Origin: Longispora fulva
GTDB taxonomy: Bacteria; Actinomycetota; Actinomycetes; Mycobacteriales; Micromonosporaceae
Direction of reading: 5' to 3'
Assembly: GCF_015751905.1 (NCBI RefSeq)
Contig: NZ_JADOUF010000001.1
Span: 4,588,001 to 4,652,000, forward strand
Length of the DNA stretch: 64,000 nucleotides
The translations under genes and the position numbers were made by a program. Under the pieces are notes generated by a model that was not told where the DNA came from, ran no database searches, and saw nothing but the letters and a program-made list of their open reading frames with translations. This document shows positions 1-64,000 of this stretch, piece by piece (position 1 is the first letter of the stretch; each line of letters opens with the position of its first letter).

Positions 1-140
1 TTGCCGGCGTGGTCGATGATGATGTCCTGCTGGGCCGGCTTGTCGTCGGTCCCGCCCGCGTTCCGGGTGCTCTCGCACCCGGTCAGGGCAAGGCCGACGG
101 CCAGCGCGCCCACGACGAGCTGCACTGCACTCCGCCGCAT
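1..140 (-). CDS. Lipoprotein, N-terminal fragment (cut by window edge)
   Basis: Only the first 46 codons are in the window; the gene continues beyond base 1. The ATG at 140 is preceded by AGGAGG five bases upstream, an ideal ribosome binding site. The product starts with Met-Arg-Arg, a hydrophobic stretch, and a Leu-Thr-Gly-Cys lipobox at residues 19-22, so it should be exported and lipid-anchored to the outer face of the membrane. The visible mature part is polar (Ser, Thr, Gly, Asp, Gln rich). The family cannot be told from this fragment. It may be related in role to the small lipoprotein just downstream on the same coordinate side (252-575, also leftward), but nothing in the sequence proves this. 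Confidence 0.75.
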   Translation of the reverse strand, partial: MRRSAVQLVVGALAVGLALTGCESTRNAGGTDDKPAQQDIIIDHAG

Positions 141-251
141 CACGGCCTCCTGTGAATCGATCGGATCTCCTTCTCCGACCGTAGGAAGCCGGGCCGCGGC
201 GACGGTAGGCCTTTCGTTCCCAGCCGTACTGTCACGGGCTGGTCACACGGG

Positions 252-575
252 TCAGCGGGCGATCTGCACGACCACCTCGGTGTCGGACACGTTCTGCACC
301 GTGACCTTGAACCCGGCGACGTCCTTCTCCTGCGCCACCGGCATGGAGACCTCCTCGCCGGCCACCGACAGGGTCGCCTGCCCGTTGTTCACGCCGACGA
401 ACTTCACCTCGATGCCCAGGATGCTGGTCGTCGCCTCGACGCCCCGGTCGAAGGTGACCGTGCACGAGTTGAGGCTGCAGCTCGTCTTGGCCCCGTCGGA
501 GCCGCACGCGGCGAGCGCTGGGACGGTCAGGAAGAGGGCCAGTAGGGCGGCGGCGACGTTTCCACGTGTCTTCAC
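252..575 (-). CDS. Small lipoprotein, unknown family
   Basis: A 107-aa product. I place the start at the GTG at 575 because a signal peptide begins there (Lys-Thr-Arg then a hydrophobic core) and ends in a Leu-Ala-Ala-Cys lipobox at residues 21-24; GGAG lies a few bases upstream. Further upstream codons in this frame lack any signal. After the lipobox there are Cys33 and Cys38, which could form a disulfide, followed by alternating beta-strand-like hydrophobic segments. The length and pattern suggest a small extracytoplasmic beta-sandwich. It lies leftward, divergent from the HerA operon. I do not recognise the family and give no function. Confidence 0.7.
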   Translation of the reverse strand: MKTRGNVAAALLALFLTVPALAACGSDGAKTSCSLNSCTVTFDRGVEATTSILGIEVKFVGVNNGQATLSVAGEEVSMPVAQEKDVAGFKVTVQNVSDTEVVVQIAR

Positions 576-677
576 GCGCTCCAGAGTAGGTGACGACCGG
601 TAGGTTACTGAGCGTGATGGGCCAAGGAGGCGGGAGCGCCCGATTCGGCCGGCCCGGCGGTGGCCGTCGCACCCGTA

Positions 678-693
678 GGGCACGATGGGGCAC
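678..693 (+). promoter_or_regulatory. Promoter-like motif upstream of herA (copy 1)
   Basis: GGGCACGAT followed by 7 bases and ATG (694). The hexamer CACGAT (681-686) sits where the TANNNT -10 box lies in the leaderless genes of this window. The same arrangement, GGGCACGAT-N7-ATGA, recurs at 2476-2495 before the sbcD leader peptide. Confidence 0.45.
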
Positions 694-2412
<1,719 letters not shown>

Positions 2413-2475
2413 GGATCAGTACACATCGAATGGATCGCTCACCGGCGTGCCTGCCCGTGATGATCAGTGCCGATG

Positions 2476-2491
2476 GGGCACGATGGCACAC
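2476..2491 (+). promoter_or_regulatory. Promoter-like motif upstream of sbcD leader (copy 2)
   Basis: GGGCACGAT, then 7 bases, then ATG at 2492. CACGAT (2479-2484) has exactly the same distance to an ATG as in copy 1 at 681-686. The two sites agree over nearly all of GGGCACGATGG..CACATGA. Confidence 0.45.
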
Positions 2492-2518
2492 ATGAGCGAA
2501 CCGGAGGTGTGGACGTGA
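2492..2518 (+). CDS. Eight-codon leader peptide overlapping the sbcD start
   Basis: ATG at 2492 opens a frame coding for MSEPEVWT that stops at TGA 2516-2518, overlapping the GTG start of sbcD (2515) in a GTGA arrangement. The ATG is 7 bases after the CACGAT box, so it would be the 5' end of a leaderless transcript. The GGAGG inside this mini-ORF (2503-2507) serves as ribosome binding site for sbcD. Translation of the leader could therefore couple to sbcD. It is too short for homology evidence; expression is inferred. Confidence 0.4.
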   Translation: MSEPEVWT

Positions 2519-3645
2519 GGATCCTGCACACCTCCGACTGGCATGTCGGAAAGGTCCTGAAAGGCAACGCTCGAACCGACGAACACATCCGGGTACTGAA
2601 CGAACTCGTCGAGCTGTGCGCGGCCGAACACCCCGACCTGGTCATCGTGGCCGGTGACCTCTACGACACCACCGCGCCGGGCGCCGAGTCCCAGAAGCTG
2701 GTCGTCCGGACGCTGTCCGCACTGCGACGCAACGCCGGGGCGGTCGTCGCCATCGCCGGCAACCACGACAACGGCGCGGCACTGGAGGCGCACCGCAGCT
2801 GGGCCGAGGCGGCCGGTATCTCCATGCGCGGGATCATCAGCCGGGACCTGGCGATCACGGGCATCACCGACGGCGGGGAACCGTGGCGGTGTGTCGCCCT
2901 GCCCTGGCTGTCGCAGCGGTACGCCATCCGGGCCACCGAGATGTTCGACCTGACCTCCGCCGAGGCCGACCAGCTGTACGCCGACCACGTCGCCCGCCTG
3001 GTCCGCGAGCTGACCAAGGACCAGACCGGCGACTCGGTGAACCTGCTCACCGCGCACCTGACCATGGTCGGCGGCCGGATGGGCGGCGGGGAGCGCGAGG
3101 CGCACACCGTGGCGCAGTACGCGGTGCCGACGGCCGTCTTCCCGACCAGCACGCACTACGTGGCGCTCGGCCACCTGCACCGCACCCAGCAGGTCGCCGG
3201 CCCGACCCGGGTGCACTACTCCGGCAGCCCCCTCGCGGTGGACTTCGGCGAGGCCGACAACCAGCCGTCCGCCATCCTCGTGGAGGTCTCCCCGGACACC
3301 CCGGCGAAGGTGCGCTCGGTGCCGATCAGGAGCGCCCGGGAGCTGCGCACGGTGCGGGGCACCCTGGAGGAGCTGCGCGCCCTGGACACCGGGGACGCCT
3401 GGCTGCGGGCCTATGTCAGCGAGAAGCCCCGGGCCGGGCTGCGCGAGGAGGCCCAGTCGTTCCTGCCGAACGCGCTGGAGATCCGGGTCGACCCGGCCAT
3501 GCTCGCCGACGCGCGCCGGGCCGAGCGGGCCGTGCGGTCCGGGCGGAGTGCCAAGGAGCTGTTCTCCAGCTACCTCACCGAGGCCGGCCACGACGACCCG
3601 GCGGTCGCGGAGCTCTTCGACAAGATCTACACGGAGATGCACTGA
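2515..3645 (+). CDS. sbcD: SbcD/Mre11-type DNA repair exonuclease subunit
   Basis: A 376-aa metallophosphoesterase. The N-terminus has the Mre11/SbcD motifs in order: HTSDWHVGK (residues 5-13), AGDLYD, AGNHDNG, LTAHLTMVGG and ALGHLHR, together binding the two catalytic metals. With SbcC it forms an ATP-dependent nuclease that opens hairpins and trims blocked double-strand ends. The GTG start at 2515 is chosen because GGAGG lies 7 bases upstream and because the motif HTSDWH is always close to the N-terminus in this family. The stop overlaps the sbcC start by one base (TGATG), so the two subunits are translationally coupled. Confidence 0.93.
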   Translation: MRILHTSDWHVGKVLKGNARTDEHIRVLNELVELCAAEHPDLVIVAGDLYDTTAPGAESQKLVVRTLSALRRNAGAVVAIAGNHDNGAALEAHRSWAEAAGISMRGIISRDLAITGITDGGEPWRCVALPWLSQRYAIRATEMFDLTSAEADQLYADHVARLVRELTKDQTGDSVNLLTAHLTMVGGRMGGGEREAHTVAQYAVPTAVFPTSTHYVALGHLHRTQQVAGPTRVHYSGSPLAVDFGEADNQPSAILVEVSPDTPAKVRSVPIRSARELRTVRGTLEELRALDTGDAWLRAYVSEKPRAGLREEAQSFLPNALEIRVDPAMLADARRAERAVRSGRSAKELFSSYLTEAGHDDPAVAELFDKIYTEMH

Positions 3646-6074
3646 TGCGTCCGCTGCGCCTCGACATCGCCGGATTCACGGTGTTCCGGGAGCCCGCGAC
3701 CCTCGACCTGACCGGCGCGGACCTGTTCGCCCTGGTCGGGCCCACCGGCTCGGGCAAGTCCACCCTGCTGGACGCGATCTGCTTCGCCCTGTACGGCACG
3801 GTGCCCCGCTCCGGCAAGCGCGGCGGGGTCGGCGGTGTGCTCGGCCCGTCAGCCGCCGAGGCCCGGGTGCGCCTGGTGTTCGAGTCCGGCGGCCAGCGCT
3901 ACGTCGCCAGCCGGGTCGTGCGCCGGGTCGGCAAGGCCGGCGCCCCGCAGACCAAACACGCCGGCCTGGAGCGGTTGCACCCCGACTTCGACCTGTCCAC
4001 CCTGGACTCGGGCCTCGACGCCGAGCAGCTCGGGGACGTGCTCGCCGGCTCGCCCAGCGAGATGGACGCCGCGGTGGAGAAGGCCGTCGGGCTGCCGTAC
4101 GAGCAGTTCGTGACGTGCGTGATCCTGCCGCAGGGCGCGTTCGCCGAGTTCCTGCACGCGAGCCCGGCGAGCCGGCAGCAGATCCTGGTCAACCTGCTCG
4201 GCCTGGGCGTCTACGACGACGTCCGTGAACGCGCCGCGAAGGTCGCCTCCGACGCGACGGCCCGGCTCGAGGTGATCGACCAGCAGCTCACCCACGGGGT
4301 GCCGACCGACGAGGCGCTCGCCGAGCAGCAGGACCGGCTCGACCGGCTGTGCCGGCTCGCCGCCGAGGTGGACGCCGCGCTGCCGGCGCTGGCCCTGGCC
4401 GAGACCGCGGCCAGGGACTCGGCGGAGGCCCTGCGCGCCGCCGAGGACCAGCTCCGGACCATCGGCGCGGTCACGGCCCCGGCCGACACGGCCGCACATG
4501 GCGCACGGTCACGGGACGCCCTCGAGGCGGTCGCGCGCGTCGACGCGGAGGTGGCCGGGGCGGAGGCCGCAGAGCTGGCGCTGCTCCGCGAGCGGGACAC
4601 CGCAGGCGACCCGGCGGGCCTGGCCAAACTCCTCGACGCGTACGAGCGGGCCGACGAGATCCCCGCCGAGATCGACCGGCACGCCGCGGCGCTCACGCTC
4701 GCCGTGGCCGCGCACGCCGCCGCCAGCTCCACCGTGGAGGAGTCCGCACGGGCGTTGGCGGGAGCGGAGGCGGCCCGGGACGCGGCCCGCACCGAGGAAC
4801 TCGCCGCGGCCCTGCGCGGCCACCTGCGGGTCGGCGACGACTGCCCGGTGTGCCTGCGCGCGGTGGAGGAGGTGCCCGGCGTACCGGAGAATGTGCGGTT
4901 GACCGCCGCCGAGCGGGACGTGGCCACGGCCCGCGGCGGCCACGAGTCCGCCCTGCGCCGGCACCGCGACACCGACCGGGAGGAGGCGGCGGCCCGGACC
5001 ACACTCGACGAGGCCCGCAGCCGCCTGGAGCGGGCCACGGCCTGGTTCGTCGGCAAACCCGACCGGGTGGAGGTCGCGGCGAGCCTGGCGGCGGCCCACG
5101 ACCTGGCCAAGCGCCTCGACGCGGCCGGCACCGAGCTGCGCGCCCTGCGCAGGCACCGTCTGACCTGCGGCAACGAGCTCGACGCCGCGCGCACCGCCCT
5201 CCAACGCGCCTGGGCAGGCTACGACCGGGTCCGCGACGGGCTGTCCGTCCTCGGGCCGCCCGCCGCCGACCGCGAGGACCTGGCCGGCTCGTGGACCGCG
5301 CTCGCCGACTGGGCCGCCGACCGGGCCACGGCGCTGCGGGCCGCCCGCGACGAGGCCTCGGAGGCCGCCCGCGGTGCCGCCGGGGCGCTGACCGGGGCCC
5401 GGTCGGCGATCGACGCGTTGTTCGCCGCCGCCGACGCGCCGCGCACCGGCAACCCGGTCCGCGACGCCGCCGTCGCCGTCGAGCGGGCGTCCGCGGTCCT
5501 GGCGAACCTCACCGAGGCCCGCGAGCGTGCCGCCCGGCTGCGCGAACAGCGCGACGGCCACCAGCGCGACGCCACGGTCGCCAAGGCCCTGGCGCAGCAC
5601 CTCAACGCGAACAACTTCAAGCGCTGGCTGCTCGCCGAGGCCCTCGACCAGCTCGTCGACGGCGCGTCGGCGCTGCTGATGGAGCTGTCCTCCGGCCAGT
5701 ACGAGCTGGGCCACGACAAGGGCGAGTTCTACGTGGTCGACCACCACGACGCCGAACAGCAGCGCGCGGTGCGGACCCTGTCCGGCGGCGAGACGTTCCA
5801 GGCGTCGTTGGCCCTGGCCCTGGCGCTGTCCGACCGTCTCGCCGGGATGTCCAGCAACGCCACCACCCTGGGGTCGATCATCCTCGACGAGGGGTTCGGC
5901 ACCCTCGACGGCGCTACCCTGGACATGGTCGCCGCGACGCTGGAGAACCTGGCGGCGCGCGGGGACCGCCTCGTCGGGGTCGTCACCCACGTGCCGGCGC
6001 TGGCGGAACGGATCCCGGTGCGCTACGAGGTGCGCAAGGACGCGCGGAGCGCCTATGTGGAGCGGGTGGCCTGA
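3645..6074 (+). CDS. sbcC: SbcC/Rad50-type SMC-family ATPase
   Basis: An 809-aa ABC/SMC-family ATPase, partner of SbcD. Walker A GPTGSGKST is at residues 32-40. A long Ala/Glu/Arg-rich coiled coil follows on both sides of a zinc-hook CPVC at about 400-403. Near the C-terminus are the ABC signature TLSGGETFQ and Walker B ILDEGFGTLD (about 747-756). The coiled coil is short: Escherichia coli SbcC is near 1050 aa, so the reach of this complex would be smaller. It overlaps sbcD by one base and is followed by nurA one base after its stop. The start is fixed by the overlap and by the family's usual N-terminus Met-Arg-Pro-Leu. Confidence 0.9.
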   Translation: MRPLRLDIAGFTVFREPATLDLTGADLFALVGPTGSGKSTLLDAICFALYGTVPRSGKRGGVGGVLGPSAAEARVRLVFESGGQRYVASRVVRRVGKAGAPQTKHAGLERLHPDFDLSTLDSGLDAEQLGDVLAGSPSEMDAAVEKAVGLPYEQFVTCVILPQGAFAEFLHASPASRQQILVNLLGLGVYDDVRERAAKVASDATARLEVIDQQLTHGVPTDEALAEQQDRLDRLCRLAAEVDAALPALALAETAARDSAEALRAAEDQLRTIGAVTAPADTAAHGARSRDALEAVARVDAEVAGAEAAELALLRERDTAGDPAGLAKLLDAYERADEIPAEIDRHAAALTLAVAAHAAASSTVEESARALAGAEAARDAARTEELAAALRGHLRVGDDCPVCLRAVEEVPGVPENVRLTAAERDVATARGGHESALRRHRDTDREEAAARTTLDEARSRLERATAWFVGKPDRVEVAASLAAAHDLAKRLDAAGTELRALRRHRLTCGNELDAARTALQRAWAGYDRVRDGLSVLGPPAADREDLAGSWTALADWAADRATALRAARDEASEAARGAAGALTGARSAIDALFAAADAPRTGNPVRDAAVAVERASAVLANLTEARERAARLREQRDGHQRDATVAKALAQHLNANNFKRWLLAEALDQLVDGASALLMELSSGQYELGHDKGEFYVVDHHDAEQQRAVRTLSGGETFQASLALALALSDRLAGMSSNATTLGSIILDEGFGTLDGATLDMVAATLENLAARGDRLVGVVTHVPALAERIPVRYEVRKDARSAYVERVA

Positions 6075-6075
6075 C

Positions 6076-6996
6076 ATGAGGATGCACGTCGACACCTGGG
6101 ACCCCGGCTACGGGACCTCGCTGTCCGGGGACGACCGCTCCCCCAGCAAGACCGAGGTCGAAACGGATGTCGAGATGTCCGACTGGCGACCGGTCACCCC
6201 GGGCACGGTCGCCGAGGCCCGGCTGATCCGCCTGGTCGACGGGGTCCGGCGGATCGACGCCCGGGTCTGGCTCGACTCCGGCGAACCGGGCCCGCCGAGC
6301 CTCGGAGTCGCCGCGTCCTACGCCGCCGGGGTCGTCACGTGCGACCTCGCCGCCGGCAGCGCGACCCTGGACACCCCGCTCGTGGAGCGCGCCCTGTTCA
6401 CCGCCGAACGGCTCGCGGCCGTGCCGGTGCGCGGCGCGACGTACATCTCGGTGCCGATCGGCAGCGACGACCCGGCCAAGCTCGACGCCGGCATCCAGGC
6501 CAAGCTCCGCGAGCTGGAGATCCGGGTCGCCCAGCAGGCCGGCGCCGACCACGACCTGCTGATCGTGGACGGTCCGTTGCAGGGCCGGTCCTCGCTGCCC
6601 CGGGTGCTGGGGTACATCAAGACCCACCGGGCGCAGTACCTGCCGCCCGCGCACACCTCCGTCGTCAACGTGCTCGAGTCCGGGCAGCGCACGCCGATCT
6701 TCCGGCTGGGCAGTCCGTTCCCCCGGCTGAGCTGGTATGTGCAGCTCCCGGGCGGGGACGGCGCGCCCTGGGCCGGCGTCGTGCGGGTCGAGTGCCCGGC
6801 GGAGCTGTCCGTGGCCGAGGCGGTGGCGCTGGCGGACCTGTCGGCGGTGACGCTGCCCCGGTTGGCGTCGAGTCCGTACAAGGATCCGCGCGCCCCGCAG
6901 AACCTGCTGCCGATCGGCGGCCTCGAACGGCGACTGCGGGCGCTGCTCGGCGACGCGCGACTGCTGCACCGGTCGTTGCGACTCGCCGTGGCGTAG
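6076..6996 (+). CDS. NurA-domain DNA repair nuclease
   Basis: A 306-aa protein with the two acidic clusters expected of NurA, an RNase H-like 5'-3' nuclease: LVDGVRRID (Asp55) and LLIVDGPL (Asp165), plus a late HR-rich segment. NurA works as a dimer docked on HerA and degrades the 5' strand at double-strand ends prepared by Mre11-Rad50. The ATG at 6076 lies one base after the sbcC stop. An ATG at 6055 exists but lies inside sbcC. Position directly after HerA-SbcD-SbcC is the strongest support; the overall similarity to archaeal NurA must be weak, so the family call is from motifs and context. Confidence 0.72.
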   Translation: MRMHVDTWDPGYGTSLSGDDRSPSKTEVETDVEMSDWRPVTPGTVAEARLIRLVDGVRRIDARVWLDSGEPGPPSLGVAASYAAGVVTCDLAAGSATLDTPLVERALFTAERLAAVPVRGATYISVPIGSDDPAKLDAGIQAKLRELEIRVAQQAGADHDLLIVDGPLQGRSSLPRVLGYIKTHRAQYLPPAHTSVVNVLESGQRTPIFRLGSPFPRLSWYVQLPGGDGAPWAGVVRVECPAELSVAEAVALADLSAVTLPRLASSPYKDPRAPQNLLPIGGLERRLRALLGDARLLHRSLRLAVA

Positions 6997-7019
6997 TGCC
7001 ACTTGTGCCCACACCCGTC

Positions 7020-7058
7020 ACCTCCCTGGAGATGTTCTCGTTTTCCAATTTGGGAGGT
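7020..7058 (+). promoter_or_regulatory. Hairpin covering the ribosome binding site of the 67-aa gene
   Basis: ACCTCCC (7020-7026) is perfectly complementary to GGGAGGT (7052-7058), which is the Shine-Dalgarno sequence of the ORF starting at 7066. The loop is 25 bases and AT-richer than its surroundings. Pairing would hide the ribosome binding site. Function as a thermometer or regulated leader is inference. Confidence 0.35.
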
Positions 7059-7065
7059 CACATTC

Positions 7066-7269
7066 ATGTACGCCTTTGTGCATCACGACAATCACGGCCA
7101 TTTCCTTGATGTTCGAACGGACGGTCGCCGGTGGCAGGTGCCGCTCGACGCCGCCGAGTCCGACTGTCTCGCCCAGGTCCTCACCGGCGTGTACCCACCA
7201 CCGCCCGGTGACCTGGCCGACCTGCGGCGACTCGTCCTCGACGTGACTGGCAGGGACCCGCTGCGCTGA
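7066..7269 (+). CDS. Small conserved-looking hypothetical protein
   Basis: A 67-aa product starting at ATG 7066, seven bases after a strong GGGAGGT ribosome binding site. The sequence begins MYAFVHHDNHGHFLDV and is rich in His in the first 15 residues; the rest is a compact mixed alpha/beta pattern without membrane segment or signal peptide. It stands alone between the nurA operon and the peptidase gene at 7283 and has normal GC-rich codon use, so it looks like a real gene. No family recognised. The His cluster could bind metal, but that is speculation. Confidence 0.6.
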   Translation: MYAFVHHDNHGHFLDVRTDGRRWQVPLDAAESDCLAQVLTGVYPPPPGDLADLRRLVLDVTGRDPLR

Positions 7270-7282
7270 TACCGTTGCGGGG
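7270..7282 (+). promoter_or_regulatory. Leaderless promoter -10 box (TACCGT)
   Basis: TACCGT at 7270-7275 ends 7 bases before the ATG at 7283. This TANNNT-N6/7-ATG spacing is the known actinobacterial leaderless arrangement; no Shine-Dalgarno sequence is present. Confidence 0.5.
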
Positions 7283-8785
7283 ATGTCCACGGGGAAAAGA
7301 AGTATCGCTGTCCTGCTCGTCCTGACGGCGGCCCTCGCCGGCTGCACGGGCCCGAAGAGCCGGTGGACGCAACCCGCCCCCGCCGGCACGACCGCCGCCA
7401 GGGGGCTGGCCTGGTCGCCGTGCCGGGGGCTGCGGGTGTCCGCCAACACCGTCCTCGACTGCGCCACCCTGGCCGTGCCGCAGGACTGGGCCCGGCCCGC
7501 AGGGGCCACCCTGGACCTGGCGCTGGTCCGGGCCCGGCGCACCGGCCAGGAGAACCGGATCGGGTCGCTCGTGCTCAACCCAGGCGGCCCGGGCTCCTCC
7601 GGCATCGACTACGCGACCTACTTCGCCGGCGCGGTACCCGTCGAGCTGCTGAAGCGGTTCGACGTGGTCGGGTTCGACCCGCGCGGTGTGGGCCGTTCCA
7701 CCCCGGTGGAGTGCATCCCGGACGCCGAGAAGGACGCGGCGATCGGGGCGGACCCCGACCCGGTGACCGACGCGCAGTTCGCCGAGGTGGCCGGGCAGTT
7801 CCGCCGGATCGGGGAGGTGTGCGGGGCGAAGTACGGCGCGACCCTCAGGGCGTTCTCGACGCAGCAGACCGCCCAGGACATCGAGGCCATCCGGCTGGCC
7901 GTCGGCGATCCGAAGCTCACCTACCTCGGCTACTCCTACGGCACCCTGCTCGGCGCGGTGTACGCGCACCGGTACCCCACGACGATCCGGGCCGCGGTGC
8001 TCGACGGGGCCGTGGACCCGGGCAAGGACCCGGTCGCCTCCGCCGAGGGCCAGGCCGCCGGCTTCGAGTTGGCCTTCACCAACTTCGCCGCGTGGTGCGC
8101 GACGGCGGGCGCCTCGACATGCCCGGTCGGTCCGGACGCCCGGGCGACGGCGGACCGGATCCTCGCCGCCGCGCGCGCCCGGCCGGCGACGAGCGGCACC
8201 CGGCAGGCCACCAGCGGCTGGATCTTCCTGGCGATCGTCGGCTCGCTGTACCAGCGCGACGAGTGGCCCCAACTGGCCGCAGCGCTGGCCGACGTGCGCG
8301 ACGGCGACCCGGCCCGGGTGTTCCGGATCGCCGACGGGTACTACGGCCGCGACGCCCAGGGCCACTACTCCAACCTGCTGGACGCCAACACCGCGGTGAA
8401 CTGCGCGGACTCCGCGAAGGACCCGACGGCCGAGCAGGTCCGGGTGTTGCAGGGCCAGTGGCGGGCGAAGTACCCGCTGTTCGGGGCGAACCTGGCCCTG
8501 GGGCTGCTGACCTGCACGTACTGGCCGGGCGGCCGGGATCCGTTCAGCGCCGGGCCGGCCACCGGGGCTCCGCCGCTGCTCGTGGTGGGGACCCGGGGCG
8601 ACCCGGCGACCCCGTACGAGCAGACGGCGGCGCTGGCCACGCTGCTGGGCACCGGGCGGGTGCTGACCTGGGACGGGGACGGGCACACGGCGTACCCGAA
8701 CACGCGGTGTGTCGTGGAGGCCGTCGACCGGTATCTGATCGATCTGGTGGTGCCGCCGGCGGGGACGGTATGCCCCGCCACCTGA
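7283..8785 (+). CDS. Secreted tripeptidyl aminopeptidase-like alpha/beta hydrolase (lipoprotein)
   Basis: A 500-aa product. Residues 1-21 form a lipoprotein signal peptide with Leu-Ala-Gly-Cys lipobox, so it is exported and membrane-anchored. The mature part is an alpha/beta hydrolase of the Streptomyces TAP/SlpD/SlpE type: oxyanion segment NPGGPGSSG, nucleophile elbow GYSYG (Ser218), and a TAP-like C-terminal domain with the acidic residue near TRGDPATPYEQ and the catalytic His in GDGHTAYP. Such enzymes remove short N-terminal peptides from extracellular proteins. Its end overlaps the next gene by 16 bases, so both are probably cotranscribed from the leaderless promoter at 7270. Confidence 0.88.
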   Translation: MSTGKRSIAVLLVLTAALAGCTGPKSRWTQPAPAGTTAARGLAWSPCRGLRVSANTVLDCATLAVPQDWARPAGATLDLALVRARRTGQENRIGSLVLNPGGPGSSGIDYATYFAGAVPVELLKRFDVVGFDPRGVGRSTPVECIPDAEKDAAIGADPDPVTDAQFAEVAGQFRRIGEVCGAKYGATLRAFSTQQTAQDIEAIRLAVGDPKLTYLGYSYGTLLGAVYAHRYPTTIRAAVLDGAVDPGKDPVASAEGQAAGFELAFTNFAAWCATAGASTCPVGPDARATADRILAAARARPATSGTRQATSGWIFLAIVGSLYQRDEWPQLAAALADVRDGDPARVFRIADGYYGRDAQGHYSNLLDANTAVNCADSAKDPTAEQVRVLQGQWRAKYPLFGANLALGLLTCTYWPGGRDPFSAGPATGAPPLLVVGTRGDPATPYEQTAALATLLGTGRVLTWDGDGHTAYPNTRCVVEAVDRYLIDLVVPPAGTVCPAT

Positions 8786-9453
8786 TCCTGCGGCTGCCCG
8801 CCGGTCCGGGGCACGCGCTGTGGTCGGGGCGGGACTTCCTGGGCGGCCCGGAGCGGGTGTACCTGTTCGCGTCGGGCGAGGACCTCGCGGCGCACCTGGC
8901 GACGGTCCCGGGTTTCGCCGCGCATCCTGTCGCGGCGGACGCTCCCCGCGCGGGTGGTTCGGCACCTGCAGCACGAGTTCCCGACGAAGGCCTTTCGACG
9001 CGCGGGACCGATGTTCCCGGAGCGGGCGTCGGGGCCGTGCGCGCCGTCGCTGCGGATGACTCCGAGGCGGAGACGTTCGACCTGGTGGGCATCGGCCGGA
9101 TCCTCGCGGCGTCCCTGCCCACCGAGGCCCGCCCGCAGCACCGCACCCCCGCCGGCGACTGGGAGCCGCTGCCCGCCGACAGCACCGGATCCCTGCCGCC
9201 CGACGCGCTCGACGGGGCCGTGACCATGCTGCGCGCCCTGTTCGCGAGCCGGGCCTGGGCGAACCCCCTGCTGACCCCGCAACGGGCACTGGCCGCCACC
9301 AGCCTGGTCACGGAGGCCGCCGACCGGGCCGGCCGCCTCGACGCCGGAGCCCTCGGCGCGCTGGCCGCCGAGCACCGCTACCGGGCCGTGTCCTGGTGGT
9401 GGCAGGTCCTCGAGGCCACCGAAGCGATCATGGACCGTAGGATCGGCCCATGA
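8770..9453 (+). CDS. Hypothetical protein, overlapping the peptidase gene
   Basis: A 227-aa product starting at ATG 8770 inside the end of the peptidase gene and ending in an ATGA overlap with the acetyltransferase at 9450. The N-terminal 55 residues and the C-terminal 130 residues have good GC-rich third positions. Between about 8938 and 9063 the third-position GC of this frame drops and the +1-shifted frame looks more natural, which may mean two compensating frameshifts or a divergent linker. The C-terminus is helical and Trp-rich (WWWQV). No signal peptide or membrane segment. Family not recognised. Confidence 0.6.
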   Translation: MPRHLILRLPAGPGHALWSGRDFLGGPERVYLFASGEDLAAHLATVPGFAAHPVAADAPRAGGSAPAARVPDEGLSTRGTDVPGAGVGAVRAVAADDSEAETFDLVGIGRILAASLPTEARPQHRTPAGDWEPLPADSTGSLPPDALDGAVTMLRALFASRAWANPLLTPQRALAATSLVTEAADRAGRLDAGALGALAAEHRYRAVSWWWQVLEATEAIMDRRIGP

Positions 9454-9902
9454 TCTTCCGCGACGCCACCCGGGACGACCTGCCCACCGTTCTCGCCCTG
9501 CTCGCCGACGACCCGCTCGGCGCGCGCAGGGAGACCGGCACGGTCGACGCCCGGCACGAGAAGGCGTTCGCCGACATCGACGCCGACCCGCGCAACCGGC
9601 TGATCGTCGTGGACGACGACGGCGAGGTGATCGGCTGCGCGCAGCTCACCTTCATCCCGGGGATCAGCCGGCAGGGCGCGGAACGCGCCCTGATCGAGGC
9701 GGTCCGGATCCGGTCCGACCGGCGGGGCGGCGGCCTCGGCAGGCGGCTGTTCACCTGGCTGATCGAGACGTCCCGGGAACACGGCTGCGCGCTGGTCCAG
9801 CTGACCACGGACAAGTCACGGACCGACGCGCAGCGGTTCTACACGGACCTCGGCTTCGTGGCCAGCCACGAGGGCATGAAGCTGTCGCTCAGCAGGCCGT
9901 GA
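9450..9902 (+). CDS. GNAT-family N-acetyltransferase
   Basis: A 150-aa single-domain GCN5-related acetyltransferase, which transfers acetyl from acetyl-CoA to an amine. Motif A for CoA binding is seen at about 85-100: VRIRSDRRGGGLGRRL, matching the R/Q-x-x-G-x-G/A rule, followed by the helix and the motif B region DAQRFYTDLGFV near the end. It overlaps the preceding gene by four bases (ATGA), giving translational coupling. Its 3' end overlaps the convergent small secreted-protein gene by 14 bases. The substrate cannot be inferred. Confidence 0.87.
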   Translation: MIFRDATRDDLPTVLALLADDPLGARRETGTVDARHEKAFADIDADPRNRLIVVDDDGEVIGCAQLTFIPGISRQGAERALIEAVRIRSDRRGGGLGRRLFTWLIETSREHGCALVQLTTDKSRTDAQRFYTDLGFVASHEGMKLSLSRP

Positions 9903-10116
9903 AGTAGATGGTGCGGTAGCCGGACGTCGTGCCCCAGGAACCGGCCGGCCCGCAGCCGGCGGACCACACCTGGCCGACGAGCTGGGTCTTCGAGGAGTCG
10001 GAGAAGTAGGCCCAGACGACCATGGACGGGCCCACGGGGATGGCCTGGGCGGGGATGGCCGTGGCGGTCAGGCCTGCGACGACGAGCGCGCCCACGAGCA
10101 TTGCACGACGGATCAT
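9889..10116 (-). CDS. Small secreted protein, DUF6289-like
   Basis: A 75-aa product starting at ATG 10116. Residues 1-25 form a Sec signal peptide (Met-Ile-Arg-Arg, hydrophobic core, Ala-Gln-Ala cleavage site). The mature 50 residues contain two Cys, one of them the C-terminal residue, and the pattern Tyr-Phe-Ser-Asp-Ser then Val-Gly. This layout matches the small actinobacterial secreted proteins annotated as DUF6289. Its 3' end overlaps the convergent acetyltransferase gene by 14 bases. Function is unknown; the disulfide is inferred. Confidence 0.65.
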   Translation of the reverse strand: MIRRAMLVGALVVAGLTATAIPAQAIPVGPSMVVWAYFSDSSKTQLVGQVWSAGCGPAGSWGTTSGYRTIYFTAC

Positions 10117-10211
10117 GGCTGAGTCCTTTCTGGACGGAGAGTGCCGCCATCCTCGCGCCGGACGGACCCCACGTCAATGAGCAACATCGATTCCTGACGG
10201 GTACGGACCGG

Positions 10212-10224
10212 TATCGTCTCCGGC
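10212..10224 (+). promoter_or_regulatory. Leaderless promoter -10 box (TATCGT)
   Basis: TATCGT (10212-10217), 7 bases before the ATG at 10225; no ribosome binding site. Confidence 0.5.
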
Positions 10225-11061
10225 ATGACATCTTCGTTCGTGCTCGGCGGCGAGCACACGGTCCACCGGCTCGCGTTCGGGGCCATGCAGATCACCGGCG
10301 CCGGCGTCTGGGGCCCTCCGGACGACCACGACGAGGCGGTCCGCGTGCTGCGCCGCGCCGTCGACCTCGGGGTGAATCTGATCGACACGGCCGACTCGTA
10401 CGGGCCGGGGGTCTCCGAGGAGCTGATCGCCGAGGCACTGCACCCGTACCCGGACGGGCTGGTCATCGCGACCAAGGGCGGCTTCACCCGGCCGGCCCCG
10501 GGGCGCTGGGTTATGAACGGCCACGACCTGCGGCGCAAGGTCGAGGACAGCCTGCGCCGGCTGAGGCTGGAGCGGATCGACCTCTACCAGCTGCACAGGG
10601 TCGACCCGACCCGGCCGGCCGAGGACCAGTTCGGCGAGCTGGCCGACCTGCGCCAGGAGGGCAAGATCGGGCAGGTCGGGCTGTCGGAGGTCGACGTCGA
10701 GATGATCGAACGGGCCAGGGAGATCGTGCCGATCGTGAGCGTGCAGAACATGTACAACCTGGTCGAACGGGGCTGGGAGCCGGTCGTCGACCACTGCGAG
10801 AAGCACGGGATCGGCTTCTTCCCGTGGTTCCCGATCGCGACCGGGAACCTGGCCCGACCCGGTGGCCCGCTCGAGGAGATCGCGCGGAACCACGAGGCGA
10901 CGCCGGTCCAGCTGGCTCTCGCGTGGCTGCTGCGCCGCTCGCCGGTGATGCTGCCCATCCCGGGGACGTCGAAGGTGGCGCACCTGGAGGAGAACATGGG
11001 CGCGGAGGCCGTGCGGCTCACCGACGAGGAGTACACGGCGATGGCTGCGCTCGCCGGCTGA
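10225..11061 (+). CDS. Aldo/keto reductase
   Basis: A 278-aa NADPH-dependent oxidoreductase with the TIM-barrel AKR fold. Catalytic tetrad residues are visible: DTADSYG (Asp and Tyr near 54-59), IATKGGF (Lys near 86) and YQLHRVD (His near 118). The C-terminal [15 protein letters not shown] segment binds the cofactor adenosine phosphate. This subgroup resembles the bacterial AKR11/12-type general reductases of aldehydes and ketones. Monocistronic, read from a leaderless promoter, convergent with the rhodanese gene. The natural substrate is not evident. Confidence 0.9.
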
Positions 11062-11082
11062 CGGCGGAGCGGGGTCGCCCGG

Positions 11083-11532
11083 CTAGCAGAACAGGCCGAG
11101 GTCGGTCGGCTTCGGGGTGTCCACCCGCGCGTCCAGGGGCCGCTTGCCCTCGGTCCGCCAGCCCTCGCGGACCCAGTACTCGTAGCCGCCGATCATCTCC
11201 TTCACCGGGCGGCCGAGCGCCGCGATCCGCATCGCCGCCCTGGTGCTGCCGTTGCAGGCCGGGCCCCAGCAGTACGTGACCAGGAGCTTGTCGGCCGGCA
11301 GCTCCGCGAGCCACGCGGCGGTGATCCCGCCCTCGGGGACGTTGACCGCGCCGGGGACGTGCGACTTCGTGTACGCGCCCTTGGCCCGGGTGTCGATCAG
11401 GACGAAGTCGGCGTCGCCGGCCTTCAGGGCGTACGCGACGTCGGCCGGGTCCGTCTCGAAGGAGAGCTTGCCGGCGAAGTGGGCGAAGGCGGTGGTCGGG
11501 TCGGCGGCGGGGATCTCGGTAACCGTTGTCAT
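11083..11532 (-). CDS. Rhodanese-like domain protein
   Basis: A 149-aa single rhodanese domain. VLIDTRAKGAYTKSHVPGA is the CH2A-type motif and the active-site loop reads TYCWGPACNG, with the first Cys as the persulfide carrier. The loop CWGPAC is longer in character than thiosulfate sulfurtransferase loops and carries a second Cys, which may give a thiol-disulfide role. It is divergent from the GlxA-type regulator at 11604 with 71 bases between them, so the regulator may control it; GlxA-family regulators often sit beside such genes. Confidence 0.85.
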   Translation of the reverse strand: MTTVTEIPAADPTTAFAHFAGKLSFETDPADVAYALKAGDADFVLIDTRAKGAYTKSHVPGAVNVPEGGITAAWLAELPADKLLVTYCWGPACNGSTRAAMRIAALGRPVKEMIGGYEYWVREGWRTEGKRPLDARVDTPKPTDLGLFC

Positions 11533-11591
11533 GCGTCCCAGCCTGCCCGGCGGGGGCCGGCCGAAATAGTGGCGCGGGTGCCTGGTACCGC

Positions 11592-11603
11592 TAAGATTCC
11601 GCC
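11592..11603 (+). promoter_or_regulatory. Leaderless promoter -10 box (TAAGAT)
   Basis: TAAGAT (11592-11597), 6 bases before ATG 11604; no Shine-Dalgarno sequence. Confidence 0.5.
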
Positions 11604-12560
11604 ATGATGGTCGCGAAGCCGCACCGGGTCGCCGTCCTGGTCTACGAAGGCATGACGCCGTTCGAGTTCGGCGTCGTCGTGGAGGTGTTCGGGCTGCCCC
11701 GGCCGGAGCTGGACGTGCCCTGGTACACCCTCGACGTGTGCGCGGAGACCCCCGGCGTGCCGCTGCGCGCGGTCGGCGGCTTCGGCCTCGTCGCCGAGCA
11801 CGGCCTCGACGTCCTGACCAGCGCCGACACCGTGATCATCCCCGGGGTGGCCTCGGTGCACGGCGACCCGTCCCCCGCGCTGGTCGCCGCACTGCGGGCC
11901 GTGCGGGGCCGGCTGGTGTCGATCTGTTCCGGGGCGTTCGCGCTGGCCGGCGCCGGGCTGCTCGACGGCCTGAGCGCCACCACCCACTGGCGGTACGCGG
12001 ACCTGCTCGCCCGCCGCTATCCCCTGGTGGCCGTGGACCCCGACGTGCTCTACGTCGACGACGGCGGCGTGATCACCGGGGCGGGCAGCGCCGCCGGGCT
12101 GGACGTGTGCCTGCACCTGGTCCGCAGCGACCACGGCGCCCGGATCGCCAACACGGTCGCCCGCCGGCTGGTCATCCCGCCGCACCGGGACGGCGGGCAG
12201 GCCCAGTTCATCGAGGCGGCCGTCGCCGAGCCGGAGGTGGGCGACCCGATCGCCGAGTCGATGGCGTGGGCGCTGGGGCGGTTGGCGTCGCCGTTGACGC
12301 TGGCGGACCTGGCCCGGGCCGCGCACCTGGCGCCCCGGACGTACCAGCGGCGGTTCACCGCCCGGGTCGGGGTGCCGCCGATCCGGTGGCTGATCGGGCA
12401 GCGGATCGCGGCGAGCCTGCCGATGCTGGAGAGCCCGGACCTGCCGGTGGAGGAGATCGCGACGGCGGTGGGGTTCGAGTCGCCCGTCACCTATCGGCAC
12501 CATTTCGCCAAGGCGCTGCGGACGTCGCCTTCGGGATACCGGCGGGCGTTCCGCGGCTAG
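11604..12560 (+). CDS. GlxA-type AraC-family transcription regulator
   Basis: A 318-aa protein with an N-terminal DJ-1/PfpI-like domain (residues 5-180, nucleophile-elbow-like SICSGAFALAGAG) and a C-terminal AraC/XylS double helix-turn-helix (about 215-318, including LAHAARTYQRRF-type first HTH and VGFESPVTYRHHF second HTH). The DJ-1 part senses a ligand and is not usually a peptidase in this family. Two ATG codons in tandem (11604, 11607); the first has the better leaderless spacing. Divergent from the rhodanese gene, its likely target. Confidence 0.88.
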   Translation: MMVAKPHRVAVLVYEGMTPFEFGVVVEVFGLPRPELDVPWYTLDVCAETPGVPLRAVGGFGLVAEHGLDVLTSADTVIIPGVASVHGDPSPALVAALRAVRGRLVSICSGAFALAGAGLLDGLSATTHWRYADLLARRYPLVAVDPDVLYVDDGGVITGAGSAAGLDVCLHLVRSDHGARIANTVARRLVIPPHRDGGQAQFIEAAVAEPEVGDPIAESMAWALGRLASPLTLADLARAAHLAPRTYQRRFTARVGVPPIRWLIGQRIAASLPMLESPDLPVEEIATAVGFESPVTYRHHFAKALRTSPSGYRRAFRG

Positions 12561-12582
12561 GGTCCTCGCGACCCGCCCGGGG

Positions 12583-13062
12583 TCAGGGTTGTTCGGCCCG
12601 GACCCAGGCGCGCCGGGTCTCCCACAGGTTGCGCAGCGCGAAGATCTTCTGCTCGAACTCCGGATCCCGCGCGCACCCCCACCCGTCATAGGGCGCCCGC
12701 AGCCGCCAGGCAGCACCGGAGTCCCAATACACGACGGGTACCGTCGCCCCGCCGCGCCGCTCGGCCCGGATGTCCACGATCCGCCCCCACGGCACGTGCA
12801 CCCGGCGCGGCCCGGTCGTCGGCCGCAGCCCCGCCTCGTCGGCCACCACCCCCAGCGACCTGTGCAGCACCAGGCCGGCGGCGAGCGCCACGACGGCCGC
12901 CACCGGAGCGAGGACCAGCAGCCAGCCGGGCGCGCCGAGGAGTACCAGGATCGCGAAGCCGGCCCCGCTGAGCGCGGTCCGGAACGCCGTGCGGCACAGG
13001 GTCTGCTTCCAACCGGGCCGATAGCTCACCAACACGTAAGGATTAACGATCGGGGATCGCAT
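12583..13062 (-). CDS. PH-domain-like membrane protein
   Basis: A 159-aa product. After a short N-terminus there are two close hydrophobic segments (about residues 22-60, including GAPGWLLVLAPVAAVVALAAG) and then a C-terminal beta-rich domain of the bacterial PH (bPH) type with RRVHVPWGRIVDIRAERR. Such proteins are small inner-membrane proteins of unknown role, common in actinomycetes. The start at ATG 13062 lies only 12 bases from the divergent msrB start and lacks a ribosome binding site; a GTG at 13035 is an alternative. Convergent with the GlxA-type regulator. Confidence 0.7.
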   Translation of the reverse strand: MRSPIVNPYVLVSYRPGWKQTLCRTAFRTALSGAGFAILVLLGAPGWLLVLAPVAAVVALAAGLVLHRSLGVVADEAGLRPTTGPRRVHVPWGRIVDIRAERRGGATVPVVYWDSGAAWRLRAPYDGWGCARDPEFEQKIFALRNLWETRRAWVRAEQP

Positions 13063-13074
13063 ACGGTTGGTGTC
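13062..13074 (+). promoter_or_regulatory. Leaderless promoter -10 box (TACGGT) of msrB
   Basis: TACGGT (13062-13067), 7 bases before the msrB ATG at 13075. It overlaps the start codon of the divergent gene (13062), so the two genes have essentially no intergenic region. Confidence 0.5.
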
Positions 13075-13485
13075 ATGACCGAGCACAGCGAACTGCCCAC
13101 GACCGAGGCCGAGTGGCGCGAGCGCCTGACCCCGGCGGAGTACCGGGTGCTCCGCGAGGCCGGCACCGAGGCGCCCTGGGTCGGGGAGTACACGGACACG
13201 AAGACCATCGGGGTGTACCGGTGCCGCGCGTGCGGCACGGAGCTCTTCAGCAGCGACACGAAGTTCGACAGCCACTGCGGCTGGCCGAGCTACTTCTCGC
13301 CGCTCGCCGAGGACCGGGTGAAGCTGCTGGAGGACACCACGCTGGGGATGAAGCGGGTGGAGGTGCGCTGCGCGCACTGCGACTCGCACCTGGGGCACGT
13401 GTTCGAGGGCGAGGGGTACGACACCCCCACCGACCAGCGCTACTGCATCAACTCCATCAGCCTGACCCTGGAACCCGCAGAGTAG
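13075..13485 (+). CDS. msrB: Peptide-methionine (R)-S-oxide reductase
   Basis: A 136-aa zinc-containing MsrB, which reduces methionine-R-sulfoxide in oxidised proteins. Zn ligands are Cys50/Cys53 (CRAC) and Cys99/Cys102 (CAHC). The catalytic Cys124 is in QRYCINSISL, and the substrate pocket motifs SHCGWPSYF and HLGHVFEGEG are present. Length is normal for the family. Leaderless start at ATG 13075. It is a single cytosolic domain, not fused to MsrA. The stop is four bases from the end of the convergent ADP-ribosylglycohydrolase. Confidence 0.95.
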   Translation: MTEHSELPTTEAEWRERLTPAEYRVLREAGTEAPWVGEYTDTKTIGVYRCRACGTELFSSDTKFDSHCGWPSYFSPLAEDRVKLLEDTTLGMKRVEVRCAHCDSHLGHVFEGEGYDTPTDQRYCINSISLTLEPAE

Positions 13486-13489
13486 CCCT

Positions 13490-14386
13490 TCAGGTCAGGT
13501 GGGTGAGCCATCCCGGCAACGGCTCGGCGGCCGTCGTCCACGCGTCGGGGATCCCCGTCAGCCCCGTCCTGCCGGCGACGATCCCGCCGACGATGGCACA
13601 GGTCGTGTCGACGTCCCCACCGGCCGAAGCAGTCGCCCACAGTGCCTCGTGCAGGTCGTCCAGGTGCCGGGCCGCGCACCAGATGGCGAACGGCACCGTG
13701 TCGGGCGCGGAGATCTGCAGCCCGCATCCGAGTACCGCGGCGGCGTGCCGTGGGTCGACCACCGGCCGGATCCCGACCGCCCGGCGGAGTCGCGACGCCA
13801 CCTCGCCGTCCTCCACGTGGGCGGCCACGGTCGCGATGAGCTGGTCCGAGGGCAGTCCGAGGACGGCCAGGGCCGCCGCGAGAGCGACCGCGACGGAGCC
13901 CGCCACCGCCTCCGGGTGGGCGTGCGTCACCCTCGCCTGCTCGGCGGCCTGTCGGGCTGCCTCGGCGAGGTCGTCGGCGAACCAGGCGCCCAGCGGCGCC
14001 ACCCGCATGGCCGCGCCATTGCCCCACGAACCCTGCCCACCGAACTGACGGGACGTGACCGCCCGCCACGGCTCGCCCTCGCCGATCTCCCGCAGCACCC
14101 GGTGCATCGACGGACCGTATCCCCGGTCGCGATCCGCGTCGTAGGTGTTCGCGAACGCCAGCGCCAACCGGTCCTGGTCGACGGCGCCGTCCTCGTCGAG
14201 CATGCGCAGCAGCGGCAGGGCCATCGCGGTGTCATCCGTCCACGGCCACGGTCCCGGTGAGAGCCGACGCTCCCGGATCTCCCGCTCCACGCTGTCCACG
14301 GGCCGACGGAACCACGTCTCCCCGAACGCGTCCCCCAACGCGAGACCCCTCATCGAGTACCCGGCGGCCGCCCGTCTGCTGATCAT
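13490..14386 (-). CDS. ADP-ribosylglycohydrolase family protein
   Basis: A 298-aa all-alpha protein of the ADP-ribosyl-[dinitrogen reductase] glycohydrolase (DraG/ARH) type, which removes ADP-ribose from proteins or small molecules. Metal-binding motifs are present: N-terminal RGLALGDAFGE, the WTDDTAMAL motif near residue 50, and the late GGDVDTTCAIVGGIV motif with the paired Asp. The ATG at 14386 places the first motif at the expected distance. No partner ADP-ribosyltransferase is visible nearby. The upstream ATP-grasp gene reads in the same direction but 111 bases away. Confidence 0.87.
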   Translation of the reverse strand: MISRRAAAGYSMRGLALGDAFGETWFRRPVDSVEREIRERRLSPGPWPWTDDTAMALPLLRMLDEDGAVDQDRLALAFANTYDADRDRGYGPSMHRVLREIGEGEPWRAVTSRQFGGQGSWGNGAAMRVAPLGAWFADDLAEAARQAAEQARVTHAHPEAVAGSVAVALAAALAVLGLPSDQLIATVAAHVEDGEVASRLRRAVGIRPVVDPRHAAAVLGCGLQISAPDTVPFAIWCAARHLDDLHEALWATASAGGDVDTTCAIVGGIVAGRTGLTGIPDAWTTAAEPLPGWLTHLT

Positions 14387-14497
14387 CCGGACATGATCCC
14401 GCCCAACGTCTACCGGCCGCCACCGAAAAGTCCTGAACATACGGACAACCCGATCGCGAGTCGACCGGTACCACCGGGGCCACCTCGGCCGGCGGCG

Positions 14498-15295
14498 CTA
14501 TCCGGGAGGTCGCACGAACCGGCGGTCGTGGTCAGAGAGGTCCTCTGACGGGCCGGCGGCGCGGAGGATCACGTCCAGGGCGCTGTCGACGTCGGCCTCG
14601 TAGCAGCCGGCGGCCCAGGCGGCGTTGGCCTCGATCACCGCCCACCCGGCCGGACCGCCCGACAGCGGCCGCACCGTGCCGACGTCCAGGACGATCGCGG
14701 ACGGCAGCGCGGCGGCCTGGTCGGCGAGCAGGTCCGCGGCGAAGGCGCGCACCTCGGCCTCCCGGGGGTGGCCGGCCAGCGAGGCCATCCGCAGCACCCC
14801 GTCGTCGCCGTACTGGCTGCCCGTGCGCACCGCGCCGTCGAGCACGTGCAGCCGGAACTCCGCCACCACGTCGACCGGGTCGCTGACCAGCACGGGTGTG
14901 AACGGGTCGACGGCGTCGGAGCCTGGAAGGCGGGTGCCGTCGGAATACACCATCGCGGTGATGCTCTTGTCGTTCGGCGACTTGGCGAAGACCGGGCGGC
15001 GCAGTGTGTGCGCCTCACTGATCGGGATCAGGCGCACCTCGCGGCGCAGGAACTCCTGTGGCAGACCCGCGAGCCAACCCGGGGGCGCCTCCAGCGGGGC
15101 CACGTCCACCCCGGCGCGGACCGCGTCGGCGAATGTCGGGCCAGCGTGCAGATGCACGACGCGACCGAGCAGGTCGGCGGGCAGCCGCCAGTCGGGGCCG
15201 AGCTGGACCGGCGTGAGGCCCCGGTTCCCGGCCGCAACTCGGATCTGTTCCGCCGAGGCTGTCAGCCTCGGCGGGAAAACCATCGTGGTCGCCAT
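14498..15295 (-). CDS. ATP-grasp domain protein
   Basis: A 265-aa ATP-grasp-like protein. The core features are PVFAKSPNDKSI (nucleotide-binding Lys region near 100-110), VVAEFRLHVLDG (beta strands of the grasp), and the C-terminal metal-binding pair LDVGTV...WAVIEANAAW. These resemble the DUF4343-type ATP-grasp proteins, which ligate unknown carboxylates and amines. The ATG at 15295 has GGAGGG upstream. A biosynthetic partner gene is not seen; the substrate is unknown. Confidence 0.7.
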   Translation of the reverse strand: MATTMVFPPRLTASAEQIRVAAGNRGLTPVQLGPDWRLPADLLGRVVHLHAGPTFADAVRAGVDVAPLEAPPGWLAGLPQEFLRREVRLIPISEAHTLRRPVFAKSPNDKSITAMVYSDGTRLPGSDAVDPFTPVLVSDPVDVVAEFRLHVLDGAVRTGSQYGDDGVLRMASLAGHPREAEVRAFAADLLADQAAALPSAIVLDVGTVRPLSGGPAGWAVIEANAAWAAGCYEADVDSALDVILRAAGPSEDLSDHDRRFVRPPG

Positions 15296-15418
15296 GTGGC
15301 CGCCCTCCCGTGCGAGCCCCGATCATGGCAGCTGGCAGCGACCACGTCGCCGGAATTGCCCGGTCGGTCCAGGACCTCGGATCACGGCTCGCCCAGGAAC
15401 GGCTGACGACCGGCCCGG

Positions 15419-15865
15419 TCAGACCGGGCGGCGGGCGGCGAAGCCGGCGTCCTGGCGGTGGTACCAGTAGATGTCCGGATCGCCCTCCAGCCAGCACCAC
15501 AGCACCGGCCGGCCGTCGCGCTCGCCGAGGAAGTCCAACAACACCGGGGCGAAGCCCTTGACCTGGGCCCCGTGCGCCGCGAGGTGCTCGACGGTCGCGA
15601 ACAACCGGGCCTCCAGGCTCTTGGCCTCCGCCAGGCCGCCGAGCGGGCTCGTGCCGTCGGCGGCGAGGTCGGCCTGGAGTTCGGCGAAGTCGGCGCGCAG
15701 CGCGATCAGGTTGTGGATGTGCGGCAGCAGGCCGGCCAGGATCCGGCGGGCCTCGCCCAGCGTCACCGGCCCCGGCTCCGGAACGCCTCCCGACGGGTCC
15801 AGGGGCCCGTCGTCGGACGGACCGCCGGACGGGTCGGTGGGGTCCCCGGTGGGCGGGTTCGTCAC
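15419..15865 (-). CDS. DUF2203 family protein
   Basis: A 148-aa cytosolic protein. Residues 1-32 are a Pro/Gly/Ser/Asp-rich disordered tail; the rest has the DUF2203 pattern: LGEARRILAGLLPHI, a helical middle, GAQVKGFAPVLLDFLGERDG and a final WLEGDPDIYWYH. The family is widespread in Bacillus and actinomycetes but has no assigned function. The GTG start at 15865 overlaps the stop of the preceding gene (GTGA), so both are translated from one transcript. Confidence 0.8.
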   Translation of the reverse strand: MTNPPTGDPTDPSGGPSDDGPLDPSGGVPEPGPVTLGEARRILAGLLPHIHNLIALRADFAELQADLAADGTSPLGGLAEAKSLEARLFATVEHLAAHGAQVKGFAPVLLDFLGERDGRPVLWCWLEGDPDIYWYHRQDAGFAARRPV

Positions 15866-16347
15866 GGCATCTCCATGGTCTCGGCGCGGGCGATCTCGGC
15901 GAGGGACGCGGCGAGGTAACCGTGCAGCGGGCGGTCCGCGGCGGTGACCAGATCGGACACCAGGAGGGTCGCGTGCTGGGCGACGGCGAGCGGGGCGGGT
16001 GCCGCGATCTCGCCCTCCTCGGGGTGCACGCCGAGGGCGCCGGTCACGAGGACGATGAGGACGTTCACGTCGAGGTCCGGGAACCAGGCTATCGCCGAGC
16101 GGACACATCTGCCGAGCGCCGCCTGGACGTCGTCGCCGGTCAGGCCGTCGGCGTGCTGGTCCTCAAGGAGGGCGCGGACGACGGCGCCGAGTACCAGTCT
16201 GATCTGTTCGGGGTTGAACTCCGCCAGCCGGCCGGCCGCCGCCCCGAACGCCTCGGGGTCCCCCGCCCTGGCCGCCTCGACCCCCTCGGTCGCCGCCGTG
16301 GCTATCGCGCGGGCCCGCGGGGGCAGGTACTGCCAGGGCTTGTCCAT
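15862..16347 (-). CDS. Hypothetical helical protein upstream of DUF2203
   Basis: A 161-aa, predominantly alpha-helical protein starting at ATG 16347. The N-terminus reads MDKPWQYLPPRARAIATA and there is no signal peptide; the segment around VNVLIVLVTGALGV is hydrophobic but looks like a buried helix. It overlaps the DUF2203 gene by four bases, so the two products probably act together. The family is not recognised. Upstream, GATCCT lies 6 bases before the ATG in the position of the -10 box seen in other leaderless genes. Confidence 0.65.
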   Translation of the reverse strand: MDKPWQYLPPRARAIATAATEGVEAARAGDPEAFGAAAGRLAEFNPEQIRLVLGAVVRALLEDQHADGLTGDDVQAALGRCVRSAIAWFPDLDVNVLIVLVTGALGVHPEEGEIAAPAPLAVAQHATLLVSDLVTAADRPLHGYLAASLAEIARAETMEMP

Positions 16348-16501
16348 CCGCCCAGGATCGCACGGGGCCCCGCGCGCCACCGCCGGCGGGCGGTGGCGCG
16401 CATCACACCGGGGCAATTCCGCCACCGGCGACCGAACGCGGATGATCCACGACACGTTCACCGTGACCAGGAACCCATCCGGCTGACCTGGGCGCATAGC
16501 G

Positions 16502-16539
16502 TAGACTGGGTCGTGGTCCGCCCGGTTCTGCCGCGGACC
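16502..16539 (+). promoter_or_regulatory. Promoter and 5' UTR stem-loop of the DEAD-box helicase gene
   Basis: TAGACT (16502-16507) is a plausible -10 box. It would give a 5' UTR of about 105 bases. That UTR starts with a perfect 7-bp hairpin, GGTCCGC (16515-16521) with GCGGACC (16533-16539) and an 11-base loop. Long structured leaders are common on RNA-helicase mRNAs and may mediate autoregulation; that part is inference. Confidence 0.4.
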
Positions 16540-16619
16540 GATTCTCATGTCGCCCACCACGCGCCGCGACCTACGAGGTCTGCGCCGGGCAGGACGACCC
16601 TTCGACGTTCGGAGTTCCC

Positions 16620-18356
16620 ATGGCGGCTAGCCGCCCCATCACCACCTCAACCGACGCCACCTTCACCGAGCTCGGCGTACCCGCGCCGCTCGTCAAGGTG
16701 CTCGAGGACAACGGCATCCTCTCGCCGTTCCCCATCCAGGTCGCCACGCTGCCCGACTCCCTCGCCGGGCGCGACGTGCTCGGCCGGGGCCGGACCGGCT
16801 CCGGCAAGACGTACGCGTTCGCGCTGCCCCTGATGGCCCGCCTGGCCGCCAGTGGCACACCGCGGCGCGCCGGCCGGCCGCGGGCGATGATCCTGGCGCC
16901 GACCCGCGAGCTCGCCACCCAGATCGACGCCACCCTCGCCCCGCTGGCGAAGGCGATGGGTCTGCGGACCCTCACCGTCTTCGGCGGCGTCGGCGCGGGC
17001 CCGCAGATCAAGGCGCTGAAGGCCGGGGTCGACATCGTCGTCGCCTGCCCGGGCCGGCTCGCCGACCACCTGCAGACCGGCAACGTGCACCTCGACGCCG
17101 TCGAGATCACGATCCTGGACGAGGCCGACCACATGGCCGAGCTGGGCTTCCTGCCCGTCGTCCGCCGGCTGATGGACGCCACCCCCCGGGTGGGTCAGCG
17201 GCTGCTGTTCTCCGCGACCCTCGACGGCGGCATCGACGTCCTGGTCAAGCGGTTCCTCAGCAACCCGATCACGCACAGCGTCGACTCGGCCCAGTCGCCG
17301 GTCGTCGACATGACGCACCACGTGCTGCACATCCGCAAGGAGGAGCGGCTGCCGATCCTCGCGGACCTGACCGCCGCCCCGGGCCGCACCATGGTGTTCA
17401 CCCGGACCAAGCGCGGGGCGAAGACCCTGACGCGGCAGCTCAACGCCGCCGGCGTGCCGGCCGTCGAGCTGCACGGCAACCTGGGCCAGAACGCCCGGAC
17501 CCGCAGCCTCGCGGCGTTCTCCGACGGTTCGGCGAAGACCCTGGTCGCCACCGACATCGCGGCGCGCGGCATCCACGTGGACGACGTCACCCTGGTGATC
17601 CACGCGGATCCGCCGGTGGAGCACAAGGCGTACCTGCACCGCTCCGGGCGGACCGCGCGGGCCGGCAACTCCGGCACCGTGATCACCCTGATGACGAACG
17701 AGCAGGTCAGCGATGTCCGCGACCTGACCCGCAAGGCCGGCATCACACCGACCACGACCCGGCTGAGCCCGGGTCACCCACTGTTGCAGGAACTGGCCCC
17801 GGGCGAGCGGGTGTTCGTCGAGCCGTCCGAGGCGGCCGTGGGGGTGGCGATGTCGGCGGAGGCCATCCGCGCCAACGGTGGCGGCGGTGGCGGCAACACC
17901 GGGCGCGGGGGTCGCTCCGGGGGCGCCGGCCGTGGTGGCCGTGGCGACGGTTCCGGGCGGGCCGCCGGGGGTTCCGGTCGTGGCGATGACGCCGGTCGCG
18001 CCGCTGGTCGGGGCGATGGCTCCGGCCGGGGTGCCGGCTCAGGGCGTGGGCGTGGCGGTGCCGGTCAGGGTGGTTCCGGTCCGGGTGGTTCCGGTCAGGG
18101 TGGTCAGGCCGGTTCTGGCCGGTCCGCCGGTTCCGGCCGGGGTGACGGTGCTCCTCGCGCCGAGGGCGCCGGTCGTTCGGCGGGTGCCGGGCGGGCCGCC
18201 GGTTCCGGTCGGGGCCGCGCCTCGGGTGCGGCCACCGGGAGTGTGCCGTCGCCGCGCCGGGGCGGTTCGCCGGCAGCCTCGCCGGCCCGCAACGCCGGGA
18301 TCGTGGCGTTCTCGACGCAGTCCCGCGCGGGCGGCGGTCGGCGCGCCGGCAGCTGA
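16620..18356 (+). CDS. DEAD-box ATP-dependent RNA helicase with RGG-like tail
   Basis: A 578-aa RNA helicase. The two RecA domains (about 15-390) carry the family motifs in order: Q motif ending PFPIQ, Walker A GRTGSGKT, PTRELATQ, DEAD (LDEADHMAELGF), SAT, and the late RGIHVDDV and HRSGRTARAG. From about residue 420 to 545 the chain is a disordered Gly/Arg/Ser/Ala tail with many RGG and GRG repeats, as in CsdA/RhlE-type helicases that bind structured RNA and ribosomal precursors. The start has GGAG five bases upstream. A strong terminator follows at 18368. Confidence 0.95.
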   Translation: MAASRPITTSTDATFTELGVPAPLVKVLEDNGILSPFPIQVATLPDSLAGRDVLGRGRTGSGKTYAFALPLMARLAASGTPRRAGRPRAMILAPTRELATQIDATLAPLAKAMGLRTLTVFGGVGAGPQIKALKAGVDIVVACPGRLADHLQTGNVHLDAVEITILDEADHMAELGFLPVVRRLMDATPRVGQRLLFSATLDGGIDVLVKRFLSNPITHSVDSAQSPVVDMTHHVLHIRKEERLPILADLTAAPGRTMVFTRTKRGAKTLTRQLNAAGVPAVELHGNLGQNARTRSLAAFSDGSAKTLVATDIAARGIHVDDVTLVIHADPPVEHKAYLHRSGRTARAGNSGTVITLMTNEQVSDVRDLTRKAGITPTTTRLSPGHPLLQELAPGERVFVEPSEAAVGVAMSAEAIRANGGGGGGNTGRGGRSGGAGRGGRGDGSGRAAGGSGRGDDAGRAAGRGDGSGRGAGSGRGRGGAGQGGSGPGGSGQGGQAGSGRSAGSGRGDGAPRAEGAGRSAGAGRAAGSGRGRASGAATGSVPSPRRGGSPAASPARNAGIVAFSTQSRAGGGRRAGS

Positions 18357-18367
18357 GATTTCACCGG

Positions 18368-18409
18368 GCGCCGCCGGCGGGTCACTGACCTGCCGGCGGC
18401 GCTTTTTTT
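18368..18409 (+). terminator. Rho-independent terminator after the helicase gene
   Basis: GCGCCGCCGGC (18368-18378) pairs perfectly with GCCGGCGGCGC (18392-18402), followed by seven T (18403-18409). It lies 11 bases after the helicase stop codon. Confidence 0.93.
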
Positions 18410-18523
18410 GACGGCTACGGTGGGGCCCGACCCGGCATCCGACGGCCACCCGGGGCCGCCCAATCACGCACGCCACCGTGGCGGTCAGGTCTTCTGGGGC
18501 TCGCCGGAGTCAGGGCGGACGGG

Positions 18524-19255
18524 TCAGCGTCCTCCGGAGACGCGCAGGACCGTGCCCGTCGTGTAGGAGGCGTCCGGGCCCAGCAGCCACGCGATGGCCG
18601 CCGCGATCTCCTCCGGCTGCCCGGACCTGCCCAGCGGGGTAGCCGCGCCGATCCGGTCCGCGCGCCCGGCGTCCCCGGCCGTCGCGTGCATGTCGGTGTA
18701 GACGGTGCCCGGGGCCACGGCGTTGACCCGGATGCCGGCCGGGCCGAGTTCCTTGGACAGCCCGATCGTCATCGTGTCGACGGCGGCCTTGGAGGCGGCG
18801 TAGTGCACATACTCCCCCGGGCTGCCCAGGGTGGCCGCCGCGGAGGACACGTTGACGATCGCGCCGCCCGGCCGCATTGTCCGGGCGGCGTACCGGCAGC
18901 ACAGCAGGTATCCGACCACGTTGACGTCCACGACCCGGCGCAGGTTCTCCGCCGTCTGGTCGACGAGCGGACCGAGCGGGCCGGTGACGCCGGCGTTGTT
19001 GACGAGCCCGGTGACGGGGCCGAACGCCGCGGCCGCCGCGAACAGCCGCGCGACGTCCGCCTCGTCCACCGTGTCGCCGGCCACCGCCACGCACCTGCCC
19101 CCGCCGGCCCGGACCTCGGCCACGAGCGCGGACGCCGCCGCCTCGTCCGTGCGGTAGCCGAACACGACGGCGTGCCCCTCGCCCGCGAGCCTGCGGACGG
19201 TGGCCGCCCCGATCCCCCGGCTGCCACCGGTCACCACGGTCACAAGATCAGTCAT
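18524..19255 (-). CDS. Short-chain dehydrogenase/reductase
   Basis: A 243-aa classical SDR. The Rossmann cofactor motif TGGSRGIGAATV is at about residues 9-20, NNAGV near 87-91, the catalytic Ser in NVSSAAATLG, and YAASKAAVD with the catalytic Tyr and Lys near 150. The FabG-like sequence suggests NAD(P)-dependent 3-ketoacyl or general ketone reduction; the substrate is not evident. The ATG at 19255 is 6 bases from a TACGGT box, giving a leaderless transcript. Divergent from the ACT-domain gene. Confidence 0.92.
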   Translation of the reverse strand: MTDLVTVVTGGSRGIGAATVRRLAGEGHAVVFGYRTDEAAASALVAEVRAGGGRCVAVAGDTVDEADVARLFAAAAAFGPVTGLVNNAGVTGPLGPLVDQTAENLRRVVDVNVVGYLLCCRYAARTMRPGGAIVNVSSAAATLGSPGEYVHYAASKAAVDTMTIGLSKELGPAGIRVNAVAPGTVYTDMHATAGDAGRADRIGAATPLGRSGQPEEIAAAIAWLLGPDASYTTGTVLRVSGGR

Positions 19256-19267
19256 GCTCCGACCGTA
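19256..19267 (-). promoter_or_regulatory. Leaderless promoter -10 box (TACGGT) of the SDR gene
   Basis: On the minus strand TACGGT (19267-19262) lies 6 bases before the ATG at 19255. Confidence 0.48.
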
Positions 19268-19345
19268 CCGGGAAGTAGGAATCCGCTACATGATCGTCAC
19301 AGGGGAACAGCACAGCCGTAACGGTTGGTGATCAGGCTGTGGCGC

Positions 19346-19834
19346 ATGAAGACACTGTCGAAGGACCTGATCGAGCTTGCCGCCCTGTTCGCGGCGGTCG
19401 CCGTGGCCGACGTGTTCGCCGGAGCCCTGGGACACGGTCAGCACGGCTCCCTCATCCTCGTCGGACTCGCCGCCGCGCTCGTGGTGTGCTCGGCCGCGCA
19501 CCGCTGGTGGGCGCACCGGCACGTCCGCGCGCCCCGGACCCCGGCGGCGACCGGGGACACCCTGTGGCGGATCCGGACCACCGTCGCCGACTCCCCGGGC
19601 CGGCTGGCCGCGCTGTGCACGGGGCTGGCGGAGTTGGACGTCAACATCCTCACCATCCAGGTGCATCCGTTGGGCGACAAGGTGATCGACGAGTTCCTGG
19701 TCGTCGCGCCGTTCGACGTCACCGGGGCGGTGCTGGTCGGGGCGATCACGGCGCGCGGCGGGTTGGGCACGCACGTCGAGCCGGCGTTGGCGGGGCTGTT
19801 CGACGAAGCGCCGGCACCAGCAAACCCGGCCTGA
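19346..19834 (+). CDS. Membrane-anchored ACT-domain protein
   Basis: A 162-aa product. Residues 8-25 and 34-50 are hydrophobic and look like two transmembrane helices, followed by a basic stretch (HRWWAHRHVR). Residues 72-145 form an ACT domain (TLWRIRTTVADSPGRLAAL, LDVNILTIQVHPL), the small amino-acid-binding regulatory fold. ACT domains on a membrane anchor without an enzyme are uncommon, so this may be a membrane-located amino-acid sensor. TTG and GTG codons at 19325 and 19328 could extend it by six or seven residues. The 68-base inverted repeat follows 11 bases after the stop. Confidence 0.78.
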   Translation: MKTLSKDLIELAALFAAVAVADVFAGALGHGQHGSLILVGLAAALVVCSAAHRWWAHRHVRAPRTPAATGDTLWRIRTTVADSPGRLAALCTGLAELDVNILTIQVHPLGDKVIDEFLVVAPFDVTGAVLVGAITARGGLGTHVEPALAGLFDEAPAPANPA

Positions 19835-19845
19835 GCCCTCCCCCC

Positions 19846-19913
19846 GGTGATCAACTACACGGTCGTGCACTTTTCCGGGGCCCGAAGTCCGCAACAACGT
19901 GTAGTTGATCACC
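19846..19913. repeat. 68-base inverted-repeat element, copy 1
   Basis: GGTGATCAACTACAC (19846-19860) is perfectly complementary to GTGTAGTTGATCACC (19899-19913) across a 38-base centre. The same element with the same total length and centre length is at 34286-34353. The centre also shows partial inner pairing. It starts 11 bases after a stop codon. Confidence 0.85.
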
Positions 19914-19981
19914 GGCTCGGGGTGGGGACGGGCTCCGGGGTGCGCCGGGGAAAGGGCGTGCGGAGCGCGCCCGTGGGGGCC

Positions 19982-19993
19982 TAGCCTGGGCGG
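19982..19993 (+). promoter_or_regulatory. Leaderless promoter -10 box (TAGCCT)
   Basis: TAGCCT (19982-19987), 6 bases before ATG 19994; no ribosome binding site. Confidence 0.45.
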
Positions 19994-20860
19994 ATGGATC
20001 CGGTGGAGCTCGCGCGTGGCTGGGGGGTGTCCGTGCGGTCCGCGCACCGGCCCGAGCAGGGCACCAACAACACCGTGTGGATCCTGGACGACACGTACGT
20101 GCTGCGGGTCTACCAGAATCTCGGCCTCGACCGGGTGCTCGCCGAGCACCGGCTGCTCGCGGCGTTGGGGTCGGCGGGGCTGTCCTTCCGGGTGCCGACG
20201 CCGGTCGGGCCCGTGCTGGAGACGGCTGCGGGGCCGGCGGCGCTGTTCGAGTACCTGCCGGGGACGGCCGGCAGGCGCGGCGCTGCCGGGGAGGCGCTGG
20301 GGGCCGCGCTCGGCGAACTGGACGCCGTCCTGGGCACGCTGGACCCCACGCTGGCCCCGACCGACTGGCGGGTGCCGCTGGGGGCGATCCACCCGGCGGT
20401 GCCGGATGTCGAGGCCCTGGTCGGTGACCTGCGGGCCGCCTGCGGTCCGCATCCCGGGCTGGACGTGCTGGACCGGCGCGCGGCGGAGACGGACGCGGCG
20501 TACCTGAGAATGGATCTTCCGGTGCAGATCTGTCATCTGGATATCGCGCCGGGGAACGTGCTGTTCGACGGCGGCCGGGTCTCGGCGGTGCTGGACTTCG
20601 AGATCGCCGGGCTGGACCTGCGGGTCAACGATCTGGTCGCCGGCATGTCGCAGTGCGGGCCGGGCTTTCTCGAGGGGTACAGGTCCATCGTGGACCTCAC
20701 GGACGGGGAGCTGGCGGTGGTGCCGGCGCTGACCCTGTTGCGGGCCATGAGCAGCGTGGTGTGGCGGGCCGGCCGGTGGCGACTGGATCAGTCCACTCTG
20801 GACGAGGTGGTCGACCGGTTGGACGAAATGGTTTTGCCGTCGGAGTTCTCGATCACCTAG
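19994..20860 (+). CDS. Aminoglycoside phosphotransferase-fold kinase
   Basis: A 288-aa protein of the APH/homoserine-kinase-II-like kinase fold. The N-lobe has GTNNTVWILDDTYVLRVY with the ATP-binding Lys position replaced by Arg, and the catalytic loop reads CHLDIAPGNVLFDGG (HxD....N) followed by the metal-binding VLDFEIAG. It phosphorylates a small-molecule hydroxyl group; similarity to the ThrB/II-type kinases is closer than to antibiotic-resistance enzymes, but the substrate is not evident. Leaderless start. The stop codon TAG is part of the -10 box of the next gene. Confidence 0.85.
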   Translation: MDPVELARGWGVSVRSAHRPEQGTNNTVWILDDTYVLRVYQNLGLDRVLAEHRLLAALGSAGLSFRVPTPVGPVLETAAGPAALFEYLPGTAGRRGAAGEALGAALGELDAVLGTLDPTLAPTDWRVPLGAIHPAVPDVEALVGDLRAACGPHPGLDVLDRRAAETDAAYLRMDLPVQICHLDIAPGNVLFDGGRVSAVLDFEIAGLDLRVNDLVAGMSQCGPGFLEGYRSIVDLTDGELAVVPALTLLRAMSSVVWRAGRWRLDQSTLDEVVDRLDEMVLPSEFSIT

Positions 20861-20871
20861 GCTCTGCGACC
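20858..20871 (+). promoter_or_regulatory. Possible -10 box (TAGGCT) overlapping a stop codon
   Basis: TAGGCT (20858-20863) lies 8 bases before the ATG at 20872 and includes the TAG stop of the kinase gene. It would start transcription of the 243-aa protein gene and, by read-through, of the structured RNA region behind it. Confidence 0.38.
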
Positions 20872-21603
20872 ATGGCAAAGCTGAACCAGATCATCGCCGT
20901 CGAGAAGGGCGTCAAGAGCAAGTCCTTCCACGAACTCACCGAGGCGCACCACGCTGTGCAGAAGCCGGCCCTGCTGTCCGGCATCTCGCGCAGCTACCAG
21001 CCGAAGGATGAGGAGGGCGAGCAGCTGCCGCCGGAGTCCACGAAGGTCCAGACCCGGGCCGAGGACGTGCTCCGCCAGGTCGGGGTCGGGCTCACCAAGC
21101 TGTTCGACGTGACAGCCTCGAAGGACGCCACGAACTGCGTGGCCCGCGCCGACGTCGTGGTGGATGAGCGGGTTCTCCTTTCGGACGTGCCGGTGACGTA
21201 TCTGCTGTTCCTGGAGAAGCAGCTCACCGACCTGCACACGTTCGTGAAGAAGCTGCCGGTGCTCGACGCCGCGGAGTCCTGGGTGTTCAACGACTCGGCC
21301 GACTGCTGGTCCACCGAGCCGGTCCGCACCATCCGGACGAAGAAGGTGCCCCGCAACCACGTGAAGGCCGAGGCCACCGAGAAGCACCCGGCCCAGGTCG
21401 AGGTCTACTACGAGGACATCGCCATCGGCTACTGGACGACGGTCAAGTTCTCCGGCGCGCTGCCCGCCAAGCGGGTCGCCGAACTCCTCGAGCGGGTGGA
21501 GAAGCTCCAGCAGGCGGTCAAGTTCGCCCGCGAGGAGGCCAACAACACCGAGGTGACCGACCGCAGCACGGGCGACAAGGTTTTCGGCTACCTGTTCCGG
21601 TAG
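20872..21603 (+). CDS. Unassigned 243-aa protein preceding the tRNA-like RNAs
   Basis: A 243-aa soluble protein starting MAKLNQIIAVEKGVKSK. It is Lys/Glu-rich with several basic patches (SISRSYQPKDEEGEQL-type segment, TIRTKKVPRNHVK), no signal peptide, no membrane helix, and a helical C-terminus (LLERVEKLQQAVKFARE). I believe similar proteins are common in actinomycetes, but I know no function. The stop codon is followed directly by about 390 bases of structured RNA with two permuted tRNA-like units and a terminator, all on the same strand, so protein and RNA probably share a transcript. A role in binding or maturing these RNAs is inference. Confidence 0.8.
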   Translation: MAKLNQIIAVEKGVKSKSFHELTEAHHAVQKPALLSGISRSYQPKDEEGEQLPPESTKVQTRAEDVLRQVGVGLTKLFDVTASKDATNCVARADVVVDERVLLSDVPVTYLLFLEKQLTDLHTFVKKLPVLDAAESWVFNDSADCWSTEPVRTIRTKKVPRNHVKAEATEKHPAQVEVYYEDIAIGYWTTVKFSGALPAKRVAELLERVEKLQQAVKFAREEANNTEVTDRSTGDKVFGYLFR

Positions 21604-21675
21604 CCGAGGTCAGACACCTCCGGGGAGCCGTGGGTGCGCGGAAGCGCAAGCTGAAACTGAGACGTTCAGACTGAT

Positions 21676-21758
21676 GGGGCAAGGTACAGGTGGAGGTTCG
21701 AGTCCTCCCTCCCGCACTCGCGCGGGAGTGGCCCAAATATGGCAGAGGCAGCCGCCCC
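21676..21758 (+). tRNA. Circularly permuted tRNA-like unit P1
   Basis: T stem GGAGG/CCTCC (21692-21696, 21704-21708) with loop TTCGAGT; then CTCCCGC (21709-21715, acceptor 3' strand), A (discriminator), a linker of six bases counted from 21716, then GCGGGAG (21722-21728), a perfect 7-bp partner. T8, then D stem GCC/GGC (21731-21733, 21747-21749) with A14, A15 and GG in the loop. The anticodon helix is irregular: GCC (21751-21753) with GGT (21683-21685), an AA bulge, and GCCCC (21754-21758) with GGGGC (21676-21680). No CCA is encoded. Order T half then D half is the reverse of a normal tRNA gene. Confidence 0.55.
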
Positions 21759-21814
21759 GCAAACTCAGACTCTCGCTCCAGATTCAGTATTCGCCGCCGA
21801 ACATCGGATCAACC

Positions 21815-21922
21815 GGTCACAGACTGACCGCAGTCGAGATACGAGTTCAACTCTCGTTGCCCGCTCTTCCTGCGGGCGTGGTCTAACGGCATGACGCGAC
21901 TGCTTCAACGTGATCTGTGATC
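21815..21922 (+). tRNA. Circularly permuted tRNA-like unit P2
   Basis: T stem ACGAG/CTCGT (21841-21845, 21853-21857) with loop TTCAACT; acceptor 3' strand TGCCCGC (21858-21864), T73, 7-base linker, acceptor 5' strand GCGGGCG (21872-21878): seven pairs, one of them G-T. T8, D stem GTC/GAC with loop TAACGGCAT. The anticodon stem is complete: CGACT (21897-21901) with AGTCG (21832-21836), extended by two pairs to GCAGTCG/CGACTGC, variable loop AGAT. An outer helix GGTCACA (21815-21821) with TGTGATC (21916-21922) closes the unit. G1-C72, C2-G71, G3-C70 and T73 resemble glycine tRNA identity. Confidence 0.6.
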
Positions 21923-21961
21923 TTAAACGTGCCGGTGTGAGCAATTGGGCGGCAACGCGAG

Positions 21962-21988
21962 GCCCGGGGGTTGGATACACCCCCGGGC
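21962..21988. terminator. GC-rich hairpin ending the RNA locus
   Basis: GCCCGGGGG (21962-21970) pairs perfectly with CCCCCGGGC (21980-21988), loop of nine bases. Only two T follow on the plus strand. It separates the RNA locus from the convergent anti-sigma gene and may serve both. Confidence 0.7.
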
Positions 21989-21996
21989 TTCACCAT

Positions 21997-22641
21997 TCAC
22001 CTGTTCAGGGCCGTGCACGGCCGCCAGCCGGCCGGCAGGGTCTCGAAGTCGATCCCGACGAATCCGGCGTCCGCAAGGAACATGACGAGGGTCTGCCCAA
22101 CGGGCTGCCGACCCCGGGTGACCTCGAACGTCGTGTCCCGGCCGTTGCCAACGGTGACTTTGAGGGGCGCCGTGTCGCGGGATCCGGGGTGACCCTCCGT
22201 CGGTTCCGCCGTCCGCTGCGCCGTCGGTTCCGCTGTCGGTTCCGCCGCCGGCGGGTGCTGCTTGACCATCCACTGTCTCACCCGGCCGGCGGTGTACCCG
22301 CACGGCCCGATCTCCACGACCCGGGTCGGCATCCCGGCGGCGGCCATCTCCCGTTCGAACCGGGCGGTGTCGAACCGGCCGCCGGAGTGCCGCAGTGTCA
22401 CGGTCACGGAGTCGCCGCGCACGTCGATCGCGTAGGCCGGGGTCACGGCCGACCCGTCAAGAAACGCGGGCCCCAGGGTGACCACGAGGCCGACGACGGC
22501 GGCGAGGGCGCCGGCCAGGGCGAATCTGCGGATCGACCGGCGGGGCGGCGGGCCGGCTTCGCGAAGTTCGTTCATCAGGTACTCCCGGAGAACGTCGTGC
22601 CGGCCCCCGGGCAGTTCGCGCTCGACTGGCATGTCCATCAC
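21997..22641 (-). CDS. Probable anti-sigma factor, single-pass membrane protein
   Basis: A 214-aa product. The N-terminal 40 residues are cytoplasmic (ERELPGGRHDVLREYLMNEL), followed by one transmembrane helix (about 42-62, RRFALAGALAAVVGLVVTLG) and an extracytoplasmic domain with a Pro/Glu/Thr-rich linker (repeats of PTAEPTA). The gene starts within the stop of the ECF-type sigma gene (GTGA at 22641, or ATG 22638). That position, topology and size fit a regulator that holds the sigma factor at the membrane. It lacks the HxxxCxxC zinc motif of ZAS anti-sigma factors, so the call rests on context. Confidence 0.65.
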   Translation of the reverse strand: MMDMPVERELPGGRHDVLREYLMNELREAGPPPRRSIRRFALAGALAAVVGLVVTLGPAFLDGSAVTPAYAIDVRGDSVTVTLRHSGGRFDTARFEREMAAAGMPTRVVEIGPCGYTAGRVRQWMVKQHPPAAEPTAEPTAQRTAEPTEGHPGSRDTAPLKVTVGNGRDTTFEVTRGRQPVGQTLVMFLADAGFVGIDFETLPAGWRPCTALNR

Positions 22642-23249
22642 TGCGTCAACTCCTCGGCGGGTCGGGCCGCGGTGTCGCGGTCACCTGTTACCTGTCCGGG
22701 GCCGGGCCCGGGTTCCCCGGTGGCGCCGAGGATGCTCCGCAGCTTCCGCCGGGCGCGCGACAGCCGGGACCGGACCGTGCCGACCGGCCAACCCAGGGCG
22801 AGCGCGGCGGCCGTGTAGTCCAGGCCAGCCCACACGCACAGCGCGAACACCTCCTGTTCGGCCCGGCGCAGGGTGCCCAGCGCGGCGCGGACCGCGGCGA
22901 CCCGGTGGGCGTCGTCGATCCGGCCGACCAGGTCCTCGGCGAAGTCCGGTACCGCCCGGGACGGTGGTATCCGCGCGAGGGCGGCGTTGTGCCGGCGGGC
23001 GGCGCGGGAGGTGTTGCGGGCCACGTTCGTGGCGACGCCCAGCAGCCAGGGCAGCAGCGAGTCGCCCTCGGGCTCCACCCTGGACCGTAGCCGCCAGGCC
23101 TCCAGGAACGTCAGCGCCATGATGTCCTCGGCTGTCGACCAGTTGCCGGTCAGCCGGAACGCGTGGTTGTAGACACTTTTGGCATGGTCGTCGAAGAGCT
23201 GCCCGAACGCGGCCGGATCACCGGCCCGCACCCGGGCGCGCGTACTCAT
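22638..23249 (-). CDS. ECF-type RNA polymerase sigma factor
   Basis: A 203-aa sigma-70 family protein with only regions 2 and 4. Region 2 is at about 10-80 (FGQLFDDHAKSVYNHAFRLT, then EDIMALTFLEAWRLR) and region 4 at about 115-170 (LDYTAAALALGWPVGTVRSR, the recognition helix, then LSRARRKLR). A Pro/Gly-rich tail ends the protein. It redirects RNA polymerase to a stress regulon that cannot be named. Start ATG 23249 is preferred because region 2 then begins at the usual distance; GTG 23264 is an alternative. It overlaps the downstream anti-sigma gene. Confidence 0.87.
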   Translation of the reverse strand: MSTRARVRAGDPAAFGQLFDDHAKSVYNHAFRLTGNWSTAEDIMALTFLEAWRLRSRVEPEGDSLLPWLLGVATNVARNTSRAARRHNAALARIPPSRAVPDFAEDLVGRIDDAHRVAAVRAALGTLRRAEQEVFALCVWAGLDYTAAALALGWPVGTVRSRLSRARRKLRSILGATGEPGPGPGQVTGDRDTAARPAEELTQ

Positions 23250-23292
23250 CTGCACACCGGTCACCTGTCCGCTGGCCGGTAGGCGGTTCCCA

Positions 23293-24378
23293 CTACAGGA
23301 CGATGGGCGTCTTCTTCTCGTCGAACCAGTAGTTGTCCTTCCACTCGTTGCCGTTGCCGGCCTCGTAGGACACCACCGGGCCGAACCGGCCGCACTTGGG
23401 GAACTCCCCGGTGCCGGTCTTGGCGAACGCGTTGCGGAAGAACTTGGTGTTCATGGCGAGCGGGAAGGGTTTGCTCTTCAGGCTGCCGGCGTACACGCAG
23501 TAGCCGCCGCCGCTGAAGTAGTTGTCCTCCACCAGGACGTTGGCGACCTGCTCGAAGTTGCCGTACAGCGACAGGGCCGCCGAGCAGCCGCTCACCGAGC
23601 ACTCGACCCGGTTGTGCCGCAACACCATGCCCGAGCCGCCGTGGAAGCCGATCCCGGACAGGTGCCGGCCCTCCGACGAGCCGCCCTCGATCACCGTGTT
23701 GATGTAGGAGTCCTCGATCACGGTGTTGGACCGGGGGTGCGCGCCGCTGAAAGCGCCGTGCAGGTAGCACCGCCGGCAGGTGAAGCCGGTCCAGCCCAGG
23801 ATGATGACCTTCAGGTCGTTGAGCCCGTCGATCTCCACGTCCTCGATGAGGATGTTCTTGTACGTGCCCTCCAGATCCGTCTTCACCCCGCAGCCCTTGG
23901 CGTTGATCTTGGACTTGCGGATGGTGACGTTGCTGGTCTTGATCTCGATGCAGCCGGTGACCTCGACGCCCTCGATCACGGTGCCGGACTTGGTCACCGA
24001 GATGTCGCCCGACGGCCGGAGCTTCGTGCCCGGGGGCACGCCGGTGGTGGCCTGTGACGGCCAGTAGCCGAGGCCGTCGGGTTTGACGGCCGGGCCGGAG
24101 GGCGACGGCAGCGGGGACGCCGACGGCTTCGCCGTGGAGATCACCCCCTGGTCGCCCGGGTCCTCCTCGTCGGCCCCGGCCTTCTTCGAGCCCTCCGCGA
24201 TCGGGAAGCGGGTCGGCTTCTCCGTCCCCGTCGCGTACATCACCACGCCGGCCAGGACGCCCGCCGCCGTGAGGACGGCGAGCGTGATCAGGCCGATCCG
24301 GACGAACCGGTTCTTCCGCGCGTGGTGCGTCGGCGGTTCGACCGGCGGTTCCGGATCGATGGGCTGGTCGGCTTCCAT
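23293..24378 (-). CDS. Membrane-anchored right-handed beta-helix protein
   Basis: A 361-aa product. Residues 1-23 are cytoplasmic and Pro-rich, 25-47 form a transmembrane helix (VRIGLITLAVLTAAGVLAGVV), then a Ser/Pro-rich stalk to about 105. The remaining 255 residues show the short repeated turns of a right-handed parallel beta helix (TVIEGVEVTGCIEI, NVTIRKSKINAKGC, NILIEDVEIDG, VLRHNRVECSVSGC), as in pectate-lyase-like proteins. Several Cys pairs suggest disulfides outside the cell. It may bind or cut polysaccharide. GAGGAG lies 9 bases before ATG 24378. Downstream of cobN, but a link to cobalamin is not evident. Confidence 0.8.
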   Translation of the reverse strand: MEADQPIDPEPPVEPPTHHARKNRFVRIGLITLAVLTAAGVLAGVVMYATGTEKPTRFPIAEGSKKAGADEEDPGDQGVISTAKPSASPLPSPSGPAVKPDGLGYWPSQATTGVPPGTKLRPSGDISVTKSGTVIEGVEVTGCIEIKTSNVTIRKSKINAKGCGVKTDLEGTYKNILIEDVEIDGLNDLKVIILGWTGFTCRRCYLHGAFSGAHPRSNTVIEDSYINTVIEGGSSEGRHLSGIGFHGGSGMVLRHNRVECSVSGCSAALSLYGNFEQVANVLVEDNYFSGGGYCVYAGSLKSKPFPLAMNTKFFRNAFAKTGTGEFPKCGRFGPVVSYEAGNGNEWKDNYWFDEKKTPIVL

Positions 24379-24454
24379 GGTGCGTGACTCCTCAGGTGAC
24401 CCCGATGTGGACGCGTCTCCGCGGCCGAGCCTACGACAGAAGTGCAAGCGACCA

Positions 24455-27400
24455 CTACTCCTCCAGGTCACCCTCCGTGCGCAGGTACAGCTCCTGCAGC
24501 GCGGCCAGGGTCGCCGGGTCCGGGTGCTCCCACATCTTCCGGTTCGCGGCCTCCAGCAGCCTTTCGGTGATTCCGTGCAGGGCCCACGGGTTGGACTCGG
24601 CGAAGAACTTCTGGTTCTCCTCGTCCAGGGCGTACGTCGCGGCCAGCTTCTCGTACATCCAGTCGGCGACCACGCCGGCCGTCGCGTCGTACCCGAAGAG
24701 GTAGTCCACGGTCGCGGCCAGCTCGAACGCGCCCTTGTAGCCGTGCCGGCGCATCGCGGCCAGCCAGCGCGGGTTGACCACCCGGGCCCGGAAGATCCGC
24801 GCCGTCTCCTCCGACAGGGTGCGGGTCCGCACGGCGTCGGGCCGGGTGCTGTCGCCGATGTAGGCGGCCGGGGCCTTCCCTGTCAGCGCGCGCACGGCCG
24901 CGATCATGCCGCCGTGGTACTGGAAGTAGTCGTCGGAGTCCGCGATGTCGTGCTCGCGGGTGTCGATGTTCTTGGCGGCCACGGCGATCCTGCGGTACGC
25001 GGTCTCCATGTCGCCCCTGGCCGGCGCGCCGTCGAGGTCGCGGCCGTAGGCGTAGCCGCCCCAGACCGCGTACACCTCGGCGAGGTCGGCGTCGTCGCGC
25101 CAGTTGCGGCTGTCGATCAGCTGGAGGAGGCCCGCACCGTAGGCCCCGGGCTTGGAGCCGAAGATCCGGGTGGTGGCGCGGCGGGCATCGCCGTGCACAC
25201 CCAGGTCGGCCTGGACGTGGGCCCGGACGTAGTTGTCCTCCGGGGCCTCGTCCAGGCCGGCGACGAGCTGCACGGCGTCGTCGAGCATGGCCACGACGTG
25301 CGGGAACGCGTCCCGGAAGAAACCGGAGATCCGGACCGTGACGTCGATCCGGGGCCGACCCAGCTCGGCCAGGTCCACCGGTTCGAGGCCGTTGACCCGG
25401 CGGGACGCCTCGTCCCAGGTGGGCCGGACGCCGAGCAGAGCGAGGATCTCGGCGATGTCGTCGCCGGAGGTGCGCATGGCGCTGGTGCCCCACACCGACA
25501 GGCCCACCGAGGAGGGCCACTCGCCGTGGTCGGTCTTGTAGCGGGTCAGCAGGGAGTCGGCCATCGCCTGGCCGGTCTCGTACGCGAGCCGGCTCGGGAC
25601 GGCCTTCGGGTCGACGGAGTAGAAGTTGCGGCCGGTGGGGAGCACGTTGATCAGGCCGCGGAGCGGGGAGCCGGACGGGCCGGCGGGCACGTAACCGCCG
25701 TCGAGGGCGTGCAGGACCATCGCCATCTCGTCGGTGGTCTTGTCGAGCCGGGGCACGACCTCCTCGGCGGCGAACCGGAGCACGCTCTCGACCAGCTCGT
25801 CGGAGACGCCGAGCACCCCGGTCGCGACGTCGGTGGCCGAGGCCGGATCCCAGCCCTGGGCCTCCATGGCCGTGACCAGGGCCTTCGCGGTCTCCTCGAC
25901 GTCGTCGACCTCCAGGCGACCGGCCGAGCCGTCTTCGGTCAGGCCCAGTGCCTCGCGCAGGCCCGGCAGCGCCGCCACCTGGCCGCCCCACATCTGCTTG
26001 GCCCGCAGCATCGCGAGCACCAGGTTGACCCGGGCCTCACCGACCGGGGCCTCGCCGAGGATGTGCAGGCCGTCGCGGATCTGCACGTCCTTGATCTCGC
26101 ACAGCCAGCCGTCGACGTGCAGGATGAACTCGTCGAACTCCGCGTCGTGCGGCCGGTCCTCGAGGCCCAGGTCGTGGTCGAGCTTGGCGGCCTGGATCAG
26201 GGTCCAGATCTGGGCCCGGATCGCCGGCAGCTTCGCCGGGTCCAGGGTGGCGATGTTGGAGTGCTCGTCGAGGAGCTGTTCGAGCCGGGAGATGTCGCCG
26301 TAGGACTCGGCGCGGGCCATCGGCGGGACCAGGTGGTCGACCAGGGTGGCGTGCGCGCGGCGCTTGGCCTGGGTGCCCTCGCCCGGGTCGTTGACCAGGA
26401 ACGGATAGATCAGCGGCAGGTCGCCCAGCGCCGCGTCCGGGCCGCAGGATGCGGACATGCCGACCGTTTTGCCGGGCAGCCACTCCAGGTTGCCGTGCTT
26501 GCCGACGTGCACGACGGCGTCGGCGCCGAAGGAGTCGGCCAGCCAGCGGTACGCGGCCAGGTAGTGGTGGCTCGGCGGCAGGTCCGGGTCGTGGTAGATC
26601 GCGACCGGGTTCTCGCCGAAGCCGCGCGGGGGCTGGACGATGACGACCACGTTCTCCGAGCGGAGCGCGGCGAGGACGATGTCGCCGTTGTCGACGTAGA
26701 GCGTGCCCGGGGCCGGACCCCACGCGCCCTCGACGCCCTCGCGCAGATCATCGGGGAGCTTTGCGAAAAACTTCTCATATTGTACGCCGGGGATGCGCAC
26801 CGGGTTGCCGGCCAACTGCTCGGCGGTCAGCCAGTCGGGGTCCTGGCCACCGGCGGCGATCAGCGCGTGGATCAGCTTGTCGCCGTCCAGGTCGGCCACG
26901 CCGGGCAGGTCACCGACCTGGTAGCCGCGTTCCCCGAGGGCCTTGAGGAGCCGCACGACGCTGGCCGGGGTGTCCAGGCCGACGGCGTTGCCGATCCGGG
27001 AGTGCTTCGTCGGGTACGCCGACAGCATGATCGCGATCTTCTTGTCCGCGTTCGGGATGTGCCGCAGGACGGCGTGCCGGACGGCCGTGCCCGCGACTCG
27101 GGCCGCCCGCTCGGGGTCGGCCACGTAGACGGTCAGCCCGTCGGCGTCGATCTCCTTGAACGAGAACGGCACTGTGATGATCCGGCCGTCGAACTCGGGC
27201 ACCGCGACCTGGGTGGCGGCGTCCAGCGGGGACAGCCCGTCGTCGTTGGCCTCCCAGTCGGCCCGCGAACTGGTCAGGCACAGTCCCTGCAGGATCGGCA
27301 CGTCCAGGGCGGCCAGCTCGCTGACGTCCCACGCGCCGTCGTCCTCGCCGGCTCCGGCCGTGGCCGGCTTGGTGCCACCGGCGGCGAGGACCGTCACGAC

Positions 27401-28021
27401 CAGGGCGTCGGCCTGCTTCAGGGTCTCCAGCAGGGCGGGCTCGGCGGCGCGCAGGGAGGCGCAGTACACCGGGAGGGCCCGGCCGCCGGCGTTCTCGATC
27501 GCGTCGCACAGGGTGTGCACGAAGGCGGTGTTCCCGGCCACGTGGTGCGCCCGGTAGTAGAGCACCGCGACGGTCGGCCCGGTGGCGGTGCGGGGCTCGC
27601 GGTCGAGAATCCCCCACGCCGGGGTGGCGGCGGGCGGCGCGAACCCGTGCCCGGTGAGCAGCACAGTGTCGGACAGGAACGTGTGCAACTCGGCGAGGTT
27701 CGCCGCCCCACCGTGCGCCAGATACGCGTGCGCCTCGGTCGCGACGCCCACCGGCACCGTCGACCACTTCATCAGCTCAGCGTCGGGAGCCTGCTCGCCG
27801 CCGAGCACCACGACCGGCAGCCCGCTGGCGAGTACGGCGTCGAGGCCCTCGTCGAAGTAGCGCTTACCGCCGAGGATCCGCACCACGACCAGGTCGACGC
27901 CGTCCAGCAGGGCTGGCAGGTCCTCGACGGAGGTTCGGGACGGATTCGCGAGCCGGTACTCCCCGGCGCTCGCCCGGGCGCTGAGCAGGTCGGTGTCCGA
28001 CGTCGACAACAGCAGGATCAT
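24455..28021 (-). CDS. cobN: Aerobic cobaltochelatase subunit CobN
   Basis: A 1188-aa protein, normal length for CobN, the large subunit that inserts cobalt into hydrogenobyrinate a,c-diamide with CobS and CobT. The whole chain follows the CobN/magnesium chelatase H family: N-terminal ILLLSTSDTDLLSARAS, VLYYRAHHVAGNTAFV, HVGKHGNLEWLPGK, ARVNLVLAMLRAKQMWGGQ and NPRWLAAMRRHGYKGAFEL. The start is ATG 28021, with GGGGGAG about 9 bases upstream, directly after the cobalamin riboswitch. CobS and CobT are not in the window and must be elsewhere. The gene should be shut off when cobalamin is plentiful. Confidence 0.95.
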   Translation of the reverse strand: MILLLSTSDTDLLSARASAGEYRLANPSRTSVEDLPALLDGVDLVVVRILGGKRYFDEGLDAVLASGLPVVVLGGEQAPDAELMKWSTVPVGVATEAHAYLAHGGAANLAELHTFLSDTVLLTGHGFAPPAATPAWGILDREPRTATGPTVAVLYYRAHHVAGNTAFVHTLCDAIENAGGRALPVYCASLRAAEPALLETLKQADALVVTVLAAGGTKPATAGAGEDDGAWDVSELAALDVPILQGLCLTSSRADWEANDDGLSPLDAATQVAVPEFDGRIITVPFSFKEIDADGLTVYVADPERAARVAGTAVRHAVLRHIPNADKKIAIMLSAYPTKHSRIGNAVGLDTPASVVRLLKALGERGYQVGDLPGVADLDGDKLIHALIAAGGQDPDWLTAEQLAGNPVRIPGVQYEKFFAKLPDDLREGVEGAWGPAPGTLYVDNGDIVLAALRSENVVVIVQPPRGFGENPVAIYHDPDLPPSHHYLAAYRWLADSFGADAVVHVGKHGNLEWLPGKTVGMSASCGPDAALGDLPLIYPFLVNDPGEGTQAKRRAHATLVDHLVPPMARAESYGDISRLEQLLDEHSNIATLDPAKLPAIRAQIWTLIQAAKLDHDLGLEDRPHDAEFDEFILHVDGWLCEIKDVQIRDGLHILGEAPVGEARVNLVLAMLRAKQMWGGQVAALPGLREALGLTEDGSAGRLEVDDVEETAKALVTAMEAQGWDPASATDVATGVLGVSDELVESVLRFAAEEVVPRLDKTTDEMAMVLHALDGGYVPAGPSGSPLRGLINVLPTGRNFYSVDPKAVPSRLAYETGQAMADSLLTRYKTDHGEWPSSVGLSVWGTSAMRTSGDDIAEILALLGVRPTWDEASRRVNGLEPVDLAELGRPRIDVTVRISGFFRDAFPHVVAMLDDAVQLVAGLDEAPEDNYVRAHVQADLGVHGDARRATTRIFGSKPGAYGAGLLQLIDSRNWRDDADLAEVYAVWGGYAYGRDLDGAPARGDMETAYRRIAVAAKNIDTREHDIADSDDYFQYHGGMIAAVRALTGKAPAAYIGDSTRPDAVRTRTLSEETARIFRARVVNPRWLAAMRRHGYKGAFELAATVDYLFGYDATAGVVADWMYEKLAATYALDEENQKFFAESNPWALHGITERLLEAANRKMWEHPDPATLAALQELYLRTEGDLEE

Positions 28022-28063
28022 GGCGCATCTCCCCCTCGGGGTCCGCGCCCCGGGTAGTCGTTC

Positions 28064-28200
28064 GGCGACAGGAGTTCCTGGCTTCCCGGGACCCCTGGGC
28101 GGCGCACGGCGGCACCACCCACCCGGGTGACAGTGGCGGGACCGCGCCGGACTCGCACCGGCTTCCTCCACACGTCGCCCCATATGGCGTGCCCACTCTC
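28064..28200 (-). promoter_or_regulatory. Cobalamin riboswitch
   Basis: On the minus strand the core reads GGAAGCCGGTGCGAGTCCGG and continues with GGTCCCGCCACTG, which is the conserved adenosylcobalamin aptamer core, and then the B12 box AGCCAGGA...CCTGTCGCC (28083-28064). It is followed by the cobN ribosome binding site and start at 28021, so it is well placed to control cobN translation. Confidence 0.93.
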
Positions 28201-28235
28201 CCGAGTGAGGCGAGGCCACGTCAAGTCACCCGCCG

Positions 28236-28248
28236 TAGGATCCGAGCC
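28236..28248 (+). promoter_or_regulatory. Leaderless promoter -10 box (TAGGAT) of cobG
   Basis: TAGGAT (28236-28241), 7 bases before ATG 28249. The riboswitch is on the other strand, so this promoter is not under its direct control. Confidence 0.52.
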
Positions 28249-29616
28249 ATGAACGACGCCCTCCGCGACCGGCCCGACATGTGCCCCGGCGCGATCCAGG
28301 TGCACCGGGCGGCCGATGGCGGGCTGGCCCGGGTCCGGTTGCCGGGCGGCCACGTGACCGTCGCCCAGTGGACGGCCGTCGCCGACGCCGCGGCGGAACT
28401 GGGCAACGCCCTGCTGGAGCTGACCTCCCGGGGCAACGTGCAGGTCAGGGGGTTGCCAGCCGGAGCGGAGGCCGAGCTGGGCACCCGACTGGCCGAGGCC
28501 GGACTGCTGCCGTCGACGAGCCACGAGCGGGTCCGCAACATCCTGGCGTCGCCGCTGTCCGGGCGGGACGGCCGGGGCCTGGTCGATGTCCGGCCGCTGG
28601 TCGCGGAGCTGGACCGGCGACTGTGCGCGACCCCGGCCCTCGCTGAATTGTCCGGAAGGTTCTTGTTCACCCTGGACGACGGCCGGGGCGACGTGGTCGG
28701 ACTGCGCGGCGACGTCGGGGTGATCCCTGTCACCGCCGACCAGGTACTGCTGCCCCTCTCCGGGTCCGACCACAGCCTGTGCACGACCCTCGACGCGGCC
28801 GTGGACGGCATGCTCGCGGTCGCGGCGGCGTTCATGGCGGAACGTGCCGCGCAGGGCTCGACGGCGTGGCGGCTGGCGGACCTGACCGACGGCCCGCGCC
28901 GGATCCTGGCCCGCCTGACCCACCCGGCACTGCGCTGGACCGAACCGGCCGGCGAGATGTTCCCTGTGGCGACCGAGCACCCGATCGGGGTGATCCCGCA
29001 GGTCGGCGGCAGTGGCGATCCGCTGGCGAAGGCGGACGGCCGGCTGATGTCGGTGGCGGTGGTGGCACCGCTCGGACGGTTGACCCGAGCGCAGGCCGGG
29101 GCCCTGGCGGATGTCGCGCGGGGTGCGTTGATCGTCACCCCGTGGCGGGGCGTGGTCGTCCCGGACGTGCCCGGGGCCGAGGCGCACCGGGTGCTGGCCA
29201 CGCTAAGCTCCCACGGCCTGATCGTCGACCCGGCCTCGCCGTGGCACGGCGTGACGGCGTGCACCGGCCTGCCGGGCTGCGCGAAGTCCCTGGCGGACGT
29301 GCGCGCGGACGCGACGGCCTGGCTCGGGCCACAACCGCGACCGGGCACCGGAGACGGCGCCGTGCCGGCCCGTGGCCGGAGCGGGGACGGCTCGACCGGC
29401 GACGCGTTCGCGCCAGCGGGCGCCACTGCCGCCCCGACGGGGCTGGGCGGGCTACCCGTGCACTGGGTCGGCTGCGGCCGGCGCTGCGGCACGCCCGGCG
29501 GCCCGCACGTGGAGGTACTGGCCACCGGTGACGGCTACCGGGTCACGGCCGGCGAGGACACCTGGTCCACCGTGGACCCGGGGAGTGTGATCGACGAGGC
29601 GCGGAGGACGGCGTGA
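28249..29616 (+). CDS. cobG: Precorrin-3B synthase (oxygen-dependent)
   Basis: A 455-aa iron-sulfur/siroheme-type protein of the sulfite/nitrite reductase family. CobG oxidises precorrin-3A to precorrin-3B with molecular oxygen, the step that defines the aerobic cobalamin route. The [4Fe-4S] ligands appear as CTGLPGC (C-X5-C, around 342-348) and CGRRC (C-X3-C, around 415-419), separated here by a Gly/Ala/Ser-rich insert of low complexity. The N-terminal half carries the ferredoxin-like half-domain ([14 protein letters not shown]). First gene of cobG-cobH-cobIJ, coupled by GTGA overlaps. Confidence 0.92.
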
Positions 29617-30245
29617 CGGAGTACGAGCGCGACGGTGCGGAGATCTACCGCCAGTCGTTCGCGACGATTCGCGCCGAGGCCGATCTGGCCGGCTTCCCCG
29701 AGGACGTGGCGACGGCCGCCGTCCGGATGATCCACGCGTGCGGGATGGTCGATCTGGCCGCGGACATCGCGTACTCCCCCGGCGTGGTCGCCGCCGGCCG
29801 CGCGGCCCTGGAGGCAGGCGCGCCGATCCTGTGCGACGCGCAGATGGTCGCCTCCGGGGTGACCCGCAAGCGGCTGCCCGCCGACAACGACGTGCTGTGC
29901 CTGCTGTCGGACCCGCGGGTGCCCGGGCTGGCGAAGGACCTGGGCACGACCCGCAGCGCCGCGGCCGTGGAGCTGTGGGCCGACCGGCTCGAGGGCTCGG
30001 TCGTCGCGATCGGCAACGCGCCCACCGCGCTGTTCCACCTGCTCGACCTGCTCGACCGGGGCGCGCCGAAGCCGGCGGCCATCCTGGGCATCCCGGTCGG
30101 GTTCATCGGGGCGGCGGAGTCGAAGGCGGCGCTCGCTGCGTACCCGGGAATCGAGTTTCTGATCGTCAAGGGCCGGCGGGGCGGCAGCGCGATCACGGCG
30201 GCGGCGATCAACGCCATCGCGCACGAGAAGGAGATCCAGGCGTGA
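29613..30245 (+). CDS. cobH: Precorrin-8X methylmutase
   Basis: A 210-aa enzyme that moves the C-11 methyl of precorrin-8X to C-12, giving hydrogenobyrinate. Family features: [38 protein letters not shown] with the catalytic His in [20 protein letters not shown], and [15 protein letters not shown] start at 29613 overlaps the cobG stop by four bases; the gene ends in the same kind of overlap with cobIJ, so the three are translated as a coupled set. Confidence 0.95.
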
Positions 30246-31774
30246 CCGGAAAGCTGTACGGCGTGGGCCTCGGCCCCGGCGACCCCGAACTGGTGACCGT
30301 CAAGGCCGCCCGGCTGATCGGGGCCGCGGACGTCATCGCCTACCACGCCGCCCGGCACGGCCGGAGCATCGCCCGCTCGGTCGCGGCCCCCTACCTGCGC
30401 GAGGGCCAGATCGAGGAGCTGCTGGTCTACCCGCTGACCACGGAGACCACCGACCACCCCGGCGGCTACCAGGGCGCGATGGACGAGTTCTACGCCGACG
30501 CGGCCGCCCGGCTGGCCGCGCACCTCGACGCCGGGCGCGACGTGGTCGTGCTCGCCGAGGGCGACCCGCTGTTCTACGGGTCCTACATGCACATGCACAA
30601 GAGACTGGCGCACAGGTTCCCCGCGGAAGTCGTGCCCGGGGTCACCTCGGTCAGCGGCGCGTCGGCCGCCCTCGGCCGGCCGCTCGTCGAGCGCGACGAG
30701 GTGCTGACCATCCTGCCTGGCACCCTGGACGCCGAGACCCTCGCGGCCCGGCTCGCGGGCACCGACGCGGCGGCCGTCATGAAGCTCGGCCGGACCTTCG
30801 CCAAGGTGCGCAACGCGTTCGACCGGGCCGGCAAGCTCGACGACGCGTGGTACGTCGAGCGAGCCAGCACCGGCGCGCAGCGGATCGCACCGTTGGCGGA
30901 CGTGGACCCGACGACCGTGCCGTACTTCTCCCTGGCGCTGCTGCCGTCGCCGGCCACCCCGGCGGAGGACTGCGTGCTGCCCGGGACTGGCGCACCGGCG
31001 GCGGTCGGGCTGCCGTCCGTCGTGGGCGTTCCGGGGCCCCGGGGCGAGGTCGTCGTCGTCGGGCTCGGGCCCGCCGGCCGGGACTGGCTCACCCCCGAGG
31101 CGTCCGCCGCGCTCGCCGAGGCCGACGACCTGGTGGGATACACCCCCTACGTCGCCAAGGTTCCGGTCAACCCGCGGCAGCGCCGGCACTCCTCCGACAA
31201 CCGGGTCGAGGCCGAGCGCGCCGAGTTCGCCCTGGATCTCGCGCTGTCCGGTCGCCGGGTCGCCGTGGTGTCCTCCGGGGACCCGGGCGTGTTCGCGATG
31301 GCCAGCGCCGTGCTGGAGGTGGCGACCGGGGAGCGGTGGCGCGACGTTCCCGTCAGAGTCCTGCCGGGTCTCACCGCGGCCCAGGCCGTGGCCAGCCGGG
31401 CCGGCGCGCCGCTCGGGCACGACTTCTGCGTGCTGTCCCTCTCCGACTACCTCAAGCCCTGGGAGGTCATCGCGGGCCGGCTGGAGGCCGCGGCCCGCGC
31501 CGACCTGGTGCTCGCGATCTACAACCCGGCGTCGAAGACCCGGACCTGGCAGGTCGAACGGGCCCGCGACCTGCTCCTGGAACACCGCTCGCCCGACACC
31601 CCTGTCGTGATCGGCCGCGACGTCGGCGGCGCGCAGGAGTCGATCCGGGTGGTGCGCCTGGCGGACCTCGACCCGACCACGATCGACATGCGCTGCCTTC
31701 TGATCATCGGCTCGTCCCAGACGAAGGTCCACGACGGCGTCGTCTTCACCCCGCGGCACTACCCGACCCTTTAG
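30242..31774 (+). CDS. cobIJ: Bifunctional precorrin-2 C20- / precorrin-3B C17-methyltransferase
   Basis: A 510-aa fusion of two SAM-dependent tetrapyrrole methyltransferases. The CobI part (about 1-240) has [16 protein letters not shown] at the N-terminus and [12 protein letters not shown]; the CobJ part (about 262-510) repeats the pattern with [31 protein letters not shown] and [15 protein letters not shown] linker of about 30 residues joins them. It adds the C-20 and C-17 methyl groups on either side of the CobG step. Such fusions are common in actinomycetes. Ends at a hairpin terminator. Confidence 0.95.
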
Positions 31775-31786
31775 ACGGTTACGGAG

Positions 31787-31813
31787 GGGACCGACCCGGC
31801 GCGCGTCGGTCCC
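31787..31813. terminator. Hairpin between cobIJ and pyrE
   Basis: GGGACCGAC (31787-31795) pairs perfectly with GTCGGTCCC (31805-31813), 9-base loop. It sits between two convergent genes and lacks a T tract; probably a bidirectional terminator. Confidence 0.65.
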
Positions 31814-31818
31814 AAGGG

Positions 31819-32361
31819 TCACCCGGCCGCGCCGGTCCCCCGGGACGCCTCCAGGTCGCCGCGGGTCAGCAGCGCGTGCAGCACGATCCCGGCGTCCGCG
31901 AGGGCACGGGCTCCGCCCTCCTGCCGGTCGATCACGCACAGCGCGTCGTCGACCGTCGCGCCCAGCGCCCGCAGTTGCCCCGTGGACAGCGCGATCTGCC
32001 CGCCGGACGTGACGACGTCCTCGACGACGAGCACCCGGCGGTCGGCCACCGAGGCGCCCTCCGCGAGCCGGGCCGTCCCGTACGGCTTGGCCTCCTTGCG
32101 GACGAATGCGCACGGCAGCCCGGCGTGCCGGCCGAGGGCGGTCACCACGGCGATGCCGCCCATCTCCAGGCCGGCGAGGACTTCGGTGCCGGCGGGGATC
32201 AGCGGGACCATGGCTGCGGCGAGGGCGTCGAGGAGCACCGGGTCGGCTTCGAACTGGTACTTGTCGAAATACTCGTCGGCGGACCTGCCCGACCGGAGGG
32301 TGAACTGGCCACGGAGCCGGCAGGTGGAGTCGACCTGGCGCGCGAGATCAAGAGTAGTCAC
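31819..32361 (-). CDS. pyrE: Orotate phosphoribosyltransferase
   Basis: A 180-aa type I phosphoribosyltransferase that joins orotate and PRPP to give OMP in pyrimidine synthesis. The PRPP loop VLVVEDVVTSGGQ is near residues 110-122, the N-terminal FTLRSGRSADEYFDKY is typical of PyrE, and the catalytic-loop lysines are in RKEAKPYGT. GTG start at 32361; upstream TAGTCT could be its -10 box. It lies alone inside the cobalamin cluster, convergent with cobIJ and just downstream of cobK on the same strand (26 bases), so it might be read with cobK. Confidence 0.93.
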   Translation of the reverse strand: MTTLDLARQVDSTCRLRGQFTLRSGRSADEYFDKYQFEADPVLLDALAAAMVPLIPAGTEVLAGLEMGGIAVVTALGRHAGLPCAFVRKEAKPYGTARLAEGASVADRRVLVVEDVVTSGGQIALSTGQLRALGATVDDALCVIDRQEGGARALADAGIVLHALLTRGDLEASRGTGAAG

Positions 32362-32387
32362 AAAAGACTATCTTCTCATGTGTACTT

Positions 32388-33170
32388 TTACCCCTGAATC
32401 ATTCCCCCACCGAACGATTCGACCCAGGTGACGGCCTCGGCGACGGTCGCGGCGACCGGGGTGTCCGGCACCGCCGGCCGGTCGACCACGACCACGGGAA
32501 CTCCCAGCTCACGGGCCGCGGCGAGCTTCGCGACGGTCTGGTCGCCGCCGCTGTCCTTGGTGACGAGGACGTCGATCGCGTGCTCCCGGAGCAGGTCCAG
32601 CTCACCGGCGACGGTGAACGGCCCCCGGTCGAGGACGACGGTCAGCCGGGCCGGGGTCGGCGGCTCGGGCGGGTCGACGGAGCGGAGCAGGAACCAGTGC
32701 GGCAGGTCCGCGAAGGCTCCGACCTCCTTGCGGCCGGTGGTCAGGAAGACCCGGAGGGCCGGCGCCCCGGCGGGCCTGGTCGGGGTCCCGGGCCAGGTGG
32801 ACAGGGCCTCGGCTGCGGCCGTCAGGGTCGGGACCCGGTGCCAGACGTCGCCGGGCCCCTCGGTCCAGCCCGGGCGGCGCAGGGCCAGGAGGGGAACGCC
32901 GACCTCGGCCGTCGCGGTCGCCGCCGACCAGCTCATCACCGCGGCGAACGGGTGCGTCGCGTCGACCACAGCGTCGATCCGCTCCGCGCGCAGCCAGTCC
33001 GCCAGCCCAGCGGCCCCGCCGAACCCGCCGACCCGGACCTCCCCCGGGGGCAGCAGTGGCTCGCGGACACGGCCGGCGAGGGACGACACGACGTGTACCC
33101 GGCCGACCAGCGCCTCCGCGAGGCGGCGGGCCTCACCGGTGCCGCCGAGGACGAGTACCCGCGTTGTCAT
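32388..33170 (-). CDS. cobK: Precorrin-6A reductase
   Basis: A 260-aa NADPH-dependent reductase of the corrin ring. N-terminal LVLGGTGEARRLAEAL is the CobK/CbiJ nucleotide motif; DAVVDATHPFAAVMS, VFLTTGRKEVGAF and VTKDSGGDQTVAKL are the other family blocks, the last containing catalytic and binding residues. ATG 33170 has AGGAG 9 bases upstream. Divergent from cbiD (33203) with 32 bases between starts, so the two probably share a control region. Confidence 0.93.
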   Translation of the reverse strand: MTTRVLVLGGTGEARRLAEALVGRVHVVSSLAGRVREPLLPPGEVRVGGFGGAAGLADWLRAERIDAVVDATHPFAAVMSWSAATATAEVGVPLLALRRPGWTEGPGDVWHRVPTLTAAAEALSTWPGTPTRPAGAPALRVFLTTGRKEVGAFADLPHWFLLRSVDPPEPPTPARLTVVLDRGPFTVAGELDLLREHAIDVLVTKDSGGDQTVAKLAAARELGVPVVVVDRPAVPDTPVAATVAEAVTWVESFGGGMIQG

Positions 33171-33202
33171 GTCCGGAACTCCTGCTGGGATGCTGGGAAG
33201 CG

Positions 33203-34273
33203 ATGAGCACCAGTCTGCGGTACGGCTGGACCACCGGCGCGTGTGCCACCGCCGGGACCACCGCCGCGTACACGGCCCTGTTGACCGGCGAGTTCCCCGA
33301 CCCGGTGGAGATCACGCTGCCCAAGGGGCAGACGCCGTCGTTCGCGCTGGCCCGCGAGGAGCTCGGCCCCGACTTCGCCTCGGCCGGGATCGTCAAGGAC
33401 GCCGGGGACGATCCGGACGTCACGCACGGGGCGCTGGTGTCGGCCACCGTCCGGCACGGGGCGACCGGCACCGGGGTCACCTTCCGGGCCGGTCCGGGGG
33501 TCGGCACCGTGACGAAGGCCGGGCTGCCCCTGGCCGTGGGCGAGCCGGCGATCAACCCGGTGCCCCGGAAGATGATGACCGAGCACGTCCTCGCGGTCGC
33601 GGCGGCGCACGGCGGCACCGGGGACGTCGTCGTGGAGATCTCCGTCGCCCACGGCGAGGAGCTGGCGAAGAAGACCTGGAACCCCCGGCTGGGGATCCTC
33701 GGCGGCCTGTCGATCCTCGGCACCACCGGCATCGTCGTGCCCTACTCCTGCTCCGCGTGGATCGACAGCATCCGGCGCGGCATCGACGTGGCCCGCGCCG
33801 CCGGCCGCGACCATGTCGCCGGGTGCACGGGCAGCACCTCGGAACGGGTCGCCGCCGAGGTGTACGACCTGCCGGAGGAGGCGCTGCTCGACATGGGGGA
33901 CTTCGCGGGGGCCGTGCTGAAGTACCTCCGCCGGCACCCGGTGCCCCGGCTGACGATCTCCGGCGGGATCGGCAAGCTGTGCAAACTGGCCAACGGGCAC
34001 CTGGACCTGCACTCGGGACGCTCCCAGGTGGACTTCGAGGTGCTGGCCGCGACCGTGCGCGCCGCGGGTGGCGCGCACGACCTGGTCGCGTCGGTACGCG
34101 GCGCGAACACGGCCCTGGAGGCGCTCCGGCTCTGCCAGGCGCAGGGGCTGCCCCTGGGGGACGTGATCGCCGCCCAGTCCCGCCAGGTGGCCCTGGACAC
34201 CCTGCGCGGTGCCCCGGTCGAGGTGGACGTGATCGTCATCGACCGGGCCGGCGTGATCGTGGGCCGAGCCTGA
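33203..34273 (+). CDS. cbiD: Cobalt-precorrin-5B (C1)-methyltransferase CbiD
   Basis: A 356-aa protein of the CbiD family, which methylates C-1 and expels the acetaldehyde/acetate fragment. Signatures: LRYGWTTGACATAGTTAAY at the N-terminus, INPVPRKMM, GGLSILGTTGIVVPYSCSAW and GNFAGAVLKYL-like GDFAGAVLKYL. It belongs to the anaerobic route by name, but here it occurs with cobG and cobN of the aerobic route, and no cobF is present. The start has GGAAG just upstream. The repeat element follows 12 bases after the stop. Confidence 0.93.
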   Translation: MSTSLRYGWTTGACATAGTTAAYTALLTGEFPDPVEITLPKGQTPSFALAREELGPDFASAGIVKDAGDDPDVTHGALVSATVRHGATGTGVTFRAGPGVGTVTKAGLPLAVGEPAINPVPRKMMTEHVLAVAAAHGGTGDVVVEISVAHGEELAKKTWNPRLGILGGLSILGTTGIVVPYSCSAWIDSIRRGIDVARAAGRDHVAGCTGSTSERVAAEVYDLPEEALLDMGDFAGAVLKYLRRHPVPRLTISGGIGKLCKLANGHLDLHSGRSQVDFEVLAATVRAAGGAHDLVASVRGANTALEALRLCQAQGLPLGDVIAAQSRQVALDTLRGAPVEVDVIVIDRAGVIVGRA

Positions 34274-34285
34274 GGGCCGCTCCCT

Positions 34286-34353
34286 GGTGATCAACTACAC
34301 GTAGTTGCGGTTTCTGGGCCGGGAAAAACTGCAAGAACGTGTAGTTGATCATC
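34286..34353. repeat. 68-base inverted-repeat element, copy 2
   Basis: GGTGATCAACTACAC (34286-34300) pairs with GTGTAGTTGATCA (34339-34351) and the last two bases differ from copy 1. The centre is again 38 bases and shows an inner stem TTGCGGTTT/AAACTGCAA with one mismatch. It lies between the convergent cbiD and cobM genes. Confidence 0.85.
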
Positions 34354-34366
34354 GAGGTGGAGGGGG

Positions 34367-35110
34367 TCATGCCCGGCAGCGGGCCACCGAGTACAGGTGG
34401 CTGTCCGGGAACTCTCCCGCCGTCAGCACCCGCCCCACCACCACCACGGCCGTCCGGACGATCCCGGCTTCCTCGACCTGCCCGGCGATGTCGGACAACG
34501 TCCCCCGCACGATCAGCTCGTCCTCGCGCGAGGCACGCGCCACCACCGCCACCGGGCAGTCCGCCCCGTAGTTCGGCACCAGCTCGTCGACGAGCTCGCG
34601 CAGCCGCTGCACCGCGAGATGCAGCACCATGGTGGACGCCGACCGTCCCAGCGACGGCAGGTCCTCCCCCGGCGGCATCGGCGTGGCCCGCGCCGCCGTC
34701 CGGGTCAGGATGACGGTCTGCCCGACCCCGGGCACCGTGAACTCCCGTCCCAGCGCCGCCGCCGCGGCGGCGAACGCCGGCACCCCGGGCGTCACGTCGT
34801 AGGGCACCCCGGCGGCGTCGAGCCGGCGGAGCTGTTCGGCCATCGCGGAGAACACCGACGGGTCGCCGGAGTGCAGCCGGGCCACGTCGAGGCCGGCGGC
34901 GTGCGCGGTGACCAGTTCGTCGACGATCTGGTCCAGGTTCAGCTGAGCGGTGTCGACGAGGCGCGCGCCGGGCGGGCAGTGCGCCAGGAGTTCGACGGGC
35001 ACGAGGCTGCCGGCGTACAGGCAGACCGGGGAGGCGGCGATCAGGTCCCGGCCGCGTACCGTGATCAGGTCCGCCGCGCCGGGGCCGGCCCCGATGAAGT
35101 GCACTGTCAT
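34367..35110 (-). CDS. cobM: Precorrin-4 C11-methyltransferase
   Basis: A 247-aa tetrapyrrole methylase. N-terminal [17 protein letters not shown] is the SAM-binding glycine-rich start; [27 protein letters not shown] and [13 protein letters not shown] are the CobM/CbiF signatures. It adds the C-11 methyl group. ATG 35110 overlaps the cobL stop (ATGA), making it the last gene of the leftward acyl-CoA synthetase, PPOX protein, cobL, cobM operon. Confidence 0.95.
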
Positions 35111-36348
35111 TCCTTGACCACCGTCCACTGTGTGACGGGCATGGCGGGGCGCCAGCCCGTGAATCCGCCGACCGGCGCGGCCCTGGCCACCGCGATCCGG
35201 GTGAGGTCGCCGCCGAGGGTGCCGAAACGCGCCGCGACCACGGCCTCGGTCTCCAGGGTGACCGCGTTGGCGACGAGCCGGCCGCCGGGCCGCAGCGCGT
35301 CCCAGCACGCGTCGACGACCCCGGGGACCGTGAGCCCGCCGCCGACGAACACGGCGTCGGGGGCGTCGAGGCCGCCGAGCGCCTCGGGGGCCCGGCCGGC
35401 GACGATCCGGAGTCCGGGCACGCCCAGGGCTGCGGCGTTGGCCGCGATTCTGGCCAGCCGGTCCGGGTGCGACTCGATCGCGAGCGCCCGGCAGGTCACA
35501 TGGCTGCGCATCCACTCGATGCCGATGCTGCCGTTGCCGGCGCCGACGTCCCAGAGGAGTTCGCCGGGGCGGGGCGCGAGCCGGGCCAGGGTGAGCGCCC
35601 GGATCTCGCGCTTGGTGAGCTGCCCGTCGTGGTCGTAGGACTCGTCGGGCAGGCCGGGGACCCGGGAGGCGGGCGGTTCGGGGCACTCGACGGCGATCAC
35701 GTTCAGCGGATCAAGATCTTCGAAGGACCATGATTCCGCGGTACCCGTGAGCCGGCGCTCCACCGGCCCGCCCAGCTGTTCGAGGACGGTGAGCCGGCTG
35801 GCCCCGTACCCGTGTGCGGTCAGGAAGGACGCCACGGCGGCGGGTGAGCGGCCGTCTGCGCTGAGCACGAGGAAACGTCCGCCGGGGTGGATCGCCTCGA
35901 CGGGCCGGCCGACGACGGAGTGGACCGGGGTGTCCTGCACGGCCCAGCCCAGCCGCGCGCAGGCCAGCGCCACCGAGGACGGGTGCGGCAGGACCCGGAC
36001 GGCGTCGGGGCCGAGCAGCCGGATCAGGGTGGAGCCGATGCCGTAGAACAACGGATCGCCGCTGGCCAGGACGCACACGTCGCGGCCTTCGAGCCGGCCG
36101 AGGAGCGCCGGCAGGCCGGGGGCGAGCGGGGTCGGAAGCGTGATCCGTTCGGGCCCGACACGGCCGTTGTGTTCGGACGACGAGGCGTCGCCCCGGCGCC
36201 GGCCACCGGAGGCGACCGGATCGCCGCTCGGGACCAGGTCCAACTGGCGGGGGCTGCCGACCAGCACCTCCGCGGCGGCGATGGCGGCCCGCGATCCCGG
36301 GGCCAGCCCCGCCCAGCCGTCCGCGCCGATCCCCACCACCGTGATCAT
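35107..36348 (-). CDS. cobL: Precorrin-6Y C5,15-methyltransferase (decarboxylating)
   Basis: A 413-aa fusion of CbiE (about 1-215) and CbiT (about 225-413). CbiE part: [13 protein letters not shown] and [20 protein letters not shown]. CbiT part: Rossmann methyltransferase with [18 protein letters not shown] and [12 protein letters not shown]. It methylates C-5 and C-15 and removes a carboxyl group. A short low-complexity insert ([15 protein letters not shown]) near residues 48-64 is unusual for the CbiE domain. ATG 36348 overlaps the stop of the PPOX gene by four bases. Confidence 0.94.
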
Positions 36349-36734
36349 CGGACGTTCCCGAGGATCCGGGTCACCGTGATCTCCAGGACCACCCGCTCGG
36401 GATTCTCCCGGGGCTGCTTGTAGCGGGCGGAGTAGCGGGCCACCGCGTCGACCACCGACTCCGGGTCGTCGCGCAGTACCGCGATGCCCTCCAGGGTGGA
36501 CCACCGCCGGCCGTCGACCTGGCACACCGCGACCCGGACCCCCTCGGCCCCGGCCGCCCGGACCCGGCGCGCCTTGAACGAGGTGCCCGAGGAGATCACC
36601 CGGGCGATGCCGGCGTCCGCGTCGAGGGTGACCCCGACCGGCGCGACGTGCGGGGTGCCGTCGCGGCGGATCGTGGTCAGCGTGCTCAGGTGCCGCTCGG
36701 TCCAGAACTCGCGAAAAGCGTCACTCACCTGCAT
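36345..36734 (-). CDS. PPOX-class flavin/F420-dependent protein
   Basis: A 129-aa split-barrel protein of the pyridoxamine-5'-phosphate-oxidase-like class (PPOX), many actinobacterial members of which use F420. Visible: FREFWTERHLSTLTTIRRDGTPHVAPVGV, RVISSGTSFKARRVRAAG, and VDGRRWSTLEGIAVL. It may reduce an unknown substrate. It is embedded between the acyl-CoA synthetase (10-base overlap) and cobL (4-base overlap), so it is translated with the corrin enzymes; whether it takes part in that pathway is unknown. Confidence 0.82.
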   Translation of the reverse strand: MQVSDAFREFWTERHLSTLTTIRRDGTPHVAPVGVTLDADAGIARVISSGTSFKARRVRAAGAEGVRVAVCQVDGRRWSTLEGIAVLRDDPESVVDAVARYSARYKQPRENPERVVLEITVTRILGNVR

Positions 36735-38014
36735 AACAGCTTCTTCTGTACCTTTCCCATGGCGTTGCGCGGCAGGGCCCCGACGAGGACCACCCGCCGG
36801 GGGCGCTTGTGCACGGACAGCTCGCGGGCCACGAAGTCGATCAGGTCGCGGGCCGTCACCCCGGAGGCGACCACGAAGGCGACCACCTCCTGGCCCAGGT
36901 CCTCGTGCGGCATGCCGACGACGGCGGCCTCCCGGACTCCCGGGTGCGCGAGCAGGGCGTTCTCGACCTCGCCGGCCCCGATCCGGTACCCGCCGGACTT
37001 GATCAGGTCCGTGGACGCCCTGCCCACGATCCGGTACTGACCGTCGACCAGCTCCGCGATGTCCCCGGTCGCGAACCAGCCGTCCTCGGTGAACGGCGAC
37101 GGCCGGTTCAGGTACCCGTCGAACAGGGTCGTGCCCCTGACCTGCAGTTCGCCGTCCTCGCCGGCCAGCCGGGCTTCGACCCCGGCGAGGGGCGTGCCGA
37201 CATGTCCGGGGCGGCGTTCGCCGTCGGCGCGGGAGCTGATGGTGATCAGGGTCTCCGTCATGCCGTACCGCTCGACCGGCCGGTGACCGGTCAGTTCCTC
37301 GAGACGTGCGAACACCGGCACCGGCAGGGCGGCGCTGCCGGAGACCAGCAGCCGGGCCGCGCGCAGCTCCCGGGCAGCGTCGGGCTCGGCGACGATCCGG
37401 GACCAGACGGTCGGGACGCCGAAGTAGAGGGTGCCCCTTGCTGAAGCATAGGTAGCCGGCGCGGGGCGGCCGGTGTGCACGAGCCGGGAGCCGGTCCGCA
37501 GCGCGCCGAGCAGGCCGAGGACCAGGCCGTGCACGTGGAACAGCGGCAGGCCGTGCACGAGGGTGTCGTCGGGGGTCCACGCCCAGGCCTCGGCGAGCGC
37601 GTCGAGGTCGGCGGCGAGCGCGGCGGCGGACAGTTGCACGCCCTTGGGGGCTCCCGTGGTGCCGCTGGTGTAGAGGATCAGCGCTGCGTCGCCGGCGATC
37701 CGGGGGCCGTCGCCGGGCAGGTCCGCCACGGCCACCGCGCCCGAGTCCGACAGCACGTGGTCGCGTTCCAGAGGACCCGCGTCCGGCGCCATCGGCACCA
37801 CCGGCACCCCGGCGAGCAGCCCGGCGACCACGGCCACGACCGTGTCCAGCGAGGCCGTCGCGTGCACCGCCAGGGCCGGCGCGCCCGTGGCCCGGTCCGC
37901 CAGTCGCTGGGCCCGGTCGCGCAGGTTCTCCCAGCTCGTGGCCTCGCCGTCGACCACCACGGCGTCGGGCCGGTCACCGAACGCCCCACTCAGGGCGGGC
38001 AGCAGATCGGTCAC
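36725..38014 (-). CDS. AMP-forming acyl-CoA synthetase (malonyl-CoA synthetase-like)
   Basis: A 429-aa adenylate-forming ligase. The AMP-binding P-loop reads LILYTSGTTGAPKGV; later motifs are YGMTET, DGWFATGDIAEL, GRASTDLIKSGGYRIGAGEVE and the C-terminal PRNAMGKVQKK with the catalytic Lys. It is shorter than typical long-chain ligases (above 500 aa) and closest in type to MatB/FadD36-like enzymes that activate malonate or short acids. GTG 38014 is chosen because AGGAGG lies 5 bases upstream. First gene of the operon that runs into cobL-cobM. Confidence 0.85.
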   Translation of the reverse strand: MTDLLPALSGAFGDRPDAVVVDGEATSWENLRDRAQRLADRATGAPALAVHATASLDTVVAVVAGLLAGVPVVPMAPDAGPLERDHVLSDSGAVAVADLPGDGPRIAGDAALILYTSGTTGAPKGVQLSAAALAADLDALAEAWAWTPDDTLVHGLPLFHVHGLVLGLLGALRTGSRLVHTGRPAPATYASARGTLYFGVPTVWSRIVAEPDAARELRAARLLVSGSAALPVPVFARLEELTGHRPVERYGMTETLITISSRADGERRPGHVGTPLAGVEARLAGEDGELQVRGTTLFDGYLNRPSPFTEDGWFATGDIAELVDGQYRIVGRASTDLIKSGGYRIGAGEVENALLAHPGVREAAVVGMPHEDLGQEVVAFVVASGVTARDLIDFVARELSVHKRPRRVVLVGALPRNAMGKVQKKLLCR

Positions 38015-38058
38015 GGTTCCTCCTCGCAAGTTCGTGGGTCGTGCCCCCGCCGCCAGAC

Positions 38059-38070
38059 TAGGCTGCGGCC
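38059..38070 (+). promoter_or_regulatory. Leaderless promoter -10 box (TAGGCT)
   Basis: TAGGCT (38059-38064), 6 bases before ATG 38071; no ribosome binding site. Confidence 0.48.
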
Positions 38071-38532
38071 ATGATCCTCAGAACGGCCGGCTTCGCCGAG
38101 ATCACGACCACCATCCTGTACTCGCTGCTGCGGCTGCGCTCCGAGGTCTTCGTCGTCGAGCAGAACTGCGTGTACCCGGATCTCGACGGTCGCGACCTCG
38201 AACCCGGCACCCTGCACGTCTGGCTGGCCGAGGGCGAGCAGGTCACGGCGTGCCTGCGGGTCCTCGACGAGCCGGACGGCGCGGCCCGGATCGGCCGGGT
38301 GGTGGTGGCCCCGGCCTGGCGCGGCAAGGGACTGGGCGACCAGCTGGTGGCCGGCGCGCTGACCGCGATCGGGGACCGGCCGGTCCGGCTGGAGTCGCAG
38401 AGCGGCGTGACCGCGCTGTACGCCCGGCACGGCTTCACGGTCAGCGGCCCCGACTACGTCGAGGACGGCATCCCGCACACGCCGATGTTCCGCCCGGCCC
38501 CGTCGAGCCAGCCCCCGCCCGCCGGCGGCTAG
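38071..38532 (+). CDS. GNAT-family acetyltransferase, ElaA-like
   Basis: A 153-aa GNAT. The N-terminal half has LYSLLRLRSEVFVVEQNCVYPDLDGRD, the typical start of the ElaA subgroup, and the CoA-binding motif A is RIGRVVVAPAWRGKGLGDQL (about 69-88). ElaA-type enzymes acetylate unknown substrates. The C-terminus ends in a Pro/Gly-rich tail. It stands alone, divergent from the acyl-CoA synthetase operon (56 bases between starts) and convergent with hemQ. Confidence 0.88.
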   Translation: MILRTAGFAEITTTILYSLLRLRSEVFVVEQNCVYPDLDGRDLEPGTLHVWLAEGEQVTACLRVLDEPDGAARIGRVVVAPAWRGKGLGDQLVAGALTAIGDRPVRLESQSGVTALYARHGFTVSGPDYVEDGIPHTPMFRPAPSSQPPPAGG

Positions 38533-38594
38533 CCCAGGGCCTCGACGGCGACCGGCCCGGCCGCGCGGCGTGCGACCGGGCAGGCGACCGGCGG

Positions 38595-39293
38595 CTACGG
38601 AAGGGCCGCGAGGATCTCGCTCAGCTCGCGCCGGCGCCCCGTGTAGAACGGGACCTCCTCGCGCACGTGCCGGCGGGCGTCGGAGGCGCGCAGGTGCCGC
38701 ATCAGGTCGACGATCCGGTACAGCTCGTCGGCCTCGAACGCCAGCATCCACTCGTAGTCGCCGAGCGCGAAGCTGGCCACGGTGTTGGTCCGCACGTCCG
38801 GGTACTCCCGGGCCATCTTCCCGTGCGCGGCGAGCATGGCCCGCCGCTCCTCCTCCGGCAGCAGGTACCACTCGTAGGAGCGCACGAACGGGTACACACA
38901 GACGTACTTGAGCGGTGCCTGCCCGGCCAGGAACGCCGGGATGTGGCTCCGGTTGAACTCGGCCGGCCGGTGCAGCGCGAACTGCGACCACACCGGCTCC
39001 AGCACCCGGCCGAGCTTGGTGTGCCGCAGCGCGGACCAGGCGTCCTGGAGGACGTCGCTGTCGGGGGCGTGCCACCAGATCATCAGGTCGGCGTCGGCGC
39101 GCAGGCCCGACACCTCGTACGTACCGCGCACGACCAGGTCCTTCGCCCCGAACTGGGCGAAGACGTCCTCGACCTCGGCGGCGATGTCACCGCGCATGGA
39201 GGGCAGCTTCTCGGTCGCCCGGAACACCGACCACGCGGTGTACCGGATGGTGTCGTTGAGTTCGTTGATCCGGGACGCGTTCGGGTTGCTCAT
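38595..39293 (-). CDS. hemQ: Coproheme decarboxylase / heme-synthesising HemQ
   Basis: A 232-aa protein of the chlorite-dismutase-like fold (HemQ/ChdC), which decarboxylates coproheme to heme b with peroxide in the coproporphyrin-dependent route of Gram-positive bacteria. Key parts: YTAWSVFRATEKL, MIWWHAPDSDVLQD, the YVCVYPFVRSYEWYLLPEEER block with the active-site Tyr, MLAAHGKMAREYPDVRTNT with the heme-ligand His in the AHGK motif, and FALGDYEWMLAFEAD. It belongs with hemY (40319) and hemE (42863), which follow on the same strand upstream. Confidence 0.94.
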   Translation of the reverse strand: MSNPNASRINELNDTIRYTAWSVFRATEKLPSMRGDIAAEVEDVFAQFGAKDLVVRGTYEVSGLRADADLMIWWHAPDSDVLQDAWSALRHTKLGRVLEPVWSQFALHRPAEFNRSHIPAFLAGQAPLKYVCVYPFVRSYEWYLLPEEERRAMLAAHGKMAREYPDVRTNTVASFALGDYEWMLAFEADELYRIVDLMRHLRASDARRHVREEVPFYTGRRRELSEILAALP

Positions 39294-39308
39294 GCCCCCA
39301 TCTTGCCC

Positions 39309-39352
39309 GTCCGGCGACCGCCCGGCCCCTGGGGGTCAGGCGGTCGCCGGAC
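39309..39352 (-). terminator. Long hairpin after the MerR gene
   Basis: GTCCGGCGACCGCC (39309-39322) is perfectly complementary to GGCGGTCGCCGGAC (39339-39352) with a 16-base loop. It lies between the MerR gene end (39357) and the hemQ start (39293). No T tract; probably terminates or attenuates leftward transcription. Confidence 0.6.
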
Positions 39353-39356
39353 AGGG

Positions 39357-40295
39357 TCAGGCGCGCAGCGCCGCCACCAGCCAGGCGAAGCCGTGCATCC
39401 GGCTCGGCCAGACAGGCCAGCCGTTGATGGTGCCGATCAGCTGCCAGTAGCGCTCGACCCGGGCGTCGGAGCCGACCTCGACCTGCTCGATGAGCCAGGT
39501 CCGGAACTCGGGGGTGTCCGGTCCGCCGTGCCCGGCGACGAACAGCCCGACCAGCTCGTCGATGATGGCCCGGCCCTCGGCCGACGTCGGGTCCACCCCG
39601 GCATCGGCGGCGGCGACCCCGCGCTCGCTGAACTCCATCCCGGCCTGTTCCCAGCCCTCGTAGGACCGGGCGTGGTCCTGCGATTCCCGGTCGGCCGCGT
39701 GCAGTTCGGCCATCCGGCGGGTCCGGGTCCGGAAGTCCGGGTCCCCGACCAGCTCGGCCAGCTCGATCCACGCCTCGACCTGGGTCGGGGTCGGATCGTC
39801 GGGCAACTCCGGCATCGTGGTCCGCAGCTTTGCGGCGAACTCCGGGTTGACGTCCAGGTCCGCGAACACCTCGTCGTGGAAGTCGGTCAGCATCTGCCGG
39901 CGTTCGGCGTCGGACAGCCGGGCGAGTTTGTGCATGAGGCTCATCTCCTTCGGGTCAGAGCCCCGTTTGGCCACGGCGCGCAGTACGGCCCTGCGCAGGC
40001 GCAACGTGGCGATCTGCGCGTCCAGGGCTTCGACGTGCATCGTCGCGACCTCGGCGATCCCCAGCTCCCGGTCGAGGACCCGCCGGATGGTGGCGAGGTC
40101 CACGCCCAGGTCGCGCAGGGTGCGCACCAGGTCGAGGCGGGCGAGCGCGTCGAGGTCGTACAGCCGGTAGCCGACGGGGCTGCGGTCGGTCGGCGGCACC
40201 AGCCCGGCGTCGGAGTAGTACCGGATCGTCTTGACCGACAGGCCGGTCCGCCGGGCCAGGTCACCGATGCCGTAGAGCGGGTGTTCGCCTTCCAT
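39357..40295 (-). CDS. MerR-family transcription regulator
   Basis: A 312-aa regulator. The MerR winged-helix domain is at about 7-75 (YGIGDLARRTGLSVKTIRYY, the classic helix-turn-helix, then GYRLYDLDALARL). A coiled dimer helix follows, then a C-terminal effector domain of about 190 residues with the helical TipAS-like pattern but without an obvious drug-binding Cys. Placed between hemQ and hemY on the same strand, 23 bases from the hemY end, it may regulate the heme genes; this is inference from position. Start ATG 40295. Confidence 0.85.
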   Translation of the reverse strand: MEGEHPLYGIGDLARRTGLSVKTIRYYSDAGLVPPTDRSPVGYRLYDLDALARLDLVRTLRDLGVDLATIRRVLDRELGIAEVATMHVEALDAQIATLRLRRAVLRAVAKRGSDPKEMSLMHKLARLSDAERRQMLTDFHDEVFADLDVNPEFAAKLRTTMPELPDDPTPTQVEAWIELAELVGDPDFRTRTRRMAELHAADRESQDHARSYEGWEQAGMEFSERGVAAADAGVDPTSAEGRAIIDELVGLFVAGHGGPDTPEFRTWLIEQVEVGSDARVERYWQLIGTINGWPVWPSRMHGFAWLVAALRA

Positions 40296-40318
40296 GCCGC
40301 TAACCCTCGGGTCTCCCG

Positions 40319-41704
40319 TCAGTGGAGAGTCAAGTGCTCTGCGGCGGCCGTCCCGGACCGCACGCACGCCGGGATGCCGACCCCGTCGTAGCCGGCTCCG
40401 GCCAGACTGATCGTCGGGTCGCCGTCGAGTGCCGCCCGCGCGCGCCGCACCCTGTCCAGGTGCCCCGGGGTGTACTGCGGCAGCGCCCCGCCCCACCGGC
40501 GCACGTACGCGTCGACGGGTACCGGCAGCTCCCGGCCCAGCAGGTCGGCCAGCTCGCCGCGGACGAGGTCGACCAGCTCGCCGTCGGGGCGTTGCAGGAC
40601 CCGCTCGTCGCCGTAGCGCCCGAGGGACGCGCGGACCAGGCTCAGGTCCGGGGCGGCCAGGTGCGGCCACTTGCGGTCGATGAAGGTGACGGCCTTGGTG
40701 GCGTACCCCTCGGAGGCCGGCACCAGGAAACCCGACATCTCGGGCATCTGTATGCCGGGGAACGCCAGCGAGACCAGGGCCACACTCGCGTAGTCCAGGA
40801 CGCCGATCTCGTCGGCCGCCGCCGGGCAGTACTCGTGCAGCAGCCGGGCGGCCGGGCGGGCCGGCAGTGCGAGGACCACGCCGTCGGCCTCGATCACCTC
40901 CGGCGAACGGGTCGACCCGATCACCAGCCGCCACCCGGTCGGCGTCCGGGCCAGCTCCCGGACCGGCAGCCCGAGCCGCAGCTCCGCGCCAGACGCCTCG
41001 GCCAGGGCCTGGACCAGGGCGGTCATCCCCCCGACGATCGTCCCGAACACCGGCCGGGCGGCCGCCGTCGGGGAGCCGGCCCCGGCGGCGAGGCCCGTCG
41101 CCGGGCCGGTCGGGGTGCCCAGCGCGAGGCGGACGGCGCCGACCAGCGTGTCGCACCGGCGGGCCGCCGCGGCCAGAGTGGGCAGGGTCACGGCGAGGGA
41201 GAGCTGGTCGGCGCGCCCGGCGTACACGCCGCCGAGCATCGGATCCACGAGCCGGTCGACCACCTCCCCTCCGAACCGGGCCCGGACCAGCTCGCCGACC
41301 GAGATGTCGGCCCCGGGGGCCAGCAGCGGGCCATGGGTGACCGGTTCCGGGGTGGCCTTCGCGAGCCCGGCGAGCGCCGCCAGGTCCCCCGGCACGCCGA
41401 CCAGGGTGCCCGCCGGGATCGGATGCAGCCGCCCCTTCAGCGCGATCGCCGCCGGGGCCCCGGACGGGTGCACGACCTGAAGTCCCAGGTCAGCGGCCAG
41501 CTGGGGCACCGCAGGGTCCCGGGACAGGAACGCCTCGGCCCCGGCCTCCACCGGCAGGTCCGCGAGCGTCGCCGACCGCAGTTTGCCGCCGAGCTCCGGC
41601 GCCTGGTCCACGACAGTGAGCCGGATCTCCGGCTGGCGCTGCCGGAGCCGGTACGCCGCGGTCAACCCGGCCACGCCTCCGCCGACGATCACGATATGTG
41701 CCAC
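40319..41704 (-). CDS. hemY: Coproporphyrinogen III / protoporphyrinogen oxidase HemY
   Basis: A 461-aa FAD enzyme. The N-terminus has the dinucleotide motif IVIVGGGVAGLTAAYRLRQ and the second FAD contact LVVDQAPELGGKLRS-like VVDQAPELGGKLRS; the C-terminus has the second GG region LAGAGYDGVGIPACVRSG. It oxidises coproporphyrinogen III to coproporphyrin III, feeding HemQ. Starts: GTG 41704 is chosen for its distance from GAGGA; GTG 41710 would add two residues. Together with hemQ and hemE it outlines the late coproporphyrin-dependent heme pathway. Confidence 0.92.
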   Translation of the reverse strand: MAHIVIVGGGVAGLTAAYRLRQRQPEIRLTVVDQAPELGGKLRSATLADLPVEAGAEAFLSRDPAVPQLAADLGLQVVHPSGAPAAIALKGRLHPIPAGTLVGVPGDLAALAGLAKATPEPVTHGPLLAPGADISVGELVRARFGGEVVDRLVDPMLGGVYAGRADQLSLAVTLPTLAAAARRCDTLVGAVRLALGTPTGPATGLAAGAGSPTAAARPVFGTIVGGMTALVQALAEASGAELRLGLPVRELARTPTGWRLVIGSTRSPEVIEADGVVLALPARPAARLLHEYCPAAADEIGVLDYASVALVSLAFPGIQMPEMSGFLVPASEGYATKAVTFIDRKWPHLAAPDLSLVRASLGRYGDERVLQRPDGELVDLVRGELADLLGRELPVPVDAYVRRWGGALPQYTPGHLDRVRRARAALDGDPTISLAGAGYDGVGIPACVRSGTAAAEHLTLH

Positions 41705-41768
41705 GCCCACATCCTCTCGTAACGAAAAGCCACTAGCAGAGTGCGCCCCGACAAGTCAGACTCGAAAC

Positions 41769-42569
41769 GTGAACATCGCAGCTCTTGCCCATGATCCATT
41801 GACGCCGGCCGCAGAACTGGCCGCCGCCGTCTACTCGTGCGAGGACCCACTCGAGCTGCCCGTGATCCTCGCACTCGCCGACCACGACGACCCTCAGGTC
41901 CGCCAGGCGGTGGCCGCACAACTGCCACTGCTGGCCGACCCGAAACCGGAGGCGGTGATCGCCGCGCTGCTGCGCCTCACCTGCGACCCGTTCCCGGACG
42001 TGCGCGACTGGGCGTGTTTCGCCCTCGGCACCCAGTGCCCCGACATCGACACCCCGGAGCTGCGGGACGCCCTCGCCGCCCGGCTCGCCGACCCGGACAA
42101 CGAGACCCGGTGCGAGGCCCTGTTCGGCCTGGCCCAACGGCGCGACCCCCGGGCCCTGCCCGCCGTCGCCCGCGCCCTGGCCCACGAGAACGTCTGGCTG
42201 ATGGAGATCGAGGCCGCCGGAGCGCTCGGCGACCCCAGTCTGCACACCCTGGTCAGGGGCCACCTCGACGGCTGGCAGGCCGCCGACGTGCCCCGGGTGT
42301 GCGCCGCGCTGCGGCTCACGGATCCCGACGGGGTCGGCGAGGACCTGGTGGACGGCCTGGCCGACTGGTTCCGGCACGGCGGCCCGAGCGCCAAGGACCC
42401 GAAGCCCTACTGGTGGGGCGTCGCCCTCACGATGCTCAACCTGGCGGCGCACAGATCCGTCGACCTGGCCTCAGCGGTCCGCGACCGGCTGATCGGCGAC
42501 GAGTCGGCCCTGGCGGCGCTGTACGGCTCGGGCCTCGCCCAGGACGCCAAGGAACACGGCTGGACCTGA
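41769..42569 (+). CDS. HEAT-repeat protein
   Basis: A 266-aa all-helical protein. Residues 20-170 contain four or five HEAT-type repeats (PVILALADHDDPQVRQAVAA, LRLTCDPFPDVRDWACFALG, LADPDNETRCEALFGLAQRR, ALAHENVWLMEIEAAGAL), the PBS-lyase-like scaffold for protein contacts. GTG 41769 is preceded by CAGACT and six bases, the leaderless position, with C in place of the first T. Divergent from hemY. Partner and role unknown. Confidence 0.82.
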   Translation: MNIAALAHDPLTPAAELAAAVYSCEDPLELPVILALADHDDPQVRQAVAAQLPLLADPKPEAVIAALLRLTCDPFPDVRDWACFALGTQCPDIDTPELRDALAARLADPDNETRCEALFGLAQRRDPRALPAVARALAHENVWLMEIEAAGALGDPSLHTLVRGHLDGWQAADVPRVCAALRLTDPDGVGEDLVDGLADWFRHGGPSAKDPKPYWWGVALTMLNLAAHRSVDLASAVRDRLIGDESALAALYGSGLAQDAKEHGWT

Positions 42570-42862
42570 GCACCACCCCCGCGCGGAGCGTTCCGTGCCG
42601 GGACAGGGAGGGACGTGCCCCACGCTCGTGGGCCGATCCCGATGACGTACTGCCCGTGGACGGTGTGGTCCACGGAAGACCTCCCGGCCGTGGACGACCT
42701 CCACGCGGCACAGACCATGCCGGGACAGCGGACCCGACGCCGTGACGACAACCGGCGCCGACGCCCCGCACAACCAACAGCCTTGACGGGTACGCCGACG
42801 CCCACGCGCCCGGCGACGCCTGACCCCACGTGTCCGGGCCGGGCGGCGGAGCCTCCGCAGGC
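42570..42862. other. 293-base stretch without a convincing gene
   Basis: It contains an 83-codon frame on the plus strand (42615-42866, ending inside hemE) whose product is Pro/Arg/Thr-rich and looks like translated GC-rich filler. There are palindromes: CCGTGGAC (42654-42661) pairs perfectly with GTCCACGG (42668-42675) over a six-base loop. It lies between two convergent genes and probably ends both transcripts. Confidence 0.5.
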
Positions 42863-43864
42863 CTAGTTCTCGTGGACCAGGTCGACGATGCGCTTGAGGG
42901 CGTCCGGGTCGGTGTCCGGCATCACGCCGTGCCCCAGGTTGAACACGTGCCCCGGGGCCTTCGCGCCCTCCGCGAGCACCCGGCGGACCTCCCGCTCGAT
43001 CACCTCGACCGGGGCGAACGGCACGATCGAGTCCAGGTTGCCCTGCACCGCGTAGCCTGCGCCCAGCCGGGCCGAGGCCACGTCCAGCGGGGTGCGCCAG
43101 TCGACGCCCACCACGTCGGCGCCCGCCTCGGCGATGGCCTCCAGCATGTGGCCGGTGCCGACCCCGAAGTGGATCCGGGGCACGGTCAGGCCGTCGAGCA
43201 CCGCCGCGGAGTGCGGCATCGCGTACCGGCGGTAGTCGGCCTCCGACAGCGCGCCCGCCCAGGAGTCGAACAGCTGCACGGTGCGCGCGCCCGCCGCGAT
43301 CTGCACCTCGAGGAACACCCGGGCGATGCCGGCCAGCTTCGCGCACAGGGCGTGCCAGATGTCCGGCGCGCCGTACATCAGAGCCTTGGTGTTGGTGTAG
43401 CTGCGCGACGGGCCGCCCTCGACCAGATAGCTGGCCAGGGTGAACGGCGCGCCGGCGAAACCGATCAGCGGGGTGTCGCCAAGCTCCCCGACGAGCTGGC
43501 GGACGGCCTCCGTGATGTACGGGACGTCCTCGGGGGTCAGATCGCGGATCGCGGCCACGTCGGCTGCCGTGCGGACCGGCTCGTCGAGCACCGGGCCGAC
43601 GCCGGCCTTGATGTCGATCGGCACCCCGACGGCGGCCACCGGCACCACGATGTCGCTGAAGAAGATGGCGGCGTCCACCCCGTACCGCCGGACCGGCTGG
43701 AGAGTGATCTCTGTCACCAGATCGGGCGTCCGGCACGATTCCAGCATGCCGGTCCCGGCGCGGATCTTCCGGTACTCCGGGAGCGAACGCCCAGCCTGGC
43801 GCATGAACCAGACCGGAGTGTGGGGGACGGGTTCACGGCGCACGGCGGCGAGGAAAGCACTCAT
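42863..43864 (-). CDS. hemE: Uroporphyrinogen decarboxylase
   Basis: A 333-aa enzyme converting uroporphyrinogen III to coproporphyrinogen III. Signature [16 protein letters not shown] near the N-terminus holds the Arg residues that bind acetate side chains; later blocks are [40 protein letters not shown] and [15 protein letters not shown] 43864 gives the usual N-terminus; ATG 43873 would add three residues. It is divergent from the DUF3000 gene (104 bases between starts) as in many actinomycetes. Confidence 0.96.
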
Positions 43865-43955
43865 CCCGACCATCGTCGCACGCGCCGCCGGGCGGAGGCC
43901 GAGGGCACCGGGTTCCGCACGGCGCGGCGCGGCCACCCGCGGCCACGCCCGGTCC

Positions 43956-43968
43956 TATGCTGCGACTC
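43956..43968 (+). promoter_or_regulatory. Leaderless promoter -10 box (TATGCT)
   Basis: TATGCT (43956-43961), 7 bases before ATG 43969. The ATG inside this box (43957) is in frame but is then part of the promoter, which argues for the later start. Confidence 0.52.
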
Positions 43969-44529
43969 ATGGGGCCAACGAGTGTGCCCCCCGATCCGTT
44001 CCGCAGAGCGGTCGAGGGGCTGAGATCGGTCCACCCTCGTGCCGAGATCCTGCTCGAGGAGATCACGGCGCCCAAGCGCCTCGCGCCGTACGCGTTCGCG
44101 CTCGGGGCGACCGTGCTGCGCCACGACGACGAGGTGGCCACGGGGCGGCTGGTGCTGCTGCACGACCCGGCCGGGCACGAGGCCTGGGAGGGCACCCTGC
44201 GCCTCGTGACGTACGTGACGGCCGACGTGGAGCCGGAGATCGCCGCCGACCAGATGCTGCCCGAGGTGAGCTGGAGCTGGCTGATCGACGCGCTCAGCGC
44301 CGCCGGGGCCGGGCACCGCGCCGCCGGGGGCACCGTCACCCAGACCCTGTCCACCCGGTTCGGCGGGCTGGCCGGCGAGCCGGCGGCCGCCGACGTGGAA
44401 CTGCGGGCCTCGTGGACCCCGCTGGATCCGGACGAGCTGGGCGCGCACCTGGAGGCGTGGTGCGTGCTGCTGGCCTCCACCGCCGGCCTGCCCCCGCCCG
44501 GAGTGGCGTTGCTGCCGACCTCCGCCTGA
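43969..44529 (+). CDS. DUF3000 family protein
   Basis: A 186-aa actinobacteria-specific protein of unknown function. Recognised from FRRAVEGLRSVHPRAEILLEEI near the N-terminus, RLAPYAFALGATV, a SWSWLIDAL block and the Thr-rich late segment TVTQTLSTRFGGLAG. In actinomycete genomes this gene lies between hemE and ribonuclease D, exactly as here, except that three extra genes are placed between it and ribonuclease D. Start at 43969 by the leaderless rule. A terminator follows. Confidence 0.88.
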   Translation: MGPTSVPPDPFRRAVEGLRSVHPRAEILLEEITAPKRLAPYAFALGATVLRHDDEVATGRLVLLHDPAGHEAWEGTLRLVTYVTADVEPEIAADQMLPEVSWSWLIDALSAAGAGHRAAGGTVTQTLSTRFGGLAGEPAAADVELRASWTPLDPDELGAHLEAWCVLLASTAGLPPPGVALLPTSA

Positions 44530-44594
44530 GTCGCGCCGTCGCGCGCCGGGGGAGAAACGCGGCGTACCCGAACAATGGTTTTCGACAAGAGATG

Positions 44595-44617
44595 AGGCCC
44601 GGCGGTCGGCCGGGCCT
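44595..44617. terminator. Terminator hairpin after the DUF3000 gene
   Basis: AGGCCCGGC (44595-44603) pairs perfectly with GCCGGGCCT (44609-44617), loop of five, followed by TT on the plus strand. It lies between convergent genes and may act on both. Confidence 0.8.
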
Positions 44618-44632
44618 TTCCTCGTGCGGGGC

Positions 44633-45397
44633 CTAGTAGTAGTTGTCGGCCTCCTTGCACGGCTCCTTCATGTCCTTGATGATCTGCTTGGCCTCATCGG
44701 TTTTGTTGTTGGCGAGGGCCGCGATGAAGTCGTCCATGAACTTCAGGCACGTCGCGAGGGCCGTCTTGGCCTTCTCGCTTTCCTTCGTCTTGTTCTGCGA
44801 TCCGGTGAGCTGCTGCTTCAGGCTCTCCACCTCGGCCTTGGCCTTGGTCAGGTCCGCGTTGGTGTCGGTGATCGTCTTGGACTTGGTCGCGACCTCAGCC
44901 TGGGACTTGGTGTAGTCGCCGCTCTTGGAGACGAACAGCACCGCGAGCACGGCCGAGACGATGACGAACATCGCGAGCAGGCCGGCGAGCACGGGCACGG
45001 CCTTGCTCTTCTTCGGCCCGGACAGCAGCACGTCCGGGGCACCGTAGGCGCCGGGGGTCGGATAGCCGGCGGGCGCGCCCGTCGTCGGGTACGCGGCCGG
45101 GGCGCCCGTGGTCGGGTACGCGGCGGTGGCCGGATAGGGCCCGCCGGTGACCGGGACGCCCGAGGTGGGCGCGGCGTACTGCTCCGGGGCCTGGTAGACC
45201 GGCGTGGCCGGCTGCTGCTGGTAGCCGGGCTGGGGCTGCGGGGCGACGTAGCCGGGCTGCGGCTGCTGCTGCTGGGCGTAGTCGGGCTGCGCCGGCTGGG
45301 AGTAGCCGGGTTGGACCTCGTAGTTGTACGGCCCCTCCGCGGCCCCGTCGGCCGGGCGCTGGGCGTCGTAAGGGTGCGGGCTATCGGGGTGGGACAT
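44633..45397 (-). CDS. Single-pass membrane protein with Pro/Gln/Tyr-rich head and coiled-coil tail
   Basis: A 254-aa protein. Residues 1-125 are a disordered cytoplasmic head with PGYxQP and PTTGAPA repeats; one transmembrane helix lies at about 133-157 (after PKKSKAVPVLAGLL); then a coiled coil (about 160-215) and a conserved C-terminal helix pair, ATCLKFMDDFIAAL...IKDMKEPCKEADNYY. The gene at 46295 encodes a clear paralog with the same order of parts. Together they flank a trypsin-like protease gene. GGAG lies 9 bases before ATG 45397. Function unknown; perhaps a surface or secretion-stress sensor. Confidence 0.75.
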   Translation of the reverse strand: MSHPDSPHPYDAQRPADGAAEGPYNYEVQPGYSQPAQPDYAQQQQPQPGYVAPQPQPGYQQQPATPVYQAPEQYAAPTSGVPVTGGPYPATAAYPTTGAPAAYPTTGAPAGYPTPGAYGAPDVLLSGPKKSKAVPVLAGLLAMFVIVSAVLAVLFVSKSGDYTKSQAEVATKSKTITDTNADLTKAKAEVESLKQQLTGSQNKTKESEKAKTALATCLKFMDDFIAALANNKTDEAKQIIKDMKEPCKEADNYY

Positions 45398-45425
45398 GGT
45401 GTGTCGCTCCAACCTGTCAGGGGTT

Positions 45426-46214
45426 CTAGCAGAGGGAGAAGGCCGCGCAGGCCTCCGCGATCGCGATGGCGAACCCGATGCCCTCGGCGTTGGTCACCTT
45501 GGCCGTGGCGACCCCGATCACCCGCGCGTCCTTGTCGAGCACCGGGCCGCCGGAGTTGCCCGGGTTGATCGGCGCGTCGAACTGGATGCTCTTGCGGGAC
45601 TCCCCGGGGAACTCCCGGATCGCGCTGATCACGCCGGAGGTGACGCTGTCCGTCAGGCCCTTGGGCGCGCCGACCACCACCACCGGGGACCCCGGGGTGA
45701 CGTCCACGCCGAGGATCTCCAGTTTCGGGAAGACCTCCGTGGTGAGGAGGACCACGAGGTCGCGGTCCTTGTCCTTCTCGACGATCTTCGCCGGGTAGAG
45801 CTCGTTCTCCCGCTCGAGGTTGACGTCGGAGACTCCCTTGTCGACGACGTCGGCCACCACGTGGTAGTTCGTCAGCAGATAGGTGCCGCCGGAGGGCGCG
45901 GGTTTGCCGAACGCGAAGGCCGTGCCCTGCGAGCGGCCGGCGACGACGGTGAACACGCTGGGGCGGGCCTTCTTGGCGACCGCCGCTGTGTCGATGGCGT
46001 TGCCGGCCCGCCGCTCCAGGTCCTTGACGCGCTGCTCCAGCGCGGATTCCCGGTCGGCGGCGCGCCGGGACAGCGTGGCGATCTGGAAGGCCTGGAAACC
46101 CACCGCGGCGGTGAGTGCCACGACGAGGACGAGGGCCAGGATCCCGGGCCAGCTACGTCGGGGCCTGGATTGTGGAGCGTGGAGGCGCACGGAGTCGTGG
46201 TGCGTCACCGACAT
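45426..46214 (-). CDS. Membrane-anchored trypsin-like serine protease
   Basis: A 262-aa protein. A cytoplasmic tail (1-22), one transmembrane helix (about 23-45, WPGILALVLVVALTAAVGF), a short coiled segment, then an S1 chymotrypsin-fold domain outside the membrane. Catalytic triad: His in LTNYHVVAD, Asp in DKDRDLVVLL and Ser in NPGNSGGPV. It ends right after the fold, with two Cys in the last eleven residues and no PDZ domain, unlike HtrA/DegP. GGGGGAG lies 9 bases before ATG 46214. Sandwiched between two paralogous coiled-coil membrane proteins, which may be partners or substrates. Confidence 0.88.
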   Translation of the reverse strand: MSVTHHDSVRLHAPQSRPRRSWPGILALVLVVALTAAVGFQAFQIATLSRRAADRESALEQRVKDLERRAGNAIDTAAVAKKARPSVFTVVAGRSQGTAFAFGKPAPSGGTYLLTNYHVVADVVDKGVSDVNLERENELYPAKIVEKDKDRDLVVLLTTEVFPKLEILGVDVTPGSPVVVVGAPKGLTDSVTSGVISAIREFPGESRKSIQFDAPINPGNSGGPVLDKDARVIGVATAKVTNAEGIGFAIAIAEACAAFSLC

Positions 46215-46294
46215 ATTTTTTTCTCCCCCGGAATGCAACTGCGAGTGCTCACCATACAGATCCGCACGGGTGTCGCCCTAGCTGTTATCCGTCA

Positions 46295-47002
46295 CTATTT
46301 GATATACGGCTCGGCCTGATTGCACGGTGTTCTCATCTGTCCCAGGATTTCCTGGGCCTTCGCCTTACTGGCCTCGTCGCCGGCCGACAAGGTGTTGAGG
46401 AAGTCGAAAGTCAGCCGCAGGCAGGTGGCGACCACCTTCTTCTGTTCCTCGAGGTCCTTTCCCTCGTTCTGCGAGCCGGCGAGTTGCTGTTTGGTCTTCT
46501 CCAACTCGGCGTTCTTCGAGGCGACCGTCGCGGTGAGCTCGGAGATCCGCTGATCCTTGCCGGCGACCGAGTCGGCTTTCTTCCGGACGGCCTCGGATTC
46601 CCCGGTGCCGGTGATGTACAGGCCCGTCATCACGGCGGCGGCGAGGAACAGCAGCACCGACAGGGCCGCGAGCATCGGGACGGCCTTCGAGCGGCCGGCC
46701 GGCCGGGGCGTCAGGCCGTAGCCGGTGACCGGGGTGCCGGAGATGGGCGGGCCCGAGTAGACCGGGAGCGGCTCGTGCCGGGGCGGCACCGGGAACACGC
46801 CCGGAGGGTCCGGCGGGAACAGCACGGGCCTGGCCGCCGGCTGCGCCCCCGGCAGGGTCTGCTGGGTGGCCTGCTCCTGCTGGAGGAACGGCGGCTGGAA
46901 CAGGGCCGGCTGGACGTTCAGCGTGGCCTGGTCGGAGTCGTCGGGCCGGTAGACCGGCGGCGGCTCCTGGCCGTACTCTCCTGGGCCCTGAGGGTTCGAC
47001 AT
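46295..47002 (-). CDS. Paralog of the 44633 coiled-coil membrane protein
   Basis: A 235-aa protein with the same plan as 44633-45397: Pro/Gln-rich disordered head (1-105), the SKAVPMLAAL start of a transmembrane helix (about 109-132), a coiled coil with ELEKTKQQLAGSQNEGKDLE against ESLKQQLTGSQNKTKESE in the paralog, and the end VVATCLRLTFDFLNTL...ILGQMRTPCNQAEPYIK. The two conserved Cys are kept in both. Two ATG codons in tandem (47005, 47002); I use the second, 6 bases after GGAG. Function unknown. Confidence 0.75.
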   Translation of the reverse strand: MSNPQGPGEYGQEPPPVYRPDDSDQATLNVQPALFQPPFLQQEQATQQTLPGAQPAARPVLFPPDPPGVFPVPPRHEPLPVYSGPPISGTPVTGYGLTPRPAGRSKAVPMLAALSVLLFLAAAVMTGLYITGTGESEAVRKKADSVAGKDQRISELTATVASKNAELEKTKQQLAGSQNEGKDLEEQKKVVATCLRLTFDFLNTLSAGDEASKAKAQEILGQMRTPCNQAEPYIK

Positions 47003-47142
47003 CATGCTCTCCAGACACACTGTGCGGACCCTCACCGTAGCGAGGCTCCGCAAGTCGCATAAACCATGAGCAAAGCGTCAGCCGGCGAGGAGGCGGGCAA
47101 CACGCCCGCCGGGGGGCTCGACGGGCAGTGGGTCGCGCCCCG

Positions 47143-47154
47143 TACCGTGGTCGG
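47143..47154 (+). promoter_or_regulatory. Leaderless promoter -10 box (TACCGT)
   Basis: TACCGT (47143-47148), 6 bases before ATG 47155. Confidence 0.5.
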
Positions 47155-48441
47155 ATGGCCGATGATCGCCCGTCCCCCACGTACCCGCACGACGCCGAGC
47201 CCCCGCAGCACACCGCCCTGCTCACAGAGCCACGGGACGGCACGCCGGCGCCGATCGTGGACACCGACGGCCTGCGCGAGTATTCCCAGCTCCTGTCCTC
47301 GGGCACCGGGCCGATCGCCGTGGACGCCGAGCGCGCGTCGGGGTACCGGTACGGGCAGCGGGCGTACCTGATCCAGCTGCGTCGGGTGGGGGCCGGGACG
47401 GCGCTGGTGGATCCGGTACCCGTCGAGGATTTCTCGCCCCTCGCCGAGGCGCTCACGGGCCCCGAATGGGTGCTGCACGCCGCGAGCCAGGACCTGCCCT
47501 GCCTGGCGGAGCTGGAGCTGCGGCCGACGAAGCTGTTCGACACCGAGCTCGGCGCGCGGCTCGCCGGCTTCGAGCGGGTGGGGCTGGCGGCGCTGACCGA
47601 GAGCCTGCTCGGCTTCACCCTGGAGAAGCACCACTCGGCCGCCGACTGGAGCAGCCGGCCGCTGCCGGAGAACTGGCTGACCTACGCCGCCCTCGACGTC
47701 GAGCTGCTGATCGAGCTGCGGTACGCGATCGCCACCGAGCTGGAGCGCCAGGGCAAGCTCGGCTGGGCAGAGGAGGAGTTCGCCGCGCTGGTCAACGCCG
47801 CGCCGCCGGCCCCCAGGGTCGACCCGTGGCGGCGCACCTCAGGCATGCACAAGGTGCGCGGCGCGCGGGCCCTGGCCCGGGTGCGCGCACTGTGGAACGT
47901 GCGCGACGGGCTGGCCGCGAAGCGCGACACCGCCCCGGGCCGGATCCTGCCGGACACCGCGATCGTCGCGGCGGCCCAGGGCGACCCGAAGGACGAGGCG
48001 GAGCTGTTCCTGCTGCCGATGTTCGGCGGCCGGTCCACCCGGCGGCTGTCGAAGCTGTGGCTGGACGCGCTCGCCGAGGTCCGCGAGCTGACGGACAAGG
48101 ACCTGCCCACGTCCTCCGCGCCGAGCGACGCTCCCCCGCCGCCGCACCGGTGGGCGGAGAAGGAGCCGGAGGCCGCGGGGCGGCTGGCCCGGGCCAGGGA
48201 GGCGGTCACGACCCTGGCGGCGGAGTACGGGCTGCCGCAGGAGAACCTGCTGACCCCGGACACCGTGCGCCGGCTGTGCTGGGCTCCGCCGGAGGACGCG
48301 GACGTGGCGGGGTTCCTGCGCCGGCACGGGGCGCGCGAGTGGCAGATCTCGATCACGGCCGGGGCGCTGGAGAACGCGCTGTCCGAACCCGCGCCGGCGA
48401 CCCCGTCGGAGGACGACCCGGCGGCTCCCGCCGGGAGCTGA
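47155..48441 (+). CDS. rnd: Ribonuclease D (HRDC domain protein)
   Basis: A 428-aa 3'-5' exoribonuclease of the DnaQ/DEDD type. Exo I is IAVDAERASGYRY (Asp and Glu), Exo II WVLHAASQDLPCL, Exo III WLTYAALDVELLIEL with the paired Tyr/Asp. An HRDC domain follows at about 220-300 (ARALARVRALWNVRDGLAAK, a nucleic-acid-binding helical bundle). RNase D trims 3' ends of tRNA precursors and other small RNAs. Start 47155 follows the leaderless rule; an upstream ATG at 47128 is unlikely. Confidence 0.92.
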   Translation: MADDRPSPTYPHDAEPPQHTALLTEPRDGTPAPIVDTDGLREYSQLLSSGTGPIAVDAERASGYRYGQRAYLIQLRRVGAGTALVDPVPVEDFSPLAEALTGPEWVLHAASQDLPCLAELELRPTKLFDTELGARLAGFERVGLAALTESLLGFTLEKHHSAADWSSRPLPENWLTYAALDVELLIELRYAIATELERQGKLGWAEEEFAALVNAAPPAPRVDPWRRTSGMHKVRGARALARVRALWNVRDGLAAKRDTAPGRILPDTAIVAAAQGDPKDEAELFLLPMFGGRSTRRLSKLWLDALAEVRELTDKDLPTSSAPSDAPPPPHRWAEKEPEAAGRLARAREAVTTLAAEYGLPQENLLTPDTVRRLCWAPPEDADVAGFLRRHGAREWQISITAGALENALSEPAPATPSEDDPAAPAGS

Positions 48442-48504
48442 CGTGTGGCGAGCGGCTGCCGGGGAGTGACAAAGACCCCTGCGACAAGTCAGGTTACTGG
48501 CGGG

Positions 48505-48510
48505 TAGCAT
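48505..48510 (+). promoter_or_regulatory. Promoter of the fadA-fadB operon
   Basis: TAGCAT at 48505-48510 with GCGACA at 48481-48486 (spacing 18) is a fair -10/-35 pair. It gives a leader of about 25 bases that includes AGGAGG before the GTG at 48542, unlike the leaderless genes nearby. Confidence 0.4.
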
Positions 48511-48541
48511 AGGGCGCGTAGGCCGATCCAAGGAGGCTCGC

Positions 48542-49735
48542 GTGCCCCGTTCTGTCCGGGATGTCGTCTTCGTCGACGGTGTCCGTACCCCCTTCGGCAA
48601 AGCCGGTGGGATGTACGCGGAGACCCGCGCCGATGACCTGGTCATCCGCTGCATCCGCGAACTGTTGCACCGCAATCCCGCCCTGCCCCCGGAGCGGGTC
48701 GAGGAGGTCGCCATCGCGGCGACCACCCAGATCGGCGACCAGGGCCTGACCCTCGGCCGGACGGCCGCACTGCTGTCCGGGTTGCCCAAGACCGTGCCCG
48801 GTTTCTCGATCGACCGGATGTGCGCCGGCGCGATGACCGCGGTGACCTCGGTCGCCGGTGGCATCGCGATGGGCTCGTACGACATCGCCATCGCCGGCGG
48901 CGTCGAGCACATGGGCCGGCACCCCATGGGTGAGGGCGTCGACCCGAACCCGCGGATCCTCGCCGAGAAGCTGGTCGACCCGTCGGCCCTGGTGATGGGC
49001 GCGACCGCCGAGAACCTGCACGACCGGGTGCCGAACGTGACCAAGGAGCGCTGCGACGCGTTCGCGCTGGCCAGCCAGGAGAAGGTCGCCAAGGCGTACG
49101 CCGACGGCAAGATCCAGCCGGATCTGGTCAGCATGGCCACCCGCGACGACGAGGGCGGCTGGGGCCTGGCGACCGTGGACGAGGCTCCCCGGAGCACCTC
49201 CATGGAGAAGCTGGCCACCCTGCGGACCCCGTTCCGGCCGCACGGCAAGGTGTCCGCCGGCAACGCCGCGGGCATCAACGACGGCGCGACGGCCGCGATC
49301 CTCGCCGACGCCGACACGGCCCGCGAGCTGGGCCTGCCGGTCGCGATGACGCTGGTCCAGTACGCCTACGTCGGCGTCGAGCCGGAGATCATGGGCTACG
49401 GCCCGGTGCCGGCCGCCGAGAAGGCGCTGAAGAAGGCCGGCCTGACGATCGACGACATCGGCCTGTTCGAGCTGAACGAGGCGTTCGCCGTGCAGGTCCT
49501 GGCGTTCCTCGACCACTTCGACATCGCCGACGACGACCCCCGGGTCAACCCGTGGGGCGGCGCGATCGCGATCGGCCACCCCCTGGCGAGCTCCGGCATC
49601 CGGCTGATGACCCAGCTCGCCCGGCAGTTCGCCGAGCGTCCCGACGTGCGCTACGGCATGAACGCCATGTGCATCGGGATCGGCATGGGCGCGGCTGTGA
49701 TCTGGGAGAACCCGCACTGGGAGGGTCAGAAGTGA
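48542..49735 (+). CDS. fadA: Acetyl-CoA acyltransferase (thiolase)
   Basis: A 397-aa thiolase catalysing the last step of fatty-acid beta-oxidation. Active-site Cys is in the FSIDRMCAGAMTAV block (about 90-103), the HPLASSG-type motif is GHPLASSGIRL with the catalytic His, and the C-terminal Cys lies in NAMCIGIGMGAAVIWE. GTG start with AGGAGG upstream. Its stop overlaps the fadB start (GTGA), the standard coupled fadA-fadB arrangement in actinomycetes. Confidence 0.95.
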   Translation: MPRSVRDVVFVDGVRTPFGKAGGMYAETRADDLVIRCIRELLHRNPALPPERVEEVAIAATTQIGDQGLTLGRTAALLSGLPKTVPGFSIDRMCAGAMTAVTSVAGGIAMGSYDIAIAGGVEHMGRHPMGEGVDPNPRILAEKLVDPSALVMGATAENLHDRVPNVTKERCDAFALASQEKVAKAYADGKIQPDLVSMATRDDEGGWGLATVDEAPRSTSMEKLATLRTPFRPHGKVSAGNAAGINDGATAAILADADTARELGLPVAMTLVQYAYVGVEPEIMGYGPVPAAEKALKKAGLTIDDIGLFELNEAFAVQVLAFLDHFDIADDDPRVNPWGGAIAIGHPLASSGIRLMTQLARQFAERPDVRYGMNAMCIGIGMGAAVIWENPHWEGQK

Positions 49736-51738
49736 CTGAGGTTGTGACCAAGGCGCTGCTGCGCTTCGTCTCCGTTCCGGGCCAGGCCGGCAAGGCCGCC
49801 CTGATCACGCTCGACAACGGGCTGGACTACAAGAAGCCGAACACGTTCGGCCCCGAGGGCCTGGCGTCGCTGGACGCCGCGTTCGACGAGGCCATCGCGG
49901 CCGGTCCGGCGTTCATCGCCGTCACCGGCAAGCCGTACATCTTCTCCGTCGGCGCGGACATCACCGGCATCCCGCAGGTGACGGACCGCGAGCAGGCGCT
50001 GGAGATCGGCCGGCTCGGCCACGCCGTCTTCGCGAAGTTCAAGAATTCCGCGGTACCGACGTTCGCGTTCGTCAACGGCGCGGCGATGGGCGGCGGCCTC
50101 GAACTCTCCCTGCACTGCCACTACCGGGCCATCTCGACCGGGGCTGCGGCCCTGGCCCTGCCGGAGTGCTTCCTGGGCCTGGTCCCGGGCTGGGGCGGCA
50201 CCCAGCTGCTCCCGAACCTGATCGGCCCGGCCAACGCGGCCAAGGTCATCATCGAGAACCCGCTCAGCCAGAACCGGATGCTCAAGCCGGCCGACGCCCT
50301 CAAGCTGGGCATCGCCGACACCCTGTTCGAGCCGGCGGACTTCCTGGAGCGCTCGCTGGCGTGGGCGGCGTCCGTCGTCGCCGGCACCGTGACCGTCGAG
50401 CGCGCCGAGATCGACCGGGGACCCGCGTGGTCGGCCGTGATCGGGTACGCGAAGAAGCTGCTCGACGAGAAGCTGCACGGCGCGGCTCCGGCCCCGTACC
50501 GGGCCCTGGAGCTGATGGAGCTGGCCCGCACGGCCACCTTCGAGGACGGCACGGCGGCCGAGGACGAGGCCCTGGCCGACATGATCTTCTCGCCGGAGCT
50601 GCGGGCCGGCCTGTACTCGTTCGACCTGGTCCAGCGCCGGGCCAAGCGCCCGGCCGGCGCGCCCGACCCGGACGACGGCCGCGACGTGAACAAGGTCGGC
50701 GTCGTGGGCGCGGGTCTGATGGCCAGCCAGCTCGCGCTGCTGTTCGCCAGCCGCCTCGAGGTGCCGGTCGTGCTGACCGACCTCGACCAGGAGCGGGTCG
50801 ACAAGGGCGTGGCGTACGTCAACGCCGAGATCGACAAGCTGGTCGCGAAGAACAAGATGATGCCGGGCAAGGCCGCCAAGCTGCGCGGTCTGGTCAGCGG
50901 CTCGGTGACCAAGGAGGCGTTCGCGGACGCCGACCTGGTGATCGAGGCCGTCTTCGAGAACCTGGCCGTGAAGAAGCAGGTGTTCGCCGAGGTCGAGGCC
51001 GTGGTCAGCGAGTCGTGCGTGCTCGCGACGAACACGTCCTCGCTGTCGATCACCGAGATGGCCGCGGACCTCAAGCACCCGGAGCGGGTCGTCGGCCTGC
51101 ACTTCTTCAACCCGGTGGCCGCTATGCCGCTGCTGGAGATCGTGCGCGCCGAGAAGACCGACGAGGAAAGCCTGGCCACGGCGTTCGCGGTGGGCAAGGC
51201 GCTGCGCAAGTCCAGCGTCCTGGTCGCCGACCGGCCGGCGTTCGTCGTCAACCGGCTGCTGACCCGTTTCCTCGGCGAGATCCTCGGCGCGGTCGAGGAG
51301 GGCACCGACTTCACGGTCGCCGACCAGGCGGTGGACTCGCTCGGCATGCCGATGCGCCCGCTGACCCTGGTGGGGCTCGTCGGCCCGGCCGTGGCGCTAC
51401 ACGTCGCCGAGACGCTGCACGAGGCGTTCCCGGACCGGTTCGCGGTGTCGCAGAAGCTCGGGAAGCTCGTGGAGGCCGGTCTGACCAGCTTCCACACCGC
51501 CGACGGGGCGCTGGACCCCCGGGTCGTGGAGATCTACGGCCCCCGCGAGGGCGGCCCGACCGGCGAGGAGCTGAAGGAGCGCGCTCTGACGGCCGTCGCC
51601 GAGGAGATCCGGCTGATGCTGGAGGAGGGGGTCGTGGCCGACGCCAAGGACATCGACCTGTGCATGATCCTGGGCGCGGGGTGGCCGTTCCACCTGGGCG
51701 GGATCACGCCCTATCTCCGCAAGGTCGGCAAGCTGTAG
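49732..51738 (+). CDS. fadB: Fatty-acid oxidation complex alpha subunit
   Basis: A 668-aa bifunctional enzyme. Residues 1-270 are an enoyl-CoA hydratase of the crotonase fold (GADITGIPQV, NGAAMGGGLELSLHC, PECFLGLVPGWGGTQLLP, with the two catalytic Glu). Residues 300-668 are 3-hydroxyacyl-CoA dehydrogenase: NAD motif VGVVGAGLMASQLA, catalytic His in VVGLHFFNPVAAMPLLE, and a duplicated C-terminal domain. With FadA it forms the beta-oxidation multienzyme. It ends at a very long bidirectional terminator. Confidence 0.95.
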   Translation: MTEVVTKALLRFVSVPGQAGKAALITLDNGLDYKKPNTFGPEGLASLDAAFDEAIAAGPAFIAVTGKPYIFSVGADITGIPQVTDREQALEIGRLGHAVFAKFKNSAVPTFAFVNGAAMGGGLELSLHCHYRAISTGAAALALPECFLGLVPGWGGTQLLPNLIGPANAAKVIIENPLSQNRMLKPADALKLGIADTLFEPADFLERSLAWAASVVAGTVTVERAEIDRGPAWSAVIGYAKKLLDEKLHGAAPAPYRALELMELARTATFEDGTAAEDEALADMIFSPELRAGLYSFDLVQRRAKRPAGAPDPDDGRDVNKVGVVGAGLMASQLALLFASRLEVPVVLTDLDQERVDKGVAYVNAEIDKLVAKNKMMPGKAAKLRGLVSGSVTKEAFADADLVIEAVFENLAVKKQVFAEVEAVVSESCVLATNTSSLSITEMAADLKHPERVVGLHFFNPVAAMPLLEIVRAEKTDEESLATAFAVGKALRKSSVLVADRPAFVVNRLLTRFLGEILGAVEEGTDFTVADQAVDSLGMPMRPLTLVGLVGPAVALHVAETLHEAFPDRFAVSQKLGKLVEAGLTSFHTADGALDPRVVEIYGPREGGPTGEELKERALTAVAEEIRLMLEEGVVADAKDIDLCMILGAGWPFHLGGITPYLRKVGKL

Positions 51739-51786
51739 GGACCGGGAGGTCGCGGCCCCGGCAGGCCGTGGCCTCCTGGCTCGTGC

Positions 51787-51822
51787 GAAAAGGGGCGGCT
51801 CCCGTGGGAGCCGCCCCTTTTC
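51787..51822. terminator. Bidirectional terminator, 17-bp perfect stem
   Basis: GAAAAGGGGCGGCTCCC (51787-51803) is perfectly complementary to bases 51806-51822, with TTTT on the plus strand and, by symmetry, TTTT on the minus strand. It serves fadB and the convergent small acidic-protein gene. Confidence 0.95.
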
Positions 51823-51831
51823 CGTGCCTTC

Positions 51832-52140
51832 TTACTCGTCGTCCTCGTCGTCGAACGGCTCGTACTCGTCGTCCTCCTCGGCGGACCAGGTCGCCTCGAC
51901 GATCTCCAGCCCGGAGACGCCCTCGAGCAGGCCCTCCAGGTTGACGACCAGGGCCACCGCGTCGGCGATGTCCTCGTCCTTGATCCGCTCGAGGGCCTCG
52001 GCCCGCTCATCGGCCGGCATGTCCTCGGCGGCGTCCACCGCAGCCCGGGCGGCAGCCCGGACGGCGGCCTCGTCGGTTACCTCGACCACGATCTCGGCCG
52101 GAATACGGACGTATCGGGTTTGCGTCGTTTCAGCAGTCAT
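51832..52140 (-). CDS. Small acidic protein
   Basis: A 102-aa soluble protein. Residues 1-40 include VRIPAEIVVEVTDEAAVRAA, the middle is a helix rich in Ala/Glu/Asp, and the last 18 residues are almost only Asp, Glu, Tyr and Phe (EEDDEYEPFDDEDDE). No signal peptide or membrane segment. Such tails are seen in RNA-polymerase- or nucleoid-associated proteins, but the family is not recognised. Lies just beyond the fadB terminator and ends at it. Confidence 0.65.
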   Translation of the reverse strand: MTAETTQTRYVRIPAEIVVEVTDEAAVRAAARAAVDAAEDMPADERAEALERIKDEDIADAVALVVNLEGLLEGVSGLEIVEATWSAEEDDEYEPFDDEDDE

Positions 52141-52205
52141 GGCGAAAGCCTACCCAGCGTTTCCCGCCCGCGCCCCGGCAGGCCGGCCCAGTGTGAAATA
52201 CCTGG

Positions 52206-52580
52206 TCAGGCCTTCTCAGCCTGGCTGCGCTCGACGCAGAACTCGTTGCCCTCCGGGTCGGACATGACCACCCAGCCGGAGCCGTCCGGACGACGACGGT
52301 CGTCGATCTGGACCGCCCCGAGGCCCAGCAGCCGGGCGACCTCCTCGTCCCGGGTCCGGTCGGTGGGCTGGACGTCGAAATGGATCCGGTTCCTGGTCGC
52401 CTTCGCCTCCGGCACCGTGACGAACAGCAGCACCTGGTGCTCGTCGAGGTGGATCACCGCCTCGGGGTCACCGGGGAAGTCGTCGTCGTTCAGGGGCAGG
52501 CCGAGCACCGTGCTCCAGAAGGTGGCCAGTTCAAAGGGGTTGAGGCTGTTGATCGTGATGTTGCGCAACGCCGAAACCAC
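52206..52580 (-). CDS. VOC-superfamily protein (glyoxalase-like)
   Basis: A 124-aa vicinal-oxygen-chelate fold protein of the CPPS/glyoxalase-like subgroup. Visible: INSLNPFELATFWSTVLGLPL at the N-terminus, HLDEHQVLLFVTVPEAK, NRIHFDVQPTDR with one conserved His, and the late VMSDPEGNEFCV with the metal-ligand Glu. The substrate is unknown. GTG start at 52580 with GGAG about 9 bases upstream. Confidence 0.85.
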   Translation of the reverse strand: MVSALRNITINSLNPFELATFWSTVLGLPLNDDDFPGDPEAVIHLDEHQVLLFVTVPEAKATRNRIHFDVQPTDRTRDEEVARLLGLGAVQIDDRRRPDGSGWVVMSDPEGNEFCVERSQAEKA

Positions 52581-52703
52581 AGGTGGAGCTCCGTTCGGAA
52601 GGTGATATGCCGCAGGTCAGTGTGTGCCCGCCACCCCAAGATCGAAACCCATTTTCCGGTTACGGTGGCTCCCGGCCCGCCGCGCGTCGGCCGGAACCCG
52701 GGG

Positions 52704-53789
52704 TCAGTGCCGCTGGGGCACGCTCGCCGCGCCCCGACTGACCGGTGTCGTGGCCGCCGCCGGCAGCAGCACGGTGACCTCCAGCCCCCCACCGGACCGG
52801 GCCACCGCCCGGACGCTCCCGCCGTGCGCGTCGCACACCGCGCGCACGATCGACAGCCCCAGCCCGGCCCCCCGCGACCCGGTCCGCTCCAGCCCGCCGC
52901 GCCGGAACGGCTCGAACAGGGCCGGCACCTCCGACGGGTCCAGCTCGCCGCCGGTGTTGGCCACCACGAGCCACGCCTGCTCGGCCGTCATGCCGGTGTG
53001 CACCCACAGGTGCCCGTTGGCCTCGTTGTACCGGACGGCGTTCTCCACCAGGTTGCCGGCGAGCCGGTCCAGCAGGCTCGGGTCGCCGATCACCGGCGCC
53101 GGGCGCAGGTCGGTGTTCACCAGGATGCCCATCCGGGCGATGTCGCGCTGCACGGTCGACAGGGCGGTGGTGCACGCCACGGCCAGGTCGACCGGGGCCT
53201 TGCGGGCGAGGCGGCGGCCGGCCTGGGCCTCGGTCCTGGCCAACAGGAGCAGCGCGTCCACGAGGCTGTTGGCCCGTACGGACGCGTCGCGCAGCACCCG
53301 CGCCATCCGCCGGTACTCCGCGAGGTCCGCCTCCGGGTCGGTCAACGTCACGTCGACCTCGGTGCGCATCACGGCCAGCGGGGTGCGCAACTCGTGCGAC
53401 GCGTTGGCCACGAACCGCTTCTGGCTGTCGAACGCTGAGGCCAGCCGGTCGAGCATCGCGTCGAACGTGCCGGCCAGCTCGGCGATCTCGTCGTCGGGGC
53501 CGGAGTACCGCAGCCGCTGGTCGAGGGTCTCGGTGGACAGCCGGCGGGCGGTGGTGGTGACCTGTTGGAGCGGCCTGAGGGCGCGGGCGGTGATCCAGTA
53601 CCCCCCGATCAGGCCGAGGGTGCTCAGCACCGCCAGGGCGGCCAGCCCCGCGAGCAGCACCTGGGCCTGGCCCGCCCCGGCCTCGACCATCAGCCAGGTC
53701 GTCACCAGCACCCCGGCGCCGGTGGCGACGAGGAGCAGACCGTTGAGCAGGGTGATCCGGCGGCGCAGGGTGGGGCGGGGCGGGTTCAC
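52704..53789 (-). CDS. Sensor histidine kinase
   Basis: A 361-aa membrane kinase. Two transmembrane helices (about 11-33 and 42-63) enclose almost no extracytoplasmic loop, so any signal is sensed in the membrane or through a partner. A HAMP linker follows (ARALRPLQQVTTTARRLSTE), the phospho-accepting His is in ASHELRTPLAVM, and the ATPase domain has LAGNLVENAVRYNE (N box) and SRGAGLGLSIVRAV (G2 box). GTG start overlaps the response-regulator stop (GTGA). Last gene of the leftward operon with the five large membrane proteins. Confidence 0.93.
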   Translation of the reverse strand: MNPPRPTLRRRITLLNGLLLVATGAGVLVTTWLMVEAGAGQAQVLLAGLAALAVLSTLGLIGGYWITARALRPLQQVTTTARRLSTETLDQRLRYSGPDDEIAELAGTFDAMLDRLASAFDSQKRFVANASHELRTPLAVMRTEVDVTLTDPEADLAEYRRMARVLRDASVRANSLVDALLLLARTEAQAGRRLARKAPVDLAVACTTALSTVQRDIARMGILVNTDLRPAPVIGDPSLLDRLAGNLVENAVRYNEANGHLWVHTGMTAEQAWLVVANTGGELDPSEVPALFEPFRRGGLERTGSRGAGLGLSIVRAVCDAHGGSVRAVARSGGGLEVTVLLPAAATTPVSRGAASVPQRH

Positions 53790-54448
53790 GGTGCCGAGAT
53801 CCGGTATCCCGCGCCGACCACCGTCTCGATCAGCACCGGCTCGCCGAGCTTCTTGCGCAGCGTCATCATCGTGACCCGCACGGTCGTGGTGAACGGGTCG
53901 GCGTTGGCGTCCCAGACCCGTTCCAGCAGCTCCTCGCTGGACACCACGGCCCCACCGGCCTTGATCAGCACGCTGAGCAGCCCGAACTCCTTGCGGGTCA
54001 GCTCCAGTGGCCGGCCGGCCCGGTCGGCGTGCAGCCTGGCGGGGTCGAGCGTCACGTCGCCGGCCCGCAGCACCGGCGGGGCCGCCGGGGTCGCCCGCCG
54101 CCCGAGGGCCCGGATCCGGGCGACCAGCTCGTCGAAGTCGAAGGGCTTGCCGAGGTAGTCGTCGGCCCCGAGTTCCAGCCCCTCGATCCGGTCGGCGACG
54201 CTGCCGCTGGCGGTGAGCATCAGCACCCGGGTGAGCGCGCCGGAGGCGATCAGGTCGGCGCACAGCGCGTCGCCGGACATGCCGGGCAGGTCCCGGTCCA
54301 GGACGCACACGTCGTACCGGGTGGTCATGGCCTGGAAGTGGCCGTCCTTGCCGTCGTAGGCCACGTCGACGGCCATGCCCTGCCGGCGCAGCCCCCGGGC
54401 GATGGCGTCGGCGAGGTGCCGCTCGTCCTCGACCACGAGTACCCGCAT
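53786..54448 (-). CDS. OmpR-family response regulator
   Basis: A 220-aa regulator. Receiver domain (1-118): acidic pocket VVEDE, phospho-Asp in VCVLDRDLPGMSGD, Thr in MLTASG and Lys in YLGKPFDFDEL. DNA-binding domain (about 128-220) of the winged-helix type with FGLLSVLIKAGGAVVSSEEL and TTTVRVTMMTLRKKLGEP. The ATG at 54448 is preferred to the GTG at 54454 because its spacing to GGGG is better. Starts 34 bases after the last membrane-protein gene, so it is probably in the same operon. Confidence 0.93.
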   Translation of the reverse strand: MRVLVVEDERHLADAIARGLRRQGMAVDVAYDGKDGHFQAMTTRYDVCVLDRDLPGMSGDALCADLIASGALTRVLMLTASGSVADRIEGLELGADDYLGKPFDFDELVARIRALGRRATPAAPPVLRAGDVTLDPARLHADRAGRPLELTRKEFGLLSVLIKAGGAVVSSEELLERVWDANADPFTTTVRVTMMTLRKKLGEPVLIETVVGAGYRISAP

Positions 54449-54482
54449 CGACACGCCCCTTCGCCGCTCCAGCCCACCGAGA

Positions 54483-56258
54483 CTAGTGCAGGCCGCGCAC
54501 GTCCCACAGCCAGACTCCGCCGGCGGCGTCCCAGGTGGGCGGTCCGAGCAGGTCGGTCACGGTGCGCAGCAGCGGTTGGGCGTTGTACTCGGTCGCGGCG
54601 AGCACGACGACGGCGCCCTGCCAGTACCGCAGGTCCGCCACGGCCGCCGCCCGGTCGCCGTCGGTGACGACCGGCACCCGGCCGGAGGCGGCCACCTCGG
54701 CGAGCATCGTGGACGTGGGCCGCAGCTCCGGGATCCAGGTGGCCGTCGGGTCGGTCGCGCTGCTGGGGCCGATGAAGTAGCCGCGCGGCACCTTGAAGCC
54801 GAGGTTGGTCACCCCGGACCAGCGCATGCCGGTCATCCGGTCCATCCGCGGCACCGGCACGGAGACCAGGGTGTGCTCGTCGTCCACGTAGGCCTTCCAG
54901 GCCCCGCTGGTCACGAACGCCGGGATCGGCCGGTCGCGCACCACGAGCGGGGTGGGGGCGATCGGCACCAGGGCCGCGAGGACGGCGAGGGACGCCACCG
55001 CCCACTTCCACCGTTCCGCGCCCGCCCACCGGGCCAGCGCGTCCATGCCCAGGGTCAGCAGGATCCCGACGACCGGAACCACCATCAGCGTGTACCGGGT
55101 CGCCGTGGCCAGGTCGAACGGCGGCACGTGTTCCAGCAGCCGGATCGGGCCGGGGATGCCGGTGGAGTGGCCGTTGAACACGACCGTCTTGCCGAGCGAC
55201 AGCCCGGCGAAGAACAGCCCCACCACGAGCAGGGACCGCACCATCGGCCGCCGCCACAGCAGGCCGAGCGCGCAGAGCACGAACAGCACGAGCGGCCAGC
55301 CGAAGAACGCGTTCTCCTCGTTGGCGCTCAGGGTCAGCTTGTCCGCGTCGGCGGCGTTGCCGGCGAGCGAGCGGCGGGCGAACCCGGTGAACGAGGCGAG
55401 GTCGGTGGTGAACTTGTCCAGACCCTGCGGCAGGCCCCGGTAGTGCGCCGGCCCGAAGAACTGCACCCACAGCGGGTACGCGAGCAGCACCCCGGCCACC
55501 CCGGCCGCGACGGCGAGCCCGGCGAGGAACGGCTTGACCTGCGCGCGGACCTCCTGGCGGCGCTGGAGCGCGTAGGCGCCGACGAACAGCGCGCAGCCCA
55601 TCGCCACCATGAACAGGACCTCCTCGTTGAGGAAGACCTGGTAGGTGATGAGCAGGCCGAGGATCAGCCCGTCGCGCAGGGACCTGCCCTCACGCAGCTT
55701 CACGACCCGCCACGCGAGGACCGGCACCAGGAACTGGGCGGTCAGGTTCGGGTGGCCGGCCGCCTGGGCGACCATGCCGGGCGCGAAGCCGAGGAAACCC
55801 GCGCCGACGTACGCGGCGAGGCGGGAGGCGACCAGGTGCCGGCTGAACAGCCAGTACCAGGCGGAGGCGGTCAGGGCCAGCGTCAGGGTCAGCGCGACGA
55901 CGAACGTCGTCTGCACCCCGAAGATCAGGCTGACCGGGGCCAACGGCACGCCCAGGCCGAGCACGCTGGTGTTCGCCATCATGTTGGCGCCGTCGGGCAC
56001 GTTGAGCCGGTAGGACACGAACGGGTCCTCCAGGTGGCTGACCACCCGGGCCGCGTGCCCGAGGAACCAGAGGAACTGCTCGTGGTCGGTCGGGTTCACC
56101 GAGGACAGCCGCACGTCGCGGTGCACCCACAGCCGGGCCGTCACGTAGAGGGCGAGCACGAGGTAGCTCAGGTGCGGCAGCGCGCCCAGCACGAACCGCC
56201 GGGTCCGCCCACCGGCGGGGGCGACCGGTGCCTCGACGGGGTCCGCCGGCCGGGTCAA
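54483..56258 (-). CDS. Polytopic membrane protein, paralog family member 5
   Basis: A 591-aa membrane protein with about eleven transmembrane segments and a C-terminal extracytoplasmic domain of about 150 residues. Family motifs: RLNVPDGANMMANTSVLGLG, WYWLFSRHLVASRLAAYVG, HPNLTAQFLVPVLAW, ITYQVFLNEEVLF, EENAFFGWPLVLF, RPTSTMLAEVAAS, VADLRYWQGAVVVL and WLWDVRGLH at the end. The layout resembles GT-C glycosyltransferases, but no catalytic motif can be proven. TTG start at 56258 overlaps the stop of the previous paralog (TTGA). The neighbour downstream is the two-component system. Confidence 0.75.
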   Translation of the reverse strand: MTRPADPVEAPVAPAGGRTRRFVLGALPHLSYLVLALYVTARLWVHRDVRLSSVNPTDHEQFLWFLGHAARVVSHLEDPFVSYRLNVPDGANMMANTSVLGLGVPLAPVSLIFGVQTTFVVALTLTLALTASAWYWLFSRHLVASRLAAYVGAGFLGFAPGMVAQAAGHPNLTAQFLVPVLAWRVVKLREGRSLRDGLILGLLITYQVFLNEEVLFMVAMGCALFVGAYALQRRQEVRAQVKPFLAGLAVAAGVAGVLLAYPLWVQFFGPAHYRGLPQGLDKFTTDLASFTGFARRSLAGNAADADKLTLSANEENAFFGWPLVLFVLCALGLLWRRPMVRSLLVVGLFFAGLSLGKTVVFNGHSTGIPGPIRLLEHVPPFDLATATRYTLMVVPVVGILLTLGMDALARWAGAERWKWAVASLAVLAALVPIAPTPLVVRDRPIPAFVTSGAWKAYVDDEHTLVSVPVPRMDRMTGMRWSGVTNLGFKVPRGYFIGPSSATDPTATWIPELRPTSTMLAEVAASGRVPVVTDGDRAAAVADLRYWQGAVVVLAATEYNAQPLLRTVTDLLGPPTWDAAGGVWLWDVRGLH

Positions 56259-58039
56259 CGGGTCAGTTCCCTGACGTCCCACAGCCAGACCCCGCCCTTC
56301 ATCTGCGGCTCGACCCCCAGCAGGTCCACCATCATCTCCTTGTACTGCGCCGCCCGCTTCTCCTGCGGGCTGAGCACCACGACCGCCGCCCGCCAGTACC
56401 GCAGGTCCACCCGGGCGTTGACCCGGTCCTGCTCCGTGATCACCGTGGTCCGCCCGTCGGTGGCCAGCCGGTAGAACATCTTCGAGGTGGGGCGCAACGG
56501 CGGGCCGAACATGCCCTGGCCGTCGGGGGTGTCGGGGTTGGGCACCAGGAAGTAGCCGCCCGTGATGGCGAACTCCGCCTTCGCCGCCGCGGCCCACTGC
56601 ACGGCGGCGATCCCGACCGAGGCGTACGGCACCGGCAGCATGACGAGCGAGTGGTCGGCGTCCACGTAGGACCGCCACTCCCCCGAGCTGACGAACGGCG
56701 GCACCGGCGGGCGGACGGTCGCGGCCAGCGGGGTCGGGATCAGCGGGATCAACGCCACGGCCACCCCGGCCAGCCCGAACATCCGCATCCGGGCCCCGGG
56801 CTCCTCGCGGAGCAGTCGGGCCAGGACCAGGGCGATCAGCATCCCGAACCACGGGATGATCGCGAGGGTGAGCCGGCTGGCGATCACCGAGTCGAGGAGC
56901 GGGAGGTGCGACACCAGGTACCACGGGGCCGGGATCTTGGTCAGCACCCCGCCGATGTGCAGGTGGCTGCCGAGCGAGCCGACCGTGAACACGGCCGCGG
57001 TGATCGTGGCGGCCTTCACCTCGGTGCGCCGCCACAACATCGCCGCCCACACCAGGGCCATCACGACCAGCGGCCAGCCGAAGAACGTGGTCTCCTCGAC
57101 CACGTTGTTGGCCAGCAGCACGCTGTCCGGGCTGCCGCCCAGCGAGTGGGTGGGGAACGCCGTGAACGAGTAGACGTCCGCGCCGAACAGGTGCACGAAG
57201 TCGCCGAAGCCGTGGTAGTGCTGCGGCCCGAAGAACTGGAACCACATCGGGTACGCCAGCAGCGCGAACGCGAACACGCCCGCGACCACCAGCCCGCCGA
57301 CGAAGCGCTTGATCACCCGCTGGGCCTCGGCCCTGTTGTACAGCGCCCAGATCCCGGTGAAGCCCAGGCAGCCCAGGGCCGTGAGCAGCAGGATCTCCTC
57401 GTTGATGAAGAACTGGTACACGACGAGCGCGCCGAGGAGCAGGCCGGTCGTCCACACCCGCGCGCCGTCGCGGAGCCGGAGCAGCTGCCACACGATGAAC
57501 GGCACCACGAAGTGCATGGCGAGGTTCGGGTGCACGTTGTCCTGGGCGACGATGCCCGGGGCGAAGCCGCAGAACGCGCCGCCGACCGCCGCGGCGAACC
57601 GCGAGGAAACCAGCTTGCGGGAGAACAGCAGGTACCAGCCGAACGCCGTCAGGAACGGCGCCAGGGTCACCATCGCGGCGAACCCCACGTGCGGCCCGAA
57701 CGCCAGCGTCACCGGCACCAGCGGCAGCGTGATCGCGAACGTGGCCGTGTTGGCCATGACGTTCACGCCGTCCGGGGCGTTGAGGATGTGCGTGAACAGC
57801 GGGTTCTCGAGGTGGGTGAGCACCCGGGCGGAGTGCGACAGGAAGAACTCGAACAGGTACTGGTCCGGCGGGAAGCTGGCCAGCACCCGGTTGTCCAGGT
57901 CGGCCCACAGCCGCATGGTCAGCCCGAGCGCGCCGAGCAGGTAGACGGCGAGCACGCCCAGGTCGTACCGGATCCGGCGGGGTTTCGCCGGCGACGGCGC
58001 TGGGCTGGTCTCGGCGGTCGGCACGTCCTGAACCCTCAC
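56255..58039 (-). CDS. Polytopic membrane protein, paralog family member 4
   Basis: A 594-aa paralog with the same order of blocks: HILNAPDGVNVMANTATFAI, WYLLFSRKLVSSRFAAAVGG, HPNLAMHFVVPFIVW, VVYQFFINEEILLL, FFGPQHYHGFGDF, EETTFFGWPLVVM, RPTSKMFYRLATD, ARVDLRYWRAAVVVL and WLWDVRELTR at the end. Starts at GTG 58039, one base after the previous stop; GTG 58024 has a better ribosome binding site and would shorten it by five residues. Cytoplasmic N-terminus is short and Pro-rich. Confidence 0.75.
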   Translation of the reverse strand: MRVQDVPTAETSPAPSPAKPRRIRYDLGVLAVYLLGALGLTMRLWADLDNRVLASFPPDQYLFEFFLSHSARVLTHLENPLFTHILNAPDGVNVMANTATFAITLPLVPVTLAFGPHVGFAAMVTLAPFLTAFGWYLLFSRKLVSSRFAAAVGGAFCGFAPGIVAQDNVHPNLAMHFVVPFIVWQLLRLRDGARVWTTGLLLGALVVYQFFINEEILLLTALGCLGFTGIWALYNRAEAQRVIKRFVGGLVVAGVFAFALLAYPMWFQFFGPQHYHGFGDFVHLFGADVYSFTAFPTHSLGGSPDSVLLANNVVEETTFFGWPLVVMALVWAAMLWRRTEVKAATITAAVFTVGSLGSHLHIGGVLTKIPAPWYLVSHLPLLDSVIASRLTLAIIPWFGMLIALVLARLLREEPGARMRMFGLAGVAVALIPLIPTPLAATVRPPVPPFVSSGEWRSYVDADHSLVMLPVPYASVGIAAVQWAAAAKAEFAITGGYFLVPNPDTPDGQGMFGPPLRPTSKMFYRLATDGRTTVITEQDRVNARVDLRYWRAAVVVLSPQEKRAAQYKEMMVDLLGVEPQMKGGVWLWDVRELTR

Positions 58040-58040
58040 C

Positions 58041-59813
58041 CTAAGCCACCGTCCGTAGGTCCCACACCCACACACCGCTCACCCAGACGGGTTCGATGCC
58101 GACCAGCGCCGTGGTCATCTTCCACAGCGTCTCCTCGTTCTTCCCCGGCTTCATGACCCGGTCGGTGTGCATGACCAGGACCGAGGCCCTGCCGTCGGCG
58201 AGGCTCTTGAGGGCCGCGGCCTTGTCGGCGGCGGCGACCGGCAGGCCGCGCAGGGTCGTGGTGCGCGCCCGGTCGATGGTCGGCGCGAGGTGCGCGTCGA
58301 CGATCCTGAGCTCCAGGTCCGTGCTCATCGCCCAGCGCAGGTCCGTCGGGTCGGACGAGCCGGTGACCGGCACGACGGCCAGCGTCCGGCCGGCCGGCAC
58401 GTAGGAGCGCCAGACGCCCGCCGAGACGAACGCCGGCACGTGGATGTCGGCCACCATGACCGGGGCGGGCGCGGCCGGCAGCAGCGCCGCGGCGATCAGC
58501 CCGTACCAGAGGAAGCCCAGCCGGGTGCCCGGCCGCTCCCGGCGCAGGTCCGCCACCTCCTCGGCGGCCCGCTGGGCGGCGAGCGCGACGAGCAGCACGA
58601 ACAGCGGGGTGACGGCGAGCGCGATGTGGGTGGGCGCGACCCCGCGCAGCACCGGCAGGTCGGCGAGCAGCCGCCACGGCCCCGGGATCCCGATCGACTC
58701 GCCCTTGACCGTCAGCGTCGCGCCGCAGGCCAGCAGACACAGCACTCCGCTGGCCAGGGCGAGCGCCCGCGACAGCGGGGTCCACAGCCACCACGCGGCC
58801 ACCGCGAGGAACGTCAGCAGCGGCCAGCCCCAGTACGTGTTCTGCTCGGTGCCCAGCTGGGCGTAGTGCACCTGGCCGACCGGGTGGGTGGCCAGCGACG
58901 GGGCGGAGAACCGGACGAAGGACACCAGATCGGAGCCGAGGAAGCGCAGCGTGTGCGCCGGGTGGTCCCGGTACGGCCCGAAGTACTGCGTCCACAGCGG
59001 GTACGCCAGCAGGGCCAGCGTGACGACGCCGGCGACGGCCAGCCCGCGCAGCACGGCCGGGGCGTGCGCGCGCACCTCGGAGAACCGCTGGGTCGCGTAC
59101 GCCGCGAAGAAGACCGCGAACCCGATCGCGAGCACGGTCAGCATCTCGGGCGCGATGAGGCCCTGCCAGGCGCACAGCAGCCCGAGCACGACCCCGTTGC
59201 GCAGCGCGTGGCCCTCACGGAGAGTGAGCACCCGCCAGACGATGAACGGCACGAGGAACCCGGCCGCGAGCCCCAGGTCGCCCTGGGCGTGCGAGACGAC
59301 GCCGGGCGCGAACCCGCCCACCGCCCCGCCGAGGACCGCGGCCAGCCGGCTGGTGACGATGTGCCGGGACAGCACCCAGTACCACGCGAACGCGGTGGCG
59401 GCGAGGATCAGGGCCGCGCCGACCGCGAACGCCCGGGGCGGCCCCAGCAGCAGGGTCAGCGGCGCCAGCGGGACCGAGAGCCCGAGCATCCCGCCGCCGC
59501 CGAACGTGTTGACGCCCGCCGGGAAGTCGAGCTGGGACTCCACCCACGGGGAGGCGCCGTCGGTGAAGATCCGGGCGCCGTGCAGCAGCATCCACTCCGC
59601 GCGGGCCTGGACCCGCTGCCCGTTCACCGAGATCCGGTACGAATGGGTCAACAGGTGCGACATCAGCCACCCGGCCCCCAACAGGTACACCGTCGCGGCG
59701 ACGATCGAGGTGGGCAGGCCGGCGAGCCGGTCCACGAGCCGCTGGGCCGCGCTCTCGCGCACCACGTCGGAGGGCCCCGTCGACGTCCCGGCGTCGACAC
59801 TGTCCACAGTCAT
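58041..59813 (-). CDS. Polytopic membrane protein, paralog family member 3 (most divergent)
   Basis: A 590-aa paralog that departs from the others at conserved points: the block PDGVNMMANTSVLGLG is replaced by PAGVNTFGGGGMLGLS, and the NEE of the ITYQAFINEEVLL block becomes APEM (CAWQGLIAPEMLTV). Other blocks remain (WYWVLSRHIVTSRLAAVLGG, YPLWTQYFGPYRDH, NTYWGWPLLTFL, WVWDLRTVA at the end). This could mean a changed or lost activity. ATG 59813 begins four bases after the previous stop. Confidence 0.75.
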   Translation of the reverse strand: MTVDSVDAGTSTGPSDVVRESAAQRLVDRLAGLPTSIVAATVYLLGAGWLMSHLLTHSYRISVNGQRVQARAEWMLLHGARIFTDGASPWVESQLDFPAGVNTFGGGGMLGLSVPLAPLTLLLGPPRAFAVGAALILAATAFAWYWVLSRHIVTSRLAAVLGGAVGGFAPGVVSHAQGDLGLAAGFLVPFIVWRVLTLREGHALRNGVVLGLLCAWQGLIAPEMLTVLAIGFAVFFAAYATQRFSEVRAHAPAVLRGLAVAGVVTLALLAYPLWTQYFGPYRDHPAHTLRFLGSDLVSFVRFSAPSLATHPVGQVHYAQLGTEQNTYWGWPLLTFLAVAAWWLWTPLSRALALASGVLCLLACGATLTVKGESIGIPGPWRLLADLPVLRGVAPTHIALAVTPLFVLLVALAAQRAAEEVADLRRERPGTRLGFLWYGLIAAALLPAAPAPVMVADIHVPAFVSAGVWRSYVPAGRTLAVVPVTGSSDPTDLRWAMSTDLELRIVDAHLAPTIDRARTTTLRGLPVAAADKAAALKSLADGRASVLVMHTDRVMKPGKNEETLWKMTTALVGIEPVWVSGVWVWDLRTVA

Positions 59814-59817
59814 GCCC

Positions 59818-61623
59818 TCAGCTCACCATGGAACGGACGTCCCAGACCCAGGCTCCGCCGATCAGCTGGCCGGGACCGAGGAGGGCGTCGAGCGTGCCAC
59901 GCAGTTCCGCCTGGTACCGCTGCTCGCCGAGGACGACCACGGAGGCCTTCCAGTACCGCAGGTCCGCGACGGCCTCGCGCCGGTCGTTGTCGGTCACGAC
60001 GGCGGCATGGCCGGTGCTGGCGATCCCGCGCAGCAGGTCGGAGGTGTGCCGGGGTGGCGCGTCGAACACGCCGGAGCGCTTGTCGGTGCCGTCCGGGACG
60101 ATCGAGAAGCCCCGGGGCACGGCGAAGCCGACGTCCGCGGCGGCGGCCCAGCGCATGCCGTCCATCGCGTCGTTGCGCGGCAGCGGCACGGGCACCAGGG
60201 TGCGGCCCTCCGGCACGTAGGCCTTCCACTGGCCGGAGGTGATGAACTCCGGGACCGGCCGGGGGTCGAACCCGTGCAGCGGGATGGGCACGATCGGGAT
60301 CAGCGCCATCGCCATGACCGTGGCGAACAGCCCCTTCACCGGCAGCCCGCCGTCGCTCGCCCGGGAGATCCGGTCGCCGGCCACGGCCAGCAGCGCCGCG
60401 ATCAGCGGGACGACGATCAGGGAGAACCGGGTCGGCAGGGCCATGTCGAGGACCGGCAGCTTCTCCAGCACCCAGAACGGCAGCGGGATCCGCGTGTTGT
60501 GCGAGCCGATGATCATCTGCTTGCCGAGCGAGAGGATCGCGAAGCCGAGCGCGGTGAACGCGATCAACCGGACCATCGGTGTCTTCCACAGCCAGATCAC
60601 GATCGCGAGGCTGAGCAGCATCAGCGGCCAGCCGAAGAACGCGTTCTCCTCGCCGTAGTTCGACGCGAGGTGCACGGCGTGCAGCTGGTCGCCGGCGATC
60701 GACTGGCCCGGGTAGGTGACGTAGGCCAGGGTGTTGGTGATGTAGTTGCCGGCGTGGAAGGGCAGGCCCCGGGAGTACTGCCGGCCGAAGAACTGCAGCC
60801 AGATCGGGTACGCCAGCAGCACGCCCGCCACGAGCGCCGCCACCGACAGCCCGCGCAGCAGGGGCAGGAACGCCGCGCGCGCCTCCCGACGTTGCAGGAC
60901 CGCGTACACCAGGGCGAGCCCGCCGCAGCCGATCGCGGTCAGCAGCAGCATCTCCTCGCTGATGAACGCCTGGTAGGTGATCAGCAGGCCCAGGATCACC
61001 CCGTCGCGCACCGTCCGGCCAGGTTTCGCCAGTTTCAGCACGTACAGCACGATGAACGGCAGCACGAACTGGGCGATGATGTGCAGGTGCCCCGGGGAGT
61101 GCGAGATCTGGCCGGGCGCGAACCCGCACAGCGCGCCGGCGACGGCCGCGGCCGGCTTGGACGTCACGAGGTGCCGGGAGAACACGTAGTACCAGGCGGC
61201 GGCGGTGCCTGCGAGGGACAGCACGCCGAGCACGGCGAAGCTGACCGTCGCCCCGAACAGCACGGTCACCGGGGTCATCGGGATGCCCAGGCCCAGCACG
61301 CTCGTGTTCGCCATCATGCTCACCCCGTCGGGGGCGTTGAGCCGGGTGCTGAAGAGCGGGTTCTCCAGGTGGGTGACGGCGCGGGCCGCGTGGCCCAGCA
61401 TCCAGATGAACAGCTGGTGGTCCTGGCCGTCACCGACGAGCCGGACCTGGGGGTTCACCCAGAGCCGGGCGTAGACCCAGAACCCGCCCAGGGTGTAGAC
61501 GAGGCCGGCGAACAGCCCGAACCTGTGTCGGGCCGCCCATGGTCGAAGCGCCCGCAGGCCCCGGGGGCGCGCCCCGGGCGCCACGGTGCCGTCCTCCGCC
61601 GTGGCGACTGCCTTCACTGCCAT
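59818..61623 (-). CDS. Polytopic membrane protein, paralog family member 2
   Basis: A 601-aa paralog. Blocks: RLNAPDGVSMMANTSVLGLG, WYYVFSRHLVTSKPAAAVAG, HLHIIAQFVLPFIVL, ITYQAFISEEMLLL, FFGRQYSRGLPF, EENAFFGWPLMLL, RHTSDLLRGIAST, VADLRYWKASVVVLG and WVWDVRSMVS at the end. The N-terminal cytoplasmic tail is about 30 residues. ATG 61623 lies eight bases after the stop of paralog 1. Confidence 0.75.
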   Translation of the reverse strand: MAVKAVATAEDGTVAPGARPRGLRALRPWAARHRFGLFAGLVYTLGGFWVYARLWVNPQVRLVGDGQDHQLFIWMLGHAARAVTHLENPLFSTRLNAPDGVSMMANTSVLGLGIPMTPVTVLFGATVSFAVLGVLSLAGTAAAWYYVFSRHLVTSKPAAAVAGALCGFAPGQISHSPGHLHIIAQFVLPFIVLYVLKLAKPGRTVRDGVILGLLITYQAFISEEMLLLTAIGCGGLALVYAVLQRREARAAFLPLLRGLSVAALVAGVLLAYPIWLQFFGRQYSRGLPFHAGNYITNTLAYVTYPGQSIAGDQLHAVHLASNYGEENAFFGWPLMLLSLAIVIWLWKTPMVRLIAFTALGFAILSLGKQMIIGSHNTRIPLPFWVLEKLPVLDMALPTRFSLIVVPLIAALLAVAGDRISRASDGGLPVKGLFATVMAMALIPIVPIPLHGFDPRPVPEFITSGQWKAYVPEGRTLVPVPLPRNDAMDGMRWAAAADVGFAVPRGFSIVPDGTDKRSGVFDAPPRHTSDLLRGIASTGHAAVVTDNDRREAVADLRYWKASVVVLGEQRYQAELRGTLDALLGPGQLIGGAWVWDVRSMVS

Positions 61624-61631
61624 GACCGCCC

Positions 61632-63431
61632 TCAGCCCTTGACCATTGACCGTACGTCCCACATCCACACACCGCCGACGAACTGGGGCGGTCCGAGCAG
61701 CTCCCGCATGGTGGGCAGGAGGATGTCCTTGTTCTTCACGTCGCCGAGGATGACGACCCCGGCGTGCCAGTGCTTGAGGTCGGCGACGATGTTGCGCCGG
61801 TCCACGTCGGTGATCACCGGGGACTTGCCGGTCCACGCCTCGGTGTTCAGCAGGTCCGACGTCGGCCGGGACGGCTGGCCGTAGAGCGCGCGGGCCCGGG
61901 GATCGTCGCTGAGCGCCGGGCCGAGGAAGTAGCCGCCGGCGATCGGCATGTCGAGGTTCACCTGCGCCGACCAGCGCTGGGCCGCCAGGTTGCCGATGTT
62001 GGCCAGCGGCACGGTCACCACGCTGTCGCCCGGCCCGACGTACTGCTTCCACATGCCCTCGGTCACGAACGCCGGGGCCGGCGGCACGTCGCGGGCCGGC
62101 AGCGGGGTCGGCATGATCGGCAGCAGCGCGGCGGCGAAGCCGGCGTACCAGAGCACGCGCGGCGCGCCGGAGACCGTGGGGGACGTGATCACCTTGTCCA
62201 GGGCGATGGCCACGAGCACGGCCAGCGCCGGGATCACCATGATCGCGAGGCGGACCGGCACGATCGACTCGAGGACCGGGATCTCGTTGATCAGGCTGAA
62301 CGGGCTGTGCAGGCCCGTGTTGTGCCCGTAGATCTTGATCATGGGCCCGAGGGACAGCGATCCGAAGACCAGCGCGACGGCCGCGGCGATCCGGACCAGC
62401 ACGTTGCGCCAGAGCAGCACCGTCGTGGCCAGGCACAGGATGAGCAGCGGCCAGCCGAAGTAGGCGTTCTCCTCGGCCGGGTGCGCGTGCAGCCCCCGGT
62501 CCCGGAACGGCCCGCCGGCGATCGACTCGGACGCGTAGCTGAAGTAGGAACCCAGGTCGCTGTAGTACGTCACGGACAGGGCCGGCACCGCGCCGTAGTG
62601 CTGCGGGCCGAAGAACTGGAACCACAGCGGGTACGCGAGCAGCGCGAGCGCCACCCCGGCCGCCACGGCCAGCCCGGTGATCCCCGGCTTGACGATCCTG
62701 CGGAACTCCTCGCGCCGGGACACCCAGAACACCAGCACCATGATCAGGCTGGTGATGGCAATGAAGAGGAGCACCTCTTCATTGATGAACGCCTGGTACG
62801 TGATGAGCAGCCCCAGCACGATCCCGGTCCGCCACGGCCGCTCGGAGGTCCGCAGCTTCGCCACCCAGTACAGGATGATCGGCACCATGAACTGGCCGGC
62901 GACGTTCGGGTGCCCGTTGGCCTGGGACACGAAGCCCGGCGCGAACCCGCAGAACAGGGCCGCGACGAAGGCCGCGGCGCGCGAGGTCACGAGGTGCCGG
63001 GAGAACAGCCAGTACCAGGCCGTCGCGGTCGCCGACAGCGCGATCATGACGAGCAGCGCGTAGGAGACGTTCACCCCGAACAGCAACGTCACCGGGGCCA
63101 ACGGGATCGCCAGCCCCAGGATGGACGTGTTCGCCATCATGTTCACGCCGTCGGGCACGTTGATCTGCGAGCTGAACAGCGGGTTGTCCAGGTGCACGAG
63201 CGAACGCGCGGCGTTCGTCAGCACGAACTGGAAGAAGCCGTGGTCCTGCTCGTTGCTCGCCTGGATCCGGTGGTGCAGGTCGAACCACAGCCGCGACGTC
63301 ACGTAGAACGCGCCGAGCACGTAGACCAGGACGGCCCCGACGTCGAACAGGCGCCGGCGTCGCGCGCCGCTGTCGACCTGCCCGTCGGTTGACTCCGCCC
63401 GGGTATCAACATTCGACGCAAGCGTCGCCAT
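61632..63431 (-). CDS. Polytopic membrane protein, paralog family member 1
   Basis: A 599-aa paralog, first gene of the leftward operon. Blocks: SQINVPDGVNMMANTSILGLA, WYWLFSRHLVTSRAAAFVAA, HPNVAGQFMVPIILYW, ITYQAFINEEVLLF, FFGPQHYGAVPAL, EENAYFGWPLLIL, RPTSDLLNTEAWT, VADLKHWHAGVVILGD and WMWDVRSMVKG at the end. ATG 63431 is used because GGGAGGGG lies about 10 bases upstream and the frame above it is not protein-like. Position next to dxs (isoprenoid precursors) would suit a polyprenyl-phosphate-sugar-dependent transferase, but this is inference. Confidence 0.78.
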   Translation of the reverse strand: MATLASNVDTRAESTDGQVDSGARRRRLFDVGAVLVYVLGAFYVTSRLWFDLHHRIQASNEQDHGFFQFVLTNAARSLVHLDNPLFSSQINVPDGVNMMANTSILGLAIPLAPVTLLFGVNVSYALLVMIALSATATAWYWLFSRHLVTSRAAAFVAALFCGFAPGFVSQANGHPNVAGQFMVPIILYWVAKLRTSERPWRTGIVLGLLITYQAFINEEVLLFIAITSLIMVLVFWVSRREEFRRIVKPGITGLAVAAGVALALLAYPLWFQFFGPQHYGAVPALSVTYYSDLGSYFSYASESIAGGPFRDRGLHAHPAEENAYFGWPLLILCLATTVLLWRNVLVRIAAAVALVFGSLSLGPMIKIYGHNTGLHSPFSLINEIPVLESIVPVRLAIMVIPALAVLVAIALDKVITSPTVSGAPRVLWYAGFAAALLPIMPTPLPARDVPPAPAFVTEGMWKQYVGPGDSVVTVPLANIGNLAAQRWSAQVNLDMPIAGGYFLGPALSDDPRARALYGQPSRPTSDLLNTEAWTGKSPVITDVDRRNIVADLKHWHAGVVILGDVKNKDILLPTMRELLGPPQFVGGVWMWDVRSMVKG

Positions 63432-63666
63432 CTGGCGCTTCCCCTCCCGATCGCTGACCGGCTGTCGCGCGCACATCAGCGCTGCCGCGCCCGTCGCAGA
63501 GTCCTGCGGACCCGCAGGGCGTTCCCACCTCGGCGGAAAGCCAGGCGCTGGACGGTCAACATGATACGACACCTCGTGCCACGGCCCCGGAGCCACCCTT
63601 TACGCAGCGGACATCCAGCTCTTATATCTATCTATCCGACAGAAGGGGCCGAAGCCCCCACCGTCG
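63432..63666 (-). promoter_or_regulatory. Control region of the membrane-protein operon, with dxs terminator
   Basis: On the minus strand, a GGGGC/GCCCC hairpin with a TTCG loop (63658-63645) ends dxs. Beyond it is an AT-rich stretch (63618-63638, with TATAAG and ATAGATAGATA) unlike the rest of the window, then TATCAT at about 63571-63566, both possible -10 boxes for the operon beginning at 63431. Confidence 0.5.
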
Positions 63667-64000
63667 TCAGGCCGTGAAGTTGCTCAGCTCCCCGGGGATC
63701 GCCCGCTCGTCGAGCTCCGACAGCCAGCCCGTCACGTCCCGGGCGACGTCCTGGGCGGTGAGGCCCAGGTCGGCGAGGATCTCGGCCCGGGTGCCGTGCG
63801 GGTGCCAGTCGGCCGGCACGCCCAGCACCCGCACCGGGGTGCTGACGCCGGCGTCGCGCAGGCTCGCGGCGATGGCCTCGCCGACGCCGCCGACCCGGAC
63901 CCCGTCCTCGACCGTCACGACGAGCCGGTGACCGGCCGCCAGCTCGGCGAGGGCCCCGGGCACCGGGCGCACCCAGCGCGGGTCGACCACGGTCACGCCG
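63667..64000 (-). CDS. dxs: 1-deoxy-D-xylulose-5-phosphate synthase, C-terminal part (cut by window edge)
   Basis: Only the last 110 residues are in the window. They form the transketolase C-terminal domain with VTVVDPRWVRPVP, VTVEDGVRVGGVGEAI and VRVLGVPADWHPHGTRAEIL, characteristic of Dxs, the thiamine-dependent enzyme that starts the MEP isoprenoid pathway. The gene runs leftward and ends at a UUCG-loop hairpin. In actinomycetes dxs is often near the fadA-fadB / hemE block, as here. Confidence 0.9.
   Translation of the reverse strand, partial: GVTVVDPRWVRPVPGALAELAAGHRLVVTVEDGVRVGGVGEAIAASLRDAGVSTPVRVLGVPADWHPHGTRAEILADLGLTAQDVARDVTGWLSELDERAIPGELSNFTA

Follow-up and report, generated by a model that had tools for sequence, protein, structure and literature searches.

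YrlA RNAs bind Ro60 and PNPase. The parts of the literature that deal with their architecture describe a stem in which the RNA's two ends pair, joined to a tRNA-like domain (PMC8394870), in a domain order that is circularly permuted relative to tRNA (PMC11472068, PMC8394870); described Y RNAs are, in the same account, single pieces (PMC8394870). Two other kinds of permuted molecule bear on the locus reported here, both covered in sections of PMC3978253. In two-piece tmRNA, a permuted tRNA-like domain has its anticodon arm replaced by a long helix and the pieces require no ligation. In the permuted tRNAs of algae and archaea, ligation yields a continuous molecule that has an anticodon.

We analyzed a stretch of 64,000 nucleotides of the Longispora fulva genome (hereafter the window; contig NZ_JADOUF010000001.1 of assembly GCF_015751905.1, positions 4,588,001 to 4,652,000 of the forward strand), for which the first-pass annotation had proposed two circularly permuted tRNA-like genes, knowing of no described permuted elongator-type tRNA in bacteria. 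YrlA, which that annotation left out, is an RNA of bacteria already described as circularly permuted relative to tRNA (PMC11472068, PMC8394870, in the parts that treat its structure). A literature search on permuted tRNA and Y RNA found, in the portions of the sources that it covered, no description of a module like the one described below, in which the RNA accompanies a gene for a DUF7873 protein.

Results

Two units lie in succession on the forward strand of the window, each beginning with its T arm and 3' acceptor strand, which a linker separates from the 5' acceptor strand and the D arm (helices numbered as in the covariation analysis):

21692-21708, +: unit 1 T arm; stem GGAGG (21692-21696) and CCTCC (21704-21708) around TTCGAGT; helix 1
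21709-21715, +: unit 1 3' acceptor strand, CTCCCGC; helix 2, change on both sides in 6 of 7 pairs
21716-21721, +: unit 1 linker, ACTCGC, 6 nt; 21716 is N73 (A); without CCA in the window copy
21722-21728, +: unit 1 5' acceptor strand, GCGGGAG; helix 2
21729-21749, +: unit 1 D arm; T8 at 21729, A14/A15 at 21735-21736, GG at 21741-21742; helix 3, invariant
21841-21857, +: unit 2 T arm; stem ACGAG (21841-21845) and CTCGT (21853-21857) around TTCAACT; helix 4
21858-21864, +: unit 2 3' acceptor strand, TGCCCGC; helix 5, change on both sides in 7 of 7 pairs
21865-21871, +: unit 2 linker, TCTTCCT, 7 nt; 21865 is N73 (T); without CCA in the window copy
21872-21878, +: unit 2 5' acceptor strand, GCGGGCG; helix 5
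21879-21895, +: unit 2 D arm; T8 at 21879, GG at 21888-21889; helix 6, one-sided changes only

Direct reading of the sequence bore out the first-pass annotation on these points: the order of parts is exact to the base, the positions and the linker lengths (6 and 7 nt) are correct, and the tRNA invariants are kept in both units. Both permuted tRNA-shaped pieces are real. ARAGORN reported no tRNA in the window and no tmRNA, and Rfam returned no tRNA at gathering scores at 21676-21922 and no tmRNA match (RF00023) at the locus. On comparative grounds, we read both units as parts of one conserved, unannotated noncoding RNA of about 370 nt, whose flanks are predicted to pair into long conserved stems at the place of the anticodon arms:

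21620-21991, +: whole RNA, inferred extent, from the fold and the RNAalifold consensus structure of a 36-row alignment, A1 (86 pairs, 52 with change on both sides); ends unmapped
21650-21690, +: unit 1 long stem, 5' strand (CTGA-rich tract and anticodon-position strand); pairs with 21750-21788; flank helices 1-4
21750-21788, +: unit 1 long stem, 3' strand; holds the conserved motif TCGCTCCA; A1 and flank covariation
21793-21840, +: unit 2 long stem, 5' strand; flank helices 5-7, change on both sides in 15 of 20 pairs
21896-21953, +: unit 2 long stem, 3' strand; holds the conserved motif CTTAAACG; A1 and flank covariation
21959-21991, +: 3' hairpin, terminator-like, no T run; RNAalifold columns 463-495

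An unguided fold of 21620-21993 drew both heads with the long stems beneath them, at a free energy of -159.6 kcal/mol (z -2.54) that none of 100 shuffles reached. By eye, the unit 1 stem of the window copy is irregular at the anticodon position (GCCGCCCC versus GGGGCAAGG). A terminator search gave no match at the 3' hairpin. Short motifs that are not tRNA-like, at 21763-21777 (the TCGCTCCA region) and 21925-21933 (the CTTAAACG region), are kept from Streptomyces to actinophages. A hexamer-periodic tract, AARYTN in about four repeats, precedes unit 1 (window 21650-21675; A1 columns 126-153) even in distant phages, among them loci L167, L216 and L222; the strands of the unit 1 stem in L167 and L216 seem similar to each other rather than complementary. 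The tract has the look of Lys-Leu codons, a coding reading that was dropped because length differences of +1 and +2 among the actinobacterial relatives in A1 break the frame. The idea that the flanks form a self-splicing or hammerhead-like element was also rejected: the core letters are unconserved by eye and no Rfam ribozyme matched at the locus. Elsewhere in the window, a cobalamin riboswitch (28073-28167, -) lies upstream of a reading frame that we take to be cobN-like.

The RNA occurs once in its own genome. A second genome of the genus has a homologue of 71% identity in which the two acceptors and the two T stems differ by compensating changes, except that a single unit 2 acceptor pair (A versus C) is not kept. 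At the level of the family, an initial BLAST matched 354 of 354 genomes at E values up to 10 and its tally was not used; loci were taken from this DNA search and then fetched, which gave 111 loci with a few double entries (L001 and L003 are both the window locus; L023 and L107 are another such pair). A scan for permuted units detected at least one in 104 of the 111. Only unit 2 was detected in L096, L097, L099, L102, L342 and L343, six loci that belong to a single genus. Dereplication reduced 94 two-unit stretches to 83, of which 36 were aligned as A1; loci were left out when one of their units had diverged or escaped detection.

Because the rows of A1 are loci that the scanner had recognized (36 of 83), the pairing of the permuted units in it is an inflated figure: the 30 pairs are 99.5% paired, and 19 of them have changed on both sides. 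Shuffling lowers this value to 87.1% (sd 0.6; 0 of 500 shuffles as high as observed), and sliding the partners by 1-3 columns lowers it to 37.3-53.5%. The flank pairs stand outside the scanner's selection criteria, and there 18 of 35 pairs have changed on both sides, with 95.7% paired versus 85.3% after shuffling. Neither test reaches every helix: the unit 1 D arm never varies and helix 3 is therefore without a covariation test, while the three outer flank helices of unit 1 (helices 1-3) hardly vary and hence offer no pairs changed on both sides, of which flank helix 4 has three. The first-pass annotation had proposed a comparison of the pairings in relatives, and the acceptor and T stems are compensated both in the same-genus homologue and in A1. 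A linear tRNA made from the 5' strand of unit 1 and the 3' strand of unit 2 was rejected, with 72.2% of its positions paired versus 99.5% for the permuted arrangement; this is slightly above its own shuffles (68.1%), and no more than 6 of the 38 viral sets and 2 of the 27 genome sets reach 6 of 7 pairs.

In many soil bacteria and phages, the RNA directly follows a gene for a protein without assigned function, which at this locus is:

20872-21603, +: DUF7873 (PF25283) gene, 243 aa; Pfam E 2.6e-106; likely protein partner

Of the 104 RNA-bearing loci, 102 have DUF7873 upstream in the same orientation (the exceptions are L108 and L111). The gene was found in 113 of the 354 family genomes, where a few of the matches are fragments. 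A sample of the phylum contained it in 7 of 396 genomes, namely Longispora fulva and six genomes of one genus from another family; a unit downstream was predicted from the protein alone and was found in all six. Likewise, one or two units were present in 11 of 11 family loci that have DUF7873 and no listed strong DNA match. Once phage members were part of the search alignment, relatives were found encoded on 368 viral and 583 genome stretches. Among the best 80 of each, at least one unit lay within 600 nt downstream of DUF7873 in 78 genome and 69 viral loci, and two units in 65 and 41, respectively; the scan found no unit within that distance in 11 of the 80 viral loci. In the same two sets of best 80, control scans gave upstream units in 2 viral and 0 genome loci, none on the reverse strand of either, and none in shuffled sequence.

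The protein itself offers few leads. Its predicted structure (pLDDT 92.0, pTM 0.66) had no structural match at E up to 0.001 in the PDB or among viral models, its sequence matched no known fold (best E 0.12), PHROGs and NCBIfam hold no family for it, and a literature search on DUF7873 found no paper among the sources that it covered. The synteny suggests that the RNA is probably the partner of DUF7873, and gives fair grounds for regarding the protein as a putative RNA binder. Some copies of the gene are apparently damaged: L045 (genome G097) retains unit 2, but next to it only the last 34 residues were matched, and at G214:C1:30919-31617 a second copy is apparently in pieces. Among 14 control genomes, Deinobacterium chartae has both the sole DUF7873 match and the sole match to TROVE, the Ro60 domain.

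DUF7873 is also encoded in 73 annotated phage records. Ten phage loci were opened, of which seven have a clear unit in the gap 3' of the gene and one (L151) is doubtful; the scan found none in L154 or L156, the latter showing one by eye. In five phage loci (L149, L150, L153, L155 and L156), DUF7873, annotated as "hypothetical protein", sits inside or beside an array of tRNA genes and is followed by an unannotated gap of roughly 400-530 nt. In Rhodococcus phage NiceHouse, a gene for a band-7-like protein comes soon after DUF7873.

The linkers between the acceptor strands carry signals reminiscent of tRNA processing. CCA stands right after N73 in 48 of 96 distinct viral linkers and 33 of 115 distinct genome linkers, where letter shuffles predict 3.3 and 4.6; for units 1 and 2 separately, the counts are 21 and 18 of 38 viral pairs and 19 and 5 of 27 genome pairs. 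Among 110 viral units, CCA falls at offset 2-4 in 59, and none of the remaining offsets up to 12 has it in more than 3. The acceptors themselves turn over, with 25 and 30 distinct 5' acceptor strands in the 38 viral sets. RNase P prefers U at position -1, and T precedes G1 in 62 of 96 viral and 44 of 115 genome linkers, against 20% and 11% inside linkers, although C nearly equals T at this position in genome units (39 versus 44 of 115). Linkers of at most 5 nt number 1 of 96 (viral) and 1 of 115 (genome), in contrast to 16 of 28 at Ro60 loci, where the scan admitted 2-nt linkers as the DUF7873-side scan did not. A simple end test found CCA encoded in 18 of the 54 ordinary tRNAs of the Longispora fulva genome that were compared; its absence from the window units would thus be nothing out of the ordinary for a functional tRNA. 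Since many relatives do have CCA right after N73, a genuine tRNA-like 3' end may be present. We weigh the CCA, U-1 and linker-length statistics as moderate evidence for removal of the linkers, which look as if they were cut by tRNA enzymes.

Discussion

Comparison across relatives gives us high confidence in the structure of this RNA and its linkage to DUF7873: the fold, its conservation and its tight association with the upstream gene are all established at that level. We consider it likely that the locus encodes a single noncoding RNA, about 370 nt long, which carries two heads that mimic tRNA, is linked to DUF7873 and is built on the architecture of Y RNAs. Each head would be a permuted tRNA body set on a long stem that the flanking sequence builds; DUF7873 would bind the long stems, filling the position of Ro60 in Ro60-Y RNA particles, while proteins that recognize tRNA would be recruited by the heads.

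The likeness to YrlA is one of design. The window RNA has the permuted domain of T arm, acceptor and D arm, and the stem formed from 5' and 3' flanks occurs in it twice within one RNA. It differs from YrlA in carrying two heads in one unit, in its tie to DUF7873 and in its occurrence in a genome without detectable Ro60 (no PF05731, or TROVE, match in the Longispora fulva genome or its same-genus genome). TROVE was matched in 93 of 354 family genomes, and the 113 family genomes with DUF7873 divide into 66 without it and 47 with it. In Ro60 (TROVE) loci of the family, the scan detected a permuted unit in 23 of 30, and the Rfam YrlA model (RF02553) matched 17 of the 19 submitted to it with E values no higher than 0.5 (best 9e-7), with a best score of 45 and none of the Ro60-linked RNAs at the cut-off of 69 bits. 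The window RNA scored 22.8 bits against the same cut-off, a match that is non-discriminating because places in a tRNA array score as high: a whole-genome search listed six other places up to 24.7, the best within a tRNA array and the window not among them. The match was therefore dropped as proof of membership, and by RF02553 score alone the window RNA is not a YrlA member. Additional differences are the stem GGTGCCCGGTGCGCAGG / TCTCGGGCACC of Ro60 loci, which by eye is absent from the window RNA family, and the longer linkers, CCA and U at -1 of the DUF7873-linked RNAs. On these comparisons, we take the DUF7873-linked RNA to be of the Y RNA kind, yet of a lineage separate from the Ro60-linked Y RNAs. 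Successive permuted Y-type units, two per locus, also occur at the Ro60-linked loci L126 and L108 (genomes G351 and G350).

Two-piece tmRNA offers a second parallel, in that its permuted domain also sits on a long helix in place of the anticodon arm. The window RNA differs in having two heads and no identified tag reading frame. Alanine tRNA has G:U at 3:70, and here too the window RNA departs from two-piece tmRNA, with G:C at that position.

Within the DUF7873-linked reading, what becomes of the linkers is less certain. They may be excised by RNase P and by the enzymes that process tRNA 3' ends, so that each head would end in a genuine CCA. The RNA might then work in up to three pieces held together by its stems, like two-piece tmRNA. 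The fullest form of this idea, which we advance tentatively and rate somewhat below even chances, is a module shared by phages and chromosomes in which DUF7873 carries a two-headed RNA whose heads are cut free at the linkers by these enzymes, end in CCA and can be charged or bound like tRNAs; next to Y RNA and two-piece tmRNA, it would constitute a third permuted RNA of tRNA type in bacteria, one whose particle has two acceptor ends. Alternatively, the partner and architecture may be the same and the linkers uncut, with CCA a relic of tRNA ancestry or part of a loop. Such a sealed RNA would agree with the single-piece Y RNAs described in the part of PMC8394870 that covers them, and with the absence of CCA from the window units and half of the viral units. 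We nevertheless regard it as rather unlikely, given that CCA is confined to the tRNA position while acceptor sequences turn over and that U at -1 is enriched.

Another alternative is that the units are true permuted tRNA genes, whose anticodon region would be spliced and ligated and whose linker would be removed, producing two decoding tRNAs (Leu-like and Gly-like). As in algal and archaeal permuted tRNA genes, the 3' half comes first and a 7-bp acceptor spans a short linker; flanks that pair beside the junction would be expected of permuted pre-tRNAs too, CCA is encoded, and the genome has two RtcB ligase genes. Among the tRNAs of Longispora fulva, tRNA-Leu is the closest to unit 1 for 50 of the 51 genome cases and 30 of the 38 viral ones (by a small lead in the window, 25 versus 23), A73 is present in 26 of 38 viral and 25 of 27 genome pairs, and column 249 of A1, a candidate U33, is T in 33 of 36 rows. 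By contrast, unit 2 has no comparable T column at position 33 (our numbering of the 36-row alignment) and no settled isotype: the window copy is nearest to tRNA-Gly (24 versus 18), a result repeated in only 15 of 49 genome and 6 of 38 viral cases, and U73 occurs in 28 of 38 viral and 18 of 27 genome pairs. Furthermore, the stems continue for tens of conserved nucleotides and covary, 72 tRNA-model matches lie elsewhere in the genome, unit 1 went undetected in six loci that retain unit 2, and a search for the archaeal-type splicing endonuclease (PF01974) had 0 matches in this genome, with 4 archaeal controls positive; the algal and archaeal permuted tRNAs, according to the section of PMC3978253 on them, are ligated to a continuous tRNA. 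This evidence leaves the elongator-type tRNA gene of the first-pass annotation unsupported, and we think it improbable that the two units decode.

Among the tRNA genes proper of Longispora fulva, an 11-gene array at G000:C1:2098800-2100200 (L320) has several unusual members, and both L320 and L322 include tRNA-Leu genes that measure 74-76 nt and lack a long variable arm.

The position of the RNA could instead point to a cis-acting element of the DUF7873 transcript, involved in autoregulation or mRNA stability, and not to an RNA acting in trans. It lies always on the same strand and just 3' of DUF7873, in 102 loci, and no promoter was matched between the gene and the RNA in a scan confined to sigma-70 consensus sites, a limit that weakens the point. 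The double tRNA mimicry (T54-T55-C56, G18-G19, CCA) exceeds what a 3' UTR needs, and we give a purely cis-acting role little credence. Two linear tRNA pseudogenes lying side by side, decayed or brought about by chance, would account for the tRNA-like parts and for the irregular unit 1 stem of the window copy, but they are in practice refuted by the covariation, the poor linear pairing and the conservation beside DUF7873.

If the DUF7873-linked reading holds, a protein family without known function would gain an RNA partner, and the permuted tRNA-mimic design of Y RNAs would exist without Ro60. The location of several phage copies within tRNA gene arrays hints at a role in the supply, sensing or protection of tRNA. 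Should the heads carry CCA ends, what charges or binds a two-ended RNA of tRNA type would become a direct question.
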